A DNA stretch of 64,000 nucleotides from NCBI GenBank assembly GCA_003214465.1, contig QCLO01000007.1, positions 1-64,000 on the forward strand. The letters run 5' to 3'. Shown here in pieces: positions 1 through 64,000 of the stretch. The notes below the pieces were generated by a model. That model made no database searches. It was given only the letters and a program-made list of their open reading frames with translations, and was not told the DNA's origin. Each line of letters opens with the position of its first letter. Position 1 is the first letter of the stretch. The position numbers and the translations under genes were made by a program. This stretch comes from Acidimicrobiales bacterium AG-414-N20 (GTDB taxonomy: Bacteria; Actinomycetota; Acidimicrobiia; Acidimicrobiales; MedAcidi-G1).

Positions 1-79
1 CACTATCGCTACCGCAACTAGAACTCACAAGCGCAAAAGCCAAACAAGCACCGAGTACAGCAAGAATCTTACGATTCAC
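1..79 (-). CDS. Putative lipoprotein, N-terminal fragment (runs off left edge)
   Basis: Only the first 26 codons are in the window. They start at a GTG (77-79) preceded by a strong ribosome binding site, AAGGAGG, about 8 bases upstream. The peptide begins MNRKILAVLG, has a short basic N-region, a hydrophobic stretch of about 14 residues and a lipobox-like VSSSCGSDS, so the mature protein probably starts at Cys22 and is lipid-anchored outside the membrane. Lipoproteins of this form are often transporter binding proteins, but nothing downstream is visible, so no function is assigned. The gene is divergent from xseA and the roughly 210-base spacer between them holds no other gene I can support. 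Confidence 0.7.
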   Translation of the reverse strand, partial: MNRKILAVLGACLAFALVSSSCGSDS

Positions 80-291
80 AATATTTCCCTCCTTGTCACC
101 GCCAAAAAGCAAATGACACAAATTAGTTAAAAAAATTACAGAACAAGGATCTCACTCAAGCCCACAAACTGCCAAACCCGACAGTATTTTCAATAAAAAT
201 GCAATATTTCTGATTTTTTACAGTTTGAGACTCCAACCATTGCTTAAACATATAACTTTCAAAAAAACTATGTAATTAGTAATGTAATTTC

Positions 292-1551
292 ATGTCTTCT
301 GTTCATGAAGTTCCATCCTTCAGCGTTTTACAACTTGGAAACTTTCTAAAAGAAGGACTCAATAATCTGTTCCCAGACCGATTTTGGATTGAAGGACAAA
401 TATCTAACTTCAGAACTGTCGCAAAATCTGGGCATACATATTTTGACCTAATAGATCCAACGTCAGAACAGGGCGAACAGCCGATGGGTAAATTCAGTGT
501 CGCTTTATGGAAAAGACAACGTTTGGAAATCGATAAAAATCTTCAAAGGCAAAGTGAATTAATTCTTACTGATGACTTGCAAATAAAAATTCTTGCTCAT
601 CTAGACTTTTGGCCCCCAGGAGGAAGATTGCAACTAATAATGCACGAAGTTGACCCCCAATTTACTTTAGGACACCTTGCTCAAGAAAAAGAAAAGCTGC
701 TGCAAAAGTTAAAGGAAGAGGGCCTAATAGAAAAAAATAAACTACTTGCAATTCCAAGCCCTGCTCTAACTGTTGCCCTGATAACAAGCATTGGTTCAGC
801 TGCATACGCTGATTTTTGTGACGAGTTACTTAAAAGCAGTTTTTCTTTCAATGTTTTGGCAAGAGACACAAAAATGCAAGGAGAGGGTTCAGCTGCTGAT
901 ATAGAAGAGGGGTTACAAATAGTCGCCTCTTATAAACCCGATGTAATAGCAATAATTAGAGGAGGCGGTTCCACTAGCGATCTTCTATCATTCGATTCAG
1001 AAAGCCTCGCAAGAGTAATTGCTGATTCATCAATTCCAATTGTTACTGGAATTGGTCATGAAATAGATCAAAGTGTTGCGGATATAGTTTCACACACTTT
1101 TTATAAAACTCCGACAGCATGTGCTATAGGTTTGATAGGAACTGTTAATGAATTTGTAGAAAAAATACTTTCAGTCAAAACCAATGTCGTAAACCTTGCG
1201 CACAACAAGCTAACTCTAGCTAAATCAAACCATTCCAATTTACAGTCAAGAACCGCAACCATTGCGAAAGCTTCTTTAACAAACTCCAATGAAGTCTTAA
1301 AAAGAATAAAAGAACGTGTTTCAATAGCGGTCCCAAACATTATTCAACAAAATATAAACAAACTGCATGTATTTGAAGACCAAATAAGAGTCTTAGACCC
1401 TAAACGACTTCTTGCAAGAGGATGGTCAATAACTCGGACACAAAACGGTGAGATAATCTCATCTACTAACAATCTTTTTAATGGCGACGAGATCGTAACA
1501 ATTTTTGAAGGCGGTACTGTTAAAAGCACTATCAACGAAGTAGTCAAATGA
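292..1551 (+). CDS. xseA: Exodeoxyribonuclease VII large subunit
   Basis: Catalytic subunit of exonuclease VII, which degrades single-stranded DNA from both ends in repair. The 419-residue product has the usual order: an N-terminal OB-fold (about residues 8-105, with FWIEGQISNF) and the catalytic domain after residue 125. That domain contains IIRGGGSTSDLLSFD (about 221-235), a GIGHEIDQSVAD motif and TPTACA, all diagnostic of XseA. A coiled segment follows and the C-terminus has the usual LLARGWSI element. The stop overlaps the start of xseB by 4 bases, so the two subunits are translationally coupled. Length is slightly short of the E. coli protein but normal for actinobacteria. Confidence 0.96.
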   Translation: MSSVHEVPSFSVLQLGNFLKEGLNNLFPDRFWIEGQISNFRTVAKSGHTYFDLIDPTSEQGEQPMGKFSVALWKRQRLEIDKNLQRQSELILTDDLQIKILAHLDFWPPGGRLQLIMHEVDPQFTLGHLAQEKEKLLQKLKEEGLIEKNKLLAIPSPALTVALITSIGSAAYADFCDELLKSSFSFNVLARDTKMQGEGSAADIEEGLQIVASYKPDVIAIIRGGGSTSDLLSFDSESLARVIADSSIPIVTGIGHEIDQSVADIVSHTFYKTPTACAIGLIGTVNEFVEKILSVKTNVVNLAHNKLTLAKSNHSNLQSRTATIAKASLTNSNEVLKRIKERVSIAVPNIIQQNINKLHVFEDQIRVLDPKRLLARGWSITRTQNGEIISSTNNLFNGDEIVTIFEGGTVKSTINEVVK

Positions 1552-1775
1552 CAAAAGAACCAAATACAACTGATAAAAACGATGAAATTACTTATTCCCT
1601 AGCTTTGGAAGAACTTCAAGAGATTATTAATGACCTCGAATCTGATCAAATAGATATAGATGAGCTTGCAAAAAAAGTTGAACGGGCAAATGAGCTCCTA
1701 CAGCAATGCCAGAAACGATTAACCTCTACCCAAATGCAAGTTGAAAAAATTATCGAAGCATTAAACGAAGATTGA
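1548..1775 (+). CDS. xseB: Exodeoxyribonuclease VII small subunit
   Basis: Small accessory subunit of exonuclease VII, present in several copies per large subunit. At 75 residues it has the family pattern: YSLALEELQEIINDLE, then an acidic helix and a second helix with KVERANELLQQCQKRL, forming an antiparallel helical hairpin. It overlaps xseA by ATGA and ends two bases before the next gene, so xseA, xseB and the downstream gene are probably one transcript. Confidence 0.95.
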   Translation: MTKEPNTTDKNDEITYSLALEELQEIINDLESDQIDIDELAKKVERANELLQQCQKRLTSTQMQVEKIIEALNED

Positions 1776-1776
1776 A

Positions 1777-2601
1777 ATGAAAATTCAAAAACTTGAATCA
1801 ATTAACGCTTTTGTTGCCGTTGACCTTGAGGGCGTTCCTGGCCGAGGAATCTTGAGAGCGTCAAAAAAAATTCTTCAAGGGGGAGCAAAAGATTTAGCAA
1901 GATCGATGACATATGCACTCGCTTCTCTGAACTTAAAAGAAACTGGTGTTTCTGCTGGAATAAGCACTCCACCAGAAGAAAAAAGTGAAGCAATAAAAAC
2001 ATTTTTTGAAGAAATCAGCAAATGGGAAAATAAATTCTCCTTCACTGCAGGTCTTGGAGTTACATCAGAAGACACTGCCGACAATAACCCTGAAGAAAAA
2101 TTACAACTTCTAGCAATAGGAACTCTTATAAGTGCTTTAACTGCAAAACCAGATGCAAGTACCGCTGTGATAGATGACAAAATTTTAAGTTCTGTTTTAG
2201 AAAAAGAACTTACTAAAAAAGGAATTGAAATCATCCACTCAGAAAATCCATTTACTGAAAAAGCAGACATTCTTTTTTGCGGATCAAAAATGGGTGTGAT
2301 CGATCATGAAATTGCAGAAAAACTTTCTTTTTCAGTGATTGCCCCCACCTCTGCTCTCCCTGTAACTACCCGTGCTGTTGCAGTCTGTAAACGCAGAAAA
2401 ATACTCGCTTTGCCTGATTTCATCACAACAGCAGGCCCGCTAATAAATGATAAAAATCTGACTGAAGAAACTTTGTCTTCAATAGTTGATGAAATCATTG
2501 ATCATGATGATGGACCTTTACTCGGAGCGTGTGAAAGAGCTGAAGTCTTTCTCGCAAAGTGGCAATCCGAATTACCTTTTGGTCGGCCAATGGCTTCTTA
2601 A
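1777..2601 (+). CDS. Divergent Glu/Leu/Phe/Val dehydrogenase-like protein, probably not a dehydrogenase
   Basis: The 274-residue product resembles amino acid dehydrogenases of the glutamate dehydrogenase family. RGILRAS (23-29) and MTYALASLNL (44-53) align with the dimerisation segment normally reading GGIR followed by MTWKNAL. SFTAGLGVTSEDT resembles the PDVGTSEEDM segment, and ADILFCGSKMGVID plus LALPDFITTAGPL (about 164-222) match the C-terminal pattern ending in PDFLANAGGVI. The catalytic lysine motif (GGGKGG in true enzymes) reads ETGVSAGIS here, and no GxGxxG nucleotide-binding loop is visible around residues 115-150. At 274 residues it is also far shorter than the usual 410-450. I infer a non-catalytic or repurposed paralogue. 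It starts one base after xseB and is presumably in the same transcript. Confidence 0.6.
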   Translation: MKIQKLESINAFVAVDLEGVPGRGILRASKKILQGGAKDLARSMTYALASLNLKETGVSAGISTPPEEKSEAIKTFFEEISKWENKFSFTAGLGVTSEDTADNNPEEKLQLLAIGTLISALTAKPDASTAVIDDKILSSVLEKELTKKGIEIIHSENPFTEKADILFCGSKMGVIDHEIAEKLSFSVIAPTSALPVTTRAVAVCKRRKILALPDFITTAGPLINDKNLTEETLSSIVDEIIDHDDGPLLGACERAEVFLAKWQSELPFGRPMAS

Positions 2602-2653
2602 TTCATTCTTTGGCAAGGGATATTGAAAACTCTGCTCTACGCTGGATACCTCT

Positions 2654-2727
2654 GGGGCTGTAGCTCAGTTGGCTAGAGCACCTGCTTTGCAAGCAGGGGG
2701 TCGCGGGTTCGATTCCCGCCAGCTCCA
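2654..2727 (+). tRNA. tRNA-Ala (TGC)
   Basis: Full cloverleaf: acceptor GGGGCTG pairs with CAGCTCC, the D-arm contains AGCTCAGTTGG, the anticodon arm is CCTGC-TTTGCAA-GCAGG with anticodon TGC, and the T-arm is CGGGTTCGATTCCCG. Discriminator A; the CCA end is not encoded. Confidence 0.97.
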
Positions 2728-2734
2728 CAAATAA

Positions 2735-3247
2735 TTACAAAACTTTTTTTGGCCGGTAAAAAATAAATAATTGAGCAAGTCCTGCACCTACTCCCATAAG
2801 AAGTGAAATAAAGAACCCAGCCCAGCCATCAAGTTTACTTGCTAAATCAAATGCATTATCTAGCGACCACTTGCCAGGACCTAGTGTTGCTATCGTCATT
2901 GCAACAACTGCGAGAACAAAAATATATTCCCAACCTTCTTTAATAATAAAGAAACCATTATTTCTATGAACTGTCCATCCTGCTACAACCATTAAACCGA
3001 TTAGACCAGCTGAAGCAAATGTGGTGAATAATCCCACCGAAAGAAGGAACCCAACACAAAGTTCTGTTGAAGCTGCCAAATACGCATTTAGTTTCCCTTG
3101 CCTAACTCCAATACTTTCAAACCATCTTCCTGTGCCAGGAATCCGTCCGCCTCCAAAAAACTTGTTCCATCCATGTGCAAAAATAGTTAATCCAATTACA
3201 AGTCTGAAAATAAATAAAACGAGATTTACCTCTGTTAAAAGTTCCAT
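2735..3247 (-). CDS. DoxX family membrane protein
   Basis: A 170-residue integral membrane protein with four predicted membrane spans (about 8-28, 58-100 in two spans, 107-125 and 142-165). LVIGLTIFAHGWNKFFGG near the N-terminus is the typical DoxX first-helix motif, and the GRWFESIGV segment and spacing also fit. DoxX proteins are quinone-linked or oxidoreductase-associated membrane proteins whose role varies, so no substrate is assigned. It converges on tRNA-Ala, eight bases from the tRNA end. Confidence 0.82.
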   Translation of the reverse strand: MELLTEVNLVLFIFRLVIGLTIFAHGWNKFFGGGRIPGTGRWFESIGVRQGKLNAYLAASTELCVGFLLSVGLFTTFASAGLIGLMVVAGWTVHRNNGFFIIKEGWEYIFVLAVVAMTIATLGPGKWSLDNAFDLASKLDGWAGFFISLLMGVGAGLAQLFIFYRPKKVL

Positions 3248-3348
3248 TTTCCTTCTGTTTCTAATCGTCTAATAAAGACCCAATTGCACAATCTACCATA
3301 GAAAGGAACCTAGCTATTTAAGAACTTCTCCTTAGTAGGCTCTAAACA

Positions 3349-3600
3349 ATGTTTCTCTTTAAAATTGTTGTTGCTATTGCTATTGCTTTCTTGATAATAA
3401 AAATTGGAGTTTTTATCCTTAAATCTTTGGCTACCCCACCTCCTGAACCTCCACCTCCTGGAGAATTAAGAAAGGTGAAACTTTTATACAGATGTGAATT
3501 ATGCGGTGCAGAAGTTCGAATGACTGCTGCAGCAGAAGAGAATCCTGAACCTCCTAGACATTGTATGGAAGATATGGAACCCATTATTGAAGAAGAATAA
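3349..3600 (+). CDS. Small membrane-anchored zinc-ribbon-like protein
   Basis: An 83-residue protein with an N-terminal membrane helix (about 3-24), a proline-rich linker (PPPEPPPPGE) and a C-terminal segment with CELCGAEVRM and a later HCMEDM. The CxxC pair and the following His/Cys suggest a small metal-binding knuckle facing the cytoplasm. Similar short proteins occur in actinobacteria near crgA and pknB, but I know no assigned function. It converges on crgA across a 74-base spacer with two DnaA boxes. Confidence 0.72.
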   Translation: MFLFKIVVAIAIAFLIIKIGVFILKSLATPPPEPPPPGELRKVKLLYRCELCGAEVRMTAAAEENPEPPRHCMEDMEPIIEEE

Positions 3601-3607
3601 TTATAAG

Positions 3608-3628
3608 TTATCCACAGGATGTGTATAA
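3608..3628. promoter_or_regulatory. Pair of perfect, inverted DnaA boxes
   Basis: TTATCCACA at 3608-3616 and TGTGTATAA at 3620-3628 both match the DnaA-box consensus TTATNCACA, in opposite orientation and three bases apart. They lie between two converging genes, so they are not in an obvious promoter. A DnaA-titration or reactivation site is an inference. Confidence 0.5.
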
Positions 3629-3674
3629 AGCTGTGTGTTAATAACACTTATGTAATTACATAAATTAAAGAATT

Positions 3675-3938
3675 TTAATGAAATTGAGTTGCTGTAATTA
3701 TTCCACCCAAAATTGAACCAAGTCCTAATAGTAAAAATGAATTACTTGTTCCTCCAGGTAACCACCCGACGTAATTAAAGAAAATAATTAAAACACCAGC
3801 TGCTAAAAGGCTAAACATCAAGATTGGTACCCATTTAGGAGATTCTTCTGTTTTTGCTGAGGGTTTCCGTGGTACATCGGAAGTTCCCCTAGGGGTTACA
3901 CGACCACCCTCTATACGTTTTTTTTGTGGACTGCTCAT
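3675..3938 (-). CDS. crgA: Cell division protein CrgA
   Basis: CrgA is a small actinobacterial divisome membrane protein that links FtsZ, FtsQ and peptidoglycan synthases. The 87-residue product has a basic cytoplasmic N-terminus (about 1-32), a first helix beginning SPKWVPILMFSLL, an extracytoplasmic loop with WLPGG, and a second helix (about 66-84), the CrgA layout. A neighbouring pabA-pknB block is also typical for actinobacterial crgA. The N-terminus is shorter and more arginine/lysine-rich than in mycobacteria. Confidence 0.83.
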   Translation of the reverse strand: MSSPQKKRIEGGRVTPRGTSDVPRKPSAKTEESPKWVPILMFSLLAAGVLIIFFNYVGWLPGGTSNSFLLLGLGSILGGIITATQFH

Positions 3939-3999
3939 TGTGTGATGATAGACATTAAATCTGCAATCGCATCGTTTTTCATCAGTTAGGTTAAAGATT

Positions 4000-4581
4000 A
4001 TGAGTTTTAAAGTGCTTGTTATTGATAATTATGATTCTTTCGTTTACAACCTTGTTCAATATTTAGGAGAACTTAAAGTCGAGCCTCTTGTAAAACGTCA
4101 TGACGCTATAACAATTGATGAAATAGAAAACATCGCTCCTAATGCTATTTTGATAAGTCCCGGCCCGGGAAAACCTAAACAAGCAGGAATTTCTATTGAT
4201 CTTATTAAATGGGCTGCTGGAAAAATTCCCGTTTTAGGAATTTGTCTAGGACATCAATGCATCGGAGAAGCATGGGGAGGAAAAACTGTCCATGCGCCTC
4301 AAGTTATGCACGGCAAAACGTCATTAATTTCGCATAATGAAAAAGGGCTTTTTAAAGATATAGAATCACCGTTTGAAGCTACTCGTTACCATTCATTAAT
4401 AGTAGATCCGACATCTTTTCCGGCTGAATTAGAAATAACAGCAAAAACAGATGACGGTTTAATAATGGGCTTAAAACATAAAGAGTTTGAAATCTATGGT
4501 CTCCAATTCCATCCCGAGTCGATACTTACTTCTTATGGCCATAAATTGATCAATAATTTCTTACTAAACGTCAAAAAATGA
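4000..4581 (+). CDS. pabA: Glutamine amidotransferase subunit of aminodeoxychorismate/anthranilate synthase
   Basis: This class I glutamine amidotransferase releases ammonia from glutamine for chorismate amination, giving p-aminobenzoate (folate) or anthranilate (tryptophan). The 193-residue chain starts with VLVIDNYDSFVYNLVQYL and contains ISPGPGKP, the nucleophile motif GICLGHQCIG and the His-Glu pair in LQFHPESILT. No component I gene is present nearby, so PabA and TrpG cannot be separated; PabA is favoured because the crgA-pabA-pknB order is common in actinobacteria. Its stop codon directly abuts the stop codon of the converging pknB. Confidence 0.9.
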   Translation: MSFKVLVIDNYDSFVYNLVQYLGELKVEPLVKRHDAITIDEIENIAPNAILISPGPGKPKQAGISIDLIKWAAGKIPVLGICLGHQCIGEAWGGKTVHAPQVMHGKTSLISHNEKGLFKDIESPFEATRYHSLIVDPTSFPAELEITAKTDDGLIMGLKHKEFEIYGLQFHPESILTSYGHKLINNFLLNVKK

Positions 4582-6495
4582 CTAAGGGCTCTGGTCTGAA
4601 ACTGAATCTTGCTGGATTATCTCTGATCTGCCAATAACTATTGTCACAATTGTTCCTAATTCAGCTTCGATTTCTGGTTGTGGACTTTGACTTATCACTC
4701 TTCCATCATTTACTGATTCACTAGGCAATAATTCTTCTATTAGGTTTATTTGAAAACCTTCTTGTTCAAGAATTTGAACAGCTGAATCCTCCAGCAAGCT
4801 AGTAACTGAAGGAACTGTCATTACGGGTAAACCCGATGAGATAATGATTTCCACTCTGCTTCCCGGAGACAACTTGCTCTGGGCGGGAGGTTCGGTTCTT
4901 ATAACTAATCCTGCAGGAATTGTTTCGCTTGGTTCCTCAGAAGTAGAAGCAAGCCATCCAAGTTGTGAAATTATATTCATTGCCGCTAAAACCGGACGGT
5001 TCTCAAGGCTAGGAATTTGTTCAACAGCAGGCCCTTTTGAAACAAACAAAATAACCCTCGTTCCAGGTGTTATTTCTGAACCAGCTACAGGGTTCTGATC
5101 GATAACCTGACCTGCTGGTTGCACTGGATCTTCAAGCTCTAAAGTATCAACTCTTAATCCCATTGCTTCCAAATCTCGAACAGCATCTCCAACAGAGTCA
5201 CCAATAACTTTTATAAGTGTCATTGGCCCAGTTCCCTTACTCACCCATAATCTGACAGTTTCAGCTTGTTCAAGTTTTGCTCCAGCTCTCGGCTCTTGAT
5301 CAAAAACTGTGTTTTCCGAATAATCAATATTGGTTTGATAGTCCATTTGAACACTTAGTTTCGCCTCTCGAAGAATTTCTCTTGCTTCATCAAGAGGCGT
5401 GCCAATTAAATTTGGCACTTCCGACATGCTTAACTGAACAGGGTTATCATCACTGTCTTCTACTCCTATCGTGTCAAGAAATTGAACCACTAGGTACCCA
5501 AAAACAACCAAAAGAATACCCATAAAAACTGTGAAAAGAGCTGTTCTTCTAAATCCGTCATCTCGTCGAACTCTCATTTTTTTGGACTGGGGAGAAACAT
5601 GAGTGGGTTGTTTAACTGTTCTACCGGTAACCCCAGATGGATTACTTGGCCTCAAGTCATGGGCTCCTTCTTGATAACGTCGCAGGTCGCTCCTTAAATC
5701 TTCTGCGGTTGGATAGCGATTCACAGGATTTTTTGCAAGTAATTTCATTGTTACCGCTTCAAGCGACTCAGCTACAGAGACACCTGCAGTTCTTAGCGAA
5801 ATAGGACTATCTTGTACATGTTGATAAGCAACCGCTACAGGTGTTTCACCCGTAAATGGCGGATGACCTGACAACATTTCATAAATCATTACCCCTAAGG
5901 AATAAAGATCGCTTCTCGGGTCAACTTCTATACCCTGAGCCTGTTCGGGTGAGATATAGGTTGCTGTACCCATTACTGTTCCCGCTTGAGTTAATTCACT
6001 TTGGACATTCGCAAGTGCTCGAGCAATGCCAAAATCTGCAACTTTTATGTGGCCATTTGGGGCTACTAATACATTTCCTGGTTTTACATCTCGGTGAACT
6101 ATTCCATTTCTATGAGCAAAACTAAGAGCAGCGGCAACTTCAGAAGAAATTTCAGCGACTTTATCAGGATGTATAGAGCCTTCAGTTCGAATTATTTCTG
6201 CCAAACTTCGACCTTCTACATATTCCATAACGATGAAATATGTGCCACTTTCTTCTCCCCAATCAAAAACGCTAACTATGTTTGGGTGGTTTAAATTAGC
6301 TGCTCTTTGTGCTTCTCTTCGAAAACGCTCTACAAATTGCTTATCTTTAGAAAACTGATCGAAAAGAACTTTAATTGCTACAGGTCGATCGAGTAACAAA
6401 TCGCGAGCGAGAAAAACATCGGCCATTCCGCCTCTCGCAATTTGTCTATGAAGTTCATAACGGTCATTGAAGACCGTTGGTTCTTGATTGGCCAC
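4582..6495 (-). CDS. pknB: Serine/threonine protein kinase PknB with four PASTA repeats
   Basis: Transmembrane kinase controlling cell-wall growth and division. The kinase domain spans about 13-275, with the glycine loop IARGGMADVF, ATP lysine K42, catalytic HRDVKPGN (134-141), DFG (154-156) and activation-loop threonines near 169-173 before GTATYISPEQA. A juxtamembrane basic segment leads to one membrane helix (about 318-341). Four extracellular PASTA repeats follow, starting near MSEVPNLIG, MTLIKVIGD, VEQIPSLEN and MTVPSVTS; these bind muropeptides or lipid II. The usual actinobacterial neighbours pbpA, rodA and FHA-domain genes are absent; only the phosphatase gene lies upstream, 60 bases away and in the same direction. 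Confidence 0.96.
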   Translation of the reverse strand: MANQEPTVFNDRYELHRQIARGGMADVFLARDLLLDRPVAIKVLFDQFSKDKQFVERFRREAQRAANLNHPNIVSVFDWGEESGTYFIVMEYVEGRSLAEIIRTEGSIHPDKVAEISSEVAAALSFAHRNGIVHRDVKPGNVLVAPNGHIKVADFGIARALANVQSELTQAGTVMGTATYISPEQAQGIEVDPRSDLYSLGVMIYEMLSGHPPFTGETPVAVAYQHVQDSPISLRTAGVSVAESLEAVTMKLLAKNPVNRYPTAEDLRSDLRRYQEGAHDLRPSNPSGVTGRTVKQPTHVSPQSKKMRVRRDDGFRRTALFTVFMGILLVVFGYLVVQFLDTIGVEDSDDNPVQLSMSEVPNLIGTPLDEAREILREAKLSVQMDYQTNIDYSENTVFDQEPRAGAKLEQAETVRLWVSKGTGPMTLIKVIGDSVGDAVRDLEAMGLRVDTLELEDPVQPAGQVIDQNPVAGSEITPGTRVILFVSKGPAVEQIPSLENRPVLAAMNIISQLGWLASTSEEPSETIPAGLVIRTEPPAQSKLSPGSRVEIIISSGLPVMTVPSVTSLLEDSAVQILEQEGFQINLIEELLPSESVNDGRVISQSPQPEIEAELGTIVTIVIGRSEIIQQDSVSDQSP

Positions 6496-6555
6496 AGAAA
6501 ATAATTCTACTTATCTAATTGAGTTTGTGTATGTATCAAATATTTACTTTTATTG

Positions 6556-7710
6556 TTAATTTTTTATCGCTTTCACAAATCTTTCTGCCTCTTCAAAAGA
6601 ATCCATTGAAATTGATTCAACGACAATCTGTCGCGTTTCCTCTGATAAATCCAGAATCGAAATTTGAGTTTTTCTTTCTACAGTAGGTTCAAACCAAAGA
6701 ACCCCTTGAGGTTGACCTTTATAAATTGCGACACCACCATTATATTCACCTACGAACCAACCATTTCTCGCATATAAACCTATTGCAGTAAACACAGAAA
6801 CGATTAAAAACAAAGTTGATAAACATATTGCAATTGGTTTCCAGTCAAAATTTCTTATCTCTTGATCAAAGGATTGATTAAGTAAAGGTTTAAACGCTGG
6901 GTATGGAACCATTTCATTTAAAAACCAACTTTCGTTTTCCTGCTTTGTTTCTGTTTTAACTGACAAAACTAGGGCAGTTACGTTGTCGTTTCCTCCTGCT
7001 TTTAAAGCGTTAGTAACTAAATTTTGCGCGATTTTTTCCAAATCTTCATCAACCATGAGAATCTCGGCGATTTTGTCGTCGTCTATTTCATTAAATAATC
7101 CATCACTGCAAAGTAAATATCGATCGCCAGATACTGGAGTTAATTCCCATGTATCTATAACAAGGTCTTGTTCAATTCCTAAAGCTCGAGTCAAAATATT
7201 TCGTTGAGGGTGTCGAGAGGCTTCTTCCTGTGTTAACTCACCTGCTCTTACTAAGTCAGCAACCAAACTGTGGTCATGTGTTACTTGTGTTAATTCGGAC
7301 CCTCCTAATCGATACACGCGACTGTCTCCAACATTCGCAATAGCAATTTTTATTTCTCCATCACTTCCTAAAATTTCTGTTAAAACGCAAACGGTTGTTC
7401 CCATTCCTAGAAGAGTTTCGTCTTTTTTAGATCTTTTTATAATCGCCTGATTTGCTTTCGAAACAGACTTAACCATGTCTGCTATTGAATCGATTTTCCC
7501 GCTTTCAAGAATTGTTGAAGTTGCTTCCAATGAGGCAACTTCACCACCTTGATGCCCACCCATGCCATCAGCTAACACATGTATTCCTGCACGTGAAGCA
7601 AAATTGTCTTGATTCGTTTGTCTTACTTGACCAATGTGCGTAGCTCCAGCCGCACTTATATAGGAATTTTCTCTTATTTTTTTAGACATTTTGAAACCAG
7701 AACTTGACAA
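6556..7710 (-). CDS. pstP: PP2C-family Ser/Thr phosphatase PstP
   Basis: Membrane-bound metal-dependent phosphatase that reverses PknB phosphorylation. The PP2C domain covers about 20-250, with metal-binding motifs QTNQDNF, ADGMGGH, LCSDGLFNEI and GGNDNVTALV. A single membrane helix lies near 298-320 (CLSTLFLIVSVFTAIGLYA), followed by a short outer domain of about 60 residues. The start is uncertain: TTG at 7710 has AAAGAGAA just upstream, whereas the internal ATG at 7689 has no clear ribosome binding site. It is upstream of pknB in the same direction, so the pair is likely co-expressed. Confidence 0.93.
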   Translation of the reverse strand: MSSSGFKMSKKIRENSYISAAGATHIGQVRQTNQDNFASRAGIHVLADGMGGHQGGEVASLEATSTILESGKIDSIADMVKSVSKANQAIIKRSKKDETLLGMGTTVCVLTEILGSDGEIKIAIANVGDSRVYRLGGSELTQVTHDHSLVADLVRAGELTQEEASRHPQRNILTRALGIEQDLVIDTWELTPVSGDRYLLCSDGLFNEIDDDKIAEILMVDEDLEKIAQNLVTNALKAGGNDNVTALVLSVKTETKQENESWFLNEMVPYPAFKPLLNQSFDQEIRNFDWKPIAICLSTLFLIVSVFTAIGLYARNGWFVGEYNGGVAIYKGQPQGVLWFEPTVERKTQISILDLSEETRQIVVESISMDSFEEAERFVKAIKN

Positions 7711-7813
7711 TATTCTCTTTAACTAAATGTTACTTCGGATTGACAGATAGCTTTAGTCACAAAAAATTTGTGGGACGCGTAAGAAGATGGAGTTAACCTT
7801 TTCAAAGTCTCTA

Positions 7814-7897
7814 GCGCGAGTGGCGGAACTGGCAGACGCGCAGGATTCAGGTTCCTGTGTCCGAAAGGACGTGGGGGTTCAAGTCCCCCTTCGCGCA
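7814..7897 (+). tRNA. tRNA-Leu (CAG)
   Basis: Class II tRNA: acceptor GCGCGAG pairs with TTCGCGC (one G-U), anticodon arm CAGGA-TTCAGGT-TCCTG gives anticodon CAG, a variable arm (GTCCGAAAGGAC) follows, and the T-arm is GGGGGTTCAAGTCCCCC. The CCA end is not encoded. Confidence 0.96.
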
Positions 7898-7903
7898 CAA
7901 AGA

Positions 7904-8890
7904 TTAACTGTTTAAATCAACTACAGTTCTGCCTCGGATTTGTCCATCAGTTATCTCATTTGCAGTTTCAATTACTTCTTCGAGGTTAATTGTTTTAGTC
8001 ATCTCGTCTAAATGTTCTATTTTTAGATCTTTCGCTAAACGCTCCCAAGCTGTAATTCGTTTTTCTCTGGGAACATAGACAGAATGAACGCCTCGTAATG
8101 TGACTCCTCGCAAGATAAATGGGGCAACACTTGCTGGAAGGTCCATTCCTTGAGCATTTCCACATGCTGCGACACAACCTTCATCCATAACCGTCGTCAA
8201 TACATTTGCAAGTGTATGACTACCAACAGCATCAACTGCTCCCGCCCACTGCGCTCTCGCTAAAGGTCTTTTGGAAGGTTCTGATAATTCTGAACGGTCT
8301 ATAACTTCTACCGCTCCAAGATTTTGCAAATACGAAGTTTCTTCAGCTCTTCCTGTTGAAGCATGCACTTCATATCCCAGATTCGCAAGGATACTGATTG
8401 CGACACTTCCTACCCCTCCTGCAGCACCTGTTACAAGAACTGGGCCAGAGTCTGGTATCACCCCATGGTCTTCTAAAGCGAGCACACATAGCATCGCCGT
8501 ATAACCAGCTGTCCCTATTGCCATAGTTTGTTTAGTGGTAAAAGCTTCCGGAAGAGGCACTGTCCAATCACCATTTACTCTCGCTTTCTGGCTGAAACCT
8601 CCCCAATGGTCTTCACCTATACCCCAGCCGTTAACTACAACAGAACTGCCTACTGGTATGTCATCACGTTCTGATTCTGAAACAGTTCCAGCTAAATCGA
8701 TTCCTGGCACCATGGGCCATGAACGTATTACAGGTAATTTATTTGTAATCGCTAATCCGTCTTTGTAATTAATCGTTGAAAACTCAACATCGATTAACAC
8801 ATCTCCTTCAGGTAGATCTTCGTTACTTAGTTCACGTATTTCTACATTTATTTCTTCTTCATTTTTTTCAGCAAGTAAAGCTTTAAACAT
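7904..8890 (-). CDS. acuI: Acrylyl-CoA reductase (AcuI / YhdH-YhfP family)
   Basis: Zinc-free medium-chain dehydrogenase/reductase. AcuI reduces acrylyl-CoA to propionyl-CoA with NADPH, detoxifying acrylate derived from dimethylsulfoniopropionate. The 328-residue protein has the family N-terminus (STINYKDGLAITNK), PGIDLAGTV, NGWGIGEDHWGGFSQ and AIGTAGYTAMLCV. The nucleotide loop VTGAAGGVGSVAI is near residue 152, and the FILRGVTLRGV segment fits too. These elements separate AcuI/YhdH from generic quinone oxidoreductases. The physiological substrate is inferred, and no other DMSP gene is in the window. It ends seven bases after the converging tRNA-Leu. Confidence 0.85.
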   Translation of the reverse strand: MFKALLAEKNEEEINVEIRELSNEDLPEGDVLIDVEFSTINYKDGLAITNKLPVIRSWPMVPGIDLAGTVSESERDDIPVGSSVVVNGWGIGEDHWGGFSQKARVNGDWTVPLPEAFTTKQTMAIGTAGYTAMLCVLALEDHGVIPDSGPVLVTGAAGGVGSVAISILANLGYEVHASTGRAEETSYLQNLGAVEVIDRSELSEPSKRPLARAQWAGAVDAVGSHTLANVLTTVMDEGCVAACGNAQGMDLPASVAPFILRGVTLRGVHSVYVPREKRITAWERLAKDLKIEHLDEMTKTINLEEVIETANEITDGQIRGRTVVDLNS

Positions 8891-8917
8891 TAAATCCTCC
8901 GTCTTGAAATTCTTATA

Positions 8918-9640
8918 TTAGCCAGCAAACATTGTTAACCACTGTTCTTCAGAACGTGGTAAAAAAACATAGTTTTGTTGTCTTGTTTGACCCATTAGTG
9001 CCATTGGTTCAGGCGAGTATAAATGTCCTGGGAAAAGAGTTGCTTCGTCTGGAACTTTTGATAATCGATTATGCAAACTGTCGTACAAAGCTGCTGGATC
9101 TCCACCCGGCAAATCAGTTCTTCCACAACCTTCCAAAAACAGAGTGTCGCCTGCTACAAGTCGATTTTCAACTAAGAAACACTGGCTACCAGGTGTGTGA
9201 CCCGGTGTGTGTATTAATTCGATTTTTATTTCACCAACGGTTACTATGTCGCCACTTGAATGTTCCATTACATCTTTGCTTTCAATACCAGTGACTTTAG
9301 TTATGAATTCAGCTTCTTCTTTTTGAGCATGGATAGGGACTGAAACGTGTTCCAATAATTCTTTAACTCCGATAATGTCATAGCCCATCATTGATCCACC
9401 AACATGATCTGGGTGGTAATGGGTAGCTAAAACACCGCTGCATTGCATGCCATCTTCTTCAAGTATTTCAAGTAAAGCATCTATGTCATATGCAGGGTCA
9501 ACTATTACTGATTCACCGGTTTCTCGATCCCCTATTAGATAGACAAAATTGACCATTTGTTTAGCCAAATTGTCAGTATTCCCAAAATCTCTTCCTGAAA
9601 GGAGTTGTTTGAAATAAAGGCGTTCTGTATCTGGGTTCAC
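8918..9640 (-). CDS. Metallo-beta-lactamase-fold hydrolase (glyoxalase II / persulfide dioxygenase-like)
   Basis: A 240-residue MBL-fold enzyme with the metal motif THYHPDHVGG (about 95-104), HTPGHTPGS, GDTLFLEGCGRTDLPGGD and a final FPGHLYS. The GCGRTD element resembles that of ETHE1-type persulfide dioxygenases and related hydrolases, while overall length fits either group, so the substrate cannot be fixed. It lies 27 bases upstream of acuI in the same direction, and the two are probably co-transcribed. Confidence 0.8.
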   Translation of the reverse strand: MNPDTERLYFKQLLSGRDFGNTDNLAKQMVNFVYLIGDRETGESVIVDPAYDIDALLEILEEDGMQCSGVLATHYHPDHVGGSMMGYDIIGVKELLEHVSVPIHAQKEEAEFITKVTGIESKDVMEHSSGDIVTVGEIKIELIHTPGHTPGSQCFLVENRLVAGDTLFLEGCGRTDLPGGDPAALYDSLHNRLSKVPDEATLFPGHLYSPEPMALMGQTRQQNYVFLPRSEEQWLTMFAG

Positions 9641-9747
9641 ATTAACAGGGTACGGAAATTTGAGAGTTTTGATTCATTTTTTGAACGCTTAGTAAGTCTT
9701 GTTTAATTTGTTCGATCCATTTTGAGATACTTCACTATCCTTATTGT

Positions 9748-10677
9748 GTGAGTGAAAATAAACGTCTTGCGTATTTGGGTCCCTCGGGAACATTTACAGA
9801 ACAGGCTCTTTTAAATCAAACTGATTTAAGGGAACTGGAATTAGTTAGTGTTGCCTCGATTCCTGAAGCGCTTAAACAGGTTTCAAATAATGAGGTTGAT
9901 CTTGCTTTTGTGGCAATTGAAAACTCGATTGAAGGCAGTGTAAACATTACTCAAGATACTCTGACTTTCGATGCGGACTTATTAATTCAACGTGAAGTTG
10001 TTTCAAGCATTGAATTGAATCTTCTTGTCAAACCTGGCACTAGTTTGGATGAAATTGAGAATGTCTTATCGTTTCCTCATGCAATTGCTCAATGTAAAGA
10101 TTGGTTGTCCAATAATTTGCCTAATGCAGTAACAGAAGCAGCTAATTCTACGGCTGATGCCGCTAAGCAGGTTTCTGAAGCATCACAAGATACTTTTGCT
10201 GCTATTGGAACTGAAAGATCTGCTGATGCTTACGAATTAGAAATATTGGTTGATGGGATTCAGGACCATTCGGATAACGAAACCCGTTTTGTTCTTGTTG
10301 CTGCCGATGGTGTTCCAAGTCCTACTGGTTATGACAAAACTTCTATTGTTGTTTTTCAAGATGCTGATCGGCCTGGAAGTTTGTTGGGAATTCTTCAAGA
10401 GTTTGCTGCGCGTTCCCTTAATTTGACTCGTTTAGAGTCACGCCCTACAAAAAAAGGTTTGGGCAATTATTGTTTTTTAATAGATCTTGAAGGACATATT
10501 TCTGATGAAGTTGTTGCTGATTGTCTAAAGAATCTTCATGTAAAAAATGGTTCGGTTAAATTTTTGGGCTCTTATCCTGCTGCTGGAGATGAAAATTTGA
10601 TTTCGGATAAAGCAACGGTTAAATCTGAAAAAGCTGATTCGTGGCTTTATGAACTTCGTGGTCGTATTGGTAAATAG
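9748..10677 (+). CDS. pheA: Prephenate dehydratase
   Basis: Converts prephenate to phenylpyruvate in phenylalanine synthesis. The 309-residue protein starts at a GTG with RLAYLGPSGTFTEQAL. The catalytic domain (about 5-185) includes VAIENSIEGSVNITQDTL and ends with the DNETRFVLV motif. An ACT regulatory domain follows (about 197-270) with RPGSLLGILQEFA and the phenylalanine-sensing ESRP motif, so feedback inhibition by phenylalanine is expected. There is no chorismate mutase domain, as usual in actinobacteria. Confidence 0.95.
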   Translation: MSENKRLAYLGPSGTFTEQALLNQTDLRELELVSVASIPEALKQVSNNEVDLAFVAIENSIEGSVNITQDTLTFDADLLIQREVVSSIELNLLVKPGTSLDEIENVLSFPHAIAQCKDWLSNNLPNAVTEAANSTADAAKQVSEASQDTFAAIGTERSADAYELEILVDGIQDHSDNETRFVLVAADGVPSPTGYDKTSIVVFQDADRPGSLLGILQEFAARSLNLTRLESRPTKKGLGNYCFLIDLEGHISDEVVADCLKNLHVKNGSVKFLGSYPAAGDENLISDKATVKSEKADSWLYELRGRIGK

Positions 10678-10689
10678 TTTAAAAACTGA

Positions 10690-10777
10690 TGGCGGAGGGT
10701 GCGGGATTTGAACCCGCGGATCCGTGAGGATCAATGGTTTTCAAGACCATCGCAATCGTCCGCTCTGCCAACCCTCC
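10690..10777 (-). tRNA. tRNA-Ser (TGA), with encoded CCA
   Basis: Read on the minus strand: acceptor GGAGGGT pairs with ACCCTCC, anticodon arm ATGGT-CTTGAAA-ACCAT gives anticodon TGA, and a long variable arm and the T-arm GCGGGTTCAAATCCCGC follow. The 3' end reads discriminator G then CCA (10690-10692), so this tRNA's CCA is genomically encoded, unlike its neighbours. Confidence 0.95.
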
Positions 10778-10837
10778 GTAAATGATCCTACCGTTACTTT
10801 CTCTGCCTCTCTGTCACCCGATAGCATCAGATTGTTA

Positions 10838-10928
10838 GGAGAGGTGGCTGAGTCAGGTTGAAGGCGCTCCCCTGCTAAGGGAGTAAGGGCTTAATAGCTC
10901 TTCGAGGGTTCGAATCCCTCCCTCTCCG
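10838..10928 (+). tRNA. tRNA-Ser (GCT)
   Basis: Class II tRNA with acceptor GGAGAGG pairing with CCTCTCC, anticodon arm CTCCC-CTGCTAA-GGGAG (anticodon GCT), a long variable arm and T-arm GAGGGTTCGAATCCCTC. Discriminator G; CCA is not encoded. Confidence 0.96.
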
Positions 10929-10989
10929 CAAAAATTTAAGACCGTAGAAGTGAACGGAAAACTAATGTTGACCGTAAACTCCTGCAAAA

Positions 10990-11063
<74 letters not shown>

Positions 11064-11093
11064 CAGCTTTCACCTCAATTTTCAAGTCGTTTA

Positions 11094-11897
11094 CTAGTTA
11101 AATCCGAGAATTGTTTGCGGATTATTAATTTCATTTAATTGTCTTAAAATCGGTTCATAGTCATCGAGTTTCATAAGTTTGTATCCGTACAGTTGTAAGG
11201 CTGATTTAGTTGTTTCGTCTAACAATGAAACTGCTTCTTCTAAAGCTTCGTTTAAAACATTTCGTAGTGAATTGTTAGACCAGTTGGTTATAAGTGGTGG
11301 TGCAGGCATTGGTTGGGTTTTTCCGATGACTCTTAAACGATCCACTGCGGGTTCATAATCGAACCCTAGATTCCAAACAACTTCATCTATCGCTGCGACA
11401 TCTGCTTGTTCATTTGCTATCGCTTTCATTGACTGACGGTGCGAACCACAAATTATAGTTTTTTCGAAAAACTTTCCTTTTTCAACAAACGAGTTAACAG
11501 TTGCGAGTAGCGCTCCATAACCAGAATATGAATCATCGCTGTTTATCGCAGCGGTTTTGTTAACGAAATCTTCAACTATCTGAGCTTTATCGTCTGCGCG
11601 ACACACTATGACTGACCGATATTGTCCCGGTTTACAGCCTTCTAATCCATAGTCAAGCGCACCTAATACTTCGACTCTTCCTTGCAGTTCACGAATAGCG
11701 TTCAGTCCACATGTTTGACCGATAAGAAGATCGGTAGCTAACCAAATTTCATAGTGGTCTTTTTCACGTGCCAAATGTTGTGGTGCTGATATGTTTCGTT
11801 TTTTCAAACTTTGAACGATCATCTCCCAAAGCTCGTCGTTGTGTTTTTGAACCTCAGGCCAGTCATACATTGAAAGACCTGCTACCCCTTCACTCAC
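11094..11897 (-). CDS. PhnD-like periplasmic-binding-fold protein lacking a signal peptide
   Basis: A 267-residue protein of the PhnD/phosphonate-binding fold, recognised from the start LSMYDWPEVQKHNDELWE, the CRADDKAQIVEDF strand-helix, SGYGALLATVN, CGSHRQSMKAIANEQADVAAIDEVVW and the late PLITN segment. In transport-linked PhnD proteins a signal peptide or lipobox leads; here the chain starts directly with the domain, so the protein is probably cytoplasmic. The function of such orphan PhnD-like proteins is not known to me. Its start overlaps the end of the upstream hydrolase gene by 8 bases, so the two are translationally coupled. Confidence 0.7.
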   Translation of the reverse strand: MSEGVAGLSMYDWPEVQKHNDELWEMIVQSLKKRNISAPQHLAREKDHYEIWLATDLLIGQTCGLNAIRELQGRVEVLGALDYGLEGCKPGQYRSVIVCRADDKAQIVEDFVNKTAAINSDDSYSGYGALLATVNSFVEKGKFFEKTIICGSHRQSMKAIANEQADVAAIDEVVWNLGFDYEPAVDRLRVIGKTQPMPAPPLITNWSNNSLRNVLNEALEEAVSLLDETTKSALQLYGYKLMKLDDYEPILRQLNEINNPQTILGFN

Positions 11898-12873
11898 CCG
11901 TTGCCTCTTCCAAAATTAAGTGCTGAGAATAAAACTTGAGCATGTCTTTCTTAAATATTTCAGGCTGATCATCTATTCCGCCTATATCCGCTCCTAATCG
12001 GCCATACCCTTGTTTCATTGCATGAACGAAAATGTCATAATCAACTAAATCTGGATCTCCTTGTTTTGTTTCTGGATGGATCATCTTTCCACTATCTTCT
12101 AAAAACAGTATGGGCGCTTCTGGCGCCACTCGAGCTTCTGGCATATGATGCACGGGTTCATAGCGATCAAAACTGTGATGCGCCCCATCAACGATACGCA
12201 TAGCCGCTTTCCCGCCATTTCTATTGATGGCTTCTATTTGGGTTTCAATTTGTTTAATTGAAACCCAGTTATCTATTTCTCCTACAATTGCTCGAACTTG
12301 GGTGTCGCCAATTTGAGAATTTTTGAATTGATGACCACACCACGGATAAACCGAGTAAACAGCAACAAAACCACTATCTGAACCGATAATCGGATCAGCA
12401 AAATTTCGCATTGAAGCCGTCAATACCGCTGAGCCACCCCGGCTGTGTCCTTGAGCCGCAATTCTTTCTGCGTCTATTAAAGGATGTTGAGACAATGTTT
12501 GATACGTAACTAAAAGATCGTATGCAGACGCAGCAAAACTATATTGTGTCTGATTTTCAATAGTCGACTTTACGGATCTAGCCCCAAACGGATCTAAAAG
12601 AAAAACTGCGTAACCTTCACCAACTAACGTTTCGGCATGTGCTTTATGATTCGGTCCTACCCCTAAACTCCCTGGAACGATTATTACTAAAGGAAGCGGT
12701 TTGTTTGTTTCGGGAATAAAGAGTTTCCCATCGATTGTCACCGTTTCACAATTCTCAATATCCGCGATTACTTGATAATAATTTTTTGGATTTCGGGTTA
12801 ATATCTCTACGTTCTCACCAACCACACCCGCATAATCAACTTCTTGTTCCATCCAACGCTTTTCTTGTTCCAT
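11890..12873 (-). CDS. Dienelactone hydrolase-like alpha/beta hydrolase
   Basis: A 327-residue alpha/beta hydrolase. The nucleophile elbow GHSRGGSAVL lies near residue 143-152, and the candidate catalytic His is in DGAHHSFDRYE (about 232-242). LVIIVPGSLGVGPNHKAHAETL carries the oxyanion-hole region, and the layout resembles dienelactone hydrolases but with Ser in place of Cys as nucleophile. The substrate is unknown. It is followed by the overlapping PhnD-like gene and preceded (30 bases) by an aldo/keto reductase gene in the same direction, suggesting a small catabolic operon. Confidence 0.75.
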   Translation of the reverse strand: MEQEKRWMEQEVDYAGVVGENVEILTRNPKNYYQVIADIENCETVTIDGKLFIPETNKPLPLVIIVPGSLGVGPNHKAHAETLVGEGYAVFLLDPFGARSVKSTIENQTQYSFAASAYDLLVTYQTLSQHPLIDAERIAAQGHSRGGSAVLTASMRNFADPIIGSDSGFVAVYSVYPWCGHQFKNSQIGDTQVRAIVGEIDNWVSIKQIETQIEAINRNGGKAAMRIVDGAHHSFDRYEPVHHMPEARVAPEAPILFLEDSGKMIHPETKQGDPDLVDYDIFVHAMKQGYGRLGADIGGIDDQPEIFKKDMLKFYSQHLILEEATGE

Positions 12874-12903
12874 TAATTACTCCTAATAACAAATGATAAG
12901 TTA

Positions 12904-13902
12904 TTAGCGTTCATCATCTCCAGCTCGATATTTCCTAGTGAGATCATCTAATTGCGTCACTGCATCTTCTGAAAGCGGGTTAGCAGTAGCAGCTATTGCA
13001 TCGTCAAGTTGTGCCGGGTTGGTCGCTCCGACAATGGGAGAAGTAACAAATGGTTTCGATAGAACCCATGCAACTGCTAATTGAGCCATAGAAATACCTT
13101 CATTTTCAGCGATTGGCCTGATTTGCTCAACAGTGTCATGAAACTCATCTCGCCAATACCTTTCCCTGTAACGTTTCCCCTGATCGCTTTCCAAAGCAAA
13201 CCTTGAACCTTCTCGTGGAGCGCTTCTTTCATGCTGTCCTGTTAAAAGACCTCCAGCTAGAGGGTTATAAGGTATAACTCCTATCCGATCGTGTTCGCAT
13301 AATGGAAATAATTCTCTTTCCATTTGACGGAACAAAAGATTGTAGCGGGGCTGCACGGATTCAAATCTTTCTAAATTAAGTGTCTCACTTCTACCTATTG
13401 ACCGGGCAAGCAGCCAAGAAGGATAATTCGAACAACCCAAGTAACGCACCTTGCCCATTTTGACTAAATCATCCAAAGCTCCAATTGTTTCATCGATAGG
13501 GGTTTGATAGTCAGGAAAATGAACTTGATACAAATCAATAAAATCTGTTTGAAGTCTTTCTAGCGAAGCGTCAACTGCATCAAAAATATGCCTTCTACTT
13601 GAACCTCTTTGCCAAGGTAAAGAACCCATTGGGGCCCAAAATTTTGTAGCTAAAACAATATCTTCCCGTTTTCCTTTAAGCCATCTACCAATGATTCTCT
13701 CTGTGTCACCTACAGTTTCTTTCCCTGAAGCTGGATACATATCGGCTGTATCAATAAAAGTAATTCCTTTACTTTGCGCTTCATCAAGAATTGCGTGAGA
13801 TGTTTTCTCGTCACATTGATTCCCAAATGTCATGGTTCCCAAGCAAATCTTTGAGACGTTTAATCCTGTTCTTCCTAACTGTGAATGTTCCATCCCAAAC
13901 AC
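12904..13902 (-). CDS. Aldo/keto reductase
   Basis: NADPH-dependent carbonyl reductase of 332 residues with the TIM-barrel AKR signature. It starts QLGRTGLNVSKICLGTMTFG and has the catalytic set Asp-Tyr in DTADMYPASG, Lys in LATKFWAP and His in DLYQVHFPD. SNYPSWLLAR and PIVGATNPAQLDDAI (cofactor-binding end) complete the fold. Substrate unknown. It is the first gene of the leftward run with the hydrolase and the PhnD-like gene. Confidence 0.86.
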   Translation of the reverse strand: MFGMEHSQLGRTGLNVSKICLGTMTFGNQCDEKTSHAILDEAQSKGITFIDTADMYPASGKETVGDTERIIGRWLKGKREDIVLATKFWAPMGSLPWQRGSSRRHIFDAVDASLERLQTDFIDLYQVHFPDYQTPIDETIGALDDLVKMGKVRYLGCSNYPSWLLARSIGRSETLNLERFESVQPRYNLLFRQMERELFPLCEHDRIGVIPYNPLAGGLLTGQHERSAPREGSRFALESDQGKRYRERYWRDEFHDTVEQIRPIAENEGISMAQLAVAWVLSKPFVTSPIVGATNPAQLDDAIAATANPLSEDAVTQLDDLTRKYRAGDDER

Positions 13903-13989
13903 GGTACTAGCGAGTTTGTTTTTTAATAAACAAATCTCAGTTAGAACACTTCGTAAACTGTGTTTGTAGAAAATCTTTCAGGTAAAAAT

Positions 13990-14751
13990 ATGAATGTAGA
14001 ACAAAAATTAGTTGATTTCGCTGTATCAATAGCCAAAGAAGCAGGCGAGTTAACATTGTCTCTTTTTAACGACGTAGATCTAGAAATCATTAAAAAATCA
14101 GACGGTTCTCCTGTTACCCAAGCCGATAGAGGCGCTGAAAGTTTACTAAGGAAAAGAATCTCGGATTCTTTTCCTGAAGATTCAATCATCGGGGAGGAAG
14201 AAGAAAATGTGGTTGGTTCTTCTGGTCGAACATGGACTTTAGACCCAATAGATGGAACCCAATCTTTTATTAACGGTGTTCCTTTGTTTGCTAATCTTGT
14301 TGCTTTTGAAGATGAAAATGGTTCTGCAGTGGGAGTTATAAATCTTCCGGCTATTGATGAATGTATTTGGGCGGGACGCGGTTTGGGGTGTTTCGCTAAT
14401 GGTAAAAAAGTGCATGTTTCAAACACTGAAACTCTTGATGGTTGTTGTGTCGTTACAAGTGGTGTTGATTATTGGAATTCTTTATCTTTTTTTGAATCCT
14501 TATCAGAATCTGAAACCACTGTTAGGACATGGGGTGATGCTTATGGTTATGCCTTAGTCGCGACTGGTCGTGTTGATGCCATGGTTGACCCAATTGTTAA
14601 CCCATGGGATGTCGCTCCAATGCTGACTATTATTCCTGAAGCGGGAGGTGTTTTTACCGATTTTAAAAATGTTGAAACTGCTAACGGTGGAAATGCGTTA
14701 GCTTCAAATCCTGCACTTCATGCTCTTTTAATTAATTTGGTTAACGATTGA
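13990..14751 (+). CDS. hisN: Inositol monophosphatase-family protein, probably histidinol-phosphatase
   Basis: Mg-dependent phosphatase. The metal motifs are SPVTQADRGAE, IIGEEEE, WTLDPIDGTQSFING and VNPWDVAPML, with IIPEAGGVF at the end. The length (about 253 residues) and the WTLDPIDGTQ motif fit the actinobacterial HisN group that dephosphorylates histidinol phosphate; inositol phosphatase activity remains possible. I chose the ATG at 13990 because AGG lies about 8 bases upstream and the family begins close to here; an in-frame GTG at 13960 would add 10 residues. The 3' end overlaps the converging DUF3105 gene by 11 bases. Confidence 0.8.
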   Translation: MNVEQKLVDFAVSIAKEAGELTLSLFNDVDLEIIKKSDGSPVTQADRGAESLLRKRISDSFPEDSIIGEEEENVVGSSGRTWTLDPIDGTQSFINGVPLFANLVAFEDENGSAVGVINLPAIDECIWAGRGLGCFANGKKVHVSNTETLDGCCVVTSGVDYWNSLSFFESLSESETTVRTWGDAYGYALVATGRVDAMVDPIVNPWDVAPMLTIIPEAGGVFTDFKNVETANGGNALASNPALHALLINLVND

Positions 14752-15319
14752 GCACGTAAGGATCGTTCGGGGGTCTGCCTATTCCCCTGTCACAAGTTAT
14801 TCCTGCTTCGGGTGCAGCTTCCCCATCTACAAAAAGATCGACAAATTTATTAAGTCTGTAATCGTTTGCGCTTTCTATCTCTAGTCGTCTACCCCATGCG
14901 GTTGCTACTATTGGAGAAATTTGTCCAGAATGTGGCGAAAGTAAAATTTTTGATCTGTTTGAAAGCATTGTTGTCAATTTTATGATTTCTTCTTTTTCAA
15001 TTTCTGGTTTATAAGTAACCCATACAGCCCCATGCTCCAAGGAATGAACTGCCGCTTCATCTAATAATTCGACTTTATAAATTCCACATGTATGCCATAT
15101 ACCCAAATGATCTCCCCCAACAGGAGGAATGGTTGGGTAATCAACATTTTCATCAGTATGTTCACGTGAAGTTATTACCAAATATTCAACTTCTTCCAAC
15201 ATTTTCTCCGTTGAAATTTCTATAGGTTCACTTTCCCCACTACTACAAGAAATAAGTGCAGCCGCAGAAAGTACTCCCAATAAAGCCATAACTATCCATT
15301 GTTTTTTAAATATGCTCAT
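14741..15319 (-). CDS. DUF3105 lipoprotein
   Basis: A 192-residue exported protein. The N-terminal hydrophobic helix ends in ALISCSSGES, a lipobox, so the protein is probably anchored outside the membrane. The body contains the DUF3105 hallmarks PPVGGDHLGIWHTCGIY, AAVHSLEHGAVWVTY, ILLSPHSGQISPIVATAWGR and a late C-D pair. Function is unknown; the conserved His and Cys hint at metal or redox chemistry, which is an inference. It lies 9 bases downstream of the Rossmann gene on the same strand. Confidence 0.87.
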   Translation of the reverse strand: MSIFKKQWIVMALLGVLSAAALISCSSGESEPIEISTEKMLEEVEYLVITSREHTDENVDYPTIPPVGGDHLGIWHTCGIYKVELLDEAAVHSLEHGAVWVTYKPEIEKEEIIKLTTMLSNRSKILLSPHSGQISPIVATAWGRRLEIESANDYRLNKFVDLFVDGEAAPEAGITCDRGIGRPPNDPYVLNR

Positions 15320-15328
15320 AATTTTTTT
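15320..15328. other. Short gap between Rossmann and DUF3105 genes
   Basis: Nine bases separate the two leftward genes, so they are probably co-transcribed; no terminator is visible. Confidence 0.5.
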
Positions 15329-16324
15329 CTAAACCGTTGTTTTATCACCTTCAAAAATTTCCACAACAATACTTCTTGCAGCTAAATCAGAAAGAAATTC
15401 CGCTGGTTCTACTAGTAACGCAAGTGTAGACATATGATTCAATTTAATTTTATGCTTTAAAAGATATTCTGCAGTTAAAGCTGTAACAGATGCCGCAGCT
15501 AAAGCTGGGTGTTCAGAAACACCCAAAACAATATTTTCTTGAACACCGCTCTTACTCCCTCTCACTTCGACTCTTATTGCTCCAATTCCTCCTTCATTGT
15601 GAGGTGGAGTCAACATTGGAAAAAAAGCTGTAAGTCTATCACGTCGTGTTGCAGCCATTTTTGCTGAAATTCTCAACACTTCTGGAAAAGCATTATGTAA
15701 AAGCATCGGATCTGACAATGCAGCATTATAACAATCTTGAGGTCCTACAGGTTCTGGAAACCACAAAAGTTCCCGACCAGATCCCCCTAATCTTTTATCC
15801 CATTTATCTTCACGCCAACCGTAAGACATCCTACTTAGTGAACGATGATGAACTAAAGCACAAGCAGGACCTCCAGTCCCCATTTTAGAAACATGAATTT
15901 CTTCAGTTTCTTCAAGAAACGTTTTACCATAAGCAGCCAAAACACAACTCAAGCCTGGCGCAAATCCTGTCCCTACTACTACGGGAACCCCGAACTCAGA
16001 AGCTTCTTTTCCTAAATTTAATACCGACACCGTTTCAGATAAACCATCTGAAACAACAACTGTTGGGCGCCTTAAAGTAATTGCTTTTTTAACTGCTTCT
16101 AATTGCGTACCTCTAGGTGATGCCACGACTACGACATCTGCATCCATATTTTGAGAAAAGGGGAAATGTTCAACTTCCACTCGACTACCAAGATTCTTTG
16201 AAGCTAATACCAGTTTCTCGGGTGAAGTGTCCCTAAGAACTATTTTGTCTACAGCATTTGATGATAAAAGTTGCTGTGCAACCTTAGCTCCTACCGCACC
16301 AGCGCCTATAACAAGTGCGCGCAC
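15329..16324 (-). CDS. Saccharopine-dehydrogenase-like Rossmann protein
   Basis: A 331-residue NAD(P)-binding protein beginning at a GTG with ALVIGAGAVGAKVAQQLL, a classic GxGxxG loop. ADVVVVASPRGTQLEAVKKAI and VVVGTGFAPGLSCVLAAYG follow, and the latter resembles the substrate-binding transition in saccharopine dehydrogenase-type reductases. The central part (SKMGTGGPACALVHHRSLS) and a C-terminal helical region are not tied to a known substrate. It overlaps the stop of the 45-codon ORF upstream by one base, so the two are likely coupled. Confidence 0.65.
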   Translation of the reverse strand: MRALVIGAGAVGAKVAQQLLSSNAVDKIVLRDTSPEKLVLASKNLGSRVEVEHFPFSQNMDADVVVVASPRGTQLEAVKKAITLRRPTVVVSDGLSETVSVLNLGKEASEFGVPVVVGTGFAPGLSCVLAAYGKTFLEETEEIHVSKMGTGGPACALVHHRSLSRMSYGWREDKWDKRLGGSGRELLWFPEPVGPQDCYNAALSDPMLLHNAFPEVLRISAKMAATRRDRLTAFFPMLTPPHNEGGIGAIRVEVRGSKSGVQENIVLGVSEHPALAAASVTALTAEYLLKHKIKLNHMSTLALLVEPAEFLSDLAARSIVVEIFEGDKTTV

Positions 16325-16461
16325 TATTCATTACCAAAATTAGAAATTTTTTTCCATCCACCTGTTCTTTTTTCAACACCAGGTTCCTTCTGGAAACTAA
16401 GAGCTCCAGCAACTGCAGCTGCGGTCATTATTGCCGCTAAAGCTCGTCTTAAAATATTCAT
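16324..16461 (-). CDS. 45-residue hypothetical protein, translationally coupled to the Rossmann gene
   Basis: A short ORF, ATG at 16461 to TAG ending at 16324, encoding 45 residues starting MNILRRALAAIMTAAAVAGA and ending in a basic, polar tail (KRTGGWKKISNFGNE). It has one hydrophobic helix, so it is probably a small membrane protein or a non-cleaved signal anchor. The TAG overlaps the GTG of the downstream gene by one base, which supports translation. Actinobacteria carry short DLW-39 proteins near tRNA-Ile and gyrA, but the DLW motif is not present here, so kinship by position is only a suggestion. Confidence 0.6.
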   Translation of the reverse strand: MNILRRALAAIMTAAAVAGALSFQKEPGVEKRTGGWKKISNFGNE

Positions 16462-16464
16462 ACG

Positions 16465-16539
<75 letters not shown>

Positions 16540-16597
16540 TAGAAATAAATGCAAATCTTAAGTGTTTTACTTTAAGAGTTAAAGACTATGTTACGCA

Positions 16598-17254
16598 TCA
16601 TGTTGGTGGATTTTTTCCTTCTTCATAAATATTGTCATCTGATTTAAGTTTTCTTTTACGAACTGCAGTTTCTTCTTCAATCATTGTGAATCTAACTCCA
16701 CCCGTAAGATCGCTAATCAAATTAAATAGAACAACCAAAACAACGGTTATAGCTGTACCACCAACTACCAAAATAAGACCACCTAAAAAGAAAATCCTTA
16801 ATATTTGTTCAGAGTCAAATTCAAATACTTCAAGTGCAAAAAGGTCTTCAATAAAAGACTCGACTTTGTCTATCGTTCCGGCATCTTCAGCAGTATTCCA
16901 TAGAATCCTCACTGCTATCGTGGACAACCCCCAAATGCATGTATAGAAAATTAATCCAACTTTTAATGCAGACCAGGGTTCAATATGGCGCAAAACCCTT
17001 CTAACTTTTCTAACTCTATAACCGGATTTATTTTCCCTTCCCTTGATTGAGTTCCAAAATTTTGACTCACTACGTGATGCGTTTTGTCCAGAATCCCAAA
17101 TAATTTCTTCTGGGTGTTTTACTATCGACGACTCTCTAGTTTTCTCAGGTTCGCTAGATCTACCGATCAATTTTTTGAATCGGGTAGTCATAGTTTGAAC
17201 AGAAAAATCTTTGCTTTCACTATTATCGAAAAACTCGTCTTCTTTTTCACTCAC
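16598..17254 (-). CDS. DUF3566 membrane protein
   Basis: A 218-residue protein with a polar, disordered N-terminal half (about 1-88) and a C-terminal domain starting RVRKVRRVLRHIEPWSALKVG. Two membrane helices follow (about 105-125 and 165-195), and a late DLTGGVRFTMIEEE completes the DUF3566 pattern. The gene's place right downstream of gyrA is standard in actinobacteria. Function is unknown; a membrane role linked to the gyrase operon is only positional. The 69-base gap to gyrA allows co-transcription. Confidence 0.88.
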   Translation of the reverse strand: MSEKEDEFFDNSESKDFSVQTMTTRFKKLIGRSSEPEKTRESSIVKHPEEIIWDSGQNASRSESKFWNSIKGRENKSGYRVRKVRRVLRHIEPWSALKVGLIFYTCIWGLSTIAVRILWNTAEDAGTIDKVESFIEDLFALEVFEFDSEQILRIFFLGGLILVVGGTAITVVLVVLFNLISDLTGGVRFTMIEEETAVRKRKLKSDDNIYEEGKNPPT

Positions 17255-17323
17255 AGTTACAGTTTAGAAGTCTGACGGCAATCAAACTTGTCGCTTCAAC
17301 ATAAACAATTTTTTGGGCACTTT

Positions 17324-19800
17324 TTAAACTTCTGTATCTGTCGGCGCAGGTGAAACTGCCGTTATTATCTCACCTTCTCCAGGCGACATTACTCTTACCC
17401 CTGTAGCGTCTCTGCCCTGAATAGAAATTTCTGAAACCCCTAATCGTATAATCTTTCCACTTGATGTAACAGCAAGAATGTCGTCATCATCTTTCACTAC
17501 TAATGATCCAGCTACAGTTCCTCTACTCTCAGTGGTTTTAATTCCTCTAACACCTAAACCACCTCTTCCTTTTACAGAAAATTCTTCAATTTCAGTACGT
17601 TTTCCAAATCCTTCTGTTGTTAAATGTAGCAACATCGCTTTTTCCTTAGAAACAGCACAAGAAACCAGATAGTCATGGGTTCTGAATTTCATTCCGTTTA
17701 CTCCTGCAGCAGTTCTACCCATGGGTCTTATGTTTTCTTCATCTATTCTCAATGTCTGACCGAAAGATGAAACTAAAAAGATGTGATCTGAACCGTTCGT
17801 GGGCACAACACTCACCAATTCATCACCTTCGTTTAACTTTATGGCAATAAGACCTGCTTTTAAAGAAGAGTCATAGGCAGTAAATAACGTTTTCTTTACC
17901 CTGCCATTTTTAGTCGCAAAGAATAAGAATCTGTTTGTCTCGTAATCTCTTGTATCAACAACTGCTTGAATTTTTTCATCCGGATTAAGGGGTAATAAAT
18001 TTACAATTGATGTTCCTCTTGCAGTACGACTAGCAGATGGAATTTCATGTGCTTTTAGTCTATAAACCTTCCCTTTGTTAGAAAAAAACAATAAATATGC
18101 ATGTGCTGTTGTGTGAATCATATGCGACAAAGCATCTTCATCTTTTAGCTTTGCTCCAGTTACTCCCTTACCCCCGCGCCCTTGCGCATTGAAGTCAGAT
18201 AAAGCCATTGTTTTTACATAGCCAGCAGATGTCATAGCAAAAATTAACTCTTCATCATCAATAAGGTCTTCAATGTCGAGTTCACCTGGATCAGGTATAA
18301 ATTCAGTTCTACGCGGTGTTGAAAATTTTTCTTTCAATTCAAGTAGTTCTTCTTTTATAACTCCTTTAATTTTTGTTTCGTCTGAAAGAATAGATTCCAA
18401 ATCAGTAATTATTAAAGCTAATTCCTCCATTCGTTCTTGAAGTGTGCTTTTACCAAGTCTCGTAAGTCTTACTAGTTGCATATCTAAAATATGGTTTGCT
18501 TGAATTTCAGTAAACCCGTACTCTTCTGACATTAAACCTGCTCTAGCTTCAGAACGATCTGCTGATCCTCGAATTAAAGCGATTACATCATCTATTCGAT
18601 CCAAAGCTTTAATTAAACCTTCAGTGATATGAGCCTCATCTTGTGCCTTAGAAAGACGATGTTCACTTCTTCTTCTTATAACAACAATTTGATGATCTAT
18701 GTAAGCCTGTAAAAGTTCAAAAAGATTTAATGTTCTAGGAACTCCATCAACTAAAGCCACAGCATTGACAGAAAATGTTGTTTGTAAAGGCGTTCGTTTA
18801 TACAAATTGTTGAGTATTACCAAAGCTGGTGCATCTTTTTTAAGAGTAATAACAATCCGAACTACACCTTTTGCAGATTCATCATTAATATCTGCGATTC
18901 CTTCTATCTCTCTTGCATCAACAAGATCCCTAATTTTTGACATTATTAGATTAGGGCTGGCTTGATATGGAAGTTCACTCACGACAATTCGATTAGTCCT
19001 ACCATTTTCTTCAATATCAGTTCTAGCTCTCATACGAACTGATCCTCGTCCAGTTGAATAGGCATCTTTAATCCCGCTTTTACCGAGTATTAAGGCTCCT
19101 GTTGGAAAATCTGGTCCAGGAATAATCTCAATTAATTCATTTATGGTTGCTTGAGGATTGTCAAGAAGGTGAACTGTTGCATCTATGCATTCAGCTAAAT
19201 TGTGCGTAGGGATATTTGTTGCCATACCAACTGCAATTCCTTGGCAACCATTAATTAAGAGGTTGGGGAGTCTTGCGGGTAAAACCTCTGGTTCTCTAAA
19301 CTCACCTGAATAGTTGTCGATGAAATCAATAGTGTTTTCATCTATCCCATCGAGTAATGCAATTGCTCTTTGATCAAGCCTGCACTCTGTATAACGCGGA
19401 GCAGCAGGAGAATCGTCTGGAGAATAACCAAAGTTTCCTTTTGCCTCAATTAAAGGATCCCTAAGACTGAACGCTTGTCCCATTCTTACCAAAGAGTCAT
19501 ATATGGCCTGATCACCGTGTGGATGATATTTACCCATTACTTCACCGGTAACACGAGCACACTTTATTGTTGGTCGATCAGGTCTTGCACCGAGATCATA
19601 CATACCCCAAAGAATTCTTCTGTGTACAGGTTTTAAACCATCTCTAGCATCGGGTAACGCTCGCGAAACAATTACAGACATCGCGTAATCAAGAAAAGAT
19701 TGTTCCATCTCTTCTTGAATTGCAATTGGCTGAATTGAACCAACCAAAGAATCCTCGTCTAAAACTTCACTTTCATTTGCGTCATTAATTTCGTCAGACA

Positions 19801-19801
<1 letters not shown>
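17324..19801 (-). CDS. gyrA: DNA gyrase subunit A
   Basis: Breakage-reunion subunit of the type II topoisomerase. The 825-residue chain shows the N-terminal tower and active-site tyrosine in SPAAPRYTECRL (about residue 137), and the C-terminal beta-pinwheel repeats, including the QGRGGKGV GyrA box (about 565). The quinolone-interacting helix reads YHPHGDQAIYDSLVRM: a Gln occupies the position of E. coli Ser83 and mycobacterial Ala90, while Asp87 is retained. The start ATG shares one base with the gyrB stop, so the pair is translationally coupled. Confidence 0.98.
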
Positions 19802-21735
<1,934 letters not shown>

Positions 21736-21901
21736 TTAACACCATTTTTAACAGTAGTTTTTACTTGGAAAATAATACGTTTTTTAAGATAAAACCGCAG
21801 GTCAGAGGGTAATAACACAACTTGACCATCATAGCATTTATGGAGTGTTTTAGGGTGTCAAAACGACATCTAAAAGCTTTAATTTATTCATTTTAAATTA
21901 A

Positions 21902-22201
21902 CTATTTAATTGTCGTTCTAACTCTGATTGAAGTGATTTTTTCTTCTCCAACAAGACTCTCAATTTTGTCCAAAAGTTGCTTTTCCAACCAGCTTATTTG
22001 ACTAGCCCAAGCAGGATCATCTACCTGAACAATCAACTCAGAACCACTAACGGCAACAGCAGATACCTTTTTGGCTAAATCAACCCCAACAATTTCTTGC
22101 CATTGGTCAACAACGGAAGTAACAACTTTAATCTCTGGTGTTCCAAAATCTTTAAGCAGTTGTTCTAATACAGAACGTAAATGAATTGGATCTTTACTCA
22201 C
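21902..22201 (-). CDS. dciA: DciA-like protein (DUF721), replicative-helicase loader candidate
   Basis: DciA is the ancestral loader/partner of replicative helicase DnaB in bacteria lacking DnaC or DnaI. The 99-residue product has the DUF721 pattern: a helix at LRSVLEQLLKDF, VDQWQEIVGVDLAKKV (the W-x-x-I-V-G motif), then the beta-rich segment SGSELIVQVDDPAWASQISWLEKQLL. No dnaC or dnaI is seen, and dnaB is present at 43 kb. It overlaps recF by 8 bases, the typical actinobacterial recF-DUF721-gyrB order. Confidence 0.88.
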   Translation of the reverse strand: MSKDPIHLRSVLEQLLKDFGTPEIKVVTSVVDQWQEIVGVDLAKKVSAVAVSGSELIVQVDDPAWASQISWLEKQLLDKIESLVGEEKITSIRVRTTIK

Positions 22202-23276
22202 TGCTGTTAATGCTTCCTTCTACCACGTGGTATTTATAATCTGGTTTTACACCACTTGGCAACTCCCCTGTTGTAGTTAAAACAGCTTGTTTTTTGGGAA
22301 GTAATTCAATAAGAGTTTGACATCGTGTACTGTCCAGCTCCGAAAAAACATCGTCTAAAAGAATAATTGGTTCGTTTCCTGTTGTTTTTTTAACAAGTTC
22401 ATGTCCACCAAGACGCAAACCTAAAGCTAAAGAACGTTGTTCTCCTTGAGATGCGTGACTTTTAGCTAATAAACCGTTTACTTTTATTGCAATTTCATCC
22501 CTGTGGGGCCCTATTGTAGTTATGCCTCTACGAATGTCTGTTTGTCTTTCTATCTGTAATGCTTCTATTAATTTGTCATTTTCCCAAAATTGTTCATATT
22601 CAAATAGAACCATGTCTCGATTGTTCGTAAATTTTTTAAGTGTGTTTTCAATTTCAGGTTTAAGTGTTTCTAAAAGATTTTTCCTTTCGTTAGCAAGTTG
22701 TTGTCCACTTTCAGCAAATTTTTCATCCCAAACATCAAGTGTTGCTTCAATTTCATTTGTTGTTTTACCTTTAGCTTGTTTCAGTAAAGTGTTTCTTTGT
22801 TTTAAACATTTTTCAAAATTTGTTTTGATTAATTGATTCTTTGTATGTAGATCAATAAGTAATTCATCTAAATAGTTTCTTCTTTCACCCGGTCCCCCTT
22901 TAATTAAAGACAGATCTTCTGGTCCAAAAATTGTTGTTTTGATTTTCTCTTGTAAGTCTTTTTTGCTTTTTACTTTTTTTCCATTAATTTGCAGTTGGTT
23001 TCTTCCAGAAAAATTAATTTCTGCTTCTAATGTTGTTTTTCTTTTACTATGTAAAATTTCAGCTCTTAATATCGCTTTTTCTTTGTTTTGTAAAACAAGA
23101 GCCTCGTTTGGTGTGTTACGAAAAGATTTACCTTTCGCAAACCATGCAATTGCTTCAAGCAGGTTTGTTTTGCCATTACCATTATTTCCAGTTATAAGTG
23201 TTATTCCTTGATGGAAATTAAGGTGTGCTTCTTCATAATTTCTAAAATTTGTTAGCCATAATTGGCTCAAAAACAT
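22194..23276 (-). CDS. recF: DNA replication and repair protein RecF
   Basis: SMC-like ATPase that loads RecA at single-strand gaps. The 360-residue chain has Walker A ITGNNGNGKTNLLEA (about 29-43), an ABC-like signature SQGEQRSLALGLRL, and a Walker B/D-loop in IILLDDVFSELDSTR. It starts one base after the dnaN stop and overlaps dciA, so dnaN-recF-dciA form one unit. Confidence 0.97.
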   Translation of the reverse strand: MFLSQLWLTNFRNYEEAHLNFHQGITLITGNNGNGKTNLLEAIAWFAKGKSFRNTPNEALVLQNKEKAILRAEILHSKRKTTLEAEINFSGRNQLQINGKKVKSKKDLQEKIKTTIFGPEDLSLIKGGPGERRNYLDELLIDLHTKNQLIKTNFEKCLKQRNTLLKQAKGKTTNEIEATLDVWDEKFAESGQQLANERKNLLETLKPEIENTLKKFTNNRDMVLFEYEQFWENDKLIEALQIERQTDIRRGITTIGPHRDEIAIKVNGLLAKSHASQGEQRSLALGLRLGGHELVKKTTGNEPIILLDDVFSELDSTRCQTLIELLPKKQAVLTTTGELPSGVKPDYKYHVVEGSINSSE

Positions 23277-23277
23277 T

Positions 23278-24372
23278 TTATGAAACTCTAACTGGCATTA
23301 ATAAATACAAAAAATTTTCTTCGTTTAGACCTTTTAAAATCGCAGGTTTTAATGCATCTGTTGTTTCTAATGAGACTTCTTCTGTTGAAATTACTTCTAA
23401 TCCATCAATTAAATAATCTGGGTTGAATGCCACTGTGATTTCTTCACCAGAATAATTACCGTCAATTGTTTCTGTTGCTTGACCAATGTCTTGTTCGATT
23501 GCTAATAATTCGATTTTTTTATCTGTCATGCTTAGCCTGATTGGTGTTGCTTCCCTTGCAAGAAGTTTTACTCTTTGTAACGCGGCGAGGGTTTCTTCAC
23601 GATTAATAATAAGTTTATTTTTATTTTTTTCTGGTATTAATCCTTTGTAATTAGGAAATTCTCCCTCAATTAATCTTGTAACAATATTTATGTTTCCAAT
23701 TTTAAAAACTGCTTCTTTTTCCCCTAAAACAACTGTTAATTCTTTATCTTCATTAAGTATTCTTTTAACTACATCTAATGCTCTGGATGGAACTAATACA
23801 AGTTCATCTCTACTAAGAATTTCAGTTCCAGGAATATCTCTTATTGCCATACGATAAGAATCTGTTGCAACGAGTCTAAGTCCTTCTTCTTCAGCCGCTA
23901 ATAAAACACCTGTTAAAATTGGTCTTGCATCGTCCATGCTTGCAGCTTTAACAACCTGTTCAAATGCATTAGATAAACTTTTGGTGTTTATCGTTGCTTC
24001 ATTTCCCCCTGGCTCTTCAAACTTTGGAAATTCATCAACAGGAAGAGTTCTTAAATTAAATTCTGATTTACCATTATTTATTTGTATTTCATCTTCTTTT
24101 GTTTCAAAAGAAATTTGTCCCTCTTCTAAAACTCTAATTATGTCAGATAATAACGCTCCAGGAATTACAACTTTGCCGTCTTCCTCCCCTCCCACTGTCA
24201 GCTCTATGCGAATTGTTAAATCCAAATCGCTACCTAAAACAACAAGTTTGTTTTTTTTCAATTCAACATAAAGACCTGCTAAAACTGGATTTGTTCCACT
24301 TCTATTTGGTGTTGCTCTTCTTGCTAGGGAAAATGTTTTTTCTAAAAGTTCTTTTTCACATTTGAATTTCAT
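23278..24372 (-). CDS. dnaN: DNA polymerase III sliding clamp (beta)
   Basis: Processivity clamp for replicative polymerase. The 364-residue protein shows the three repeated clamp folds: MKFKCEKELLEKTFSLARRA, the LRTLPVDEFPKF segment, LVATDSYRMAIRD and FPNYKGLIPEKN, ending in LYLLMPVRV. Length is close to the usual 366-400. It lies in the canonical dnaA-dnaN-recF order. Confidence 0.98.
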   Translation of the reverse strand: MKFKCEKELLEKTFSLARRATPNRSGTNPVLAGLYVELKKNKLVVLGSDLDLTIRIELTVGGEEDGKVVIPGALLSDIIRVLEEGQISFETKEDEIQINNGKSEFNLRTLPVDEFPKFEEPGGNEATINTKSLSNAFEQVVKAASMDDARPILTGVLLAAEEEGLRLVATDSYRMAIRDIPGTEILSRDELVLVPSRALDVVKRILNEDKELTVVLGEKEAVFKIGNINIVTRLIEGEFPNYKGLIPEKNKNKLIINREETLAALQRVKLLAREATPIRLSMTDKKIELLAIEQDIGQATETIDGNYSGEEITVAFNPDYLIDGLEVISTEEVSLETTDALKPAILKGLNEENFLYLLMPVRVS

Positions 24373-24530
24373 TTATAACTTCTTTGTTTTTTCTTAACTT
24401 AGTAGATGTAATAGGTCTTGTGAATTGTGGATAAAGGTTTATTTTTGCAGGTCATGAAGTATTTCATAATCCACTGTTAATTAACAGCTGTCCACAACAA
24501 AAAATTATAAAAAAAACTTTTGTGGAAAAG
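24373..24530. other. dnaA-dnaN spacer with DnaA boxes and AT-rich tract (candidate origin element)
   Basis: The 158-base gap carries one perfect DnaA box (TGTGGATAA at 24426-24434) and one single-mismatch box (TGTGGAAAA at 24521-24529). Weaker matches lie around 24470 and 24489. An AT-rich tract at about 24500-24520 (AAAAAATTATAAAAAAAAC) could be an unwinding element. In many actinobacteria the origin lies here. That this one is active is inferred. Confidence 0.6.
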
Positions 24531-25988
24531 TTATTTATTATCACGTAAAGCTGAAATTAAAGAAGTTACTTGATCATAAATTTCTCTTCTTTCCGCCATT
24601 AAACCTTTTATTTTTTCAACAGCATGAATGACTGTTGTATGATCGCGTCCACCAAACTCTCTAGCAATACCTGGATAGCTTAAATCTGTTAATTCTCTAA
24701 AAATATACATAGCAACCTGTCTTGCTGTTACAAGAGGTCGTCTTCTGCTTCCGCCAATTAATTCTTCTTTTGAAAAGCCATACATTTCTGTTGTTTGTTC
24801 AAAAATTAATTCTGGTGTAATTGGTCTTGGTGCATTTGAACTAATTAGGTCACCCAAAACCGTTATTGCAAGAGCTTTGGTACATGGTTCATGGTTTAGG
24901 TTTGCGTACGCAGAAACTCTTGTTAGAGCACCTTCTAGCTCTCTAATGTTTTCTGTAATATTTTCTGCAATGAATTGTAAAACTTCATCAGGAACATGTA
25001 TTCCACTGGGGCTTTCTTCTGTTTTTTTACTTAAAATCGCTAAGCGGGTTTCAAGGTCTGGTGCCTGAATATCTGTAACAAGTCCCATTTTAAAACGACT
25101 ACGCAACCTATCTTCTAATGTTGGAATTGAGTCAGGCGGCCGGTCACTTGATAGGACAATTTGGCCGCCAGCTTGTTGAATAGTGTTAAAAGTATGGAAA
25201 AACTCTTCTTGAAGACCCTCTTTTCCTTCCATGAACTGAATGTCATCTACAAGCAATACATCGATTTCGCGAAAGTGTTGTTTGAACTCAGGAAGAGTTT
25301 TGTTTCTAATAGCTTCAACAAAACGATTCATAAAAGTCTCACTTGATACGTAGCGAACTTCATGGTTTTTGTAATGATCAGCTACATAATTTCCAACTGC
25401 TTGTAAAAGGTGTGTTTTACCAAGGCCAGCATCACCATAAATAAATAATGGATTATAAGAACGTCCAGGGGTTTCAGCTACAGCTAGGGCTGCAGCGTGA
25501 GCAAATCTATTTGAAGAACCTATAACAAACTCGTTAAATGTGTATTTAAAAGTCTTAGTTCCCGAAGGTTTTTCTTCTTGTGTTAAAGAAACATTGTTCA
25601 GGTTTTTACTGTCTTGGTTTTCACCCAACGTTGTAAGCATTAAATCGCCTTCAAGTTCTTCAATGTTTTGTAAAACAAAACCTTCATCATTTTCTTCAAC
25701 TTCTTCTATTTGTTGAGAAATAGGTTCAGTTACTACATTGACGGCAATGTTAAACTGATCATCGCTTATTTCTGAAAGTGTTTCTGAAATGAGTTTTTTG
25801 TATCTTCCTTCTATTCTGTCTCTAACTACTGTGCTTGGAACTTGAATTACAAGATGATCGTTTTTTATTTCAACTGGTATAACCGAGCTAAAAGTAACCT
25901 GCCAAACAACTTCAGATACTTGAGACTTAATTGCTGTAGCGCAAGATTCCCATAAAAATGTTGCATTTTCTTCGATAATGTCTTCCAA
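24531..25988 (-). CDS. dnaA: Chromosomal replication initiator DnaA
   Basis: AAA+ initiator that binds DnaA boxes and melts the origin. The 485-residue protein has domain I (about 1-80), a variable linker (about 80-145), Walker A GDAGLGKTHLLQAV (about 185), Walker B VLLVDDIQF, and domain IV with the GGRDHTTVIHAVEKI signature. The start is TTG at 25988, chosen because AAGGAG sits five bases upstream. The gene faces away from rpmH across the 394-base origin spacer. Confidence 0.97.
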   Translation of the reverse strand: MEDIIEENATFLWESCATAIKSQVSEVVWQVTFSSVIPVEIKNDHLVIQVPSTVVRDRIEGRYKKLISETLSEISDDQFNIAVNVVTEPISQQIEEVEENDEGFVLQNIEELEGDLMLTTLGENQDSKNLNNVSLTQEEKPSGTKTFKYTFNEFVIGSSNRFAHAAALAVAETPGRSYNPLFIYGDAGLGKTHLLQAVGNYVADHYKNHEVRYVSSETFMNRFVEAIRNKTLPEFKQHFREIDVLLVDDIQFMEGKEGLQEEFFHTFNTIQQAGGQIVLSSDRPPDSIPTLEDRLRSRFKMGLVTDIQAPDLETRLAILSKKTEESPSGIHVPDEVLQFIAENITENIRELEGALTRVSAYANLNHEPCTKALAITVLGDLISSNAPRPITPELIFEQTTEMYGFSKEELIGGSRRRPLVTARQVAMYIFRELTDLSYPGIAREFGGRDHTTVIHAVEKIKGLMAERREIYDQVTSLISALRDNK

Positions 25989-26382
25989 AATTTCTCCTTG
26001 TATTATCCACAGGTGTGGATTCTTATGTGGAAAGAAAGATACAAAATTTTGCTTTTTAATAACATTTTCTTTCGCGCTACTAAATCGGAAAACGTAGCAT
26101 TACAGGGGTACTTATCAACAAAGCGGGCGTTCAATAAATATTTTCTGCGTTTTTACATCTAATTATTCTCTGTGTATAAAAGCAATTATTTTTACACAGT
26201 TGAATTTTTTTACTTGGTGTTAGCAGTTCGGTTGGCGTATAGACCGCTCCGACATACGATCAATAGTTGTACTGTTTATTAAACGCGACATAAACAGGCA
26301 TCGCTAAAAAAATAAAAGATTTTTATTTGTTATAACTTGCATATTTTTCTACTAAATGTGGGTTTAAACAGGAGTTAAATTA
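25989..26382. other. dnaA-rpmH spacer, candidate replication origin
   Basis: This 394-base gap is the longest non-coding stretch in the window. It holds a perfect DnaA box TTATCCACA (26003-26011), a perfect TGTGTATAA (26171-26179), and single-mismatch boxes TTATCAACA (26112-26120) and TTTTACACA (26190-26198). AT-rich tracts lie near 26130-26215 and 26305-26350. Divergent gene polarity on either side (leftward to gyrA, rightward to parB) supports an origin near here. It also must contain the promoters for dnaA and rpmH, which I cannot pin down. Confidence 0.65.
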
Positions 26383-26517
26383 ATGAAACGAACTTTTCAA
26401 CCAAATAATCGAAGGAGATCAAGAAAACATGGTTTCCGACACAGAATGCAAACACGAGCTGGAAGGGCTGTTATTAAAGCTCGTCGGCAGAAGGGTCGCG
26501 CCCGGCTGTCAGCTTGA
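26383..26517 (+). CDS. rpmH: 50S ribosomal protein bL34
   Basis: A 44-residue basic protein, [20 protein letters not shown] at the start and ending [13 protein letters not shown], the universal L34 pattern. It starts at ATG 26383 with CAGGAGT upstream. Its stop overlaps the TTG start of rnpA. Located right of the origin as in most bacteria. Confidence 0.98.
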
Positions 26518-26858
26518 TAGGTCGTTTGCACTATAAGCGTGACTTTAACGATCTTCGTTTAAATGGAAAAACAGTAAAACGAGGATGTTTGAGCGTTGTT
26601 TTCAAGCCAGCTGACAACTTTTCGGTTGGTATTAGAGTCGCATTTGCTGTAGGTCGATCTGTTGGTGGTGCAGTTGTTAGAAATCGCATCAAAAGAAGAC
26701 TTCGAGAGGCTTTTTCAAAAATGATTACAAATAATAAATTAGTTCCAAAAGGTGATTACTTGATAAGAGTTTTTCCTGCAGCTAAAAACAAAAGTTTTGT
26801 TTGTTTAGAAAATAATTTAGAAAAAATTATTGAAAGTTTAAGAAAAGACAATGATTAG
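26514..26858 (+). CDS. rnpA: Ribonuclease P protein component
   Basis: Protein cofactor of RNase P, which trims the 5' ends of pre-tRNAs. The 114-residue product has the conserved RNR motif in [21 protein letters not shown] (about residues 42-62) and RVAFAVGR before it. The start is a TTG inside the rpmH stop overlap (26514), so translation is coupled to rpmH. It overlaps yidD by 8 bases. Confidence 0.96.
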
Positions 26859-27129
26859 CTTTTCTTCAACAAATTCAGAACAAGAGAGTACGAGTTTCGC
26901 TGTTAAAATAATGGTTTTGTTAATTAACGGATATCAGAAAATTTTTGCTGGAAGACCAAGTACATGCAGGTTTTTCCCGTCATGTTCAAGTTATGCGATT
27001 GAATCCTTCGAGAAAAAAGGATTTTTTAAGGGATTTTTTCTTTCAGTTAAAAGAATTCTTAGATGTAATCCTTGGGGTGGTTATGGAATGGATTATGTTC
27101 CTGAAAACAAAAGGCGAATAAATGTTTGA
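26851..27129 (+). CDS. yidD: Membrane protein insertion efficiency factor YidD
   Basis: A 92-residue membrane-associated protein that assists YidC-dependent insertion. The family core is clear: GYQKIFAGRPSTCRFFPSCS with SYAIESFEKKG, then LRCNPWGGYGMDYVP. It overlaps rnpA by 8 bases and yidC by 8, forming the standard rnpA-yidD-yidC chain. Confidence 0.96.
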   Translation: MISFSSTNSEQESTSFAVKIMVLLINGYQKIFAGRPSTCRFFPSCSSYAIESFEKKGFFKGFFLSVKRILRCNPWGGYGMDYVPENKRRINV

Positions 27130-28267
27130 TTTATTGGCAAATTTGTTGTCTTGGTTTTACGACTTTTGGCCTTCATATGGCATGTCTATAACCCTGTTAA
27201 CACTAGTAATAATGGTTATTTTAACTCCTTTAACACTTAAGCAAACTCGTTCAATGATAAAGATTCAGCATGTTCAACCAGAGTTGAAAAAAATACAAAA
27301 TAAATACAAAAACGATAAAGAAAGAATGAATAAAGAGGTTATGGCTTTTTATACAGCTAATAACGTCAATCCTCTTTCAGGTTGTTTACCGCTTTTTGTT
27401 CAGGCACCAGTTTTTCTTGTTTTATATAACGTTATTCGTGGATTAACTAGACGCCTTTCTAATATTGGTGAGCATGCAGGATGGGTAGTAGGTAGTTTCA
27501 ATCAAGAAATTTCTGTTCCACCTGAACGCCTGGAAGTTTTTTACCCTGACTACATAGATCATCAAAGTGCATTATTTAATGATTTAAGTAGAGAGAAGGA
27601 AATGGTTTCTTGGGGTGTGGATCTCGCGAGATCAGCAAGTGATGCTCTTTCTGATGGGTTTGTCGCGTCAGTTCCTTATTTTATTTTGATTTTGTTAGTT
27701 TTTGTTTCTTCTTGGTATCAACAAAAACAAATAAGGGGAAGAAATCAACAAGCTGCTATTAGCCCTCAACAGCAGATGATATTTAAAATAATGCCATTTT
27801 TTCTCCCTGTTATTTCTTTTAGTTTTGATGCTGCTCTTGTTGTCTATTTTGTTATTTCTAATTTGTACAGAATTATTCAACAGGGGTATATAACTAGAAA
27901 GTTTTATGGTGAAAATGCAGCCAAAGAAAGTGTTGTGGTAAGTGAAACGGTAGAAAAAAGCACAAAAAATGTTTCTAAAAACAGTGCAAAAAAACCGATA
28001 AATACAGAGAAAAAGAATGTTAAAGCGTCAATAGATAAAGTTTCTTCATCAGAAGCTAAAAGAAAGCGAACTACAGCAGGAAGTAATGAGAATAATTCTC
28101 ATTTAAATGAAGAAAAGACTGTTAAATCAAGGAAAAAAGAAAAAAATAAGGAAGTTAAAAACACTGGTCCAGTTGATAAAAAACCAGCAAATTCGGGAAG
28201 AATCACGCCTTCAGGCACAAATGTGCCGCGAAGTCAAAAGAAACGTAAGAAAAAGAAAAGGAAATAA
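27122..28267 (+). CDS. yidC: Membrane protein insertase YidC
   Basis: Inserts and folds inner-membrane proteins. The 381-residue product is the short Gram-positive/actinobacterial type with several membrane segments (about 17-37, 90-110, 180-200, 222-245). It shows VMVILTPLTLKQTRSM and NPLSGCLPLFVQAPVFL, the second being a YidC hallmark. The lysine-rich tail (about 270-381) is long and probably binds ribosomes. Overlaps yidD and is two bases from jag. Confidence 0.96.
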   Translation: MFDLLANLLSWFYDFWPSYGMSITLLTLVIMVILTPLTLKQTRSMIKIQHVQPELKKIQNKYKNDKERMNKEVMAFYTANNVNPLSGCLPLFVQAPVFLVLYNVIRGLTRRLSNIGEHAGWVVGSFNQEISVPPERLEVFYPDYIDHQSALFNDLSREKEMVSWGVDLARSASDALSDGFVASVPYFILILLVFVSSWYQQKQIRGRNQQAAISPQQQMIFKIMPFFLPVISFSFDAALVVYFVISNLYRIIQQGYITRKFYGENAAKESVVVSETVEKSTKNVSKNSAKKPINTEKKNVKASIDKVSSSEAKRKRTTAGSNENNSHLNEEKTVKSRKKEKNKEVKNTGPVDKKPANSGRITPSGTNVPRSQKKRKKKKRK

Positions 28268-28269
28268 TT

Positions 28270-29199
28270 ATGGAGTGGATCGAAACAACGGGGTCCACCG
28301 TTGATGAGGCTAAAGATAGAGCATTAGATCGTCTAGGTATTGCAGAAGATGACATGCAGTTTGAGATTATAGAAGAAGGAAGCAGTTCTCTATTTCGATT
28401 AAAAAGGAAAGAAGCGCGCTTACGGGCCAGAGTAAAGCCAGTAAACACGAAGCCTACATTTGATCGTCGTTCGAGAAATAAAAACCAAAGTAGAGGTGGA
28501 AAGAATAGTAATAAGTCAGGAAATGACAGAAATACTAATTCTAAGAAAAATCCAAAAAATAATACACAAAAGGAAAGTAATAAAAAGAGTACTAATAATA
28601 ATAAAACCGATAAGAATGCGGCAAACAATAGAAAAAGGCGCGATACTGATATCAAATCTGATAAGAAAGGAAGTTCTAAAACAGATTCTGAAAGGCGTAG
28701 TAAAGCCAGAGAGACTGTGGAAAAAAATAAAATGAATCTTGAAGAACAATCGGAAATCATTGAAGATTTCGTAACAGGTTTGCTTAAAAAAATGGGTTTA
28801 CAGGCACGCGTTGTTAGCTCTATAGAAGATAATCGTGCTGTTGTTCAGGCACAAGGATTAAATCTTGGACTAGCTATTGGACCTAGAGGTGAAACAGTGC
28901 GCGCAATCACGCAGCTTTCACACACCATGATTCAGAGACTTTCAGATGGTGAAGCTGAGGGTAAATTAACCGTAGATATTGGTGGGTACCGGGAAAGAAG
29001 AAGGACTTTTTTGGCTGAATTTGCAGTAAATCAAGCAAATGAGGTTTTAGAAGATGGAAATTCAGTAGCCCTGGACCCTATGAATGCCTCGGATAGGAAA
29101 GTTGTTCATGATGCAGTTTCTGATGTAGAAGGTGTTACAACACGTTCAGAAGGTTCAGATTACGATCGTCATGTAGTAATAATCGTAGATGAAATGTAG
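28270..29199 (+). CDS. jag: RNA-binding protein KhpB/Jag with low-complexity linker
   Basis: RNA-binding protein usually encoded after yidC. It has a Jag-N domain (about 1-55, starting WIETTGSTVDEAKDRALDRLG), a KH domain (about 160-235) with a GPRGETV loop in place of GxxG, and an R3H domain near the C-terminus containing RKVVHDAV (about 275-282). Residues 60-150 form a long Lys/Asn-rich linker that is probably disordered. The linker is the main difference from the E. faecalis or S. pneumoniae proteins. Overlaps rsmG by 11 bases. Confidence 0.93.
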   Translation: MEWIETTGSTVDEAKDRALDRLGIAEDDMQFEIIEEGSSSLFRLKRKEARLRARVKPVNTKPTFDRRSRNKNQSRGGKNSNKSGNDRNTNSKKNPKNNTQKESNKKSTNNNKTDKNAANNRKRRDTDIKSDKKGSSKTDSERRSKARETVEKNKMNLEEQSEIIEDFVTGLLKKMGLQARVVSSIEDNRAVVQAQGLNLGLAIGPRGETVRAITQLSHTMIQRLSDGEAEGKLTVDIGGYRERRRTFLAEFAVNQANEVLEDGNSVALDPMNASDRKVVHDAVSDVEGVTTRSEGSDYDRHVVIIVDEM

Positions 29200-29839
29200 T
29201 GATATAACACTTCAAAAAATTCTTGATTTAGCTGTTAATGAAGGGTTTTTAACAGCTAATGCATCTAGAGAGGGCATTGAACACAGTAAGGGATTTTTAT
29301 TTTCAGAAGAGAACTCTTCTTTTCTAAAAAATCTTAAAAATGAAGATTTAGCTATTGATTTAGGTACCGGTGGTGGTCTTCCTGGTTTAGTTTTATCTAC
29401 TTTTACCAACTGTTTTTGGTTGTTGACTGATCGCGGTGAAAGAAGGTGTGATTTTTTAAAAAAAGCTGTTTTTGAACTTGGTCTAGATGCAAGGGTAGAA
29501 GTTGTTAAGTGTTCTGTTGAAGAGCTAAGTCGGGGCAAATACAGAGAAAAAGTAAAACTTGTCACCGCTAGAAGTTTTGGACCGCCCGCAATTACAGCAG
29601 AATGTGCAACACCTTTTTTGAGAGAAGATGGCTTATTTATAGTAAGTGAACCACCTTCTGATAATTCAATTGAAAATGATAACAGATGGCCACCAGACGG
29701 GTTAAATACACTTGGTTTAAAACAAAAAGAACAATGGCATACAGGTTCAGCAGGGTACAGAGCTTTTTGTCTTGATGGTAAATGTCCTAAAATTTATCCC
29801 CGTCGGTTTAACAGAATGGTAAAAAGCCCAGTTTTTTAA
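29189..29839 (+). CDS. rsmG: 16S rRNA (guanine-527-N7) methyltransferase RsmG
   Basis: SAM-dependent methyltransferase for 16S rRNA G527. In the 216-residue chain the SAM-binding loop is IDLGTGGGLPGLVL (about residue 54-67), followed by LLTDRGERRCDFL and VTARSFGPPA, as in RsmG/GidB. It sits in the canonical jag-rsmG-parA order, overlapping jag. Confidence 0.95.
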   Translation: MKCSDITLQKILDLAVNEGFLTANASREGIEHSKGFLFSEENSSFLKNLKNEDLAIDLGTGGGLPGLVLSTFTNCFWLLTDRGERRCDFLKKAVFELGLDARVEVVKCSVEELSRGKYREKVKLVTARSFGPPAITAECATPFLREDGLFIVSEPPSDNSIENDNRWPPDGLNTLGLKQKEQWHTGSAGYRAFCLDGKCPKIYPRRFNRMVKSPVF

Positions 29840-29865
29840 GACTTTTAGTTAAATGAGACCATTTA

Positions 29866-29881
29866 GGTTTCACGTGAAACA
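29866..29881. promoter_or_regulatory. parS centromere site 1
   Basis: A perfect 14-base palindrome GTTTCACGTGAAAC (29867-29880) matches the parS core, with outer bases G and A. It lies upstream of parA and is expected to be bound by ParB. Confidence 0.88.
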
Positions 29882-29892
29882 TAAAAAATCGT

Positions 29893-29908
29893 TGTTTCAC
29901 GTGAAACA
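29893..29908. promoter_or_regulatory. parS centromere site 2
   Basis: TGTTTCACGTGAAACA is a full 16-base match to the bacterial parS consensus, 11 bases after site 1. The tandem pair sits between rsmG and parA, about 3.8 kb from the dnaA-rpmH spacer, as expected for origin-proximal segregation sites. Confidence 0.93.
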
Positions 29909-29962
29909 CTAATTTTTAAAGGGTACTTGTTTGTTTTTGCTTATTAGGTAATGTTGTGAGCA

Positions 29963-30766
29963 ATGTCGATTACTTCTCAAAATGATGGTGAATCACCCCA
30001 CAAAAAAAGTCCAAGAATTATTGCTATCGCTAATCAAAAGGGTGGTGTTGGTAAAACAACAACGACAATAAATCTAGGTGCTGCCATTGCTGAAAGTGGT
30101 AAAAAGGTTCTTATTGTAGATTTGGATCCACAGTCAAACACAACAACAGGTTTAGGAGTTTCAACCAAAGAATTAAACATTTCTATCTATCAAGTGATTA
30201 TTCAAGAAAAAACCGCATCTGAAGCGATTCTTAATGTTGGGATAGAAAATCTTGATCTACTACCTTCAAGCTTGGAGTTGGCGGGAGCTGAAATTGAGCT
30301 TGTTACAGTCTTTAGCAGGGAACAGAGACTCGCCAGAGCTTTAGATGATGTTGTTGGTAATTATGAGTTTATTCTTATTGATTGTCCTCCAGCTTTAGGT
30401 CTTTTAACCGTGAATGCATTGTGTTTTGCTAGTGAAGTGATAGTTCCAATTCAATGTGAATATTACGCTTTAGAAGGTTTAGGACAACTTGTAGGGAATG
30501 TTGATTTGGTTAAATCAAATTTAAACCCAGAGTTAGAAATATCAAAAATTGTTTTAGTTATGTATGACTCGCGAACAAAAATATCAAAACAAGTTTCTGA
30601 TGAAGTTAGAGAATATTTCGGTGACCGTGTTTGCAAACAGATAATACCTAGATCTGTTCGTCTCTCTGAAGCCCCTTCATATGGTCAACCAATAACGGTT
30701 TTTGATCCTACTTCGCGAGGTGCAATTGCTTATAAAGAGTTAGCAAGGGAGGTTTTAAATGAGTAA
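29963..30766 (+). CDS. parA: Chromosome partitioning ATPase ParA
   Basis: Walker-type ATPase that drives segregation of ParB-parS complexes. The 267-residue protein has the deviant Walker A IANQKGGVGKTTTTINL (about 22-38), VDLDPQSNTTTGLG, DCPPALGLLTVNAL and IPRSVRLSEAPSYG near the end, all typical of chromosomal ParA. ATG at 29963 is used because the nearby upstream ATG (29951) and GTG (29956) run quickly into stops. Overlaps parB by 8 bases. Confidence 0.97.
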   Translation: MSITSQNDGESPHKKSPRIIAIANQKGGVGKTTTTINLGAAIAESGKKVLIVDLDPQSNTTTGLGVSTKELNISIYQVIIQEKTASEAILNVGIENLDLLPSSLELAGAEIELVTVFSREQRLARALDDVVGNYEFILIDCPPALGLLTVNALCFASEVIVPIQCEYYALEGLGQLVGNVDLVKSNLNPELEISKIVLVMYDSRTKISKQVSDEVREYFGDRVCKQIIPRSVRLSEAPSYGQPITVFDPTSRGAIAYKELAREVLNE

Positions 30767-31670
30767 AAAAACTGGGTTAGGAAAAGGTTTGTCTGCATTG
30801 ATTCCAGATTCACTAAGCGACCAGGAAACAAGTCTAATTTCGCAAAACAAAGGAGAAAAAGATACTTTAACGGCCTTTGGAAGTGAATTAAGGCAGGTTC
30901 CTTTAGCTGATATAGAGCGGAATCCTTATCAGCCTAGAACTGTTTTTGATGATGATAAGTTGTCAGAATTAACATCATCTATTCAAGAGGTTGGTGTTCT
31001 TCAACCGATTTTATTACGTGAGTTAAATGGTCGGTATGAGTTGGTTGCTGGAGAGAGAAGATGGCTGGCAGCAAGAAGAGCCGGCTTGTCGTCTATACCT
31101 GCTGTTATTAGAAGAATTAAAGATATTGAATCTTTTGAACAAGCAATTATTGAAAATCTTCATCGAGAAGATCTAAATCCAATTGATGAGGCTGTTGCTT
31201 ATCACCGTCTCATGGATGAATTTAGTATGACCCAACAGCAAGTTGCTGAAAAGGTTGGAAGGAGTCGTCCAGCTATTGCTAACTCTTTAAGACTTTTGCA
31301 CCTTTCTTCTGATGTCCAAAGATTGATAATTGATGGTGCTTTAAGTGCCGGGCATGCTAGGTGTTTAGCTGGTTTAAGTGATAGAAAAATTCAAGAAAAA
31401 TTAGCATCAAGGATAATTTCAGAAGGACTTTCAGTGCGTCAACTTGAGGCAATAGTTAGTGACATACAAGATGCAAGTGGATTTGAAACCAAGGAAAAAT
31501 CAATTCTGGGTAATTCAGTTAAAGAAGCTGCTTATCTTGAAGTAGAAAATGTTCTATCAGAAAGGTTCGATACTAAAGTTTCTGTCATTTCTAAAGGTAA
31601 AAGAGGGCGAATATTAATTGAGTTTGCAGATTCTGAAGATTTACAAAGGATATTTAGCATTTTAGAATAA
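30759..31670 (+). CDS. parB: Chromosome partitioning protein ParB
   Basis: CTPase-type centromere-binding protein. The 303-residue chain begins KKTGLGKGLSALIP, then shows the N-domain motifs ADIERNPYQPR and LVAGERRWLAARRAG. IIENLHREDLNPIDEAVAYH and the helix-turn-helix VGRSRPAIANSLRLLHL follow, with a C-terminal dimer domain. It should bind the two parS sites upstream of parA. Confidence 0.97.
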   Translation: MSKKTGLGKGLSALIPDSLSDQETSLISQNKGEKDTLTAFGSELRQVPLADIERNPYQPRTVFDDDKLSELTSSIQEVGVLQPILLRELNGRYELVAGERRWLAARRAGLSSIPAVIRRIKDIESFEQAIIENLHREDLNPIDEAVAYHRLMDEFSMTQQQVAEKVGRSRPAIANSLRLLHLSSDVQRLIIDGALSAGHARCLAGLSDRKIQEKLASRIISEGLSVRQLEAIVSDIQDASGFETKEKSILGNSVKEAAYLEVENVLSERFDTKVSVISKGKRGRILIEFADSEDLQRIFSILE

Positions 31671-31690
31671 TTATTCTTTCTAATATATAA

Positions 31691-32683
31691 TTATTCAGCA
31701 AATTCTAAAGGATCTTTAAACCAATTTGCAATAGCTTCAGCTAAACCTTTAGCTATCTCATTTGTGTTTTCTACGACTTTTCCAGGTGGTCCGAGAAAGC
31801 AAATGACAGCTGGCATTTTTGTTGCTCTTAATATTGGCATTTGCATGCCATTAGTTGAAGTTTTCACATTTATTATTTGCTTAATTGCTTTTGAACAATG
31901 CGATGCTAGACGAAAACCACCTTCACTTTGAGAGTTTTTTGTTTTGAAATAACTGACTGTGCAATAAGAATCATTCTCAATATAAATTCCTAGGTACATT
32001 TCAGCTTCAAATCCATTTGCTGTTCTAGCTTGAATGTCCTCATCTGGATTATTTAAGTCAATTACTTTTGCCCCTTTTTGACGAAGCATTCTTGCTGTTG
32101 CATTTGCTAGAGTTGCGCTATTACCAAAGTGGCCCACAACCAAGTGGCGTGATTTTAATTCGGTGTTTTGAATTCTTAAGTTTTCAATTTCTTTTATTTT
32201 GGAAATTTGCGTACCAGAAGTCTCACGGTTTTTTATATTTTGAAGACTTCTAATTGTTTCATGTCCGGCAATGCCATCTTCTATAAGTCCGAAATTCTTT
32301 TGAAAATCAATTAAGGCATTAACTGTTTGAGGTCCAAAAATTCCATCAACTCTTCCGACATCAAAACCTAATTTTCCTAATTGGGTTTGTAAATCTAATA
32401 CGTCATCCCCTTTAAGCATTGGAGATTGAAGATATAACTGTCTATTGCCTAACTTGAATGCTGCTTCTAATAAAACGGCTAGCGTGGTTTCATCTAAAAC
32501 ACCGTTTATTTTAAGTCCTCTTAACTTTTGAAACTCTTTTAGTTTTTCTTGAGTGTCGGGACCAAATTCTTTTTTAGTTATTTCAATTTTTTTTATAGAA
32601 AAACCTAAATTTGATAGACGTATTTGTAGAGAAAAAACATCATTTCCGGTATCCCCAATTTCTAAAGTGTTTTCGTTTTGCAC
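31691..32683 (-). CDS. cwlM: CwlM-like peptidoglycan-binding protein with a degenerate amidase domain
   Basis: The 330-residue protein has two peptidoglycan-binding repeats in the N-terminal half (about 7-75, with FSLQIRLSNLGF, and about 88-150, with DLQTQLGKLGFDVGRVDGIFG). A C-terminal Amidase_3-like domain follows. In that domain the residues where zinc ligands and the catalytic glutamate should stand read LGIYIEND and ICFLGPPGK, so it is probably not a hydrolase. In mycobacteria CwlM, encoded in the same neighbourhood, is phosphorylated by PknB and stimulates MurA; that role here is inferred. It converges on parB and lies downstream of trxA. Confidence 0.75.
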   Translation of the reverse strand: MQNENTLEIGDTGNDVFSLQIRLSNLGFSIKKIEITKKEFGPDTQEKLKEFQKLRGLKINGVLDETTLAVLLEAAFKLGNRQLYLQSPMLKGDDVLDLQTQLGKLGFDVGRVDGIFGPQTVNALIDFQKNFGLIEDGIAGHETIRSLQNIKNRETSGTQISKIKEIENLRIQNTELKSRHLVVGHFGNSATLANATARMLRQKGAKVIDLNNPDEDIQARTANGFEAEMYLGIYIENDSYCTVSYFKTKNSQSEGGFRLASHCSKAIKQIINVKTSTNGMQMPILRATKMPAVICFLGPPGKVVENTNEIAKGLAEAIANWFKDPLEFAE

Positions 32684-32707
32684 AACATTTTTCTTGGGTT
32701 AATTTTT

Positions 32708-33034
32708 CTAAATAAACTCTGATAAAGCATCTAACAGTTGATGTTTTCCTTGGGCGCCTACTAAACGTTTTTCAGGTTCTCCATTATTGAAAACAATCAA
32801 AGTAGGAATGCTCATTATTTCAAATTTTTGTGCTAATTCAGGAGCGTTATCAACATCTACTTTTGCTATTTTTATTACTCCTTCTTGTTCATCAGCAATT
32901 TCTTCCAAAATAGGAGCAATCATTTTGCAAGGTCCACACCACTCGGCCCAAAAATCTACAAGGACTGGTTGATTAGCTGAATTAATTTCACTTTCAAAAT
33001 TTTCTTCTGAAAGATTTGTGATAGCCGCACTCAT
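32708..33034 (-). CDS. trxA: Thioredoxin
   Basis: Disulfide reductase partner of TrxB. The classic active site WAEWCGPCKMIAPILEEIA lies near residue 25, with the cis-proline segment SIPTLIVFNNGE. I place the start at the ATG at 33034 because GGAGAG precedes it at proper spacing; an upstream ATG (33046) would overlap that ribosome binding site. Resulting length is 108 residues, normal for the family. Confidence 0.96.
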   Translation of the reverse strand: MSAAITNLSEENFESEINSANQPVLVDFWAEWCGPCKMIAPILEEIADEQEGVIKIAKVDVDNAPELAQKFEIMSIPTLIVFNNGEPEKRLVGAQGKHQLLDALSEFI

Positions 33035-33129
33035 TATTCTCTCCATGGGTAGTTAGTTATTTAAGGATTTTTACACCTTATAGATGCTTAGTGCGTACAC
33101 CTTTAGGATTTTTTTTATTTGGTTCAAAT

Positions 33130-34101
33130 TTAATGGTTTTCTAACCAGTGTTCTGCGTCAATGGCTGCCATACATCCTGATCCAGCAGCAGTAACAGCCT
33201 GTCTGTATTTATGATCTTGGACATCGCCACAAGCGAAAACTCCGTCAATATTTGTTTTTGAGCTGTGAGGGTCTGTCTCTATATATCCCAAGTCATCTAT
33301 TGAAAGTTTGTCTATGAAAAGTGAAGTGTTTGGCGTGTGACCTATAGCGATAAAAATTCCTTCTAAATCAAGTTGCGTTTCTTCAAGAGTTTTTGTATTT
33401 CGGATTTTTACAGCTTCAACAGAACTTGAACCAAGTATTTCTGTTACTTCAGAATCCCAAAGAAAATTTATTTTTGGATTTTCGTGAGCTCTCTTTTGCA
33501 TTATTTTCGACGCTCGTAATTCATCTCTCCTGTGGATCACAGTTACTTCACTGGCAAATTTTGTTAAAAAAGTCGCTTCTTCAATAGCAGAGTCACCTCC
33601 TCCTACAACTGCAATTTTTTTGTCTTTAAAAAAGAAACCGTCACATGTGGCACATGTTGATAAGCCATGTCCTAGTAGTCGTTTTTCTCCTTCAACTTCT
33701 AACATCACTGATTGAGCTCCCGTTGAAATAATTAATGCTTCGGCAGTATGTGTTGGAGAATCTTCATTTGGATCACCTATCCAGATTTCAAAAGGGTTTT
33801 TTGTTAAGTCCACTTTGGTCACTTTTCTTGTTGAAAATTTTGCGCCGAATCTTTCTGCTTGGGCTTTCATATCAGCCATTAATTGTGGACCTAAAATTCC
33901 ATCAGGAAAACCAGGAAAATTTTCTACTTCAGTTGTAAGCATCAATTGTCCACCTGGTTGATCTCCGGTAGATGATGGTTCCCCTTCTATAACTAAAGGG
34001 TTCAATTCAGCACGTGCAGAATAAATAGCAGCAGTTAAACCGGCCGGTCCGGATCCTATTATGACTATTTTATTGTGGCTATCTGACATTTGTTTTCCCA
34101 T
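33130..34101 (-). CDS. trxB: Thioredoxin reductase
   Basis: FAD/NADPH enzyme that reduces thioredoxin. The chain has FAD-binding IIGSGPAGLTAAIYSAR, the redox-active CATCDGFFF, NADPH-binding VVGGGDSAIEEATFL and GVFACGDVQDHKYRQAVTAAGSG. The annotated start (34101) encodes MGKQMSDSH; the second ATG at 34089 (MSDSH) has GGGAAA upstream and fits the family length better, so either is possible. Upstream of trxA on the same strand. Confidence 0.96.
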   Translation of the reverse strand: MGKQMSDSHNKIVIIGSGPAGLTAAIYSARAELNPLVIEGEPSSTGDQPGGQLMLTTEVENFPGFPDGILGPQLMADMKAQAERFGAKFSTRKVTKVDLTKNPFEIWIGDPNEDSPTHTAEALIISTGAQSVMLEVEGEKRLLGHGLSTCATCDGFFFKDKKIAVVGGGDSAIEEATFLTKFASEVTVIHRRDELRASKIMQKRAHENPKINFLWDSEVTEILGSSSVEAVKIRNTKTLEETQLDLEGIFIAIGHTPNTSLFIDKLSIDDLGYIETDPHSSKTNIDGVFACGDVQDHKYRQAVTAAGSGCMAAIDAEHWLENH

Positions 34102-34112
34102 TTAACGAATGA

Positions 34113-34415
34113 TTACTGTTTGTTGCTTTGCCCTTTTTTTAATATGAGAAGTCCTAAAATACAAGAGAATAAACCTAAGAAAATAAATGCTAACCAAGAT
34201 CCTCCAGGTATTACATAGTCAATAATTTTAAAAATAGCTATTACGAAAAAAATTATTGCTACAAAGACACAAAGCAATATTGCTATCCCATAAATAATCC
34301 ATTTAGATGATGAAATTATTGGATCAGTTGTGAATGAACGAAATTGTGAAACTGCTTTAATAAATTTGTTTGTAATTGAAGTAGTCCAATTTTCATTTTC
34401 TTTATTAGTTTTCAT
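34113..34415 (-). CDS. Small two-helix membrane protein, unknown
   Basis: A 100-residue protein with two hydrophobic helices (about 38-66 and 72-92) and polar ends. No known family is recognised. It sits between degV and trxB, where related actinobacteria often carry murJ and a sigma factor, neither seen here. It ends 11 bases before trxB and is likely in the same transcript. Confidence 0.55.
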   Translation of the reverse strand: MKTNKENENWTTSITNKFIKAVSQFRSFTTDPIISSSKWIIYGIAILLCVFVAIIFFVIAIFKIIDYVIPGGSWLAFIFLGLFSCILGLLILKKGQSNKQ

Positions 34416-34425
34416 TTAATTTTTA

Positions 34426-35265
34426 CTAGTTTTTTAAAGTAAAACAGATACCTATTACACCCGGTCCACCATGACTAGCCACAACAGGACCAAGAGCGCT
34501 TACACGTATTTTTGTTTGATCTATTTGCCCTTCAAGTGTGTTAAGAAATTCATCTAAGTCTTCAGCTCTGGCGTGCATTACAACTAGATTCTCAATATTC
34601 CCCTCAAATTCAGCCAATTTATCACGAAGCCATAAAAGAGATTTTTTTCTTGTTCTTTGTCTTCCTGCTTCTTCAACGATTCCGCTACTAACATCGATAA
34701 GTGGTTTTATTGAAAGCATGCTGCCAAGCAAAGCTTGGGCGTTACCAATTCTTCCACCTTTTTTAAGATTTTCTAAAGTATCTATAGCGGCGTATACGCG
34801 TGTTTTTGAACGCAAGTCATCCAAAAGCGTGAGTATTTCATCAACCGAACGATTGTCTTTGGAAGCTTTTGCAGCTTCTAAAACCATTGTGCCCAATCCA
34901 CCTGTAACAGATTTACTGTCAAATATTCTTATATCTTTACCATCTAGTTCACGTGCACCTGTTTCTGCTGCTTGGATTGTTGCAGAAAGATCGCTTGACA
35001 TATTTATGCAAATAACACTTTCAGCTCCTTGTTCAAAGCATTCTTCAAAAACTGTTTTAAACGCGCCAGGTGAAGGTGCAGCAGTTTGCGGAACATCTTC
35101 ACTGTTATGCATTCTGTTATAGAATTCGTCCGCTCCAAGTTCAACACGGTCAATTAATTCTTCTTCGCCGAATCTGATGCTTAATGGGACAATTAAAATA
35201 TCTAAGTTTGAAGCTTCTTCATCAGAAAGATCGCTTCCGCTATCTGTAACAATTCTGATTTTCAT
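34426..35265 (-). CDS. DegV family fatty-acid-binding protein
   Basis: The 279-residue protein starts RIVTDSGSDLSDEEA, the DegV family opening, and carries TAAPSPGAFKTVFEE, INMSSDLSATIQAAE, DSKSVTGGLGTMVLEAA and SIKPLIDVSSGIVEEAGR. DegV/FakB proteins bind fatty acids, in Firmicutes as FakB partners of the kinase FakA. No fakA is visible nearby, so its role here is open. It overlaps the downstream stop of the DUF6049-like gene by 4 bases. Confidence 0.88.
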   Translation of the reverse strand: MKIRIVTDSGSDLSDEEASNLDILIVPLSIRFGEEELIDRVELGADEFYNRMHNSEDVPQTAAPSPGAFKTVFEECFEQGAESVICINMSSDLSATIQAAETGARELDGKDIRIFDSKSVTGGLGTMVLEAAKASKDNRSVDEILTLLDDLRSKTRVYAAIDTLENLKKGGRIGNAQALLGSMLSIKPLIDVSSGIVEEAGRQRTRKKSLLWLRDKLAEFEGNIENLVVMHARAEDLDEFLNTLEGQIDQTKIRVSALGPVVASHGGPGVIGICFTLKN

Positions 35266-37175
35266 ATTTCCTCCTGCCTATGGTTGGATCGTAGTCGTCT
35301 AGAACGCAACCACCAGAATGCGAGAAAAAAAACAGCACTAACAAAAAGTAAAATTCCCACACCTGATAGTCGAGTTGTTCTTATTAAAAGCGTATTTGAG
35401 TCTAATTGTAAAAGATGTTCTTTATCTGGAGATCTTATTCCTATACGGATTTGCGAATCACCGGATGCACGAGAACTTACAGGTATCTTTATTTTATTCG
35501 TACCAGGATTTAGTTTGACTTCTAAAGTTTGACCTGCAGGAAAACTAATACGTCCGTCACTTTGAAGTATTAGTACTACATTTGCGTCATGATTTAGACT
35601 GTTTTGGAGAGTAAAAGGTATTTCTGCTTTTCTACTTGTAAGTCTAACGTTTTGGTTTTCAGGGCTTGTGAATCCATCAATTACTTTGACTATTTCCTCA
35701 TAAATAGTCGTGAAATATTTCGATGTATCATTTTCGTTTAGTTCACTAGCGGAAGTTGTATCGAGAAGCTCATAAAGAAAAGAAGTATTTGGATGAGGTT
35801 TTCCTATGACTTCTGAGTAAGCCTTAATTGCTGCTTTTGCTAGGTTTTGATTTGGAGCTCTGCTGGAAATATCTTGCGGCGATTTGTTCCAAAGAATGTA
35901 TTTGGTTTTATCAATTTCTTGATTTTTCTCAACATGATTAATAAGAACGGGAAGTGCTTTTATGTTTATATTAGGAAAGTTTTGCAAAGTTGTGAAAAAT
36001 TGGTTCAGAAGATTTTCAGATATATCACTTGGAATTTTTACTATGAGATTTTTCTCTTCTTTCGTTTCATCTAAAGTAAGCAAAGAGAGGTCAGCTAGTA
36101 GAAATTGAATGTCTAAGTTTTTATTTTCTAATTTCGTTAAATAGAAATTTATTGTTTCATCTAAAATAAAAACTTTAAAAACGTTTCCATCGTTTCCTTT
36201 TAGAGTAATAAAAGGGTTTATTTTCTGTTCTGGTTTGGGGTCGATATGAGACAATTCCGTAATGAAAGTTTTAATGCCAACTTTATTTAGAGCGTTAAGA
36301 GTTTCTATAACAGCACTATTTGAGATAAAAGAAAACAAACGATCTGGTTCTATTTGAAGTTGATTAGTTATTTGACGATCTCCTCTTTTTAGAAGATCGT
36401 TATAAGTTTCAAAGCGATCAATAAATCGCCATGCTTCAGGGTCGCTTGTTACAAAAGGGGAAGAAATAACATGTAATTGAGTTTTTGCTAAATTTTTAAG
36501 CTCTATTAGTAAAAGCTCATCTTTTGGGTTTTTTGATTTAGAAAGACCTGACAGGGTTGCTGGTGGCAAACTGATTGCGATTTTTATTTCAGGATTACTT
36601 TTTAGTGCGTTGACCAGATTAGTTAACTGATTAATTGCGTCTCCGTCGATAATGTAGGTTCCATCATGTTGAAGTGGTGGTTTAGCATTTATTTCAGCAA
36701 TAAATGCTAAAGAAATAGGTTTTAGTTTTTCTGGCTTAAGTAAATGTATAAGTGGAAAAACTAAAGATTCAGAATTTTCTTGATTTGAGTTATAGCTTTT
36801 TATGACTAGAGGGCTTACTGTTCCCGGTTCAGAAAAAACAGAATTATTTGTAAGACCATTTGTATTTAATTCGATAGTAATTTCTTTAGATTTAATTTGT
36901 TCTTGGGTCAGAATTATCTGAAATGGATCTGTTGTAGGTTCAGAGGTTTTGGAAATGAAACTTTCCTTTAGTGATTCTCTGTTTAATTTTTGAAGTGTGT
37001 ATATCTCAATTAAATCTCCTTCATTCAGATGGTTAATTGAAAGATTTAATTTGAACGAGTCATTATTTTCTGACCAGACCGGTTGTTCAAGCAAGGAGAG
37101 ATATTTCGCCTCATTTTGTGCATGTGCTGTTGTGTTTGGAAAGAGAATAAAAGCAACTATTGCGAGAATAGACAC
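35262..37175 (-). CDS. Large exported, membrane-anchored protein (DUF6049-like by position and layout)
   Basis: A 637-residue protein with an N-terminal signal sequence ending TTAHAQ and a C-terminal membrane helix (about 607-625) followed by RSRRLRSN, i.e. an extracytoplasmic body anchored by its C-terminus. The body is rich in beta-strand-like segments. In actinobacteria a similar large exported protein (Rv3909/DUF6049) lies between the CCA nucleotidyltransferase gene and murJ, so I infer kinship; direct similarity was not proved. The start GTG (37175) gives no basic N-region, but in-frame upstream codons encode Lys-rich residues, so translation could begin earlier at a non-ATG codon. Confidence 0.6.
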   Translation of the reverse strand: MSILAIVAFILFPNTTAHAQNEAKYLSLLEQPVWSENNDSFKLNLSINHLNEGDLIEIYTLQKLNRESLKESFISKTSEPTTDPFQIILTQEQIKSKEITIELNTNGLTNNSVFSEPGTVSPLVIKSYNSNQENSESLVFPLIHLLKPEKLKPISLAFIAEINAKPPLQHDGTYIIDGDAINQLTNLVNALKSNPEIKIAISLPPATLSGLSKSKNPKDELLLIELKNLAKTQLHVISSPFVTSDPEAWRFIDRFETYNDLLKRGDRQITNQLQIEPDRLFSFISNSAVIETLNALNKVGIKTFITELSHIDPKPEQKINPFITLKGNDGNVFKVFILDETINFYLTKLENKNLDIQFLLADLSLLTLDETKEEKNLIVKIPSDISENLLNQFFTTLQNFPNINIKALPVLINHVEKNQEIDKTKYILWNKSPQDISSRAPNQNLAKAAIKAYSEVIGKPHPNTSFLYELLDTTSASELNENDTSKYFTTIYEEIVKVIDGFTSPENQNVRLTSRKAEIPFTLQNSLNHDANVVLILQSDGRISFPAGQTLEVKLNPGTNKIKIPVSSRASGDSQIRIGIRSPDKEHLLQLDSNTLLIRTTRLSGVGILLFVSAVFFLAFWWLRSRRLRSNHRQEEI

Positions 37176-37329
37176 GTAAAAGCATTTCTTTATAAAACCT
37201 TTTAAAGCTAAAAACAGATTTTTCGTAATACTTACAGAATATGGCTTTTAGGTGCTTTTAGTAAGAGAAATTTTTAAGACTTATTTTCAAGGGCCCTATA
37301 TCGATAGAACTTCGAACTACGATCTTTAA

Positions 37330-38337
37330 GTGGCGTTGTTATTTTTGACTGATGAGCGTTTTCTTGAACATGTTGCAGGAAAAAAACACCCTGAGTCGCC
37401 TGCACGTCTTGAAGCAGTATGGAAAGGTTTAGATAATCTTTTTTTGGGTGATGATTTAGTTCGAATTGAACCACGGATTGCTACAGAGACAGAACTTTTG
37501 AGGTGCCATCCAATTGAACATATTAAAGCTTTAGAAGCTTTAGATGCCAACGGTGGGGGTCGTATGGACCCTGATACTAGAATTAGTAAAGGGTCATGGG
37601 ATGCAGCCCGTTTAGCTGCAGGATCAGGTCTTGCGGCCGTTGAAGCATTAATTCAAACTCAAGCAGAAACTGCATTTTGTGCAATTAGACCACCAGGACA
37701 CCATGCAACATCCAATCGCTCTATGGGGTTTTGTTTGATTAATAATATTGCTATTACCGCAGCTTCTCTAATAGCGAAAGGTGAGAAAGTTGCTGTGATT
37801 GATATAGATGCTCATCACGGAAACGGGACGCAAGAAATTTTTTATTCTGACCCTCGTGTTCTTATGATTTCAATTCATCAATGGCCTTTGTATCCAGGCA
37901 CTGGGTCAGAGGAGGAGATAGGTGAACTAGAAGGGAAAGGTTTTACGGTAAATGTACCTCTTCCACCAGGAGCGACTGGAAGTACATATAGATCAGCATT
38001 AGACAAAATTGTCGTTCCTCTTGTGGAAGACTTTCAGGCAGATTGGATATTAGTTTCTGCAGGTTTTGATGCTCATAGAGAAGACCCCTTAACTGATATG
38101 GGATTGACTTCAGGAGATTTTGCTGATTTGACTTTAAATTTGTTTAATTTGGCACCAAAAAATAGGTGTATTTTCTTTTTGGAGGGGGGCTACAACCTTC
38201 AAGCTTTGACGGATTCTGTGACTGCTTCATTTGCTTCAATAATGGGTATTAATTCACGACCCGAATCCGCCACAGGAGATGGACCAGGTGTAGAAGTTGT
38301 AAATAGGGTCGCAAAGTCGCATGGGGTGATTTTGTGA
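37330..38337 (+). CDS. Histone deacetylase superfamily protein (AcuC-like)
   Basis: A zinc-dependent deacetylase fold of 335 residues. HPESPARLEAVWKGL opens the domain. The catalytic and metal motifs are RPPGHHAT (about 119-126), IDIDAHHGNGTQEIFY (about 156-171) and SAGFDAHREDPL (about 240-251), and FFLEGGYNL ends it. Bacterial members deacetylate acetyl-lysine or polyamine substrates, for example AcuC on acetyl-CoA synthetase, but the substrate here is unknown. Starts at GTG 37330; overlaps the next gene by 4 bases. Confidence 0.9.
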   Translation: MALLFLTDERFLEHVAGKKHPESPARLEAVWKGLDNLFLGDDLVRIEPRIATETELLRCHPIEHIKALEALDANGGGRMDPDTRISKGSWDAARLAAGSGLAAVEALIQTQAETAFCAIRPPGHHATSNRSMGFCLINNIAITAASLIAKGEKVAVIDIDAHHGNGTQEIFYSDPRVLMISIHQWPLYPGTGSEEEIGELEGKGFTVNVPLPPGATGSTYRSALDKIVVPLVEDFQADWILVSAGFDAHREDPLTDMGLTSGDFADLTLNLFNLAPKNRCIFFLEGGYNLQALTDSVTASFASIMGINSRPESATGDGPGVEVVNRVAKSHGVIL

Positions 38338-39572
38338 ACGAAATTATTGATCGTTTGAGAAATTTAATTAGTCCCGTTACGGAAAGATTTGTTAACGAGC
38401 AACATACTCTTTTTTTGGTAGGGGGAGTTGTTCGTGATTCTTTTATACACCAAAAAATTGAAAGTCCTGATTTAGATCTCACAACTAACGCTACTCCTGA
38501 TCAAATCCGTGCTTTAGTTGAACCTTTGGCTGATGCAGTCTGGTTGCAAGGTGAGAGATTTGGAACAATTGGCTTGAGAATTGGTGAAATAAGAATGGAA
38601 ATAACAACTCATAGATCTGAGTCTTACGCGACCTCCTCTAGAAAGCCTTCAGTAACTTTTTCATCGAATTTGGAAGATGATTTAAGTCGAAGAGATTTCA
38701 CAGTTAATGCAATGGCTGTTGAATTAGATAGCGGGAATTTTTTCGACCCCTTCAACGGTAAGTCTGATTTAGAAAATAAGATTTTAAGAACTCCGTTATC
38801 TCCTTCTGAGTCATTTAATGACGATCCTTTAAGAATTTTAAGAGCTGCTCGTTTCTCTGCTGGTTATGAATTGCAACCAGTTCAAGAAATTGTTGACACT
38901 GCAAAAGATTTAGCAGAAAGAATTTTAATCGTTTCAGCTGAAAGAATAAGAGAAGAGGTTTTAAAACTTCTTTCTTTAGAAAACCCTACTAAAGGTTTTG
39001 AGTTCTTAGAAAAAGTAAACTTGCTGTCAAAGATACTTTCTTTCGAACTTAATTTAGATCATCAGAATTTAAATCAAATATTTTCACGGTTACCACTTGA
39101 TGATCCTGTTCGAAGATTTTCCATCTTTTTTAAAGGTCTTTCAAAAAAGGAAGTTAAAGAGTCTTTGCATCGACTCAGGATGTCGCGAGAAGAAAGCCGG
39201 TTAATCGAAAATGTTGTGGATTTTTTGAACTTGGTTTCCAATGGCCCAAAAAGTGTAAAATGGACCGATGAAGAGATTCGTCGTTCACTTGATTTAAATC
39301 AGTTGAATGTTGAGGAGTCCATCAATCTAATTGAGGCTTCGGACTTAAATGCGAAAGATTTTTTAGATTCATTAGAGAGTTTAAAATCAAGAGAAAACTT
39401 AATTTCATTTGAACCGTCTTTAACAGCGAAAGAACTGATGGTTTTACTCAATTTAGAACCCGGTCCATTAGTAGGTGAAATCTTAAGGTGGCTTAAAGAA
39501 TTACGTCTTCGTGATGGTCCTATTTCAGCTGATGAAGAAAGAGAAATGGTTTTGGCACGGTGGGGAAAATAA
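38334..39572 (+). CDS. CCA tRNA nucleotidyltransferase / RNA nucleotidyltransferase
   Basis: Class II nucleotidyltransferase of 412 residues that adds CCA to tRNA 3' ends or polyadenylates RNA. The head domain has LFLVGGVVRDSFIHQK, the catalytic DLDLTTNATPDQI, DLSRRDFTVNAMAVEL, and NDDPLRILRAARFSAGY with RNA-binding motifs. The C-terminal half is helical; a HD domain is not obvious. Most tRNA genes in the window lack encoded CCA, so a CCA-adding activity is needed. It is upstream of the DUF5318 gene. Confidence 0.92.
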   Translation: MNEIIDRLRNLISPVTERFVNEQHTLFLVGGVVRDSFIHQKIESPDLDLTTNATPDQIRALVEPLADAVWLQGERFGTIGLRIGEIRMEITTHRSESYATSSRKPSVTFSSNLEDDLSRRDFTVNAMAVELDSGNFFDPFNGKSDLENKILRTPLSPSESFNDDPLRILRAARFSAGYELQPVQEIVDTAKDLAERILIVSAERIREEVLKLLSLENPTKGFEFLEKVNLLSKILSFELNLDHQNLNQIFSRLPLDDPVRRFSIFFKGLSKKEVKESLHRLRMSREESRLIENVVDFLNLVSNGPKSVKWTDEEIRRSLDLNQLNVEESINLIEASDLNAKDFLDSLESLKSRENLISFEPSLTAKELMVLLNLEPGPLVGEILRWLKELRLRDGPISADEEREMVLARWGK

Positions 39573-39629
39573 ATTGTTTCATATATTTCCGGCAAGTTTT
39601 TTAATCAATTAAATGACTATTGTGTTTTC

Positions 39630-40064
39630 ATGTATTCAGTAAGAACAAAAAAGTTTCCACTTTCTAATAAAGGTAGCAACCTTGTAAAAGAGGATTTGAT
39701 TTTTTTGGAGCGTGCTGCTGATGTTGAATACAGACTTGCGCGACAAACAGTGATTGATTATTGGAAAAATGGAGAAATTGAGCAAGAAATTTTGTGTGAT
39801 GCTCAATCGATGCTGAAACGAAATGCTATTCATTGTGGAGCTGCTATTGAAGAGCGTTGCCCAATTTGTGAATTAGGTGAAATTTATTATGTAACTTATG
39901 TTTTTGGTCCGAGATTGCCCGCTCATGGTCGTTGTATTTCTACCAAAGGAGAGCTTCAGAGACTTGATAATAGAAAAACACACCTTTCAGCTTACGTCAT
40001 TGAAGTATGTCCTGATTGTGGTTGGAATCATCTTGTAAGAACTGCATCTTTAGGTGGAAAATAA
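39630..40064 (+). CDS. DUF5318 family protein
   Basis: A 144-residue protein matching DUF5318, an actinobacterial family. It has ERCPICELGEIYYVTYVFG with a CxxC, the YVIEVCPDCGWNHLVR end with a second CxxC, and a helical N-terminal half. The four cysteines likely bind zinc. Function is unknown. It lies 57 bases after the nucleotidyltransferase gene. Confidence 0.82.
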   Translation: MYSVRTKKFPLSNKGSNLVKEDLIFLERAADVEYRLARQTVIDYWKNGEIEQEILCDAQSMLKRNAIHCGAAIEERCPICELGEIYYVTYVFGPRLPAHGRCISTKGELQRLDNRKTHLSAYVIEVCPDCGWNHLVRTASLGGK

Positions 40065-40155
40065 ATTTTAAAACTATCAAAGTCTTTAATTTTAAATTAT
40101 TGGTAAAATGAACTCCTGCCGGCAGCTGTATGCGCTGGACTGAAAAGGAGAGTTT

Positions 40156-41007
40156 GTGGTGTCGAAATCTACTGTTCCTGCTATCCGTGAACAAAAACGT
40201 GCTTACGGGTCTAAACCCATAGTCATGATTACTGCTTATGATGCCCCTGGCGCGCGCATGGTTGATGAAGCAGGCGTTGACATGATCCTTGTTGGTGATT
40301 CATTAGCTATGGTCGTTTTAGGCTATGAAGACACGCTTCAAGTAACAGTTGATGACATTGCTCATCACACTGCTGCTGTAGCACGAACCAAACCTTCAGC
40401 ACTTGTTGTTGCTGATTTACCCTGGCTTAGTTATCACATTTCTGTTGAAGAGACAGTTAGTAATGCGGCAAAACTTATTAGAGCAGGTGCAAATGCAGTA
40501 AAACTTGAAGGTGGACGAAGTCGAATCCCCATGATTGAAGCATTATTATCTGCTGAAATTCCTGTTATGGGACATATAGGTCTAACACCTCAATCAATAA
40601 ATTCAATGGGTGGATTTAAAGTACAGGCACGTGATACCAAAGGTGCGTTGGATTTAGTATCTGCTGCGAAAGCTTTGGCACACGCTGGCTGTTTTTCTAT
40701 TGTTCTTGAAGGCGTTCCATCTCAAGTTGCTTCAATGGTTACTTCTTCTGTTGATGTTCCTACAATTGGTATCGGTGCCGGATCGGATTGTGATGGACAG
40801 GTACTTGTTCTACATGACATATTAGGTCTTGAAAAGAGAATTATTCCAAAATTTGTCCGTAGTTATGCTCAATTTCACGTAGATGGTGTTTCTGCATTAC
40901 GTGAATTTGTAACTGATGTTAAAAGCGGTTCTTTCCCATCAGAAGAAGAATCTTATTGTTTAAGCTCTGAAACCTCAGAAGAGCTTGGACTTTATGGCGC
41001 TATATAA
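40156..41007 (+). CDS. panB: Ketopantoate hydroxymethyltransferase
   Basis: First enzyme of pantothenate synthesis: transfers a hydroxymethyl group from methylene-tetrahydrofolate to alpha-ketoisovalerate. The 283-residue protein has IVMITAYDAPGARMVDEAG, MILVGDSLAMVVLGYEDTL, AVKLEGG, PVMGHIGLTPQSIN and IGIGAGSDCDGQVLVLHDILG, all PanB hallmarks. The start is a GTG (40156) with AAAAGGAG upstream; a second in-frame GTG follows directly. Other pan genes are not in the window. Confidence 0.96.
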   Translation: MVSKSTVPAIREQKRAYGSKPIVMITAYDAPGARMVDEAGVDMILVGDSLAMVVLGYEDTLQVTVDDIAHHTAAVARTKPSALVVADLPWLSYHISVEETVSNAAKLIRAGANAVKLEGGRSRIPMIEALLSAEIPVMGHIGLTPQSINSMGGFKVQARDTKGALDLVSAAKALAHAGCFSIVLEGVPSQVASMVTSSVDVPTIGIGAGSDCDGQVLVLHDILGLEKRIIPKFVRSYAQFHVDGVSALREFVTDVKSGSFPSEEESYCLSSETSEELGLYGAI

Positions 41008-41036
41008 ATATTTTTTGTCACACCTGTTAAGCAATA

Positions 41037-41053
41037 TGTGTATATGTGGAAAA
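41037..41053. promoter_or_regulatory. Two overlapping near-consensus DnaA boxes upstream of the rpsF-dnaB operon
   Basis: TGTGTATAT (41037-41045) and TGTGGAAAA (41045-41053) each differ by one base from TGTGNATAA. They lie about 135-150 bases before rpsF. In AT-rich DNA single-mismatch boxes arise by chance, so significance is modest. Confidence 0.3.
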
Positions 41054-41118
41054 ATTGTTTATCAACTTACTTATTGGGATTAGCCTTATTTTGTCTTTAA
41101 TAGGGGTAAAATGTATTT

Positions 41119-41168
41119 CCCCTGCCCCAATAGGGGCTCTGAACAATCAAAGGGTTTGTTCGGAACCG
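41119..41168 (+). promoter_or_regulatory. Two hairpins in the rpsF leader (candidate ribosomal-protein leader)
   Basis: CCCCT-GCCCCAAT-AGGGG (41119-41136) forms a perfect 5-bp stem. TCTGAACAA (41138-41146) pairs with TTGTTCGGA (41156-41164), nine pairs including one G-U. A CCG follows at 41166-41168, just before the ribosome binding site AGGAGG. A CCG next to a hairpin upstream of rpsF resembles the S6:S18 autoregulatory RNA, but I cannot confirm the known consensus. Confidence 0.45.
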
Positions 41169-41187
41169 TAGGAGGTGATTGCCTGTT

Positions 41188-41532
41188 ATGCGGGCTTATG
41201 AATTAATGATTATTTTTGATGGCGATCTTAATGAAGAAGCCATTTCAAGCTACTTATCCAATATTGCTTCGGCTGTCGAAAATGAAGATGGAAAAGTTGT
41301 GTCGTCGAAAGATACAGAGCCATGGGGCAGACGTAAGTTTAGCTATCGGATCAATCATAAATGGGAAGGATTTTATGTTGTTCTTGAGATAGCTACCCAA
41401 GCAGCAAATATCGATTCAACTGATCGTCTTCTTAGGTTGGCAGATAGAAGTGAAATAGTTCGACATAAAATTATTCGTCTTCCAGACGAAGAGGCTGTTG
41501 AACGCGGTCTTTTAGAGAGTACAACTGCTTAA
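41188..41532 (+). CDS. rpsF: 30S ribosomal protein bS6
   Basis: Ribosomal protein bS6, 114 residues, MRAYELMIIFDGDL at the start and LADRSEIVRHKIIRL at the C-terminal RNA-binding strand. The ATG at 41188 is preferred over a TTG at 41179, which would sit inside the AGGAGGTGAT ribosome binding site. It heads the rpsF-ssb-rpsR-rplI-dnaB run. Confidence 0.96.
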   Translation: MRAYELMIIFDGDLNEEAISSYLSNIASAVENEDGKVVSSKDTEPWGRRKFSYRINHKWEGFYVVLEIATQAANIDSTDRLLRLADRSEIVRHKIIRLPDEEAVERGLLESTTA

Positions 41533-41556
41533 CTAGCAATTTGAATTGGAGTAGAT

Positions 41557-41994
41557 ATGGCATTTGATAATACGGTAACAATTGTTGGAAATGTAACTCG
41601 TGATCCAGAGTTGCGTTTTACGCCTAGTGGATTACCAGTTTGTGGATTTGGAGTAGCGTGGAATCAACGTAATCGAGACGGTGAGGAAACGGCTCACTTT
41701 TTTGAAGTTACTTGTTGGCAGAGTTTGGCTGAGAATGTTTCTGAATCAATTACAAAAGGAACTCGGGTGATTGTATACGGGAGACTTGATTGGAGCAGTT
41801 GGGAGACTGAACAAGGTGAGAAGAGGAACCAAGTTAAACTTATAGCTGATGAAGTGGCCGCTAGTTTAAGGTGGTCAACAGTTGATGTAACCCGTAATGA
41901 ATCTAGAGGTGGAGATGCTGGTGGGGAAAATACCAGCATGAATGATTCAAGTTCTGGAAATAATCCGCCTATGACAGAAGAGGAACCTTTTTGA
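41557..41994 (+). CDS. ssb: Single-stranded DNA-binding protein
   Basis: OB-fold protein of 145 residues: [20 protein letters not shown] at the start, [14 protein letters not shown] and [12 protein letters not shown] in the fold, a glycine-rich linker with [12 protein letters not shown], and the acidic partner-binding tip MTEEEPF. The stop shares a base with the rpsR start (TGATG). Confidence 0.97.
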
Positions 41995-42482
41995 TGGCAC
42001 GCAAAGAATTTAAAAGTCCTCAATTTGATGAAAAAAATGGTCGTTTGAGGAGAAAAAGAGTTAGTCCTTTAACGATTGGGAAAATAGAGTATGTCGATTA
42101 TAAGGACACCGATTTACTCAACAAGTTTTTATCTGAGCGTTCTAAAATCAAAGCTCGTCATAACAGTGGAAATGATGCTCAACAACAGAAAGCTGTTGCA
42201 AGAGCGATAAAAAATGCGCGTGAGATGGCCTTGATGCCATACAAAGCGGCAGTTACAACTCAAAGGCGAGAGAGAAGAAATGAAAATGATCGTTCTGATA
42301 GAGCGTCGGGTCCACCTCCTCAACCTAGCGCGCCTCCTCCTGGCACTGAAGGTGACGATTTTGAATCATCATCCGAGATTTCTTCAATAGAAGAGAATCC
42401 GGAAATTGTTGATTCGTTTACTGCTTCGCCAGATATTCAGAATGAAGTCACTCTTGACATTGATGAAGGGGAAGAATTGTGA
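41994..42482 (+). CDS. rpsR: 30S ribosomal protein bS18 with long acidic C-terminal extension
   Basis: bS18 core, about residues 22-78: [48 protein letters not shown]. After that comes an unusual tail of roughly 85 residues: a basic stretch RRERRNEND, a proline-rich segment [11 protein letters not shown] and an acidic, Ser/Glu-rich end finishing in DEGEEL. Total is about 162 residues versus the usual 75-90. The tail is predicted disordered; no frameshift is visible and rplI follows with a GTGA overlap, so it is genuinely encoded. Start ATG 41994 preferred over TTG 41991. Confidence 0.9.
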
Positions 42483-42925
42483 AGATCCTCCTCCGTGCGG
42501 ATGTAGATGGCTTGGGTAGAACTGGAGATATTGTAGACGTCGCACGCGGCCATGCAAGAAATTATTTATTGCCTAGAGGGTTAGCTGTTGTGGCATCTTC
42601 TGGAGTTACTGCTCAAGCAGAAGCTATGCAAAAGAAACGTGCTTTAAAAGCTGTTGAAGATAAAGCCGATGCTGAAGAAATAGTTTCTCGACTAGATGGA
42701 ATTATTATTCAAATTTCTGCTAATGCTTCTGAAGCTGGAAAGCTTTTTGGCTCTGTAGGGGTTGTAGAAATTGCTCAAGCATTACAGGATCAAGTTGGTC
42801 TCGAAATTGATCGTAAAGATATTTCTGGCGAGACTGTTAAGGAAATTGGGACACATCAATTTACTTTGAATTTGCATCCTGAGGTTGAAATGCAAATAAC
42901 TGTTGATGTTCAAGGTGACGTTTAA
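42479..42925 (+). CDS. rplI: 50S ribosomal protein bL9
   Basis: bL9, 148 residues: [21 protein letters not shown] and [17 protein letters not shown] at the N-terminal domain, a long connecting helix, then the C-terminal domain with [15 protein letters not shown] and [14 protein letters not shown]. Starts at GTG 42479, overlapping rpsR by 4 bases. It lies between rpsR and dnaB. Confidence 0.97.
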
Positions 42926-43084
42926 AGTTTTCCCCATAGATTGTGTTTATTCCACAAGTTAATCCACAGACTGATCCACTTAAAAAGACTACTTTTCCCC
43001 TATGTTTTTGGGGTTTTCCTCTGGCGTTCCACAAGTCAATAGTGGCAAAGTGGAACCTTGTGTGAAGTATTTGGAGGATGAGTT

Positions 43085-44536
43085 TTGAGTGCAATTGAAG
43101 AAGATTGGCGTAATTTAGAAGAACCTTCTTCTTTACCCATTTCATCTCAAAGAGGGAAGACCGGAGCGAGAGTTCCGCCACACAATATCGAAGCAGAAGC
43201 TTCCCTATTGGGTGCGATGCTTTTATCTAAAGATGCGATTGCTGATGCGCTTGAAGTAACTTCAGCAGAACATTTTTATAAGCCTTCGCATGCTCACGTT
43301 TTTGATGCAATTTGTGGTCTTTACGCAACAGGTGAACCGGCTGATCCGGTAACGGTTGCAGATGCTTTAGATCGTGCCGGATTGCTTGAAGGTATTGGTG
43401 GTCCTGGAACGTTATTGGATCTCCAAGCTGTGACACCAGCGATCACTTCGGCTTCCTCGTTTGCCAGAATTGTTCAAGAACATGCAACACTTCGTGGATT
43501 AATTGGTGCCGCTAACGAAATGGCAGAAATTGGTTATAGCAGACCTGAAGATGTACCTAAGGCTGTAGATGAGGCCGAAAACCTTGTTTATCAATTGGCA
43601 CAAGGAAGAATTAATGACTCTATGGGTCAAATGCGCGACCTTCTTGATCAGACCCTAGACGCTATGGAAGAAAGGCAACAAGGTAAAGGACTAACAGGTG
43701 TCCCGACTGGTTTTAAGCGACTTGATCAACTTACTTCTGGTTTACAGAAAGGCAATTTAATAATAATTGGAGCTAGACCATCTGTTGGTAAAACATCATT
43801 GGGCCTTAATATCGCAACTCATATAGCAACTGTTTCAAATAATCCCGCATTAATTTTTTCATTGGAGATGAGTCGGTTGGAGCTAACCCAACGCATTCTT
43901 TGTGCTGAGGCTCGAGTTGACTCTCAAAAAATAGTTAATGCTCAGATGAATGATGATGACTGGGTTCGGATCAATAAAGGTATTGGTCATTTAGATGAAG
44001 CACCTATTTACATTGATGACAATCCAGGCGTTTCAATAATGGAAATACGTGCAAAGTCTAGGCGCCTTAAAAGCCGTATAGGGAATTTAGGAATAATCGT
44101 TGTCGACTACTTGCAATTGATGACAGGTAGGTCTGCAGCTGAAAGCAGACAGGTCGAAATCTCTGAAATAAGTAGAGGACTCAAACTTTTGGCTAGAGAT
44201 TTAGAAACCCCGGTTATAGGAATTTCGCAATTGTCAAGAAGCTTAGAAAGTCGACAAGACAAAAGACCAATGCTTTCTGACCTTCGTGAGTCCGGTTCTA
44301 TTGAACAGGATGCCGATTTAGTAATGTTTATTTATCGCGATGAAATTTATAATCCCGAGAGTAATGAAATGGGGATTGCTGAGATAAACCTTGCTAAAAA
44401 TCGAAATGGTCCGGTTGAAAGAGTTCGTTTAGCGTATATGCCTAATTTCACTAAGTTTGCTGACCTTTCAAGATCTGATGAACCTGATTCTTCTGCGCAA
44501 AAAGCTGGTTCGGTAAATGAACTAGGGAATTTTTAA
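43085..44536 (+). CDS. dnaB: Replicative DNA helicase DnaB
   Basis: Hexameric replicative helicase of 483 residues. N-terminal domain begins PPHNIEAEASLLGAMLLSKD; RecA-like ATPase domain has Walker A IIGARPSVGKTSLGLN (about 222-236), IVVDYLQLM (Walker B), ISQLSRSLESRQDKRPMLSD and FIYRDEIYNP. No intein is present. The start is TTG 43085 with GGAGG seven bases upstream; the ATG at 43078 opens only a seven-codon frame. DciA, encoded after recF, is its probable loader. Confidence 0.96.
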   Translation: MSAIEEDWRNLEEPSSLPISSQRGKTGARVPPHNIEAEASLLGAMLLSKDAIADALEVTSAEHFYKPSHAHVFDAICGLYATGEPADPVTVADALDRAGLLEGIGGPGTLLDLQAVTPAITSASSFARIVQEHATLRGLIGAANEMAEIGYSRPEDVPKAVDEAENLVYQLAQGRINDSMGQMRDLLDQTLDAMEERQQGKGLTGVPTGFKRLDQLTSGLQKGNLIIIGARPSVGKTSLGLNIATHIATVSNNPALIFSLEMSRLELTQRILCAEARVDSQKIVNAQMNDDDWVRINKGIGHLDEAPIYIDDNPGVSIMEIRAKSRRLKSRIGNLGIIVVDYLQLMTGRSAAESRQVEISEISRGLKLLARDLETPVIGISQLSRSLESRQDKRPMLSDLRESGSIEQDADLVMFIYRDEIYNPESNEMGIAEINLAKNRNGPVERVRLAYMPNFTKFADLSRSDEPDSSAQKAGSVNELGNF

Positions 44537-44544
44537 ATTAAATC

Positions 44545-44748
44545 GTGTTTTTAGGTGAGGATTTGTTGGAATGGTTGCTTTTAGCATTTGGTGGAGCCAT
44601 GTTTATAGGGAATCTAACTGCTTTGTTGAATCCGCCTAAAAAGCAGGATGATAAACATTTAAGGAAAGCACCTTTTTGGAGGAGCTTTGTTTACATAATT
44701 GTTGGTTTGGTTGTTGCAGTTTGGTCCTTCGCGGGATTAATTGGTTGA
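44545..44748 (+). CDS. Small two-helix membrane protein, unknown
   Basis: A 67-residue ORF with two hydrophobic segments (about 8-27 and 48-66) and a polar, Lys/Asp-rich loop (PPKKQDDKHLRKAPF). Starts at GTG 44545, eight bases after the dnaB stop, so it could be the last gene of that operon. No family was recognised. Confidence 0.55.
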   Translation: MFLGEDLLEWLLLAFGGAMFIGNLTALLNPPKKQDDKHLRKAPFWRSFVYIIVGLVVAVWSFAGLIG

Positions 44749-44804
44749 ATTACTTTGTAGTTCAGTATTGATTAAAATTTGTTGCCATTGTGGAGGTGAA
44801 GTTA

Positions 44805-45911
44805 ATGTTCGAGCACATTATTGCTCAAATAGACGCATCGGGATTAACAGATGCTTGTGGCTCAGAACCTAGTTTTGTATGTGAGTGGATTTGGGATGTT
44901 TCAGGCAATGAGCGTTTGACTGAAATAGCTGCCTGGGGTGTTGAAAGACCTTTGAAGATTTTATTTATTCTTGTAGCTGCTTATATAGCTAACCGAATAT
45001 TAAAAAAAGCCATTAGCACGGTTGTAAGTCGTCTTGTTCAAGAAAGATCTCTAATAGAAGATGAAGAAAAATCTGATGCTTTGGTTGCTCGAGTTGGTAG
45101 ACGAGCCAAAGCGCGTCTACAAAAAAATCGAGAAAGAGCAGAAAGGTCTCGTCAACGAGCTAAGACATTAGGAGGTTTACTCACTACTCTTGCGACTTTA
45201 ACTACTTACAGTTTGGGAGTTTTGTTGGCTTTAGGTGAGATTGGATTCGACTTAGGGCCTTTAATAGCTGGTGCAGGAATTGTAGGTTTTGCTGTTGGTT
45301 TCGGAGCTCAGTCTGCAGTATCAGATTTTATTGCGGGAATATTCATACTTGTAGAGGATCAGTATGCAGAAGGTGATTTTGTTGATTTAGGTGATGCATC
45401 GGGAACGGTTGAGCGGGTTTCATTAAGGACAACGGTTCTTCGGGATGTAAATGGTGCAGTTTGGGTTGTGCCCAATGGTGAGATTCGTAGAGTTTGTAAC
45501 TCTTCACAGATTTGGGCCCGATCTGTTTTGGACGTTGACGTTGCTTACGACACAGACATTGATTTAGCAGCGAGTGTTATTAAAGAAGTTGCAGATGAAT
45601 TATGGAAAGAAAATCTTGAATCAGCAACGATTATCGAAGAACCTGAAATTTGGGGTGTTCAAAACTTTGGAGCAGATTCTATTTCTATTCGTTTAGCTGT
45701 AAAAACTGAAGCAGGGGAGCAGTGGTCCACGGCTAGGAAAATTAGAGCACGTCTGAAAAAAGCTTTTGACGAAAATGGTATAGAGATACCGTTCCCCCAA
45801 AGAACAGTTTGGGTCAGGGAAGTAGAAAATCAGGTTGTTGCTGAAAAACCAAAATCTGAAATAAGGAAAGATCTATTAGATGGTCGGTCTGGTAGCGATG
45901 GCGAGGAATAG
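44805..45911 (+). CDS. Small-conductance mechanosensitive channel (MscS family)
   Basis: Osmotic-stress channel. The 368-residue protein has a first membrane helix near 48-64 and an arginine-rich cytoplasmic loop (about 97-122). Two further helices form the pore-lining region GAGIVGFAVGFGAQSAVSDFIAG. The cytoplasmic beta domain has YAEGDFVDLGDASGTVERVSLRTTVLR and VWVVPNGEIRRV. The ATG at 44805 is preceded by GGAGGTGA, so the TTG at 44790 is less likely. It converges on the livHMG gene four bases away. Confidence 0.9.
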   Translation: MFEHIIAQIDASGLTDACGSEPSFVCEWIWDVSGNERLTEIAAWGVERPLKILFILVAAYIANRILKKAISTVVSRLVQERSLIEDEEKSDALVARVGRRAKARLQKNRERAERSRQRAKTLGGLLTTLATLTTYSLGVLLALGEIGFDLGPLIAGAGIVGFAVGFGAQSAVSDFIAGIFILVEDQYAEGDFVDLGDASGTVERVSLRTTVLRDVNGAVWVVPNGEIRRVCNSSQIWARSVLDVDVAYDTDIDLAASVIKEVADELWKENLESATIIEEPEIWGVQNFGADSISIRLAVKTEAGEQWSTARKIRARLKKAFDENGIEIPFPQRTVWVREVENQVVAEKPKSEIRKDLLDGRSGSDGEE

Positions 45912-45914
45912 TAA

Positions 45915-48821
45915 TTATTCGATATCGCTACGACTAATCGCTCTTTCATCTGTTCCCAAATAACTAGATACAACTATTGGATCGTTTCGTACTTTAGATG
46001 GCTCACCTTCTGAGATTACGGTTCCTGCTTCTAAGCAATAAACGCGATCAGAAAGTGCCATTATCATAGGCATATCATGCTCTATTACTAACATTGACGC
46101 ACCAAGTTCTTTTTGAATTTGCTTAAGAAGTGGTCCAAATGCCTCAGTTTCTCTTTGAGCAATTCCCGCAGTTGGTTCATCAAGGCAGAGCATTTTCGCA
46201 TCTAAAGCTAAAAGGCCAGCTAATTCAACTATTCTCCGTGTACCTGTAGAAAGTTCAGCTATAAAAGAGTCTGCGTATCTCCCTAGTCCAAGAAAGTCAA
46301 TTAATTCGTTAGCTTGATTAGTTTTACTCATTTCATTACGTGTGGCATTCGGAAGAGATAATGCGGTTGGTAAAAGACGTGCACGATTTCTTGCTTCAAG
46401 AGCTACTTGGACAGTTTCTCTAACAGTTAACTCAGGAAACAGTTGAGCGGCTTGAAAGGTTCTACCCAAACCTTTACGTGCTCGTTTCGCAGGTGTTAAT
46501 TGCGTGACATCGTCTCCTAATAGAGTGATGTTTCCGGTTGAAGGGACATAACCACCTATGGCATTCATAAGTGTTGATTTACCAGCACCATTAGTCCCGA
46601 TTAGCCCCACGACTTCTCCAGAATTTACCTTTATATCTACAGCATTTACTGCAATTAAGCCTCCGTAAGAAACTGAAATATTTTTCGTTTCCAAAATAGT
46701 TCCTGATATTGGGTGGGAATCAATATTTTTCTTTAGTGAAGTAGGCGGTGTTGTAGTCGTTTTAACCGGAGTAGTTTCGAGTTTTTGTTCAGCCCAATTC
46801 AATAAAGAATTTCGTGCTGAATAAGCAATTTGTACGAGTCCACCTGGGAAATATAAAAGAAGTACGAGAAGTCCAATGCTTGATGTGAAAAGAGGAACAA
46901 GATCATTTTCTGGCCATATTGCTGGTAATCCTATAACCCACATGGATCCAATGACTGGGCCCATTAGTGTTCCAAGACCACCAATGACAACCATTGAGAC
47001 AACCTTAAGTGAATTGCTAATCATGAAGAATCGTTCGGTGAAAGGGATGTTTTGAACTAAGCCTCCTAGGAGTGAACCTCCTAGTCCTGCTAAACACCCT
47101 GCCAAAGAAAAAGCAATTAATTTAGTTCTATGGGGAACTACAGTGTACGCAGCAGCAGTATTTTCATTTTCTCTAACAGCAATTATTGATCTACCCACAC
47201 CGCTTTTTCTAATTTTGTTTATTAGGAAAAGTGTTATAACCAGGGCTCCAAGACAGAGAAAATAATAGGCTCTTTGGCTAGCTAATTCGATTGGCCCGAG
47301 ACTTCCGCGGCGAAACGGAACACTTTGGTTGTATCCACCGCTTAAAACAGGACGTCTATAAATGTATTGTGATGCTGCTAGAGCAAAAGCAAAAGTTGAA
47401 ACTGCTAAGAGGAGACCTTTGACTCTTAATGCTCCTAGTCCAATGATTGCAGCTGAGATACCGGCGACCAGGCTTGCTAAAAGCATTGAAACTAAAAATG
47501 GAAATTTAGGTAATGAGATTGAAAAAAGATGCCATTTTTCGCCGAAACCAACTCCGAAATCTAATCCGCGATTAAATCCAGCAGCTGCAAGTGCTCCAAT
47601 ACCGGCAAAAGCCATTTGACTAAGAGATAGTTGACCCGCCCATCCCGTAACAACAGTAAGTGAAATGGCACATATTGCAAATGCCAGAACACTTGCGTAG
47701 AGAAGGTGTCGGGAAGGCAATGTAACTATAAATGGCAGAACAATGGCAAAAATAAATAACACCGTAAGAGTTAGGGAAGACAAATTCCTAACCCACCAAA
47801 ATTGGTTAAGTCTTTCTGGAATGGGTTTTCTGCGTGGGCTGAAAGAAAAAGAAGTTTCTTCTGCAGTCGAAGATCTACTTTGGAATGCGACTGCAATTGC
47901 CACTACTAAGAAAAGTATGAAATCTATTAGGCCTACTTGATCCAGGAAAACGAATTGCACATGAGCTTGAGCAATACCTATCGCTATTCCTGCAATTAAA
48001 GCGCGGGGGAATGAATACATACCAGCTATAACCGCAGCTGCTAAAGCTCTGGTCATAGTGTTTGGCCCGAGATTTGTTATTCCTGTTAGGGATCCTCTGC
48101 TTCCTGATAGAAGAAGAAGAGAAACACTTGAAAGTGTGCCAGCTACAGTCCAAACAAAAAGTGAAACTACTTTCGGTTTTATACCAGATAATTTTGCAAG
48201 GTCAGCGTTATTTGCAGAGGCTTGCACAGTTTGTCCAAAAATAGTTTTATTTAAAAACCAAGAAAGAGCCAGTGTTAGAAGGGGTACAACGATAAGGATT
48301 GTTAATTTGGGGCCAGTAATTCGAAGACCAAAAACGTCGTTCCATTTTCCAGAAATAGGAACTGGAAATCTGACTCCTCTTTTACTTTCAATATCTGGAT
48401 ACGCGGCCAAAACGGCTTGCATTAGCTGAGCTATTCCAATTGTTGCAACTAAAACTATTACTCTTGGGGCGGTGAATAGTCGACGAATTATGGCAAGTTC
48501 TATAATTGATCCAACTAAAGTTCCCACTAGTAGAGCTATTGGTAAAGCTATCCAATAAGGAAAGCCATAATTGATGACCATTAGTGCCATAAGCCCTACA
48601 GCAGGGAGCCCCATATTGCCTACTGCAAGATTTATTACACGTGTAGATCTATAAATTAGTACTATTCCGAGAGCCAGTAAGCCGAAAACCATTCCATTAA
48701 TTAATCCATCAAACCAAAGTTGGCGGGTGGTCCATACAGCGAGTATTTGTGGTGACTCGGATAGAACAATTTCTAGGGATCTAGTCACATCAACCGCCTT
48801 CATCTCCAAGGAAAACGGCAC
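45915..48821 (-). CDS. Fused branched-chain amino acid-type ABC transporter: LivH-LivM-LivG in one chain
   Basis: A 968-residue protein joining two LIV-type permeases and one ATPase. LivH-like permease: about 35-310, with NGMVFGLLALGIVLIYR and ITGPKLTILIVVPLL. LivM-like permease: about 345-670, with TGWAGQLSLSQMAFAGIGAL and LGGLVQNIPFTERFF. LivG-like ATPase: about 705-955, Walker A LIGTNGAGKSTLMNA, signature LSTGTRRIVELAG, Walker B LCLDEPTAG. The three-part fusion is uncommon. It is coupled to the MFS-LivF gene (32-base overlap at the longest start; GTG 48788 or ATG 48803 are alternatives). No substrate-binding protein lies in the window, so the ligand is unknown. Confidence 0.85.
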   Translation of the reverse strand: MPFSLEMKAVDVTRSLEIVLSESPQILAVWTTRQLWFDGLINGMVFGLLALGIVLIYRSTRVINLAVGNMGLPAVGLMALMVINYGFPYWIALPIALLVGTLVGSIIELAIIRRLFTAPRVIVLVATIGIAQLMQAVLAAYPDIESKRGVRFPVPISGKWNDVFGLRITGPKLTILIVVPLLTLALSWFLNKTIFGQTVQASANNADLAKLSGIKPKVVSLFVWTVAGTLSSVSLLLLSGSRGSLTGITNLGPNTMTRALAAAVIAGMYSFPRALIAGIAIGIAQAHVQFVFLDQVGLIDFILFLVVAIAVAFQSRSSTAEETSFSFSPRRKPIPERLNQFWWVRNLSSLTLTVLFIFAIVLPFIVTLPSRHLLYASVLAFAICAISLTVVTGWAGQLSLSQMAFAGIGALAAAGFNRGLDFGVGFGEKWHLFSISLPKFPFLVSMLLASLVAGISAAIIGLGALRVKGLLLAVSTFAFALAASQYIYRRPVLSGGYNQSVPFRRGSLGPIELASQRAYYFLCLGALVITLFLINKIRKSGVGRSIIAVRENENTAAAYTVVPHRTKLIAFSLAGCLAGLGGSLLGGLVQNIPFTERFFMISNSLKVVSMVVIGGLGTLMGPVIGSMWVIGLPAIWPENDLVPLFTSSIGLLVLLLYFPGGLVQIAYSARNSLLNWAEQKLETTPVKTTTTPPTSLKKNIDSHPISGTILETKNISVSYGGLIAVNAVDIKVNSGEVVGLIGTNGAGKSTLMNAIGGYVPSTGNITLLGDDVTQLTPAKRARKGLGRTFQAAQLFPELTVRETVQVALEARNRARLLPTALSLPNATRNEMSKTNQANELIDFLGLGRYADSFIAELSTGTRRIVELAGLLALDAKMLCLDEPTAGIAQRETEAFGPLLKQIQKELGASMLVIEHDMPMIMALSDRVYCLEAGTVISEGEPSKVRNDPIVVSSYLGTDERAISRSDIE

Positions 48822-51063
48822 GCGCTAAATCATCACGTTCGACGAGTTCTTGAGCCGAACCTTCAAAGCGAACTTGTCCTTTTTCTAAGAAAACCGCTCT
48901 ATTAGCAATTGAAAGGGCAATATTTAATGATTGTTCTACGACAATCATTGTTTGACCTTTCTCTTGAAGGCGTTCGATAATATTTAAGAGGTCTTGAACG
49001 ACTGTTGGGGCTAGACCAAGAGAAAGTTCATCAATAAGAAGAACTTCTGGTTCATGAAGTAGAACGCGCCCAAGTGAGAGCATTTGTTGTTGACCACCTG
49101 ATAGTGACCCTGCTTTTTGTTTTTGTAGTTTTTGTAGTTCCGGGAAAAGCTCAAATACTTTTTCAATTCTTTCTTTAACATCTTCTTTATTGTCTTTATG
49201 AATGTAAGCACCCATAATTAGATTTTGATTAACCGTCATGTCACTAAACACCCCTGATCCTCCAGGGAGTTGTTGGATTCCTAACTTTGCTCGTCTTTCT
49301 GGAGAGGCATAAGTGATTGTTTGACCATTAAGTCGCACTACACCTCTTTTTGGAACTCCTAAACCACTAATGACTCTAAGGAGAGTTGACTTTCCAGCCC
49401 CATTTGTTCCTAAAAGTGCGAGTGTTTCACCTTTATTTACTTCTAGTGAAATATCGAAAAGAATTTGTACTGTGCCATAAGAGAAATCAACGTTATTTAC
49501 TTGTAGTGCGGGGATTGTTTCGTTTGTGTTAGATCTACGACGTTGTTCTTCTTGTTCTTCAAATAATTCTTGAACGTTTAATGAAAGGTCATTTCTTAGA
49601 AATTTGGCACCTCGGTACATTATCCAACCGCCAATTACTGAAGAGGGAAGAGTAAGGACTATAACGGTGATACGCGGTCCCCAAGTATCTGTGAAAAGAA
49701 GAGAAATCAGTCCTCCACCTGTTGCACCTATAAAAAAGATGTAGAGAGTTACTAAAGCTGAACCAGTGCCACGTAATCGGTATGGAACGATTGCTTGCAA
49801 AATAGGACTTACCATTGCAAAAGAAGCAGTTAGGAGAATCAGACTAGGTATTCCCGCTATCACAAATAAGGCAACATTGGGCATAAAAAATTGAACTGGT
49901 TTGAGTATTCCAGCTAAAGCTATTCCTAAGCCAATTAAATGAAGAGTTCGAGTAGGGTTTTCTCTCCAAAGACGATCAAATTTTGGACCTACCCATATAA
50001 GAGCTATAACAGCAAAAACTCCTCCTGCTGTTCCACTAATTCCTCTTTCAAATGCATCTAATCCAAATTCGTCCTCCAGAAAAAGATTTTCTAAAACAGG
50101 TGCCGTAAAAAGACCAAATCCAAGTGCGCTAAAAGCGACAACGACTGTTTTAACTGTTTTTATTTGTAGCAATCGTGAAAATGCTGCTTCCATTGAGATA
50201 GGTAAAGGTTTGTCTTCAATGAAAGATTCTCCTAGAACGTCAGTTTTTTCCCATTTTCCTCTTTCTGGTTCTTTTAAGAAAAACGAATATAAAGCAATAA
50301 TTACAACAGGTATTCCGAGAAGGTAGTAACACCATCTCCAACCATCAATTCCATCTGAGCCATTGGCTGCAAGGGCTATCGCTCCTACTAGAACTGGGCT
50401 GGTGACTCTCAGTCCATTATTAATGATCCCAGTTAATGAACCGAGTCGTCCTCGTATGCCGATCGGGTAAGTATCAGCAATTACGGAACTGTGAACTGGG
50501 ATTGTGCTTGCTTTTGCAATTCCAACTCCAAACCTTGCCCAGAAGAACATAAATGCATTAACTGCAATTCCTGATAGGAAAACCATTCCTGCAAAAATTG
50601 AACTGGCCCAGCCAATTATCGGAACTCTTCTTAATCGGTCTGCCATCCAACCCATTGGAAGAGAACCCAATACAACAAAGGCCGCTGATGAACTAGCTAT
50701 GAAAGTAATTGTTCCATCACTAACATTAAATGTGTCTCTTATATCTGGAGCTAAGACATTTATAGCTGCAGTTTGAAGTTCCTCTAGCCCTGATAAAAGC
50801 GCGAGAGTAAAAAATGTTGCTGCTCCGCCGCCGAGTCGCAGACCTTTTTTAAAGCTAATTCCTTCTGACTTAACGCCTGGTAAAAGGTCATCTGGAAAAA
50901 TTATTTCTGATTCTTTTTGTTTTGCTCGACGCTCCTCCTCATCAATAACCACTGAAGTTAATGAAGACAGTTTGGTTTGATCTCCATTAACGGGGTCTGA
51001 AGATTTTGAAGAATCGTTTTTCATTTTCAGCCGTTTCTGTAAAGTTTTATTTTTCCACGTCAT
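48790..51063 (-). CDS. MFS transporter fused to a LivF-type ABC ATPase
   Basis: A 757-residue chimera. Residues 1-75 are polar; about 75-505 form a 12-helix major-facilitator domain with GWMADRLRRVPIIGWAS (the MFS A-motif), GIAKASTIPVHSSVIADTY and IPSLILLTASFAMVSPILQ. Residues about 515-757 are a LivF-like ATPase: Walker A ALLGTNGAGKSTLLRV, LSGGQQQMLSLGRVL signature, Walker B VLLIDELSLGLAP. The fusion of an MFS carrier to LivF, next to LivH-LivM-LivG, is not a standard LIV layout. Whether the MFS part transports, or is a regulatory/anchoring partner, cannot be told. Start ATG 51063, with GGGAT upstream. Confidence 0.85.
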   Translation of the reverse strand: MTWKNKTLQKRLKMKNDSSKSSDPVNGDQTKLSSLTSVVIDEEERRAKQKESEIIFPDDLLPGVKSEGISFKKGLRLGGGAATFFTLALLSGLEELQTAAINVLAPDIRDTFNVSDGTITFIASSSAAFVVLGSLPMGWMADRLRRVPIIGWASSIFAGMVFLSGIAVNAFMFFWARFGVGIAKASTIPVHSSVIADTYPIGIRGRLGSLTGIINNGLRVTSPVLVGAIALAANGSDGIDGWRWCYYLLGIPVVIIALYSFFLKEPERGKWEKTDVLGESFIEDKPLPISMEAAFSRLLQIKTVKTVVVAFSALGFGLFTAPVLENLFLEDEFGLDAFERGISGTAGGVFAVIALIWVGPKFDRLWRENPTRTLHLIGLGIALAGILKPVQFFMPNVALFVIAGIPSLILLTASFAMVSPILQAIVPYRLRGTGSALVTLYIFFIGATGGGLISLLFTDTWGPRITVIVLTLPSSVIGGWIMYRGAKFLRNDLSLNVQELFEEQEEQRRRSNTNETIPALQVNNVDFSYGTVQILFDISLEVNKGETLALLGTNGAGKSTLLRVISGLGVPKRGVVRLNGQTITYASPERRAKLGIQQLPGGSGVFSDMTVNQNLIMGAYIHKDNKEDVKERIEKVFELFPELQKLQKQKAGSLSGGQQQMLSLGRVLLHEPEVLLIDELSLGLAPTVVQDLLNIIERLQEKGQTMIVVEQSLNIALSIANRAVFLEKGQVRFEGSAQELVERDDLARAVFLGDEGG

Positions 51064-51094
51064 ATCCCGTTAAGCACAGTGGGAAAATTTAATT

Positions 51095-52021
51095 TTACGA
51101 ATTTGTTTCTTTATAGATCGTTTCAGCAACAATTAGGTCCCAACTGGCAAGGCCAACCGATTTGAAAAGTGTTATAGCTTCTGCGGAACTTCTACCTACT
51201 TTTTTCTGAATCAGTTGTGAAAAGTCTCCTATTATCTGGTCGAACGACCAACTTTCTTCAATTTCGGCACTTATGAGTTCCCCAGCTTCTTCTTTAGCAG
51301 CCGTTCTATGATCTACAAAAATTTCCGCATTTTGTATTAACTTTGAATCTGCTTCTTTTTGTTCATCAGAAAAAGATCCTATTAAATTCAGATGAGCTCC
51401 CGGTTTAACTGATTCAGTCGGAATTACTGGTGTTTTAGAACTTGTACATGAGCAAACTAAATCACAGGCAGCAGTTTCTTTAGGGGGACTTATATTAATT
51501 TTTAGATCTTTTATATTTAAAGAATTAATAAATTTTTCAGCTGATTCCAGTGTTCTTCCAGAAATAAAAATTTGTTCAATTTCTGGGCGAACTGAAAGCA
51601 TTGCTTCAATATGACTACGTGCTTGGACTCCTGTACCAAAAATTCCTAAATTTTTGACTTTTTCTTTTGCAAGTATTTCTGTTGCAACTGCTGATGCTGC
51701 AGGTGTTCTAAGCGTGGTTAAAGCCGAACCATCAAAAGTAGCTTTGGGAACACCGGTTTTTTTGTCGCAATAAAGATAGAAGCCATGAACAAGAGGAAGA
51801 TCAATAGTTGGATTTTGCGACATTACTGTGACTAATTTTATTCCTATACCAGTTGGGGAAATCGCGGGCATCAAGAGAAAATCTTCTCCTGGGTTTAGAG
51901 GAATATGTTCTCTAGGAATAGGTTCGTCGTTATTTACACCACTATTTTGCAGAGCAGAAATAGTGTTTTTGATACCAAATGAAAAAATTTCATCAGCGGA
52001 GTAGTGACGAATTTCTTTCAT
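51095..52021 (-). CDS. Ornithine cyclodeaminase/mu-crystallin family reductase
   Basis: A 308-residue NAD(P)-binding protein with LRTPAASAVATEILAKEKVKN, the nucleotide loop LGIFGTGVQARSHIEAML and ICSCT-type DLVCSCTSSKTPVI. The family includes ornithine cyclodeaminase and delta-1-pyrroline-2-carboxylate reductase. Because it overlaps a proline-racemase-family gene by 4 bases, pyrroline-2-carboxylate reductase in hydroxyproline breakdown is the better guess; this is inferred. Confidence 0.82.
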   Translation of the reverse strand: MKEIRHYSADEIFSFGIKNTISALQNSGVNNDEPIPREHIPLNPGEDFLLMPAISPTGIGIKLVTVMSQNPTIDLPLVHGFYLYCDKKTGVPKATFDGSALTTLRTPAASAVATEILAKEKVKNLGIFGTGVQARSHIEAMLSVRPEIEQIFISGRTLESAEKFINSLNIKDLKINISPPKETAACDLVCSCTSSKTPVIPTESVKPGAHLNLIGSFSDEQKEADSKLIQNAEIFVDHRTAAKEEAGELISAEIEESWSFDQIIGDFSQLIQKKVGRSSAEAITLFKSVGLASWDLIVAETIYKETNS

Positions 52022-53010
52022 TTCAGTTTAAATCCCATGCCGATTGGGTCACGCGGGTCGAGATAGAAAGAGCTCTTACTACAGCAATAAGCAGATCCTT
52101 CAATAGATGTAATTATGTCAGTTTCTTTTGTTTCGATTACTTGCCCTTTGAACATTCCACCTGCAATTCCATGGTTAAAAAAAGGTTCATTAGTTTTTAT
52201 AAGGTTTTTTTCATGAAGCAAGGCAAGTCGTGCGGAAGTACCTGAACCACATGGCGATCTGTCGACTTGTCCATCTGCAAAAATGGTTATATTGCGTTGT
52301 CTTAGAGGTTTTTCCTCCAGAGTTTCATAAAAGATTGAACCGTATATTCCTGACAGTCTTCTGTCTGAAGGATGTTCAGCTAACTTCAGATTTTGAGTTT
52401 TCGATTTAATCTCTTTACTGATTTCAATTAATTTGTTTAAGTCTTTTGAATTTGTATTTAAACCTAACTGATTAGTTTCGATTGAAGCATAAAAAGCCCC
52501 TCCAAAAGATACGTCTAAAATTATTGGTCCAAATGCCGTATCTATTTTTACTTCTTTAGCGCTTACAAAAGAAGGAACATTAATGAAAGTGACACTTTCG
52601 ACTTTTCCATTAAGTATTTTGGCTTTTGTAAATAGTCTTCCAGAAGGCACGTCAATCACGACTTCAAGATGATCTGTTTTTGATTTAATAAACCCGCTAT
52701 CTATTGCCCAAGTCACCAATGCAATTGTTCCATGTCCACATGCAGTACTAAATCCGTCTGAATGAAAGAAAACAACTCCTAAATCTCCACCTGAATCATC
52801 GGGGGGAACAATAAAACCGCCGTACATGTCGGCATGTCCTCTAGGTTCATGGACTAAGAATTTTCGAAGATCGTCAAGGTTTTCTTCTGCCCATGATCGA
52901 CGTTCGATGACAGTTGATCCTTCCATCGGACCCGCATCAACTATTCTGAATGGCTCGCCAGCTGTGTGGTAGTCACAACTTTCAATTGATGATCCTGATT
53001 CTAAATCCAT
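52018..53010 (-). CDS. Proline racemase family protein (hydroxyproline epimerase or dehydratase)
   Basis: A 330-residue enzyme of the proline racemase superfamily. The first catalytic Cys is in GFSTACGHGTIALVTW (about 85-100) and the second in DRSPCGSGTSARLALLHE (about 251-268). A Cys/Cys pair is typical of racemases and 4-hydroxyproline epimerases; trans-3-hydroxyproline dehydratases usually have a non-Cys at one site. The overlapping reductase gene, however, fits a dehydratase pathway, so the exact reaction is uncertain. Not related by operon to the downstream HD gene, which is divergent. Confidence 0.83.
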   Translation of the reverse strand: MDLESGSSIESCDYHTAGEPFRIVDAGPMEGSTVIERRSWAEENLDDLRKFLVHEPRGHADMYGGFIVPPDDSGGDLGVVFFHSDGFSTACGHGTIALVTWAIDSGFIKSKTDHLEVVIDVPSGRLFTKAKILNGKVESVTFINVPSFVSAKEVKIDTAFGPIILDVSFGGAFYASIETNQLGLNTNSKDLNKLIEISKEIKSKTQNLKLAEHPSDRRLSGIYGSIFYETLEEKPLRQRNITIFADGQVDRSPCGSGTSARLALLHEKNLIKTNEPFFNHGIAGGMFKGQVIETKETDIITSIEGSAYCCSKSSFYLDPRDPIGMGFKLK

Positions 53011-53075
53011 GTTAAAACCTTAGTAGTTGATTTAAATTTTTTATCCAGAAAAATAAATATAGTGTGAGTGCGTGT

Positions 53076-53092
53076 TGAGAATCGAACCTCGC
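53076..53092 (-). pseudogene. tRNA T-arm-like fragment
   Basis: On the minus strand GCGAGGTTCGATTCTCA resembles a tRNA T-arm (GTTCGATT), but no acceptor stem or D-arm could be paired around it. It might be a remnant of a tRNA or an attachment-site relic, or chance. Low confidence. Confidence 0.2.
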
Positions 53093-53214
53093 ATCAGTTG
53101 AGAGCTGAGCTGCTGGCGTTTAGTAGATTTTGAAACTTGTTCTTAAAAAAGTGCGTTCAACAAGCATTTTGTGATTTTCTGTTCTACGATTTCCAGTGCA
53201 GATGTGGAGGCCTA

Positions 53215-53793
53215 ATGACTGATATTGAAAACGCACCAAGGGCAGCTTTTACTTCTTTTGCTGACTCCACAAAAGAAGATTGGGAGTTGATTATGTCTCA
53301 AAGAAGTGAATTGGAGGCTGCTCTACCAGGTCGAATTCTTGAACAGCTTGAATTATTGAGAAATGATTATGGCGGATTTCCTGTAGATCGATTAGAACAT
53401 AGTGTTCAGACTGCTACAAGAGCTGAACGAGATGGTCGTGATGATGAATACATTGTTTGTGCGCTATTGCATGATGTTGGTGATGTGTTAACTCCTTATA
53501 ATCATCCCGATGTTGCAGCGGCGATTCTTAAACCTTTTGTTTCTCCGGCTAATCATTGGATGGTCAAAAATCATGGAGTTTTTCAGGGGTACTATTTTTG
53601 GCACCATCTAGGAGGGAATCGTAATGCAAGAGATGCATTTAATGAAAATGAACACTATGAGTACTGTGAGGAATTTTGTGCTGAATATGACTCACCGGCA
53701 TTTGACCCTTCTTATAAATCAAACTCATTAGAGTATTACGAACCGCTTATAAGAGATTTTTTCTCTAAAAATCCATGGAGTGGTAATGCTTAA
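53215..53793 (+). CDS. HD-domain protein with a MIOX/PhnZ-like metal-ligand pattern
   Basis: A 192-residue protein with the ligand set H...HD...H...H...D: EHSVQTATRAERDG (His), CALLHDVGDVL (His-Asp), YNHPDVAAAIL (His), WMVKNHGVFQGYYFWHHLGG (His) and AEYDSPAFDP (Asp). This five-point pattern resembles diiron HD oxygenases such as PhnZ or MIOX more than simple HD phosphohydrolases. The start at ATG 53215 follows GGAGG; the in-frame upstream ATG (53137) would add 26 residues of unlikely sequence. Substrate unknown. Confidence 0.72.
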   Translation: MTDIENAPRAAFTSFADSTKEDWELIMSQRSELEAALPGRILEQLELLRNDYGGFPVDRLEHSVQTATRAERDGRDDEYIVCALLHDVGDVLTPYNHPDVAAAILKPFVSPANHWMVKNHGVFQGYYFWHHLGGNRNARDAFNENEHYEYCEEFCAEYDSPAFDPSYKSNSLEYYEPLIRDFFSKNPWSGNA

Positions 53794-53823
53794 CTTCTGT
53801 CTAATTAGTTTATTATTCGAATC

Positions 53824-54384
53824 ATGATTCTTTCTGATCGGTCAATTCTTGAAGCAATTCAGAATGGGCGAATTATTATCGAGCCCTTTGATAAAGATTG
53901 TTTGCAGCCGTCATCAGTGGATCTTCATCTGGATCACCGTTTTCTTGTATTTAAGAATCACACTTTAGGGCATATAGATGTTCGAGAAGATTTATCTAAT
54001 TTGACTCAAGAGGTTTCAGCTAGTGGCGATGACCCCTTTATGCTTCATCCGGGTGAATTTGTTTTAGGGTCCACTTTGGAGAGAGTGTCTGTACCGGATG
54101 ATTTAGTAGCTCGATTGGAAGGAAAATCAAGTTTGGGCCGTTTAGGTTTATTAATTCATTCAACAGCTGGTTATGTTGATGCTGGTTGGGATGGACAGTT
54201 GACTTTGGAACTTTCGAATGTGGCTAACTTGCCAATTACTCTTTATCCCGGCATGAAGATCGGTCAGATTTCTTTTGTAAAAATGACCACTGCTGCCGAC
54301 AGGCCTTATGGATCCTCAGACCTTGGGTCTAAATACAGGGGTCAAGAAGGGCCAAAAGCAAGCAGATATTGGGAAAATTTTTAA
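53824..54384 (+). CDS. dcd: dCTP deaminase, possibly dUMP-forming
   Basis: Nucleotide-pool enzyme of 186 residues. The trimer/active-site motifs SSVDLHLDHRFLVF, EGKSSLGRLGLLIHSTAGYVD and DGQLTLELSN fit Dcd. Actinobacterial members, such as the mycobacterial protein, often combine deamination with dUTP hydrolysis and release dUMP; that dual activity is inferred. The 3' end overlaps the converging etfD by 4 bases. Confidence 0.93.
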   Translation: MILSDRSILEAIQNGRIIIEPFDKDCLQPSSVDLHLDHRFLVFKNHTLGHIDVREDLSNLTQEVSASGDDPFMLHPGEFVLGSTLERVSVPDDLVARLEGKSSLGRLGLLIHSTAGYVDAGWDGQLTLELSNVANLPITLYPGMKIGQISFVKMTTAADRPYGSSDLGSKYRGQEGPKASRYWENF

Positions 54385-56627
54385 TTATTTTCGTTGTTTC
54401 CCTGTGAGGTAGTTTCTAAAGATTTTGCTTTATCTTCTTTTGGTTGAAGAGCTTCTAGAAGATGGATTGCTATATCTCCTACTTTTACCTCATTTTCTTC
54501 TACACCCTCTCCCTTAACTCCGTCATCAATCATTACAAAACAGAATGGGCATGCTGTAGCAATTCTGTCTGCCCCTGTTGCTAGCAATTCTTGGGATCTT
54601 TCTACATTTATGTTTTTACCTGTGTCTTCTTCCATCCACATTCTTCCGCCACCAGCGCCACAACACATCCCTTTTGTTCCTTGTCGTTCCGCTTCGACAA
54701 CTTCAAGACCTCCAATACTGGCGACTACTTTTCTTGGGGCCTGATATACATCATTGTGGCGACCTAAATAACATGAGTCATGATAAACGAGTCGTTCATT
54801 CAATTCAGCGTCCGTCATGTCAAGCTTTCCTTGGTCAATTAACCATTCAAGTAATTGAGAATGGTGTACAACTTCGTAATGACCTCCAAGTTGTGGATAT
54901 TCATTTCCTAACGTATTGAAACAATGAGGACATTGAGTGATGATTTTCTTGACTCCCATTGAATTAAGAGTTTCTATATTTTGGGCAGCCAGCATTTGGA
55001 ATATATATTCGTTTCCTGATCTTCTTGCTGGGTCACCAGTACACATTTCAGAAGGTCCAAGAATCGAGAAGGAAACTTTTGCCATGGTTAACAGTTGAGC
55101 CATCGCTCTGGAAACTTTTTTATTTTTATCGTCGAAAGAGCCAGCACAACCGACCCAATAGAGGAATTCACTTTCGAGAGGTTCACCACCATCAATTACT
55201 TCAACACCCTCCAAGTCATCAATCCACTCGGTTCTTGAACCTTGAGACAATCCCCATGGGTTGCCCGAATTTTCCATTGATCTATATGCATTGCCTAATT
55301 CCGTAGGAAAATTTGATTCCATTAGCGACAGGTAGCGTCGCATATCCAATATTTTGTCGAGGATTTCTATATTTACAGGACATATTTCGTCACAGGCTTT
55401 GCAAGATGTGCAAGCCCAAATTTCTTCGGGTGTAACTCTTTCAAACATTGAATTGGCTGAAATTGAAATTTCTGCGTCAACTCCAATGGGTGGTGATACA
55501 GCTGGGTCGCCAGTTGCAGCCATTACTTCACCGGTTTTGAGAATTATTTCTCTTGGATCCAGAGGCTTTCCTGTTGCATGAGCTGGGCAAACGCTTGTAC
55601 ACCTTCCGCACATAGTGCAGGAATCGGTATCGAGTAATTGCTTCCATGTGAAGTCTTCGATTACTGAAGCTCCGAAAGTTTCCAATTCGGTTTCCATAAG
55701 ATCGGGTAACGGCTTCATCGCACCTTTAGGTCGGTCTCGATCCTTTAAGTACATGTTTAATGGGGAAGTAAACATGTGTCTAAGCATTGTTATTGGAAGA
55801 AGAGCCAAAAAGGCTATAAACGAAAGCACATGAGAAATCCACCAAAATTGATGCCAACCGTGCACGTTATTTGTCAAAGAGTCTGAAGTGTCAATAATTT
55901 TTGCCAATGGATACCCAATGAGTGACCAGGTCTCTGCAGTTCTAGCGTCTGATTCAACAAGAGCTATTCGAAAAGCTTCTGCACCAAAACCGGTTACACC
56001 TATAGATAAAAAGATCAACAATACGACGGCATGTTCAGGTTTTGATTTGATTCTTATTCTGTATGGTCTAAATCGCTTCGGTCCGTATCTTCTGGCCAAA
56101 GCCCAAACAACACCAATGAGGAAAAGCACCCCTGCGATATCGCCAACTGCTGTATAGGCACGGTATACATCTCCGTGTAAAAATTTTAAACTTTCTGGAA
56201 GTTGATGATTTATTTCAAGGGTGGTTGTGACTGCGAGAAGAATTAGAAAAGGGAAGTACATCAAAGAATGCATTATGCCGGCAGCTGGTTCGCGTAACAG
56301 GGTCTGCATGTAAACGCCAGCTCTGAAATCTGAAAAACGAGCTTTAGCATTTTTTTTGTTAGTAGAACGATTATCTGGCGTTCCTCTTTCCCAGTTTTTA
56401 ACGCGGTTAGCGAAAAGAACAGATCCGTAAATAAGCATTAAAGAGGTCACTAAATAGAAAGCAAATTTTATTGAACCGGGTATGTTTTCAAAGACCTCCC
56501 TGGTTATTGGAGAGTCATCGTGAAATTTAAAAATAGATGCTGCCACTCCAGAAAGTGCCGTGAAAAGAGCAATTAAAACACCTAGTCCAATGATCGCGTG
56601 ATGTGGTCGCATGCTGGGTTTTTTCAT
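54381..56627 (-). CDS. Membrane iron-sulfur oxidoreductase, EtfD-like
   Basis: A 748-residue protein with an N-terminal membrane domain of about six helices (to about residue 285), two 4Fe-4S motifs (CTMCGRCTSVCPAHATGKP about 338 and CTSCKACDEICPVNIEI about 406), and two CCG-type domains with YWVGCAGSF, ITQCPHCFNTLGNE, VYHDSCYLGRHN and GMCCGAGGGRMW. This layout matches mycobacterial EtfD, which passes electrons from electron-transfer flavoprotein in beta-oxidation to the quinone pool. No etfAB genes lie in the window, so that partner is inferred. Confidence 0.82.
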   Translation of the reverse strand: MKKPSMRPHHAIIGLGVLIALFTALSGVAASIFKFHDDSPITREVFENIPGSIKFAFYLVTSLMLIYGSVLFANRVKNWERGTPDNRSTNKKNAKARFSDFRAGVYMQTLLREPAAGIMHSLMYFPFLILLAVTTTLEINHQLPESLKFLHGDVYRAYTAVGDIAGVLFLIGVVWALARRYGPKRFRPYRIRIKSKPEHAVVLLIFLSIGVTGFGAEAFRIALVESDARTAETWSLIGYPLAKIIDTSDSLTNNVHGWHQFWWISHVLSFIAFLALLPITMLRHMFTSPLNMYLKDRDRPKGAMKPLPDLMETELETFGASVIEDFTWKQLLDTDSCTMCGRCTSVCPAHATGKPLDPREIILKTGEVMAATGDPAVSPPIGVDAEISISANSMFERVTPEEIWACTSCKACDEICPVNIEILDKILDMRRYLSLMESNFPTELGNAYRSMENSGNPWGLSQGSRTEWIDDLEGVEVIDGGEPLESEFLYWVGCAGSFDDKNKKVSRAMAQLLTMAKVSFSILGPSEMCTGDPARRSGNEYIFQMLAAQNIETLNSMGVKKIITQCPHCFNTLGNEYPQLGGHYEVVHHSQLLEWLIDQGKLDMTDAELNERLVYHDSCYLGRHNDVYQAPRKVVASIGGLEVVEAERQGTKGMCCGAGGGRMWMEEDTGKNINVERSQELLATGADRIATACPFCFVMIDDGVKGEGVEENEVKVGDIAIHLLEALQPKEDKAKSLETTSQGNNENN

Positions 56628-56762
56628 GACTTGATGACCCTATCTTGTATCTGACTGATATGTAATTTTGATGTACAAACAGCTCTTATGATTTTAGTCT
56701 AGAAAATAATTTTACTTATTTTGGATAAATTATAAATTTAAGACCATTCTTTGAGGGTTCAC

Positions 56763-57512
56763 TTAGTGTTTCTGATTTTCCGCAGACTCAGTGCGAGCCA
56801 AAGCAGCTTTTTTATCAATTGCTCTTTCTGAAACAGGTTTTTTCATTTTTGGATTTAGTTCGTCGTCTAGTTCATAAATGAAAGGTATGCCTGTTGGTAT
56901 GTTGAGTTTTACGATTTCCTCATCTCCGATTTTGTCTAGATGTTTACAAAGTGCCCTGAGGCTATTTCCATGCGCAGCGATAAGAACTTTTTTCCCAGAA
57001 TTAAGCTCAGGCGCAATATCTGAAAACCAATAGGGAAGTAAGCGATTCATGACATCTGCTAAACATTCACTTAATGGAATTAATTCTTCATTCAAATCTT
57101 TGTACGTTTCATTGTTTTTTGGATTGAAACGGTTCTCAGGCCTTATAGGAGGTGGAGGCGTATTGTACCCCCGGCGCCATTCTTGAATTTTTTGCTCACC
57201 GAATTTTATTTTTGCTTCTGATTTGTTTAGTCCGGTTAGGTCGCCATAATGGCGCTCGTTTAGACGCCAATTTTTATAAATCGGTATTTTTTTGTTAATG
57301 CTTTTATTAACTAATTCAGCTGTTTTAATTGCTCTTTTTTGTAACGAGCTATGTATCACATCAGGTATTAAGTCGGATTGAAGAAGCATCTCCCCTGCTT
57401 GGATAGCTTCTTTTATTCCTGTAGCCGTTAAATCACAGTCGTACCATCCCGTGAAAAGATTCTGTTCATTCCATTCACTTTGGCCGTGCCGAAGCAGAAT
57501 TAGGGTTGGCAT
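56763..57512 (-). CDS. gpmA: 2,3-bisphosphoglycerate-dependent phosphoglycerate mutase
   Basis: Glycolytic enzyme interconverting 3- and 2-phosphoglycerate. The 249-residue protein has the catalytic RHGQSEWNEQNLFTGW (His9), LNERHYGDLTGLNK, the acid residue region and VLIAAHGNSLRALCKHLD (second catalytic His). Length is normal for GpmA. It is divergent from dnaK across a 171-base spacer. Confidence 0.95.
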   Translation of the reverse strand: MPTLILLRHGQSEWNEQNLFTGWYDCDLTATGIKEAIQAGEMLLQSDLIPDVIHSSLQKRAIKTAELVNKSINKKIPIYKNWRLNERHYGDLTGLNKSEAKIKFGEQKIQEWRRGYNTPPPPIRPENRFNPKNNETYKDLNEELIPLSECLADVMNRLLPYWFSDIAPELNSGKKVLIAAHGNSLRALCKHLDKIGDEEIVKLNIPTGIPFIYELDDELNPKMKKPVSERAIDKKAALARTESAENQKH

Positions 57513-57683
57513 CTATAAACTCACCATTTTTTCTCTTTTTTACACAATACTTAAAAACTATAATCAAATGTTGCTATTACCCCACTAAAGATTATATAGT
57601 AGATATGACATAGAAAATGATACATATATTATATAAGATAAGAGCTTATTTTTAACAAAATCATAAAAATTCAGGAGAAAAAA

Positions 57684-59504
57684 ATGGGTAAAGCTGTAGG
57701 AATCGATCTAGGAACAACTAATTCAGTTGTAAGTGTCCTCGAAGGTGGTGATCCGGTCGTGATCGCTAATGCTGAAGGTTCACGTACAACTCCTTCTGTC
57801 GTTGCTTTTTCAGTAGATGGAGAAGTTCTTGTAGGTGAAGTAGCTAAAAGACAAGCAATTACAAATCCAGATCGAACTATTCGATCTGTTAAAAGACACA
57901 TGGGTACTACATGGAAAAAAGAAATCGATGATAAGAGTTATACAGCACAAGAAATTTCCGCTAGAACGCTCCAAAAACTAAAGCGAGATGCAGAGTCTTA
58001 TCTTGGAACCCCTGTCACTGAAGCTGTTATTACCGTTCCTGCATACTTCGATGACGCTCAACGAACCGCAACTAAAGAGGCAGGACAAGTCGCTGGTTTA
58101 GATGTTTTAAGAATTATTAATGAACCTACCTCCGCAGCTTTGGCTTATGGTTTAGACAAAGAAAACTCCGATCAAACAATTTTGGTTTTTGATTTAGGAG
58201 GCGGAACATTCGATGTCTCTATTCTTGAAGTGGGGATTGACGGAGAAGGACAAGTATTTGAAGTTAAATCTACACATGGCGACACAAATCTGGGTGGAGA
58301 TGATTGGGACGAAGCAGTTATCGAATGGTTGGTGACTTCTTTCAAAAACGATCATGGTGTTGATCTGGCTTCTGACCCAATGGCAACCCAACGTCTTAAG
58401 GAAGCAGCTGAAAAAGCAAAGATAGAATTATCACAAGTTCAGCAAACGCAAATAAATCTTCCATTTATCACGGCTACAGATGGTGGTCCCTTACATTTGG
58501 ATTATTCATTAACGCGTGCAAAATTTCATGAGCTAACTGCAGACTTATTGAAAAAATGTCGCGGCCCTTTTGAACAAGCGATTAAAGATGCTGATGTGGG
58601 TAAGGGTGAAATAGATCATGTAGTACTAGTAGGTGGTTCTACCCGTATGCCTGCAGTCGTTGATTTGGTGAAAGAGATTTCAGGTAGAGAACCAAGCAAG
58701 AATGTTAATCCTGATGAAGTAGTAGCAGTTGGTGCAGCTGTTCAAGCAGGGGTTCTTGCAGGTGAAGTCAAAGATGTTCTACTACTTGATGTAACACCAT
58801 TGTCGTTGGGAATAGAAACCAAGGGTGGTGTAATGACAAAACTTATAGAACGCAATACAACGATTCCTATACAAAAGTCTGAAATTTTTACAACTGCCGA
58901 AGACAGTCAACCATCGGTTGAAATCCATGTTTTACAAGGTGAAAGAGAAATGTCTCAATTCAATAAAACTTTAGGAAAGTTTCAACTAGTTGATCTACCC
59001 CCCGCGCCGCGTGGGATGCCTCAAATAGAGGTGACTTTTGATATAGATGCAAATGGAATTGTTCATGTTTCAGCAAAAGATAAAGCCACAAATAATGAAC
59101 AATCCATGACAATTACTGGTCAATCAGCTTTGGATAAAGATGTGATCGATCAGATGGTTCAGGATGCTGAAATGCATGCTGAAGAAGATAAGTCTCGTCG
59201 TGAAGAAGCTGAAATTCGAAACAATGCAGACAATCTTGTTTATCAAACTGAAAAGATGCTTACAGACCAAGCAGAAAATATTTCAGAAGAAGAAAAAAAC
59301 ACTGTCGAGGAAAAACTAACTGAACTAAAAACATTGTTAGACAGTGATGATATTGAAGAAATCAAAACTGCTACAGAAGCTTTAATGACAGCTAGTCAAG
59401 AATTTGGACAAAGAATTTATGAGTCTGCTGCTCAAGAAAATTCAGAATCTCAGAGTTCGGAAAATGATGATGTAGTTGACGCTGAAATTGTTGAAGAACA
59501 GTGA
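57684..59504 (+). CDS. dnaK: Chaperone DnaK (Hsp70)
   Basis: Main Hsp70 chaperone. The 606-residue protein has the ATPase domain motifs [47 protein letters not shown] and [13 protein letters not shown]. The substrate-binding domain starts near [13 protein letters not shown] and the lid is helical, ending in [13 protein letters not shown] at about 57672 precedes the ATG. It is the first gene of a dnaK-grpE-dnaJ-hspR operon. No CTTGAGT/ACTCAAG (HAIR) element was seen in the 171-base upstream gap. Confidence 0.98.
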
Positions 59505-60091
59505 ACTTAATAAATCCAGAAGAACAAAAAGAGAATGGTCTTTCTTCTGAATCCACGGAAGAAACGTTACAAAACAACTCAGATCAAGAACATAGCGAAG
59601 AGACAGATGACTCATCTAAAACTGGTGAGATTACCGAAGAGGGCAACAACTTTGCTGTTCCGAATGAAATATCGTTCGCTGAAATTTTGTCAGAACGTGA
59701 TGAATTTTTAAACCTTTTGCAAAGCGTTAAGGCTGAATTTGATAATTATCAAAAACAAACAAAGAAACGAATAAGTGAAACACGTACTTTCGCACGTGGA
59801 GAAATAGTCGAGAAACTTCTGCCTGTTCTCGATGCTTGTGATGCAGCTGTTTTACATGGGGCTGAAGATGTGGTGGCGATTAGAAAAGCACTAATAGATT
59901 CTTTGGAAAATGAGGGTTTAAAACTTGTTGGTGCAGTTTCGGAAAAATTTGATCCATCTATACATGAAGCCGTTTCGCATGAGCCCGGTAATGAAGATGA
60001 AGAGGAACAGGTAGTAAGTGAAGTGTTGCGGCAGGGATATTTCTGGGAAGGCAAAATACTTAGACCCGCAATGGTTAAAGTACGTGGTTAA
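59501..60091 (+). CDS. grpE: Nucleotide exchange factor GrpE
   Basis: Releases ADP from DnaK. The 196-residue protein has an acidic, disordered N-terminus (to about residue 65), a helical coiled-coil region, and the beta domain with [37 protein letters not shown] and RPAMVKVRG. Starts at GTG 59501, overlapping dnaK by 4 bases (GTGA). Confidence 0.95.
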
Positions 60092-60111
60092 ATAGGTTTG
60101 TGAGATATTAA

Positions 60112-60999
60112 GTGATTGCTCAGAAAGATTGGCTGGAAAAAGATTTCTATCAAATTCTTGGCGTTTCAGAGAATTCTTCAGCTAAGGAAATCACTAAGAA
60201 TTATAGAAAACTTGCACGCAAACTTCATCCAGATGCGAATCCGGATGATCAACAAGCCGAAACCAAATTTAAGGAAATTTCTGCTGCTTATGACGTTATT
60301 GGAGATGAAAAAAAACGTTCTGAATATGATGAATTGCGGCGTTTAGGTCCACTTGGATCTAGTTTCAATTCAGGTTCTAATGGGTTTGATTCAGGTGGAA
60401 TACCTTTTGATATAAGTGAGATTTTTGGGAATTTCTTCGGAAATCAACCAAGTAGGGGGAGTCAAAGAGGTCTAGATATAGAAGCCACCCTTCCTCTTTC
60501 ATTTCTAGATGCTGTAAACGGTGTTACTACTACTTTGACCCTAGGAAATCAAAACGGGAAAGGATCTACATCTGTAAAAGTGAAGATTCCTCCTGGTGTC
60601 GAAAATGGTCAAAAAGTCCGCGTAAAAGGTAAAGGTCAATCTGGACCTGCGGGGTCTGGAGACTTATTTGTAATCGTGCAGGTAGAACCTCATGATCTTT
60701 TTGGACGAGAAGGTAAAAATTTGACCGTTGTCACCCGAGTTACTTTTCCTCAGCTTGTACTTGGGTCTGAGGTAAAAGTCGACACATTAGAAGGTAGTAA
60801 AGTGACGTTGCGTATTCCTCCTGGGACACCAAATGGAAGAACATTTCGCGTTAAAGGAGGCGGAGTTGCTACTCCAAGAGAAGTTGGTGATCTTTTGGTA
60901 ACAGTTGAAGTTGAAATCCCAACACAGGTAAGCGACAAAGAACTTTTACTTATTGAGGAGTTAGCTGATGTTATGTCTAAAAAAACGCCCAAGGATTAA
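60112..60999 (+). CDS. dnaJ: DnaJ-family co-chaperone lacking the zinc-finger
   Basis: The J-domain is at about 8-75 (DFYQILGVSENSSAKEITKN, HPDANPDD, KEISAAYDVIGDEKKRSEYDE), then a Gly/Phe-rich segment and two C-terminal beta domains, LDIEATLPLSFLDAV and GDLFVIVQVEPHDLFGREG. The cysteine-rich zinc repeat of type I DnaJ is absent; there is no cysteine at all, as in type II (CbpA-like) proteins. At 295 residues it is correspondingly short. Starts at GTG 60112. Confidence 0.92.
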   Translation: MIAQKDWLEKDFYQILGVSENSSAKEITKNYRKLARKLHPDANPDDQQAETKFKEISAAYDVIGDEKKRSEYDELRRLGPLGSSFNSGSNGFDSGGIPFDISEIFGNFFGNQPSRGSQRGLDIEATLPLSFLDAVNGVTTTLTLGNQNGKGSTSVKVKIPPGVENGQKVRVKGKGQSGPAGSGDLFVIVQVEPHDLFGREGKNLTVVTRVTFPQLVLGSEVKVDTLEGSKVTLRIPPGTPNGRTFRVKGGGVATPREVGDLLVTVEVEIPTQVSDKELLLIEELADVMSKKTPKD

Positions 61000-61032
61000 T
61001 GCGATGATTAATAAAGCTAAGGTCATTATTGA

Positions 61033-61052
61033 GTTGAGTTTTACCGCTCAGA
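61033..61052. promoter_or_regulatory. Degenerate HAIR-like element upstream of hspR
   Basis: GTTGAGT-N6-GCTCAGA resembles the HAIR operator (CTTGAGT-N7-ACTCAAG) bound by HspR, with 6 of 7 and 4 of 7 matches and one base less spacing. It is between dnaJ and hspR, not before dnaK. Weak evidence. Confidence 0.25.
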
Positions 61053-61067
61053 CAGGGGAAAATTGAT

Positions 61068-61451
61068 ATGGAAAGACCACAACCAGATCAAGCAGTTTAT
61101 GTAATTTCAGTTGCAGCAGAATTATCTGGAATGCATCCCCAGACTCTTCGTATTTATGAAAGCCGTGGATTACTTGATCCAGCTCGAACAGCTGGAGGAA
61201 ATCGTCGTTACAGCGATACTGATATAAGACTCCTTCGACGGATTGCAGATTTAACTGCTGAGGGGTTAAATCTTCAAGGAGTTAAGCGTATTTTAGAACT
61301 TGAAGCTGAAGTAATTCGTTTGAATCGAGAACTTGAAATGGCAAAAAGTCAAATCGCTGAGGCAGTTACTGAAGTGCATCGTCAGTATCGCAGAGATCTT
61401 GTACCCATAAAACAAAGCGTTACTTTACTTAGGCAGCAGAAAAGGCCTTGA
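61068..61451 (+). CDS. hspR: MerR-family heat-shock repressor HspR
   Basis: A 127-residue MerR-type regulator: AVYVISVAAELSGMHPQTLR and IYESRGLLDPARTAGGNRRYS form the winged helix, followed by RRIADLTAEGLNLQGVKRIL and a coiled coil (about 85-110). HspR represses dnaK operons in actinobacteria and uses DnaK as a co-repressor. The place at the end of the dnaK-grpE-dnaJ operon supports this. Confidence 0.94.
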   Translation: MERPQPDQAVYVISVAAELSGMHPQTLRIYESRGLLDPARTAGGNRRYSDTDIRLLRRIADLTAEGLNLQGVKRILELEAEVIRLNRELEMAKSQIAEAVTEVHRQYRRDLVPIKQSVTLLRQQKRP

Positions 61452-61527
61452 CCTGCAGTTTTACAAATAAATCTCAAAAATATTTCATAACAAAAAGGTT
61501 ACAAACAGGTTTCATTCCACAATTAGC

Positions 61528-61544
61528 CCCTTTGTCTGAAAGGG
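61528..61544. other. Hairpin upstream of purA (CCCTTT/AAAGGG)
   Basis: CCCTTT-GTCTG-AAAGGG is a perfect six-pair stem with a five-base loop. No U-run follows, so a simple intrinsic terminator is not clear; it could be the end of hspR or a leader element. Confidence 0.35.
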
Positions 61545-61553
61545 TATTAGAGA

Positions 61554-61578
61554 CTTTTCCACAAGGCATGTGGAAAAG
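61554..61578. repeat. Ten-base perfect inverted repeat upstream of purA
   Basis: CTTTTCCACA-AGGCA-TGTGGAAAAG, a 10-bp inverted repeat with a five-base spacer. Each arm contains a single-mismatch DnaA box (TTTTCCACA / TGTGGAAAA). It lies 128 bases before purA. Protein-binding site or RNA hairpin cannot be distinguished. Confidence 0.55.
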
Positions 61579-61681
61579 ACAATCTTTAGTTCAAGTGACT
61601 TAACTTCTAATGACAAATATTTTATTGCACTTAAAAAATGCTAAAAAAAACCAGAAGAATAAAGGTAAGATCAGCAAGTAA

Positions 61682-62986
<1,305 letters not shown>

Positions 62987-62995
62987 CGAGGTTAA

Positions 62996-63142
62996 ATGAA
63001 GGTTTGTGTTGTTGGGTCAGGCGGAAGAGAGCACGCGTTGGCTCATGTGCTTGCAAGAACAGCTGAAGTGTTTGTAGCCCCAGGAAATCCAGGTATATCT
63101 TTTTCGACTACTCAACCTGTCAATGAAATGTCAGCAAGATAG
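62996..63142 (+). pseudogene. purD: purD remnant (N-terminal 48 codons of phosphoribosylamine-glycine ligase)
   Basis: ATG 62996 with GAGG upstream opens a frame of 48 codons ending at TAG (63140-63142). [20 protein letters not shown] and [11 protein letters not shown] match the PurD N-terminal domain. After the stop, the same frame reads NDLVLIV, like the next PurD strand (ADLVVI), and then runs straight into PurB sequence (ENVLASRYAS). Full PurD is about 420 residues, so some 1.1 kb is missing and a stop interrupts the rest. Confidence 0.75.
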
Positions 63143-63160
63143 AATGACCTCGTTTTGATT

Positions 63161-64000
63161 GTGGAAAATGTTCTCGCCAGCCGCTATGCGAGCCAGCAAA
63201 TGGTTGACATTTGGTCGGCTGAATCTCGGATAATTCTTGAACGAGAGCTATGGGTAGCAGTATTAAAAGCCCAAAAAGAACTTGGTATTGAAATTGAAGA
63301 CCAGGTAATTGAAGATTATGAATCAGTCATTGAATCCGTTGATTTAAATTCAATTCGCAAACGTGAAAAAATTACTCGTCATGATGTTAAGGCCAGATTA
63401 GAGGAGTTTTCTGAGTTAGCTGGACACCAACATGCGCACAAGGGAATGACCTCTAGAGACTTGACTGAAAATGTTGAACAATTACAAATTAAGAAAAGTT
63501 TGGATTTAGTTCTTGATTTAGTTGTCGCTTCATTAAGCAGATTAGGTCGTCTTGCTGCTGAGAATTCTTCACTCATGTTGACTGGTAGAACCCATAACGT
63601 TGCTGCACAGCCGACGACTCTTGGTAAACGTTTTGCGAATACGGCTGAAGAACTTATCAATGCTTACCATAAAGCAAATTTCTTATTAGTTAATTTTCCT
63701 CTTCGCGGTTTGAAAGGTCCAGTCGGTACTCAACAAGATCTATTAGATCTATTTGAAGGGGATAATGAAAAAGTGAGTTTGATTGAAAACCGTGTAGCAG
63801 AAATTTTGGGTTTTGATAAAGTTTTAGACTCTGTTGGTCAGGTTTATCCCCGATCAATGGATTTTGAAGTTGTTTCTGCACTTGTTCATATTTCAAGTGC
63901 GCCTTCAAATTTTTCAAAAACAGTCAGACTAATGGCTGGAAATAACTTAGTTTCAGAAGGTTTTCAACAGGGACAGGTGGGGTCATCAGCCATGCCTCAT
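63161..64000 (+). CDS. purB: Adenylosuccinate lyase, partial (runs off right edge)
   Basis: The visible 280 codons encode a lyase of the fumarase/aspartase superfamily that splits SAICAR and adenylosuccinate. ENVLASRYASQQMVDIWSAE and GHQHAHKGMTSRDLTENVEQ are PurB hallmarks, and the final residues GSSAMPH open the signature loop. The start is uncertain: GTG 63161 or TTG 63155, neither with a good ribosome binding site, because the sequence upstream is the purD relic. The frame is continuous with the relic apart from the TAG. Confidence 0.93.
   Translation, partial: MENVLASRYASQQMVDIWSAESRIILERELWVAVLKAQKELGIEIEDQVIEDYESVIESVDLNSIRKREKITRHDVKARLEEFSELAGHQHAHKGMTSRDLTENVEQLQIKKSLDLVLDLVVASLSRLGRLAAENSSLMLTGRTHNVAAQPTTLGKRFANTAEELINAYHKANFLLVNFPLRGLKGPVGTQQDLLDLFEGDNEKVSLIENRVAEILGFDKVLDSVGQVYPRSMDFEVVSALVHISSAPSNFSKTVRLMAGNNLVSEGFQQGQVGSSAMPH

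Follow-up and report, generated by a model that had tools for sequence, protein, structure and literature searches.

The ABC and MFS superfamilies both rank among the largest groups of transporters and draw on different energy sources. Among the former, the LIV/HAAT importers (LivKHMGF; UrtABCDE) are closest to the system considered here: like them, it combines two BPD_transp_2 domains with LivF- and LivG-type ATPases, and most of its relatives have a LIV-type binding protein. It departs from them in that LivH, LivM and LivG are fused and LivF carries an MFS domain; further, the binding protein is unlinked in the clade of the locus under study, LivG has the signature LSTGT, and NCBIfam equivalog cut-offs are not reached. 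As in MFS carriers, the MFS region comprises a full-length PF07690 domain with motif A, a TM1 acid and a TM4 arginine, but unlike them it is fused to an ABC ATPase, and the nearest unfused relatives that we found are only ~25% identical to it.

Parallels are also suggested by several other systems. Sensor-kinase-MFS fusions, listed as TC 2.A.1.34 (PMC3924187), likewise join an MFS carrier to a soluble energy- or signal-handling domain, although the partner is a kinase there, whereas here it is the ABC ATPase of a different transporter. The ECF transporters provide a formal analogue, in which a separate membrane protein works with a dedicated ABC engine; no ECF S-component or T-component was found in our system, whose permeases are of the PF02653 type and whose relatives retain binding proteins. 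In Rhodococcus, CamABCD (ABC) and CamM (MFS), which function in the re-uptake of cholate metabolites (PMC8399759), place an ABC and an MFS transporter in one catabolic pathway; these are, however, separate transporters, each for a different metabolite.

No published description of an MFS-LivF fusion was found in the literature searched, which was open access only and as such is weak evidence of absence, and an entry for this architecture may exist in TCDB or InterPro. The parts themselves are known, and we file their combination, an MFS with a LIV importer, as a new variant of the LIV-type importers. A conserved covalent ABC-MFS link, under strong selection in many actinobacteria and missing from several sister lineages, raises the question of whether a primary pump and a secondary carrier can act together as a single machine. 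On a practical level, if annotation names such genes only as “MFS transporter” or only as “ABC ATPase”, the substrates assigned to them in actinobacteria of the sea and soil can be wrong.

Domain architecture of the locus

The window, that is, the whole 64,000-nucleotide stretch analyzed from Acidimicrobiales bacterium AG-414-N20 (contig QCLO01000007.1), contains the transporter genes on its minus strand, where the longest open frames run over 45915-48821 (968 aa) and 48790-51063 (757 aa) and overlap. An earlier note, made from the sequence alone, had described a two-gene layout in which LivH, LivM and LivG form one polypeptide and LivF is fused to an MFS domain, and Pfam searches bear out all of this. 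The first frame encodes two BPD_transp_2 domains (PF02653), the LivH-like (47904..48713) and LivM-like (46935..47690) permeases, followed by an ABC_tran domain (PF00005), the LivG-like ATPase (46167..46646). The second combines a full-length MFS_1 domain (PF07690; 49717..50802; profile positions 2-346 of 347, E 2.4e-32) with the ABC_tran domain of the LivF-type ATPase (48805..49509), the two being connected by an acidic linker (49507..49617), which a low-confidence model predicts to be helical. The MFS-LivF gene (48790..51024) most likely starts at the ATG at 51024, giving 744 aa, and not at the alternative ATG at 51063, since the extra 13 codons of the longer form contain an in-frame TGA in five congeners. 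For the LivH-LivM-LivG gene (45915..48803), which overlaps the end of the MFS-LivF gene, the ATG at 48803 is the most likely start, with an alternative GTG at 48821. Two further same-strand genes lie upstream, at a spacing of 31 bp or overlapping: an OCD/mu-crystallin-family, Pyr2C-reductase-like gene (51095..52021), 31 bp before the longer MFS-LivF start, and a proline-racemase-family gene (52018..53010).

Neither window protein reaches any of the NCBIfam LivF, LivG, LivH or Urt equivalog cut-offs; the closest partial hits are to LivG and UrtD for the ATPase of the LivHMG protein, and to UrtE and LivF for that of MFS-LivF. As in the LIV/HAAT importers, there is a LivF/LivG pair of ATPases with Walker A and B motifs, the LivG signature being degenerate. 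LivF keeps the Walker A lysine (K545), the LSGGQ signature (S642-G644) and the Walker B residues D665-E666, and has a glutamine (Gln698) at the switch position, the residue typical of LivF. In LivG, all seven aligned rows show LSTGT where LSGGQ would be expected, and the pair is thus asymmetric in its signature and switch positions. An AlphaFold model of MFS-LivF built on ten sequences is of moderate quality (mean pLDDT 67.5, pTM 0.57); its ATPase half matches the Thermotoga structure 1ji0 at 40% identity, and one long helix, modeled with low confidence, extends from the end of the MFS domain into the LivF linker. The corresponding model of the LivHMG protein (pLDDT 43.5) is unusable for contacts with MFS-LivF.

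The earlier note had pointed to the ion-coupling residues of the MFS domain as worth checking, and we scored such hallmark positions over 31 diverse fusions, with residues of MFS-LivF counted from the ATG at 51024. The motif A aspartate and arginines and the TM1 acid are kept in nearly all of them: E82 of the TM1 [D/E]81-E82 pair is present in 29 of 31 fusions, D129 of motif A in 30, and R130 and R133 in every one. R164 in TM4 is found in 29/31, and D184 and R191 in loop 4-5, along with P414 and R418 in the second half of the domain, are invariant (31/31). These are positions typical of conformational switching and coupling in MFS proteins, and motif A, the TM1 acid and the TM4 arginine are retained among sequences down to 28% identity. 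Further, dN/dS between congeners is 0.02-0.04 in the MFS domain, as against 0.03-0.06 in LivF and 0.035-0.042 in LivHM; the MFS half is under strong purifying selection, about as tight as that on the importer core. Hydropathy analysis recovers nine strong segments in the MFS domain, and the helices of the low-confidence model are compatible with 12. No NCBIfam subfamily cut-off is reached by this domain, the best weak matches being TIGR00893 (2A0114) and TIGR00895 (2A0115), from the galactonate/anion and aromatic-acid symporter groups. On the whole, judging from its sequence, the carrier looks intact.

Distribution and history of the MFS-LivF fusion

Unbroken MFS-LivF proteins are found at 92-97% identity within the genus and at 67-77% in sister genera, and MedAcidi-G1 (L053) likewise carries one. 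Other Acidimicrobiia, Yinghuangia soli (L063) and a megareplicon of Embleya have the fusion at 52-57% identity; its range takes in other classes of Actinomycetota and two Streptomycetaceae. Distribution was sampled within Actinomycetota, plus plasmids, and the class and phylum samples were searched with a profile built from 31 fusions. In the class sample, this profile matched in 57 of 198 genomes, nearly always over the full length, and in the phylum sample it matched in 21 of 397 at a looser threshold; two of the latter (G055 and G365) match in one domain only, leaving the full-length fusion in 19/397, i.e., 18 besides that of the window. G365 encodes a solo MFS of the fused-MFS family, in this one genome. 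Among the 5,000 best-scoring plasmid records, a single one, that of Embleya, was matched with at least 80% query coverage.

The earlier note had held that the fusion would fall if two genes had been joined by a sequencing error or if homologues were split, and had proposed looking for it elsewhere in Acidimicrobiia; it proved to be unsplit in dozens of independent genomes. An annotation or assembly artefact is accordingly next to impossible, given that the same unbroken frame recurs in many independently assembled genomes, including the single-contig genomes G042 and G038 and the Embleya megareplicon, and the MFS-LivF fusion is confirmed as a conserved feature. A contig filed under a Terriglobia/Acidobacteriae MAG (L050; JAKUNG010000004.1) encodes proteins 99-100% identical to those of the window and looks misbinned or misnamed.

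The fusion comes in two layouts that share the same five modules: type I, that of the window, has MFS-LivF followed by LivHM-LivG, and type II has LivHM followed by MFS-LivF-LivG. There are also sister loci with the same ABC parts but without the MFS, its absence being confirmed with a profile of the fused MFS. Since such MFS-less loci and the solo MFS of G365 both exist, the MFS is a fifth module that the system can do without. When LivF, LivG and LivHM are concatenated, the resulting tree intermixes loci with and without the MFS in each of its halves, and in a tree of MFS domains the fused versions of types I and II group together, apart from the unfused ones, with moderate support (0.83). 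One old fusion followed by several losses is the simplest reading of these trees, and the MFS may alternatively have been gained by module transfer.

Two observations on the composition of individual loci are of note. Giant single chains of 1,700-1,900 aa, with the order LivHM-MFS-LivF-LivG, were considered and rejected: in L082 the N-terminal part, read directly, is a high-GC out-of-frame translation, and tblastn coordinates place LivHM in another frame in L082, L083 and L085. L060, L061 and L062 have additional sequence between LivM and LivG, up to ~150 residues long and with many hydrophobic segments, that is absent from the window protein.

Possible roles of the MFS domain

Taking these observations together, we propose, with about an even chance of being right, that the locus encodes a LIV importer (branched-chain amino acid/urea type) fed by a binding protein and co-assembled with an MFS secondary carrier that is intact and handles the same substrates or related ones. 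The four core parts of the ABC transporter would be contributed by two chains, LivH-LivM-LivG and LivF, with LivH and LivM forming the pore and LivG and LivF hydrolyzing ATP, and the substrate would be delivered by a family-specific binding protein, whose gene, in the clade of the window, would lie at another place in the genome. The MFS bundle, borne on the N-terminus of LivF, would thereby be held beside the importer by a tether that probably lies on the cytoplasmic side, since an even number of helices would leave both ends of the MFS inside. Most likely it would then give this compound, or one linked to it in metabolism, a second path by ion coupling or exchange, for example, for uptake at high supply or for the release or exchange of a product. 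The assembly into one complex, the direction of import, the service by an unlinked binding protein, and the activity and role of the carrier are what we infer in this proposal. That the MFS is optional, that its carrier residues are kept and that the ABC set is retained together favor an added carrier over a replaced part.

Being optional, the MFS might also serve some purpose other than transporting the same substrate. One such possibility, which we regard as unlikely though deserving of consideration, is that the MFS is an inert scaffold or a regulator, anchoring LivF, or sensing a ligand and gating the importer, while transporting nothing itself. In its favor, a structural role requires no substrate, and close relatives with all the ABC parts dispense with the MFS. 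However, a mere anchor is not expected to keep motif A, the TM1 acid and the TM4 arginine over such divergence, and the omega of the MFS is as low as that of the permease; these features are in better agreement with a co-assembled secondary carrier.

A more far-reaching, and improbable, alternative is that ATP hydrolysis by LivF and LivG directly drives the MFS, making it primary active. The two ATPases would then supply energy to the tethered MFS as well as to the LIV pore, or would gate the MFS through their ATP cycle, a version that we hold to be equally improbable. The covalent MFS-LivF link in both layouts speaks for such coupling, as may the long helix running into the LivF linker, modeled though it is with low confidence. 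Against it, LivH and LivM, the normal partners of these ATPases, are always present, and we know of no coupling-helix interface for an MFS. If true, an ATP-driven or ATP-gated MFS would be a real hybrid of two large transporter superfamilies.

Binding proteins and neighboring enzymes

A search with a profile made from the binding proteins found beside relatives' loci recovered none near the window locus, and none near the type I relatives of the family fetched with flank (L050, L052-L055, L058, L070-L072). Of the 25 MFS-bearing loci outside the family that have sufficient flank, 23 have a binding protein within ~3 kb, the exceptions being L060 and L062; inside the family, the type II loci with sufficient flank, L087 and L088, have an adjacent one. 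The MFS-less sister loci mostly have an adjacent binding protein too, and the presence of the MFS and that of the binding protein are therefore independent. These searches indicate that the missing neighbor is a derived trait of the window's clade and not a property of the system: the absence of an adjacent binding protein, remarked upon in the earlier note, holds at the window locus but does not extend to the system as a whole.

These data bear on the idea that the MFS takes over substrate capture from the binding protein, in the manner of the ECF S-components. The lack of a binding protein adjoining the window's system would fit such a replacement, but we consider it very improbable and have set it aside, given the neighbors in most MFS-bearing loci outside the family and in the type II loci within it, and the three proteins of the same family encoded elsewhere in the window's own genome. 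The latter came to light on checking, as had been suggested, for orphan binding proteins: three strong members, on C29 (E 2.6e-77), C5 (5.3e-73) and C17 (2.9e-47), none of which has a liv permease next to it in the sequence recovered. They are candidates for serving the window transporter in trans. Alternatively, they may serve two other liv loci of this genome (C20 and C6), which also have no PF13458 neighbor; with both of these unpaired, the genome 85% complete and the C29 protein at a contig end, their assignment is not unique.

Certain binding proteins have unusual architectures. In L130:7969-11358 (-), L126:1-3225 (+) and L129:7732-10158 (-), different kinds of binding protein are fused in one frame: two versions, of 1130 and 1074 aa, are triple fusions of PF13458, Bmp/PnrA (PF02608) and the MFS-LIV-type binding domain, and an 809-aa version has the last two only. 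The C29 copy of this fused protein in the window's own genome is cut at the contig start. The C17 protein (L125:8538-10352, -) is a 604-aa family member with a LysM domain (PF01476) and is possibly tethered to the cell wall. The C5 protein (L124:4501-8067, -) is encoded directly upstream of a methylmalonyl-CoA-mutase-type set (MM_CoA_mutase, B12-binding, MeaB).

With respect to the substrate, the racemase-family protein upstream of the fusion has a cysteine at both active-site positions (TACGHGT, DRSPCGSGT), a combination typical of ProR/HypE enzymes, the dehydratases having Cys-Thr (PMC4364671). Its best NCBIfam hit, trans-3-hydroxyproline dehydratase (T3LHyp dehydratase), was rejected both on these residues and on a score of 294 against a cut-off of 540, and the gene is better described as a racemase/epimerase. 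Together with the P2C-reductase-like gene, it hints weakly at proline-type substrates. All through the genus, the pair adjoins the fusion; in g3 and g4, two further genera, the racemase is in most cases 4-12 kb upstream of it and on the same strand, and in G035 the interval between racemase and fusion contains an acyl-CoA dehydrogenase and a PaaK-like AMP-binding enzyme. In two other genera of the family, g2 and g6, the racemase is retained in places where, for the most part, a full-length type I fusion was not observed, and this weakens the racemase gene as proof of substrate. Other loci have different neighbors (P450, PhyH, FMN dehydrogenase, aldolase), and no one substrate can thus be tied to the system as a whole. 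With an omega of 0.10-0.17, the genes for the racemase and the reductase evolve several-fold faster than the transporter genes beside them (0.02-0.06).
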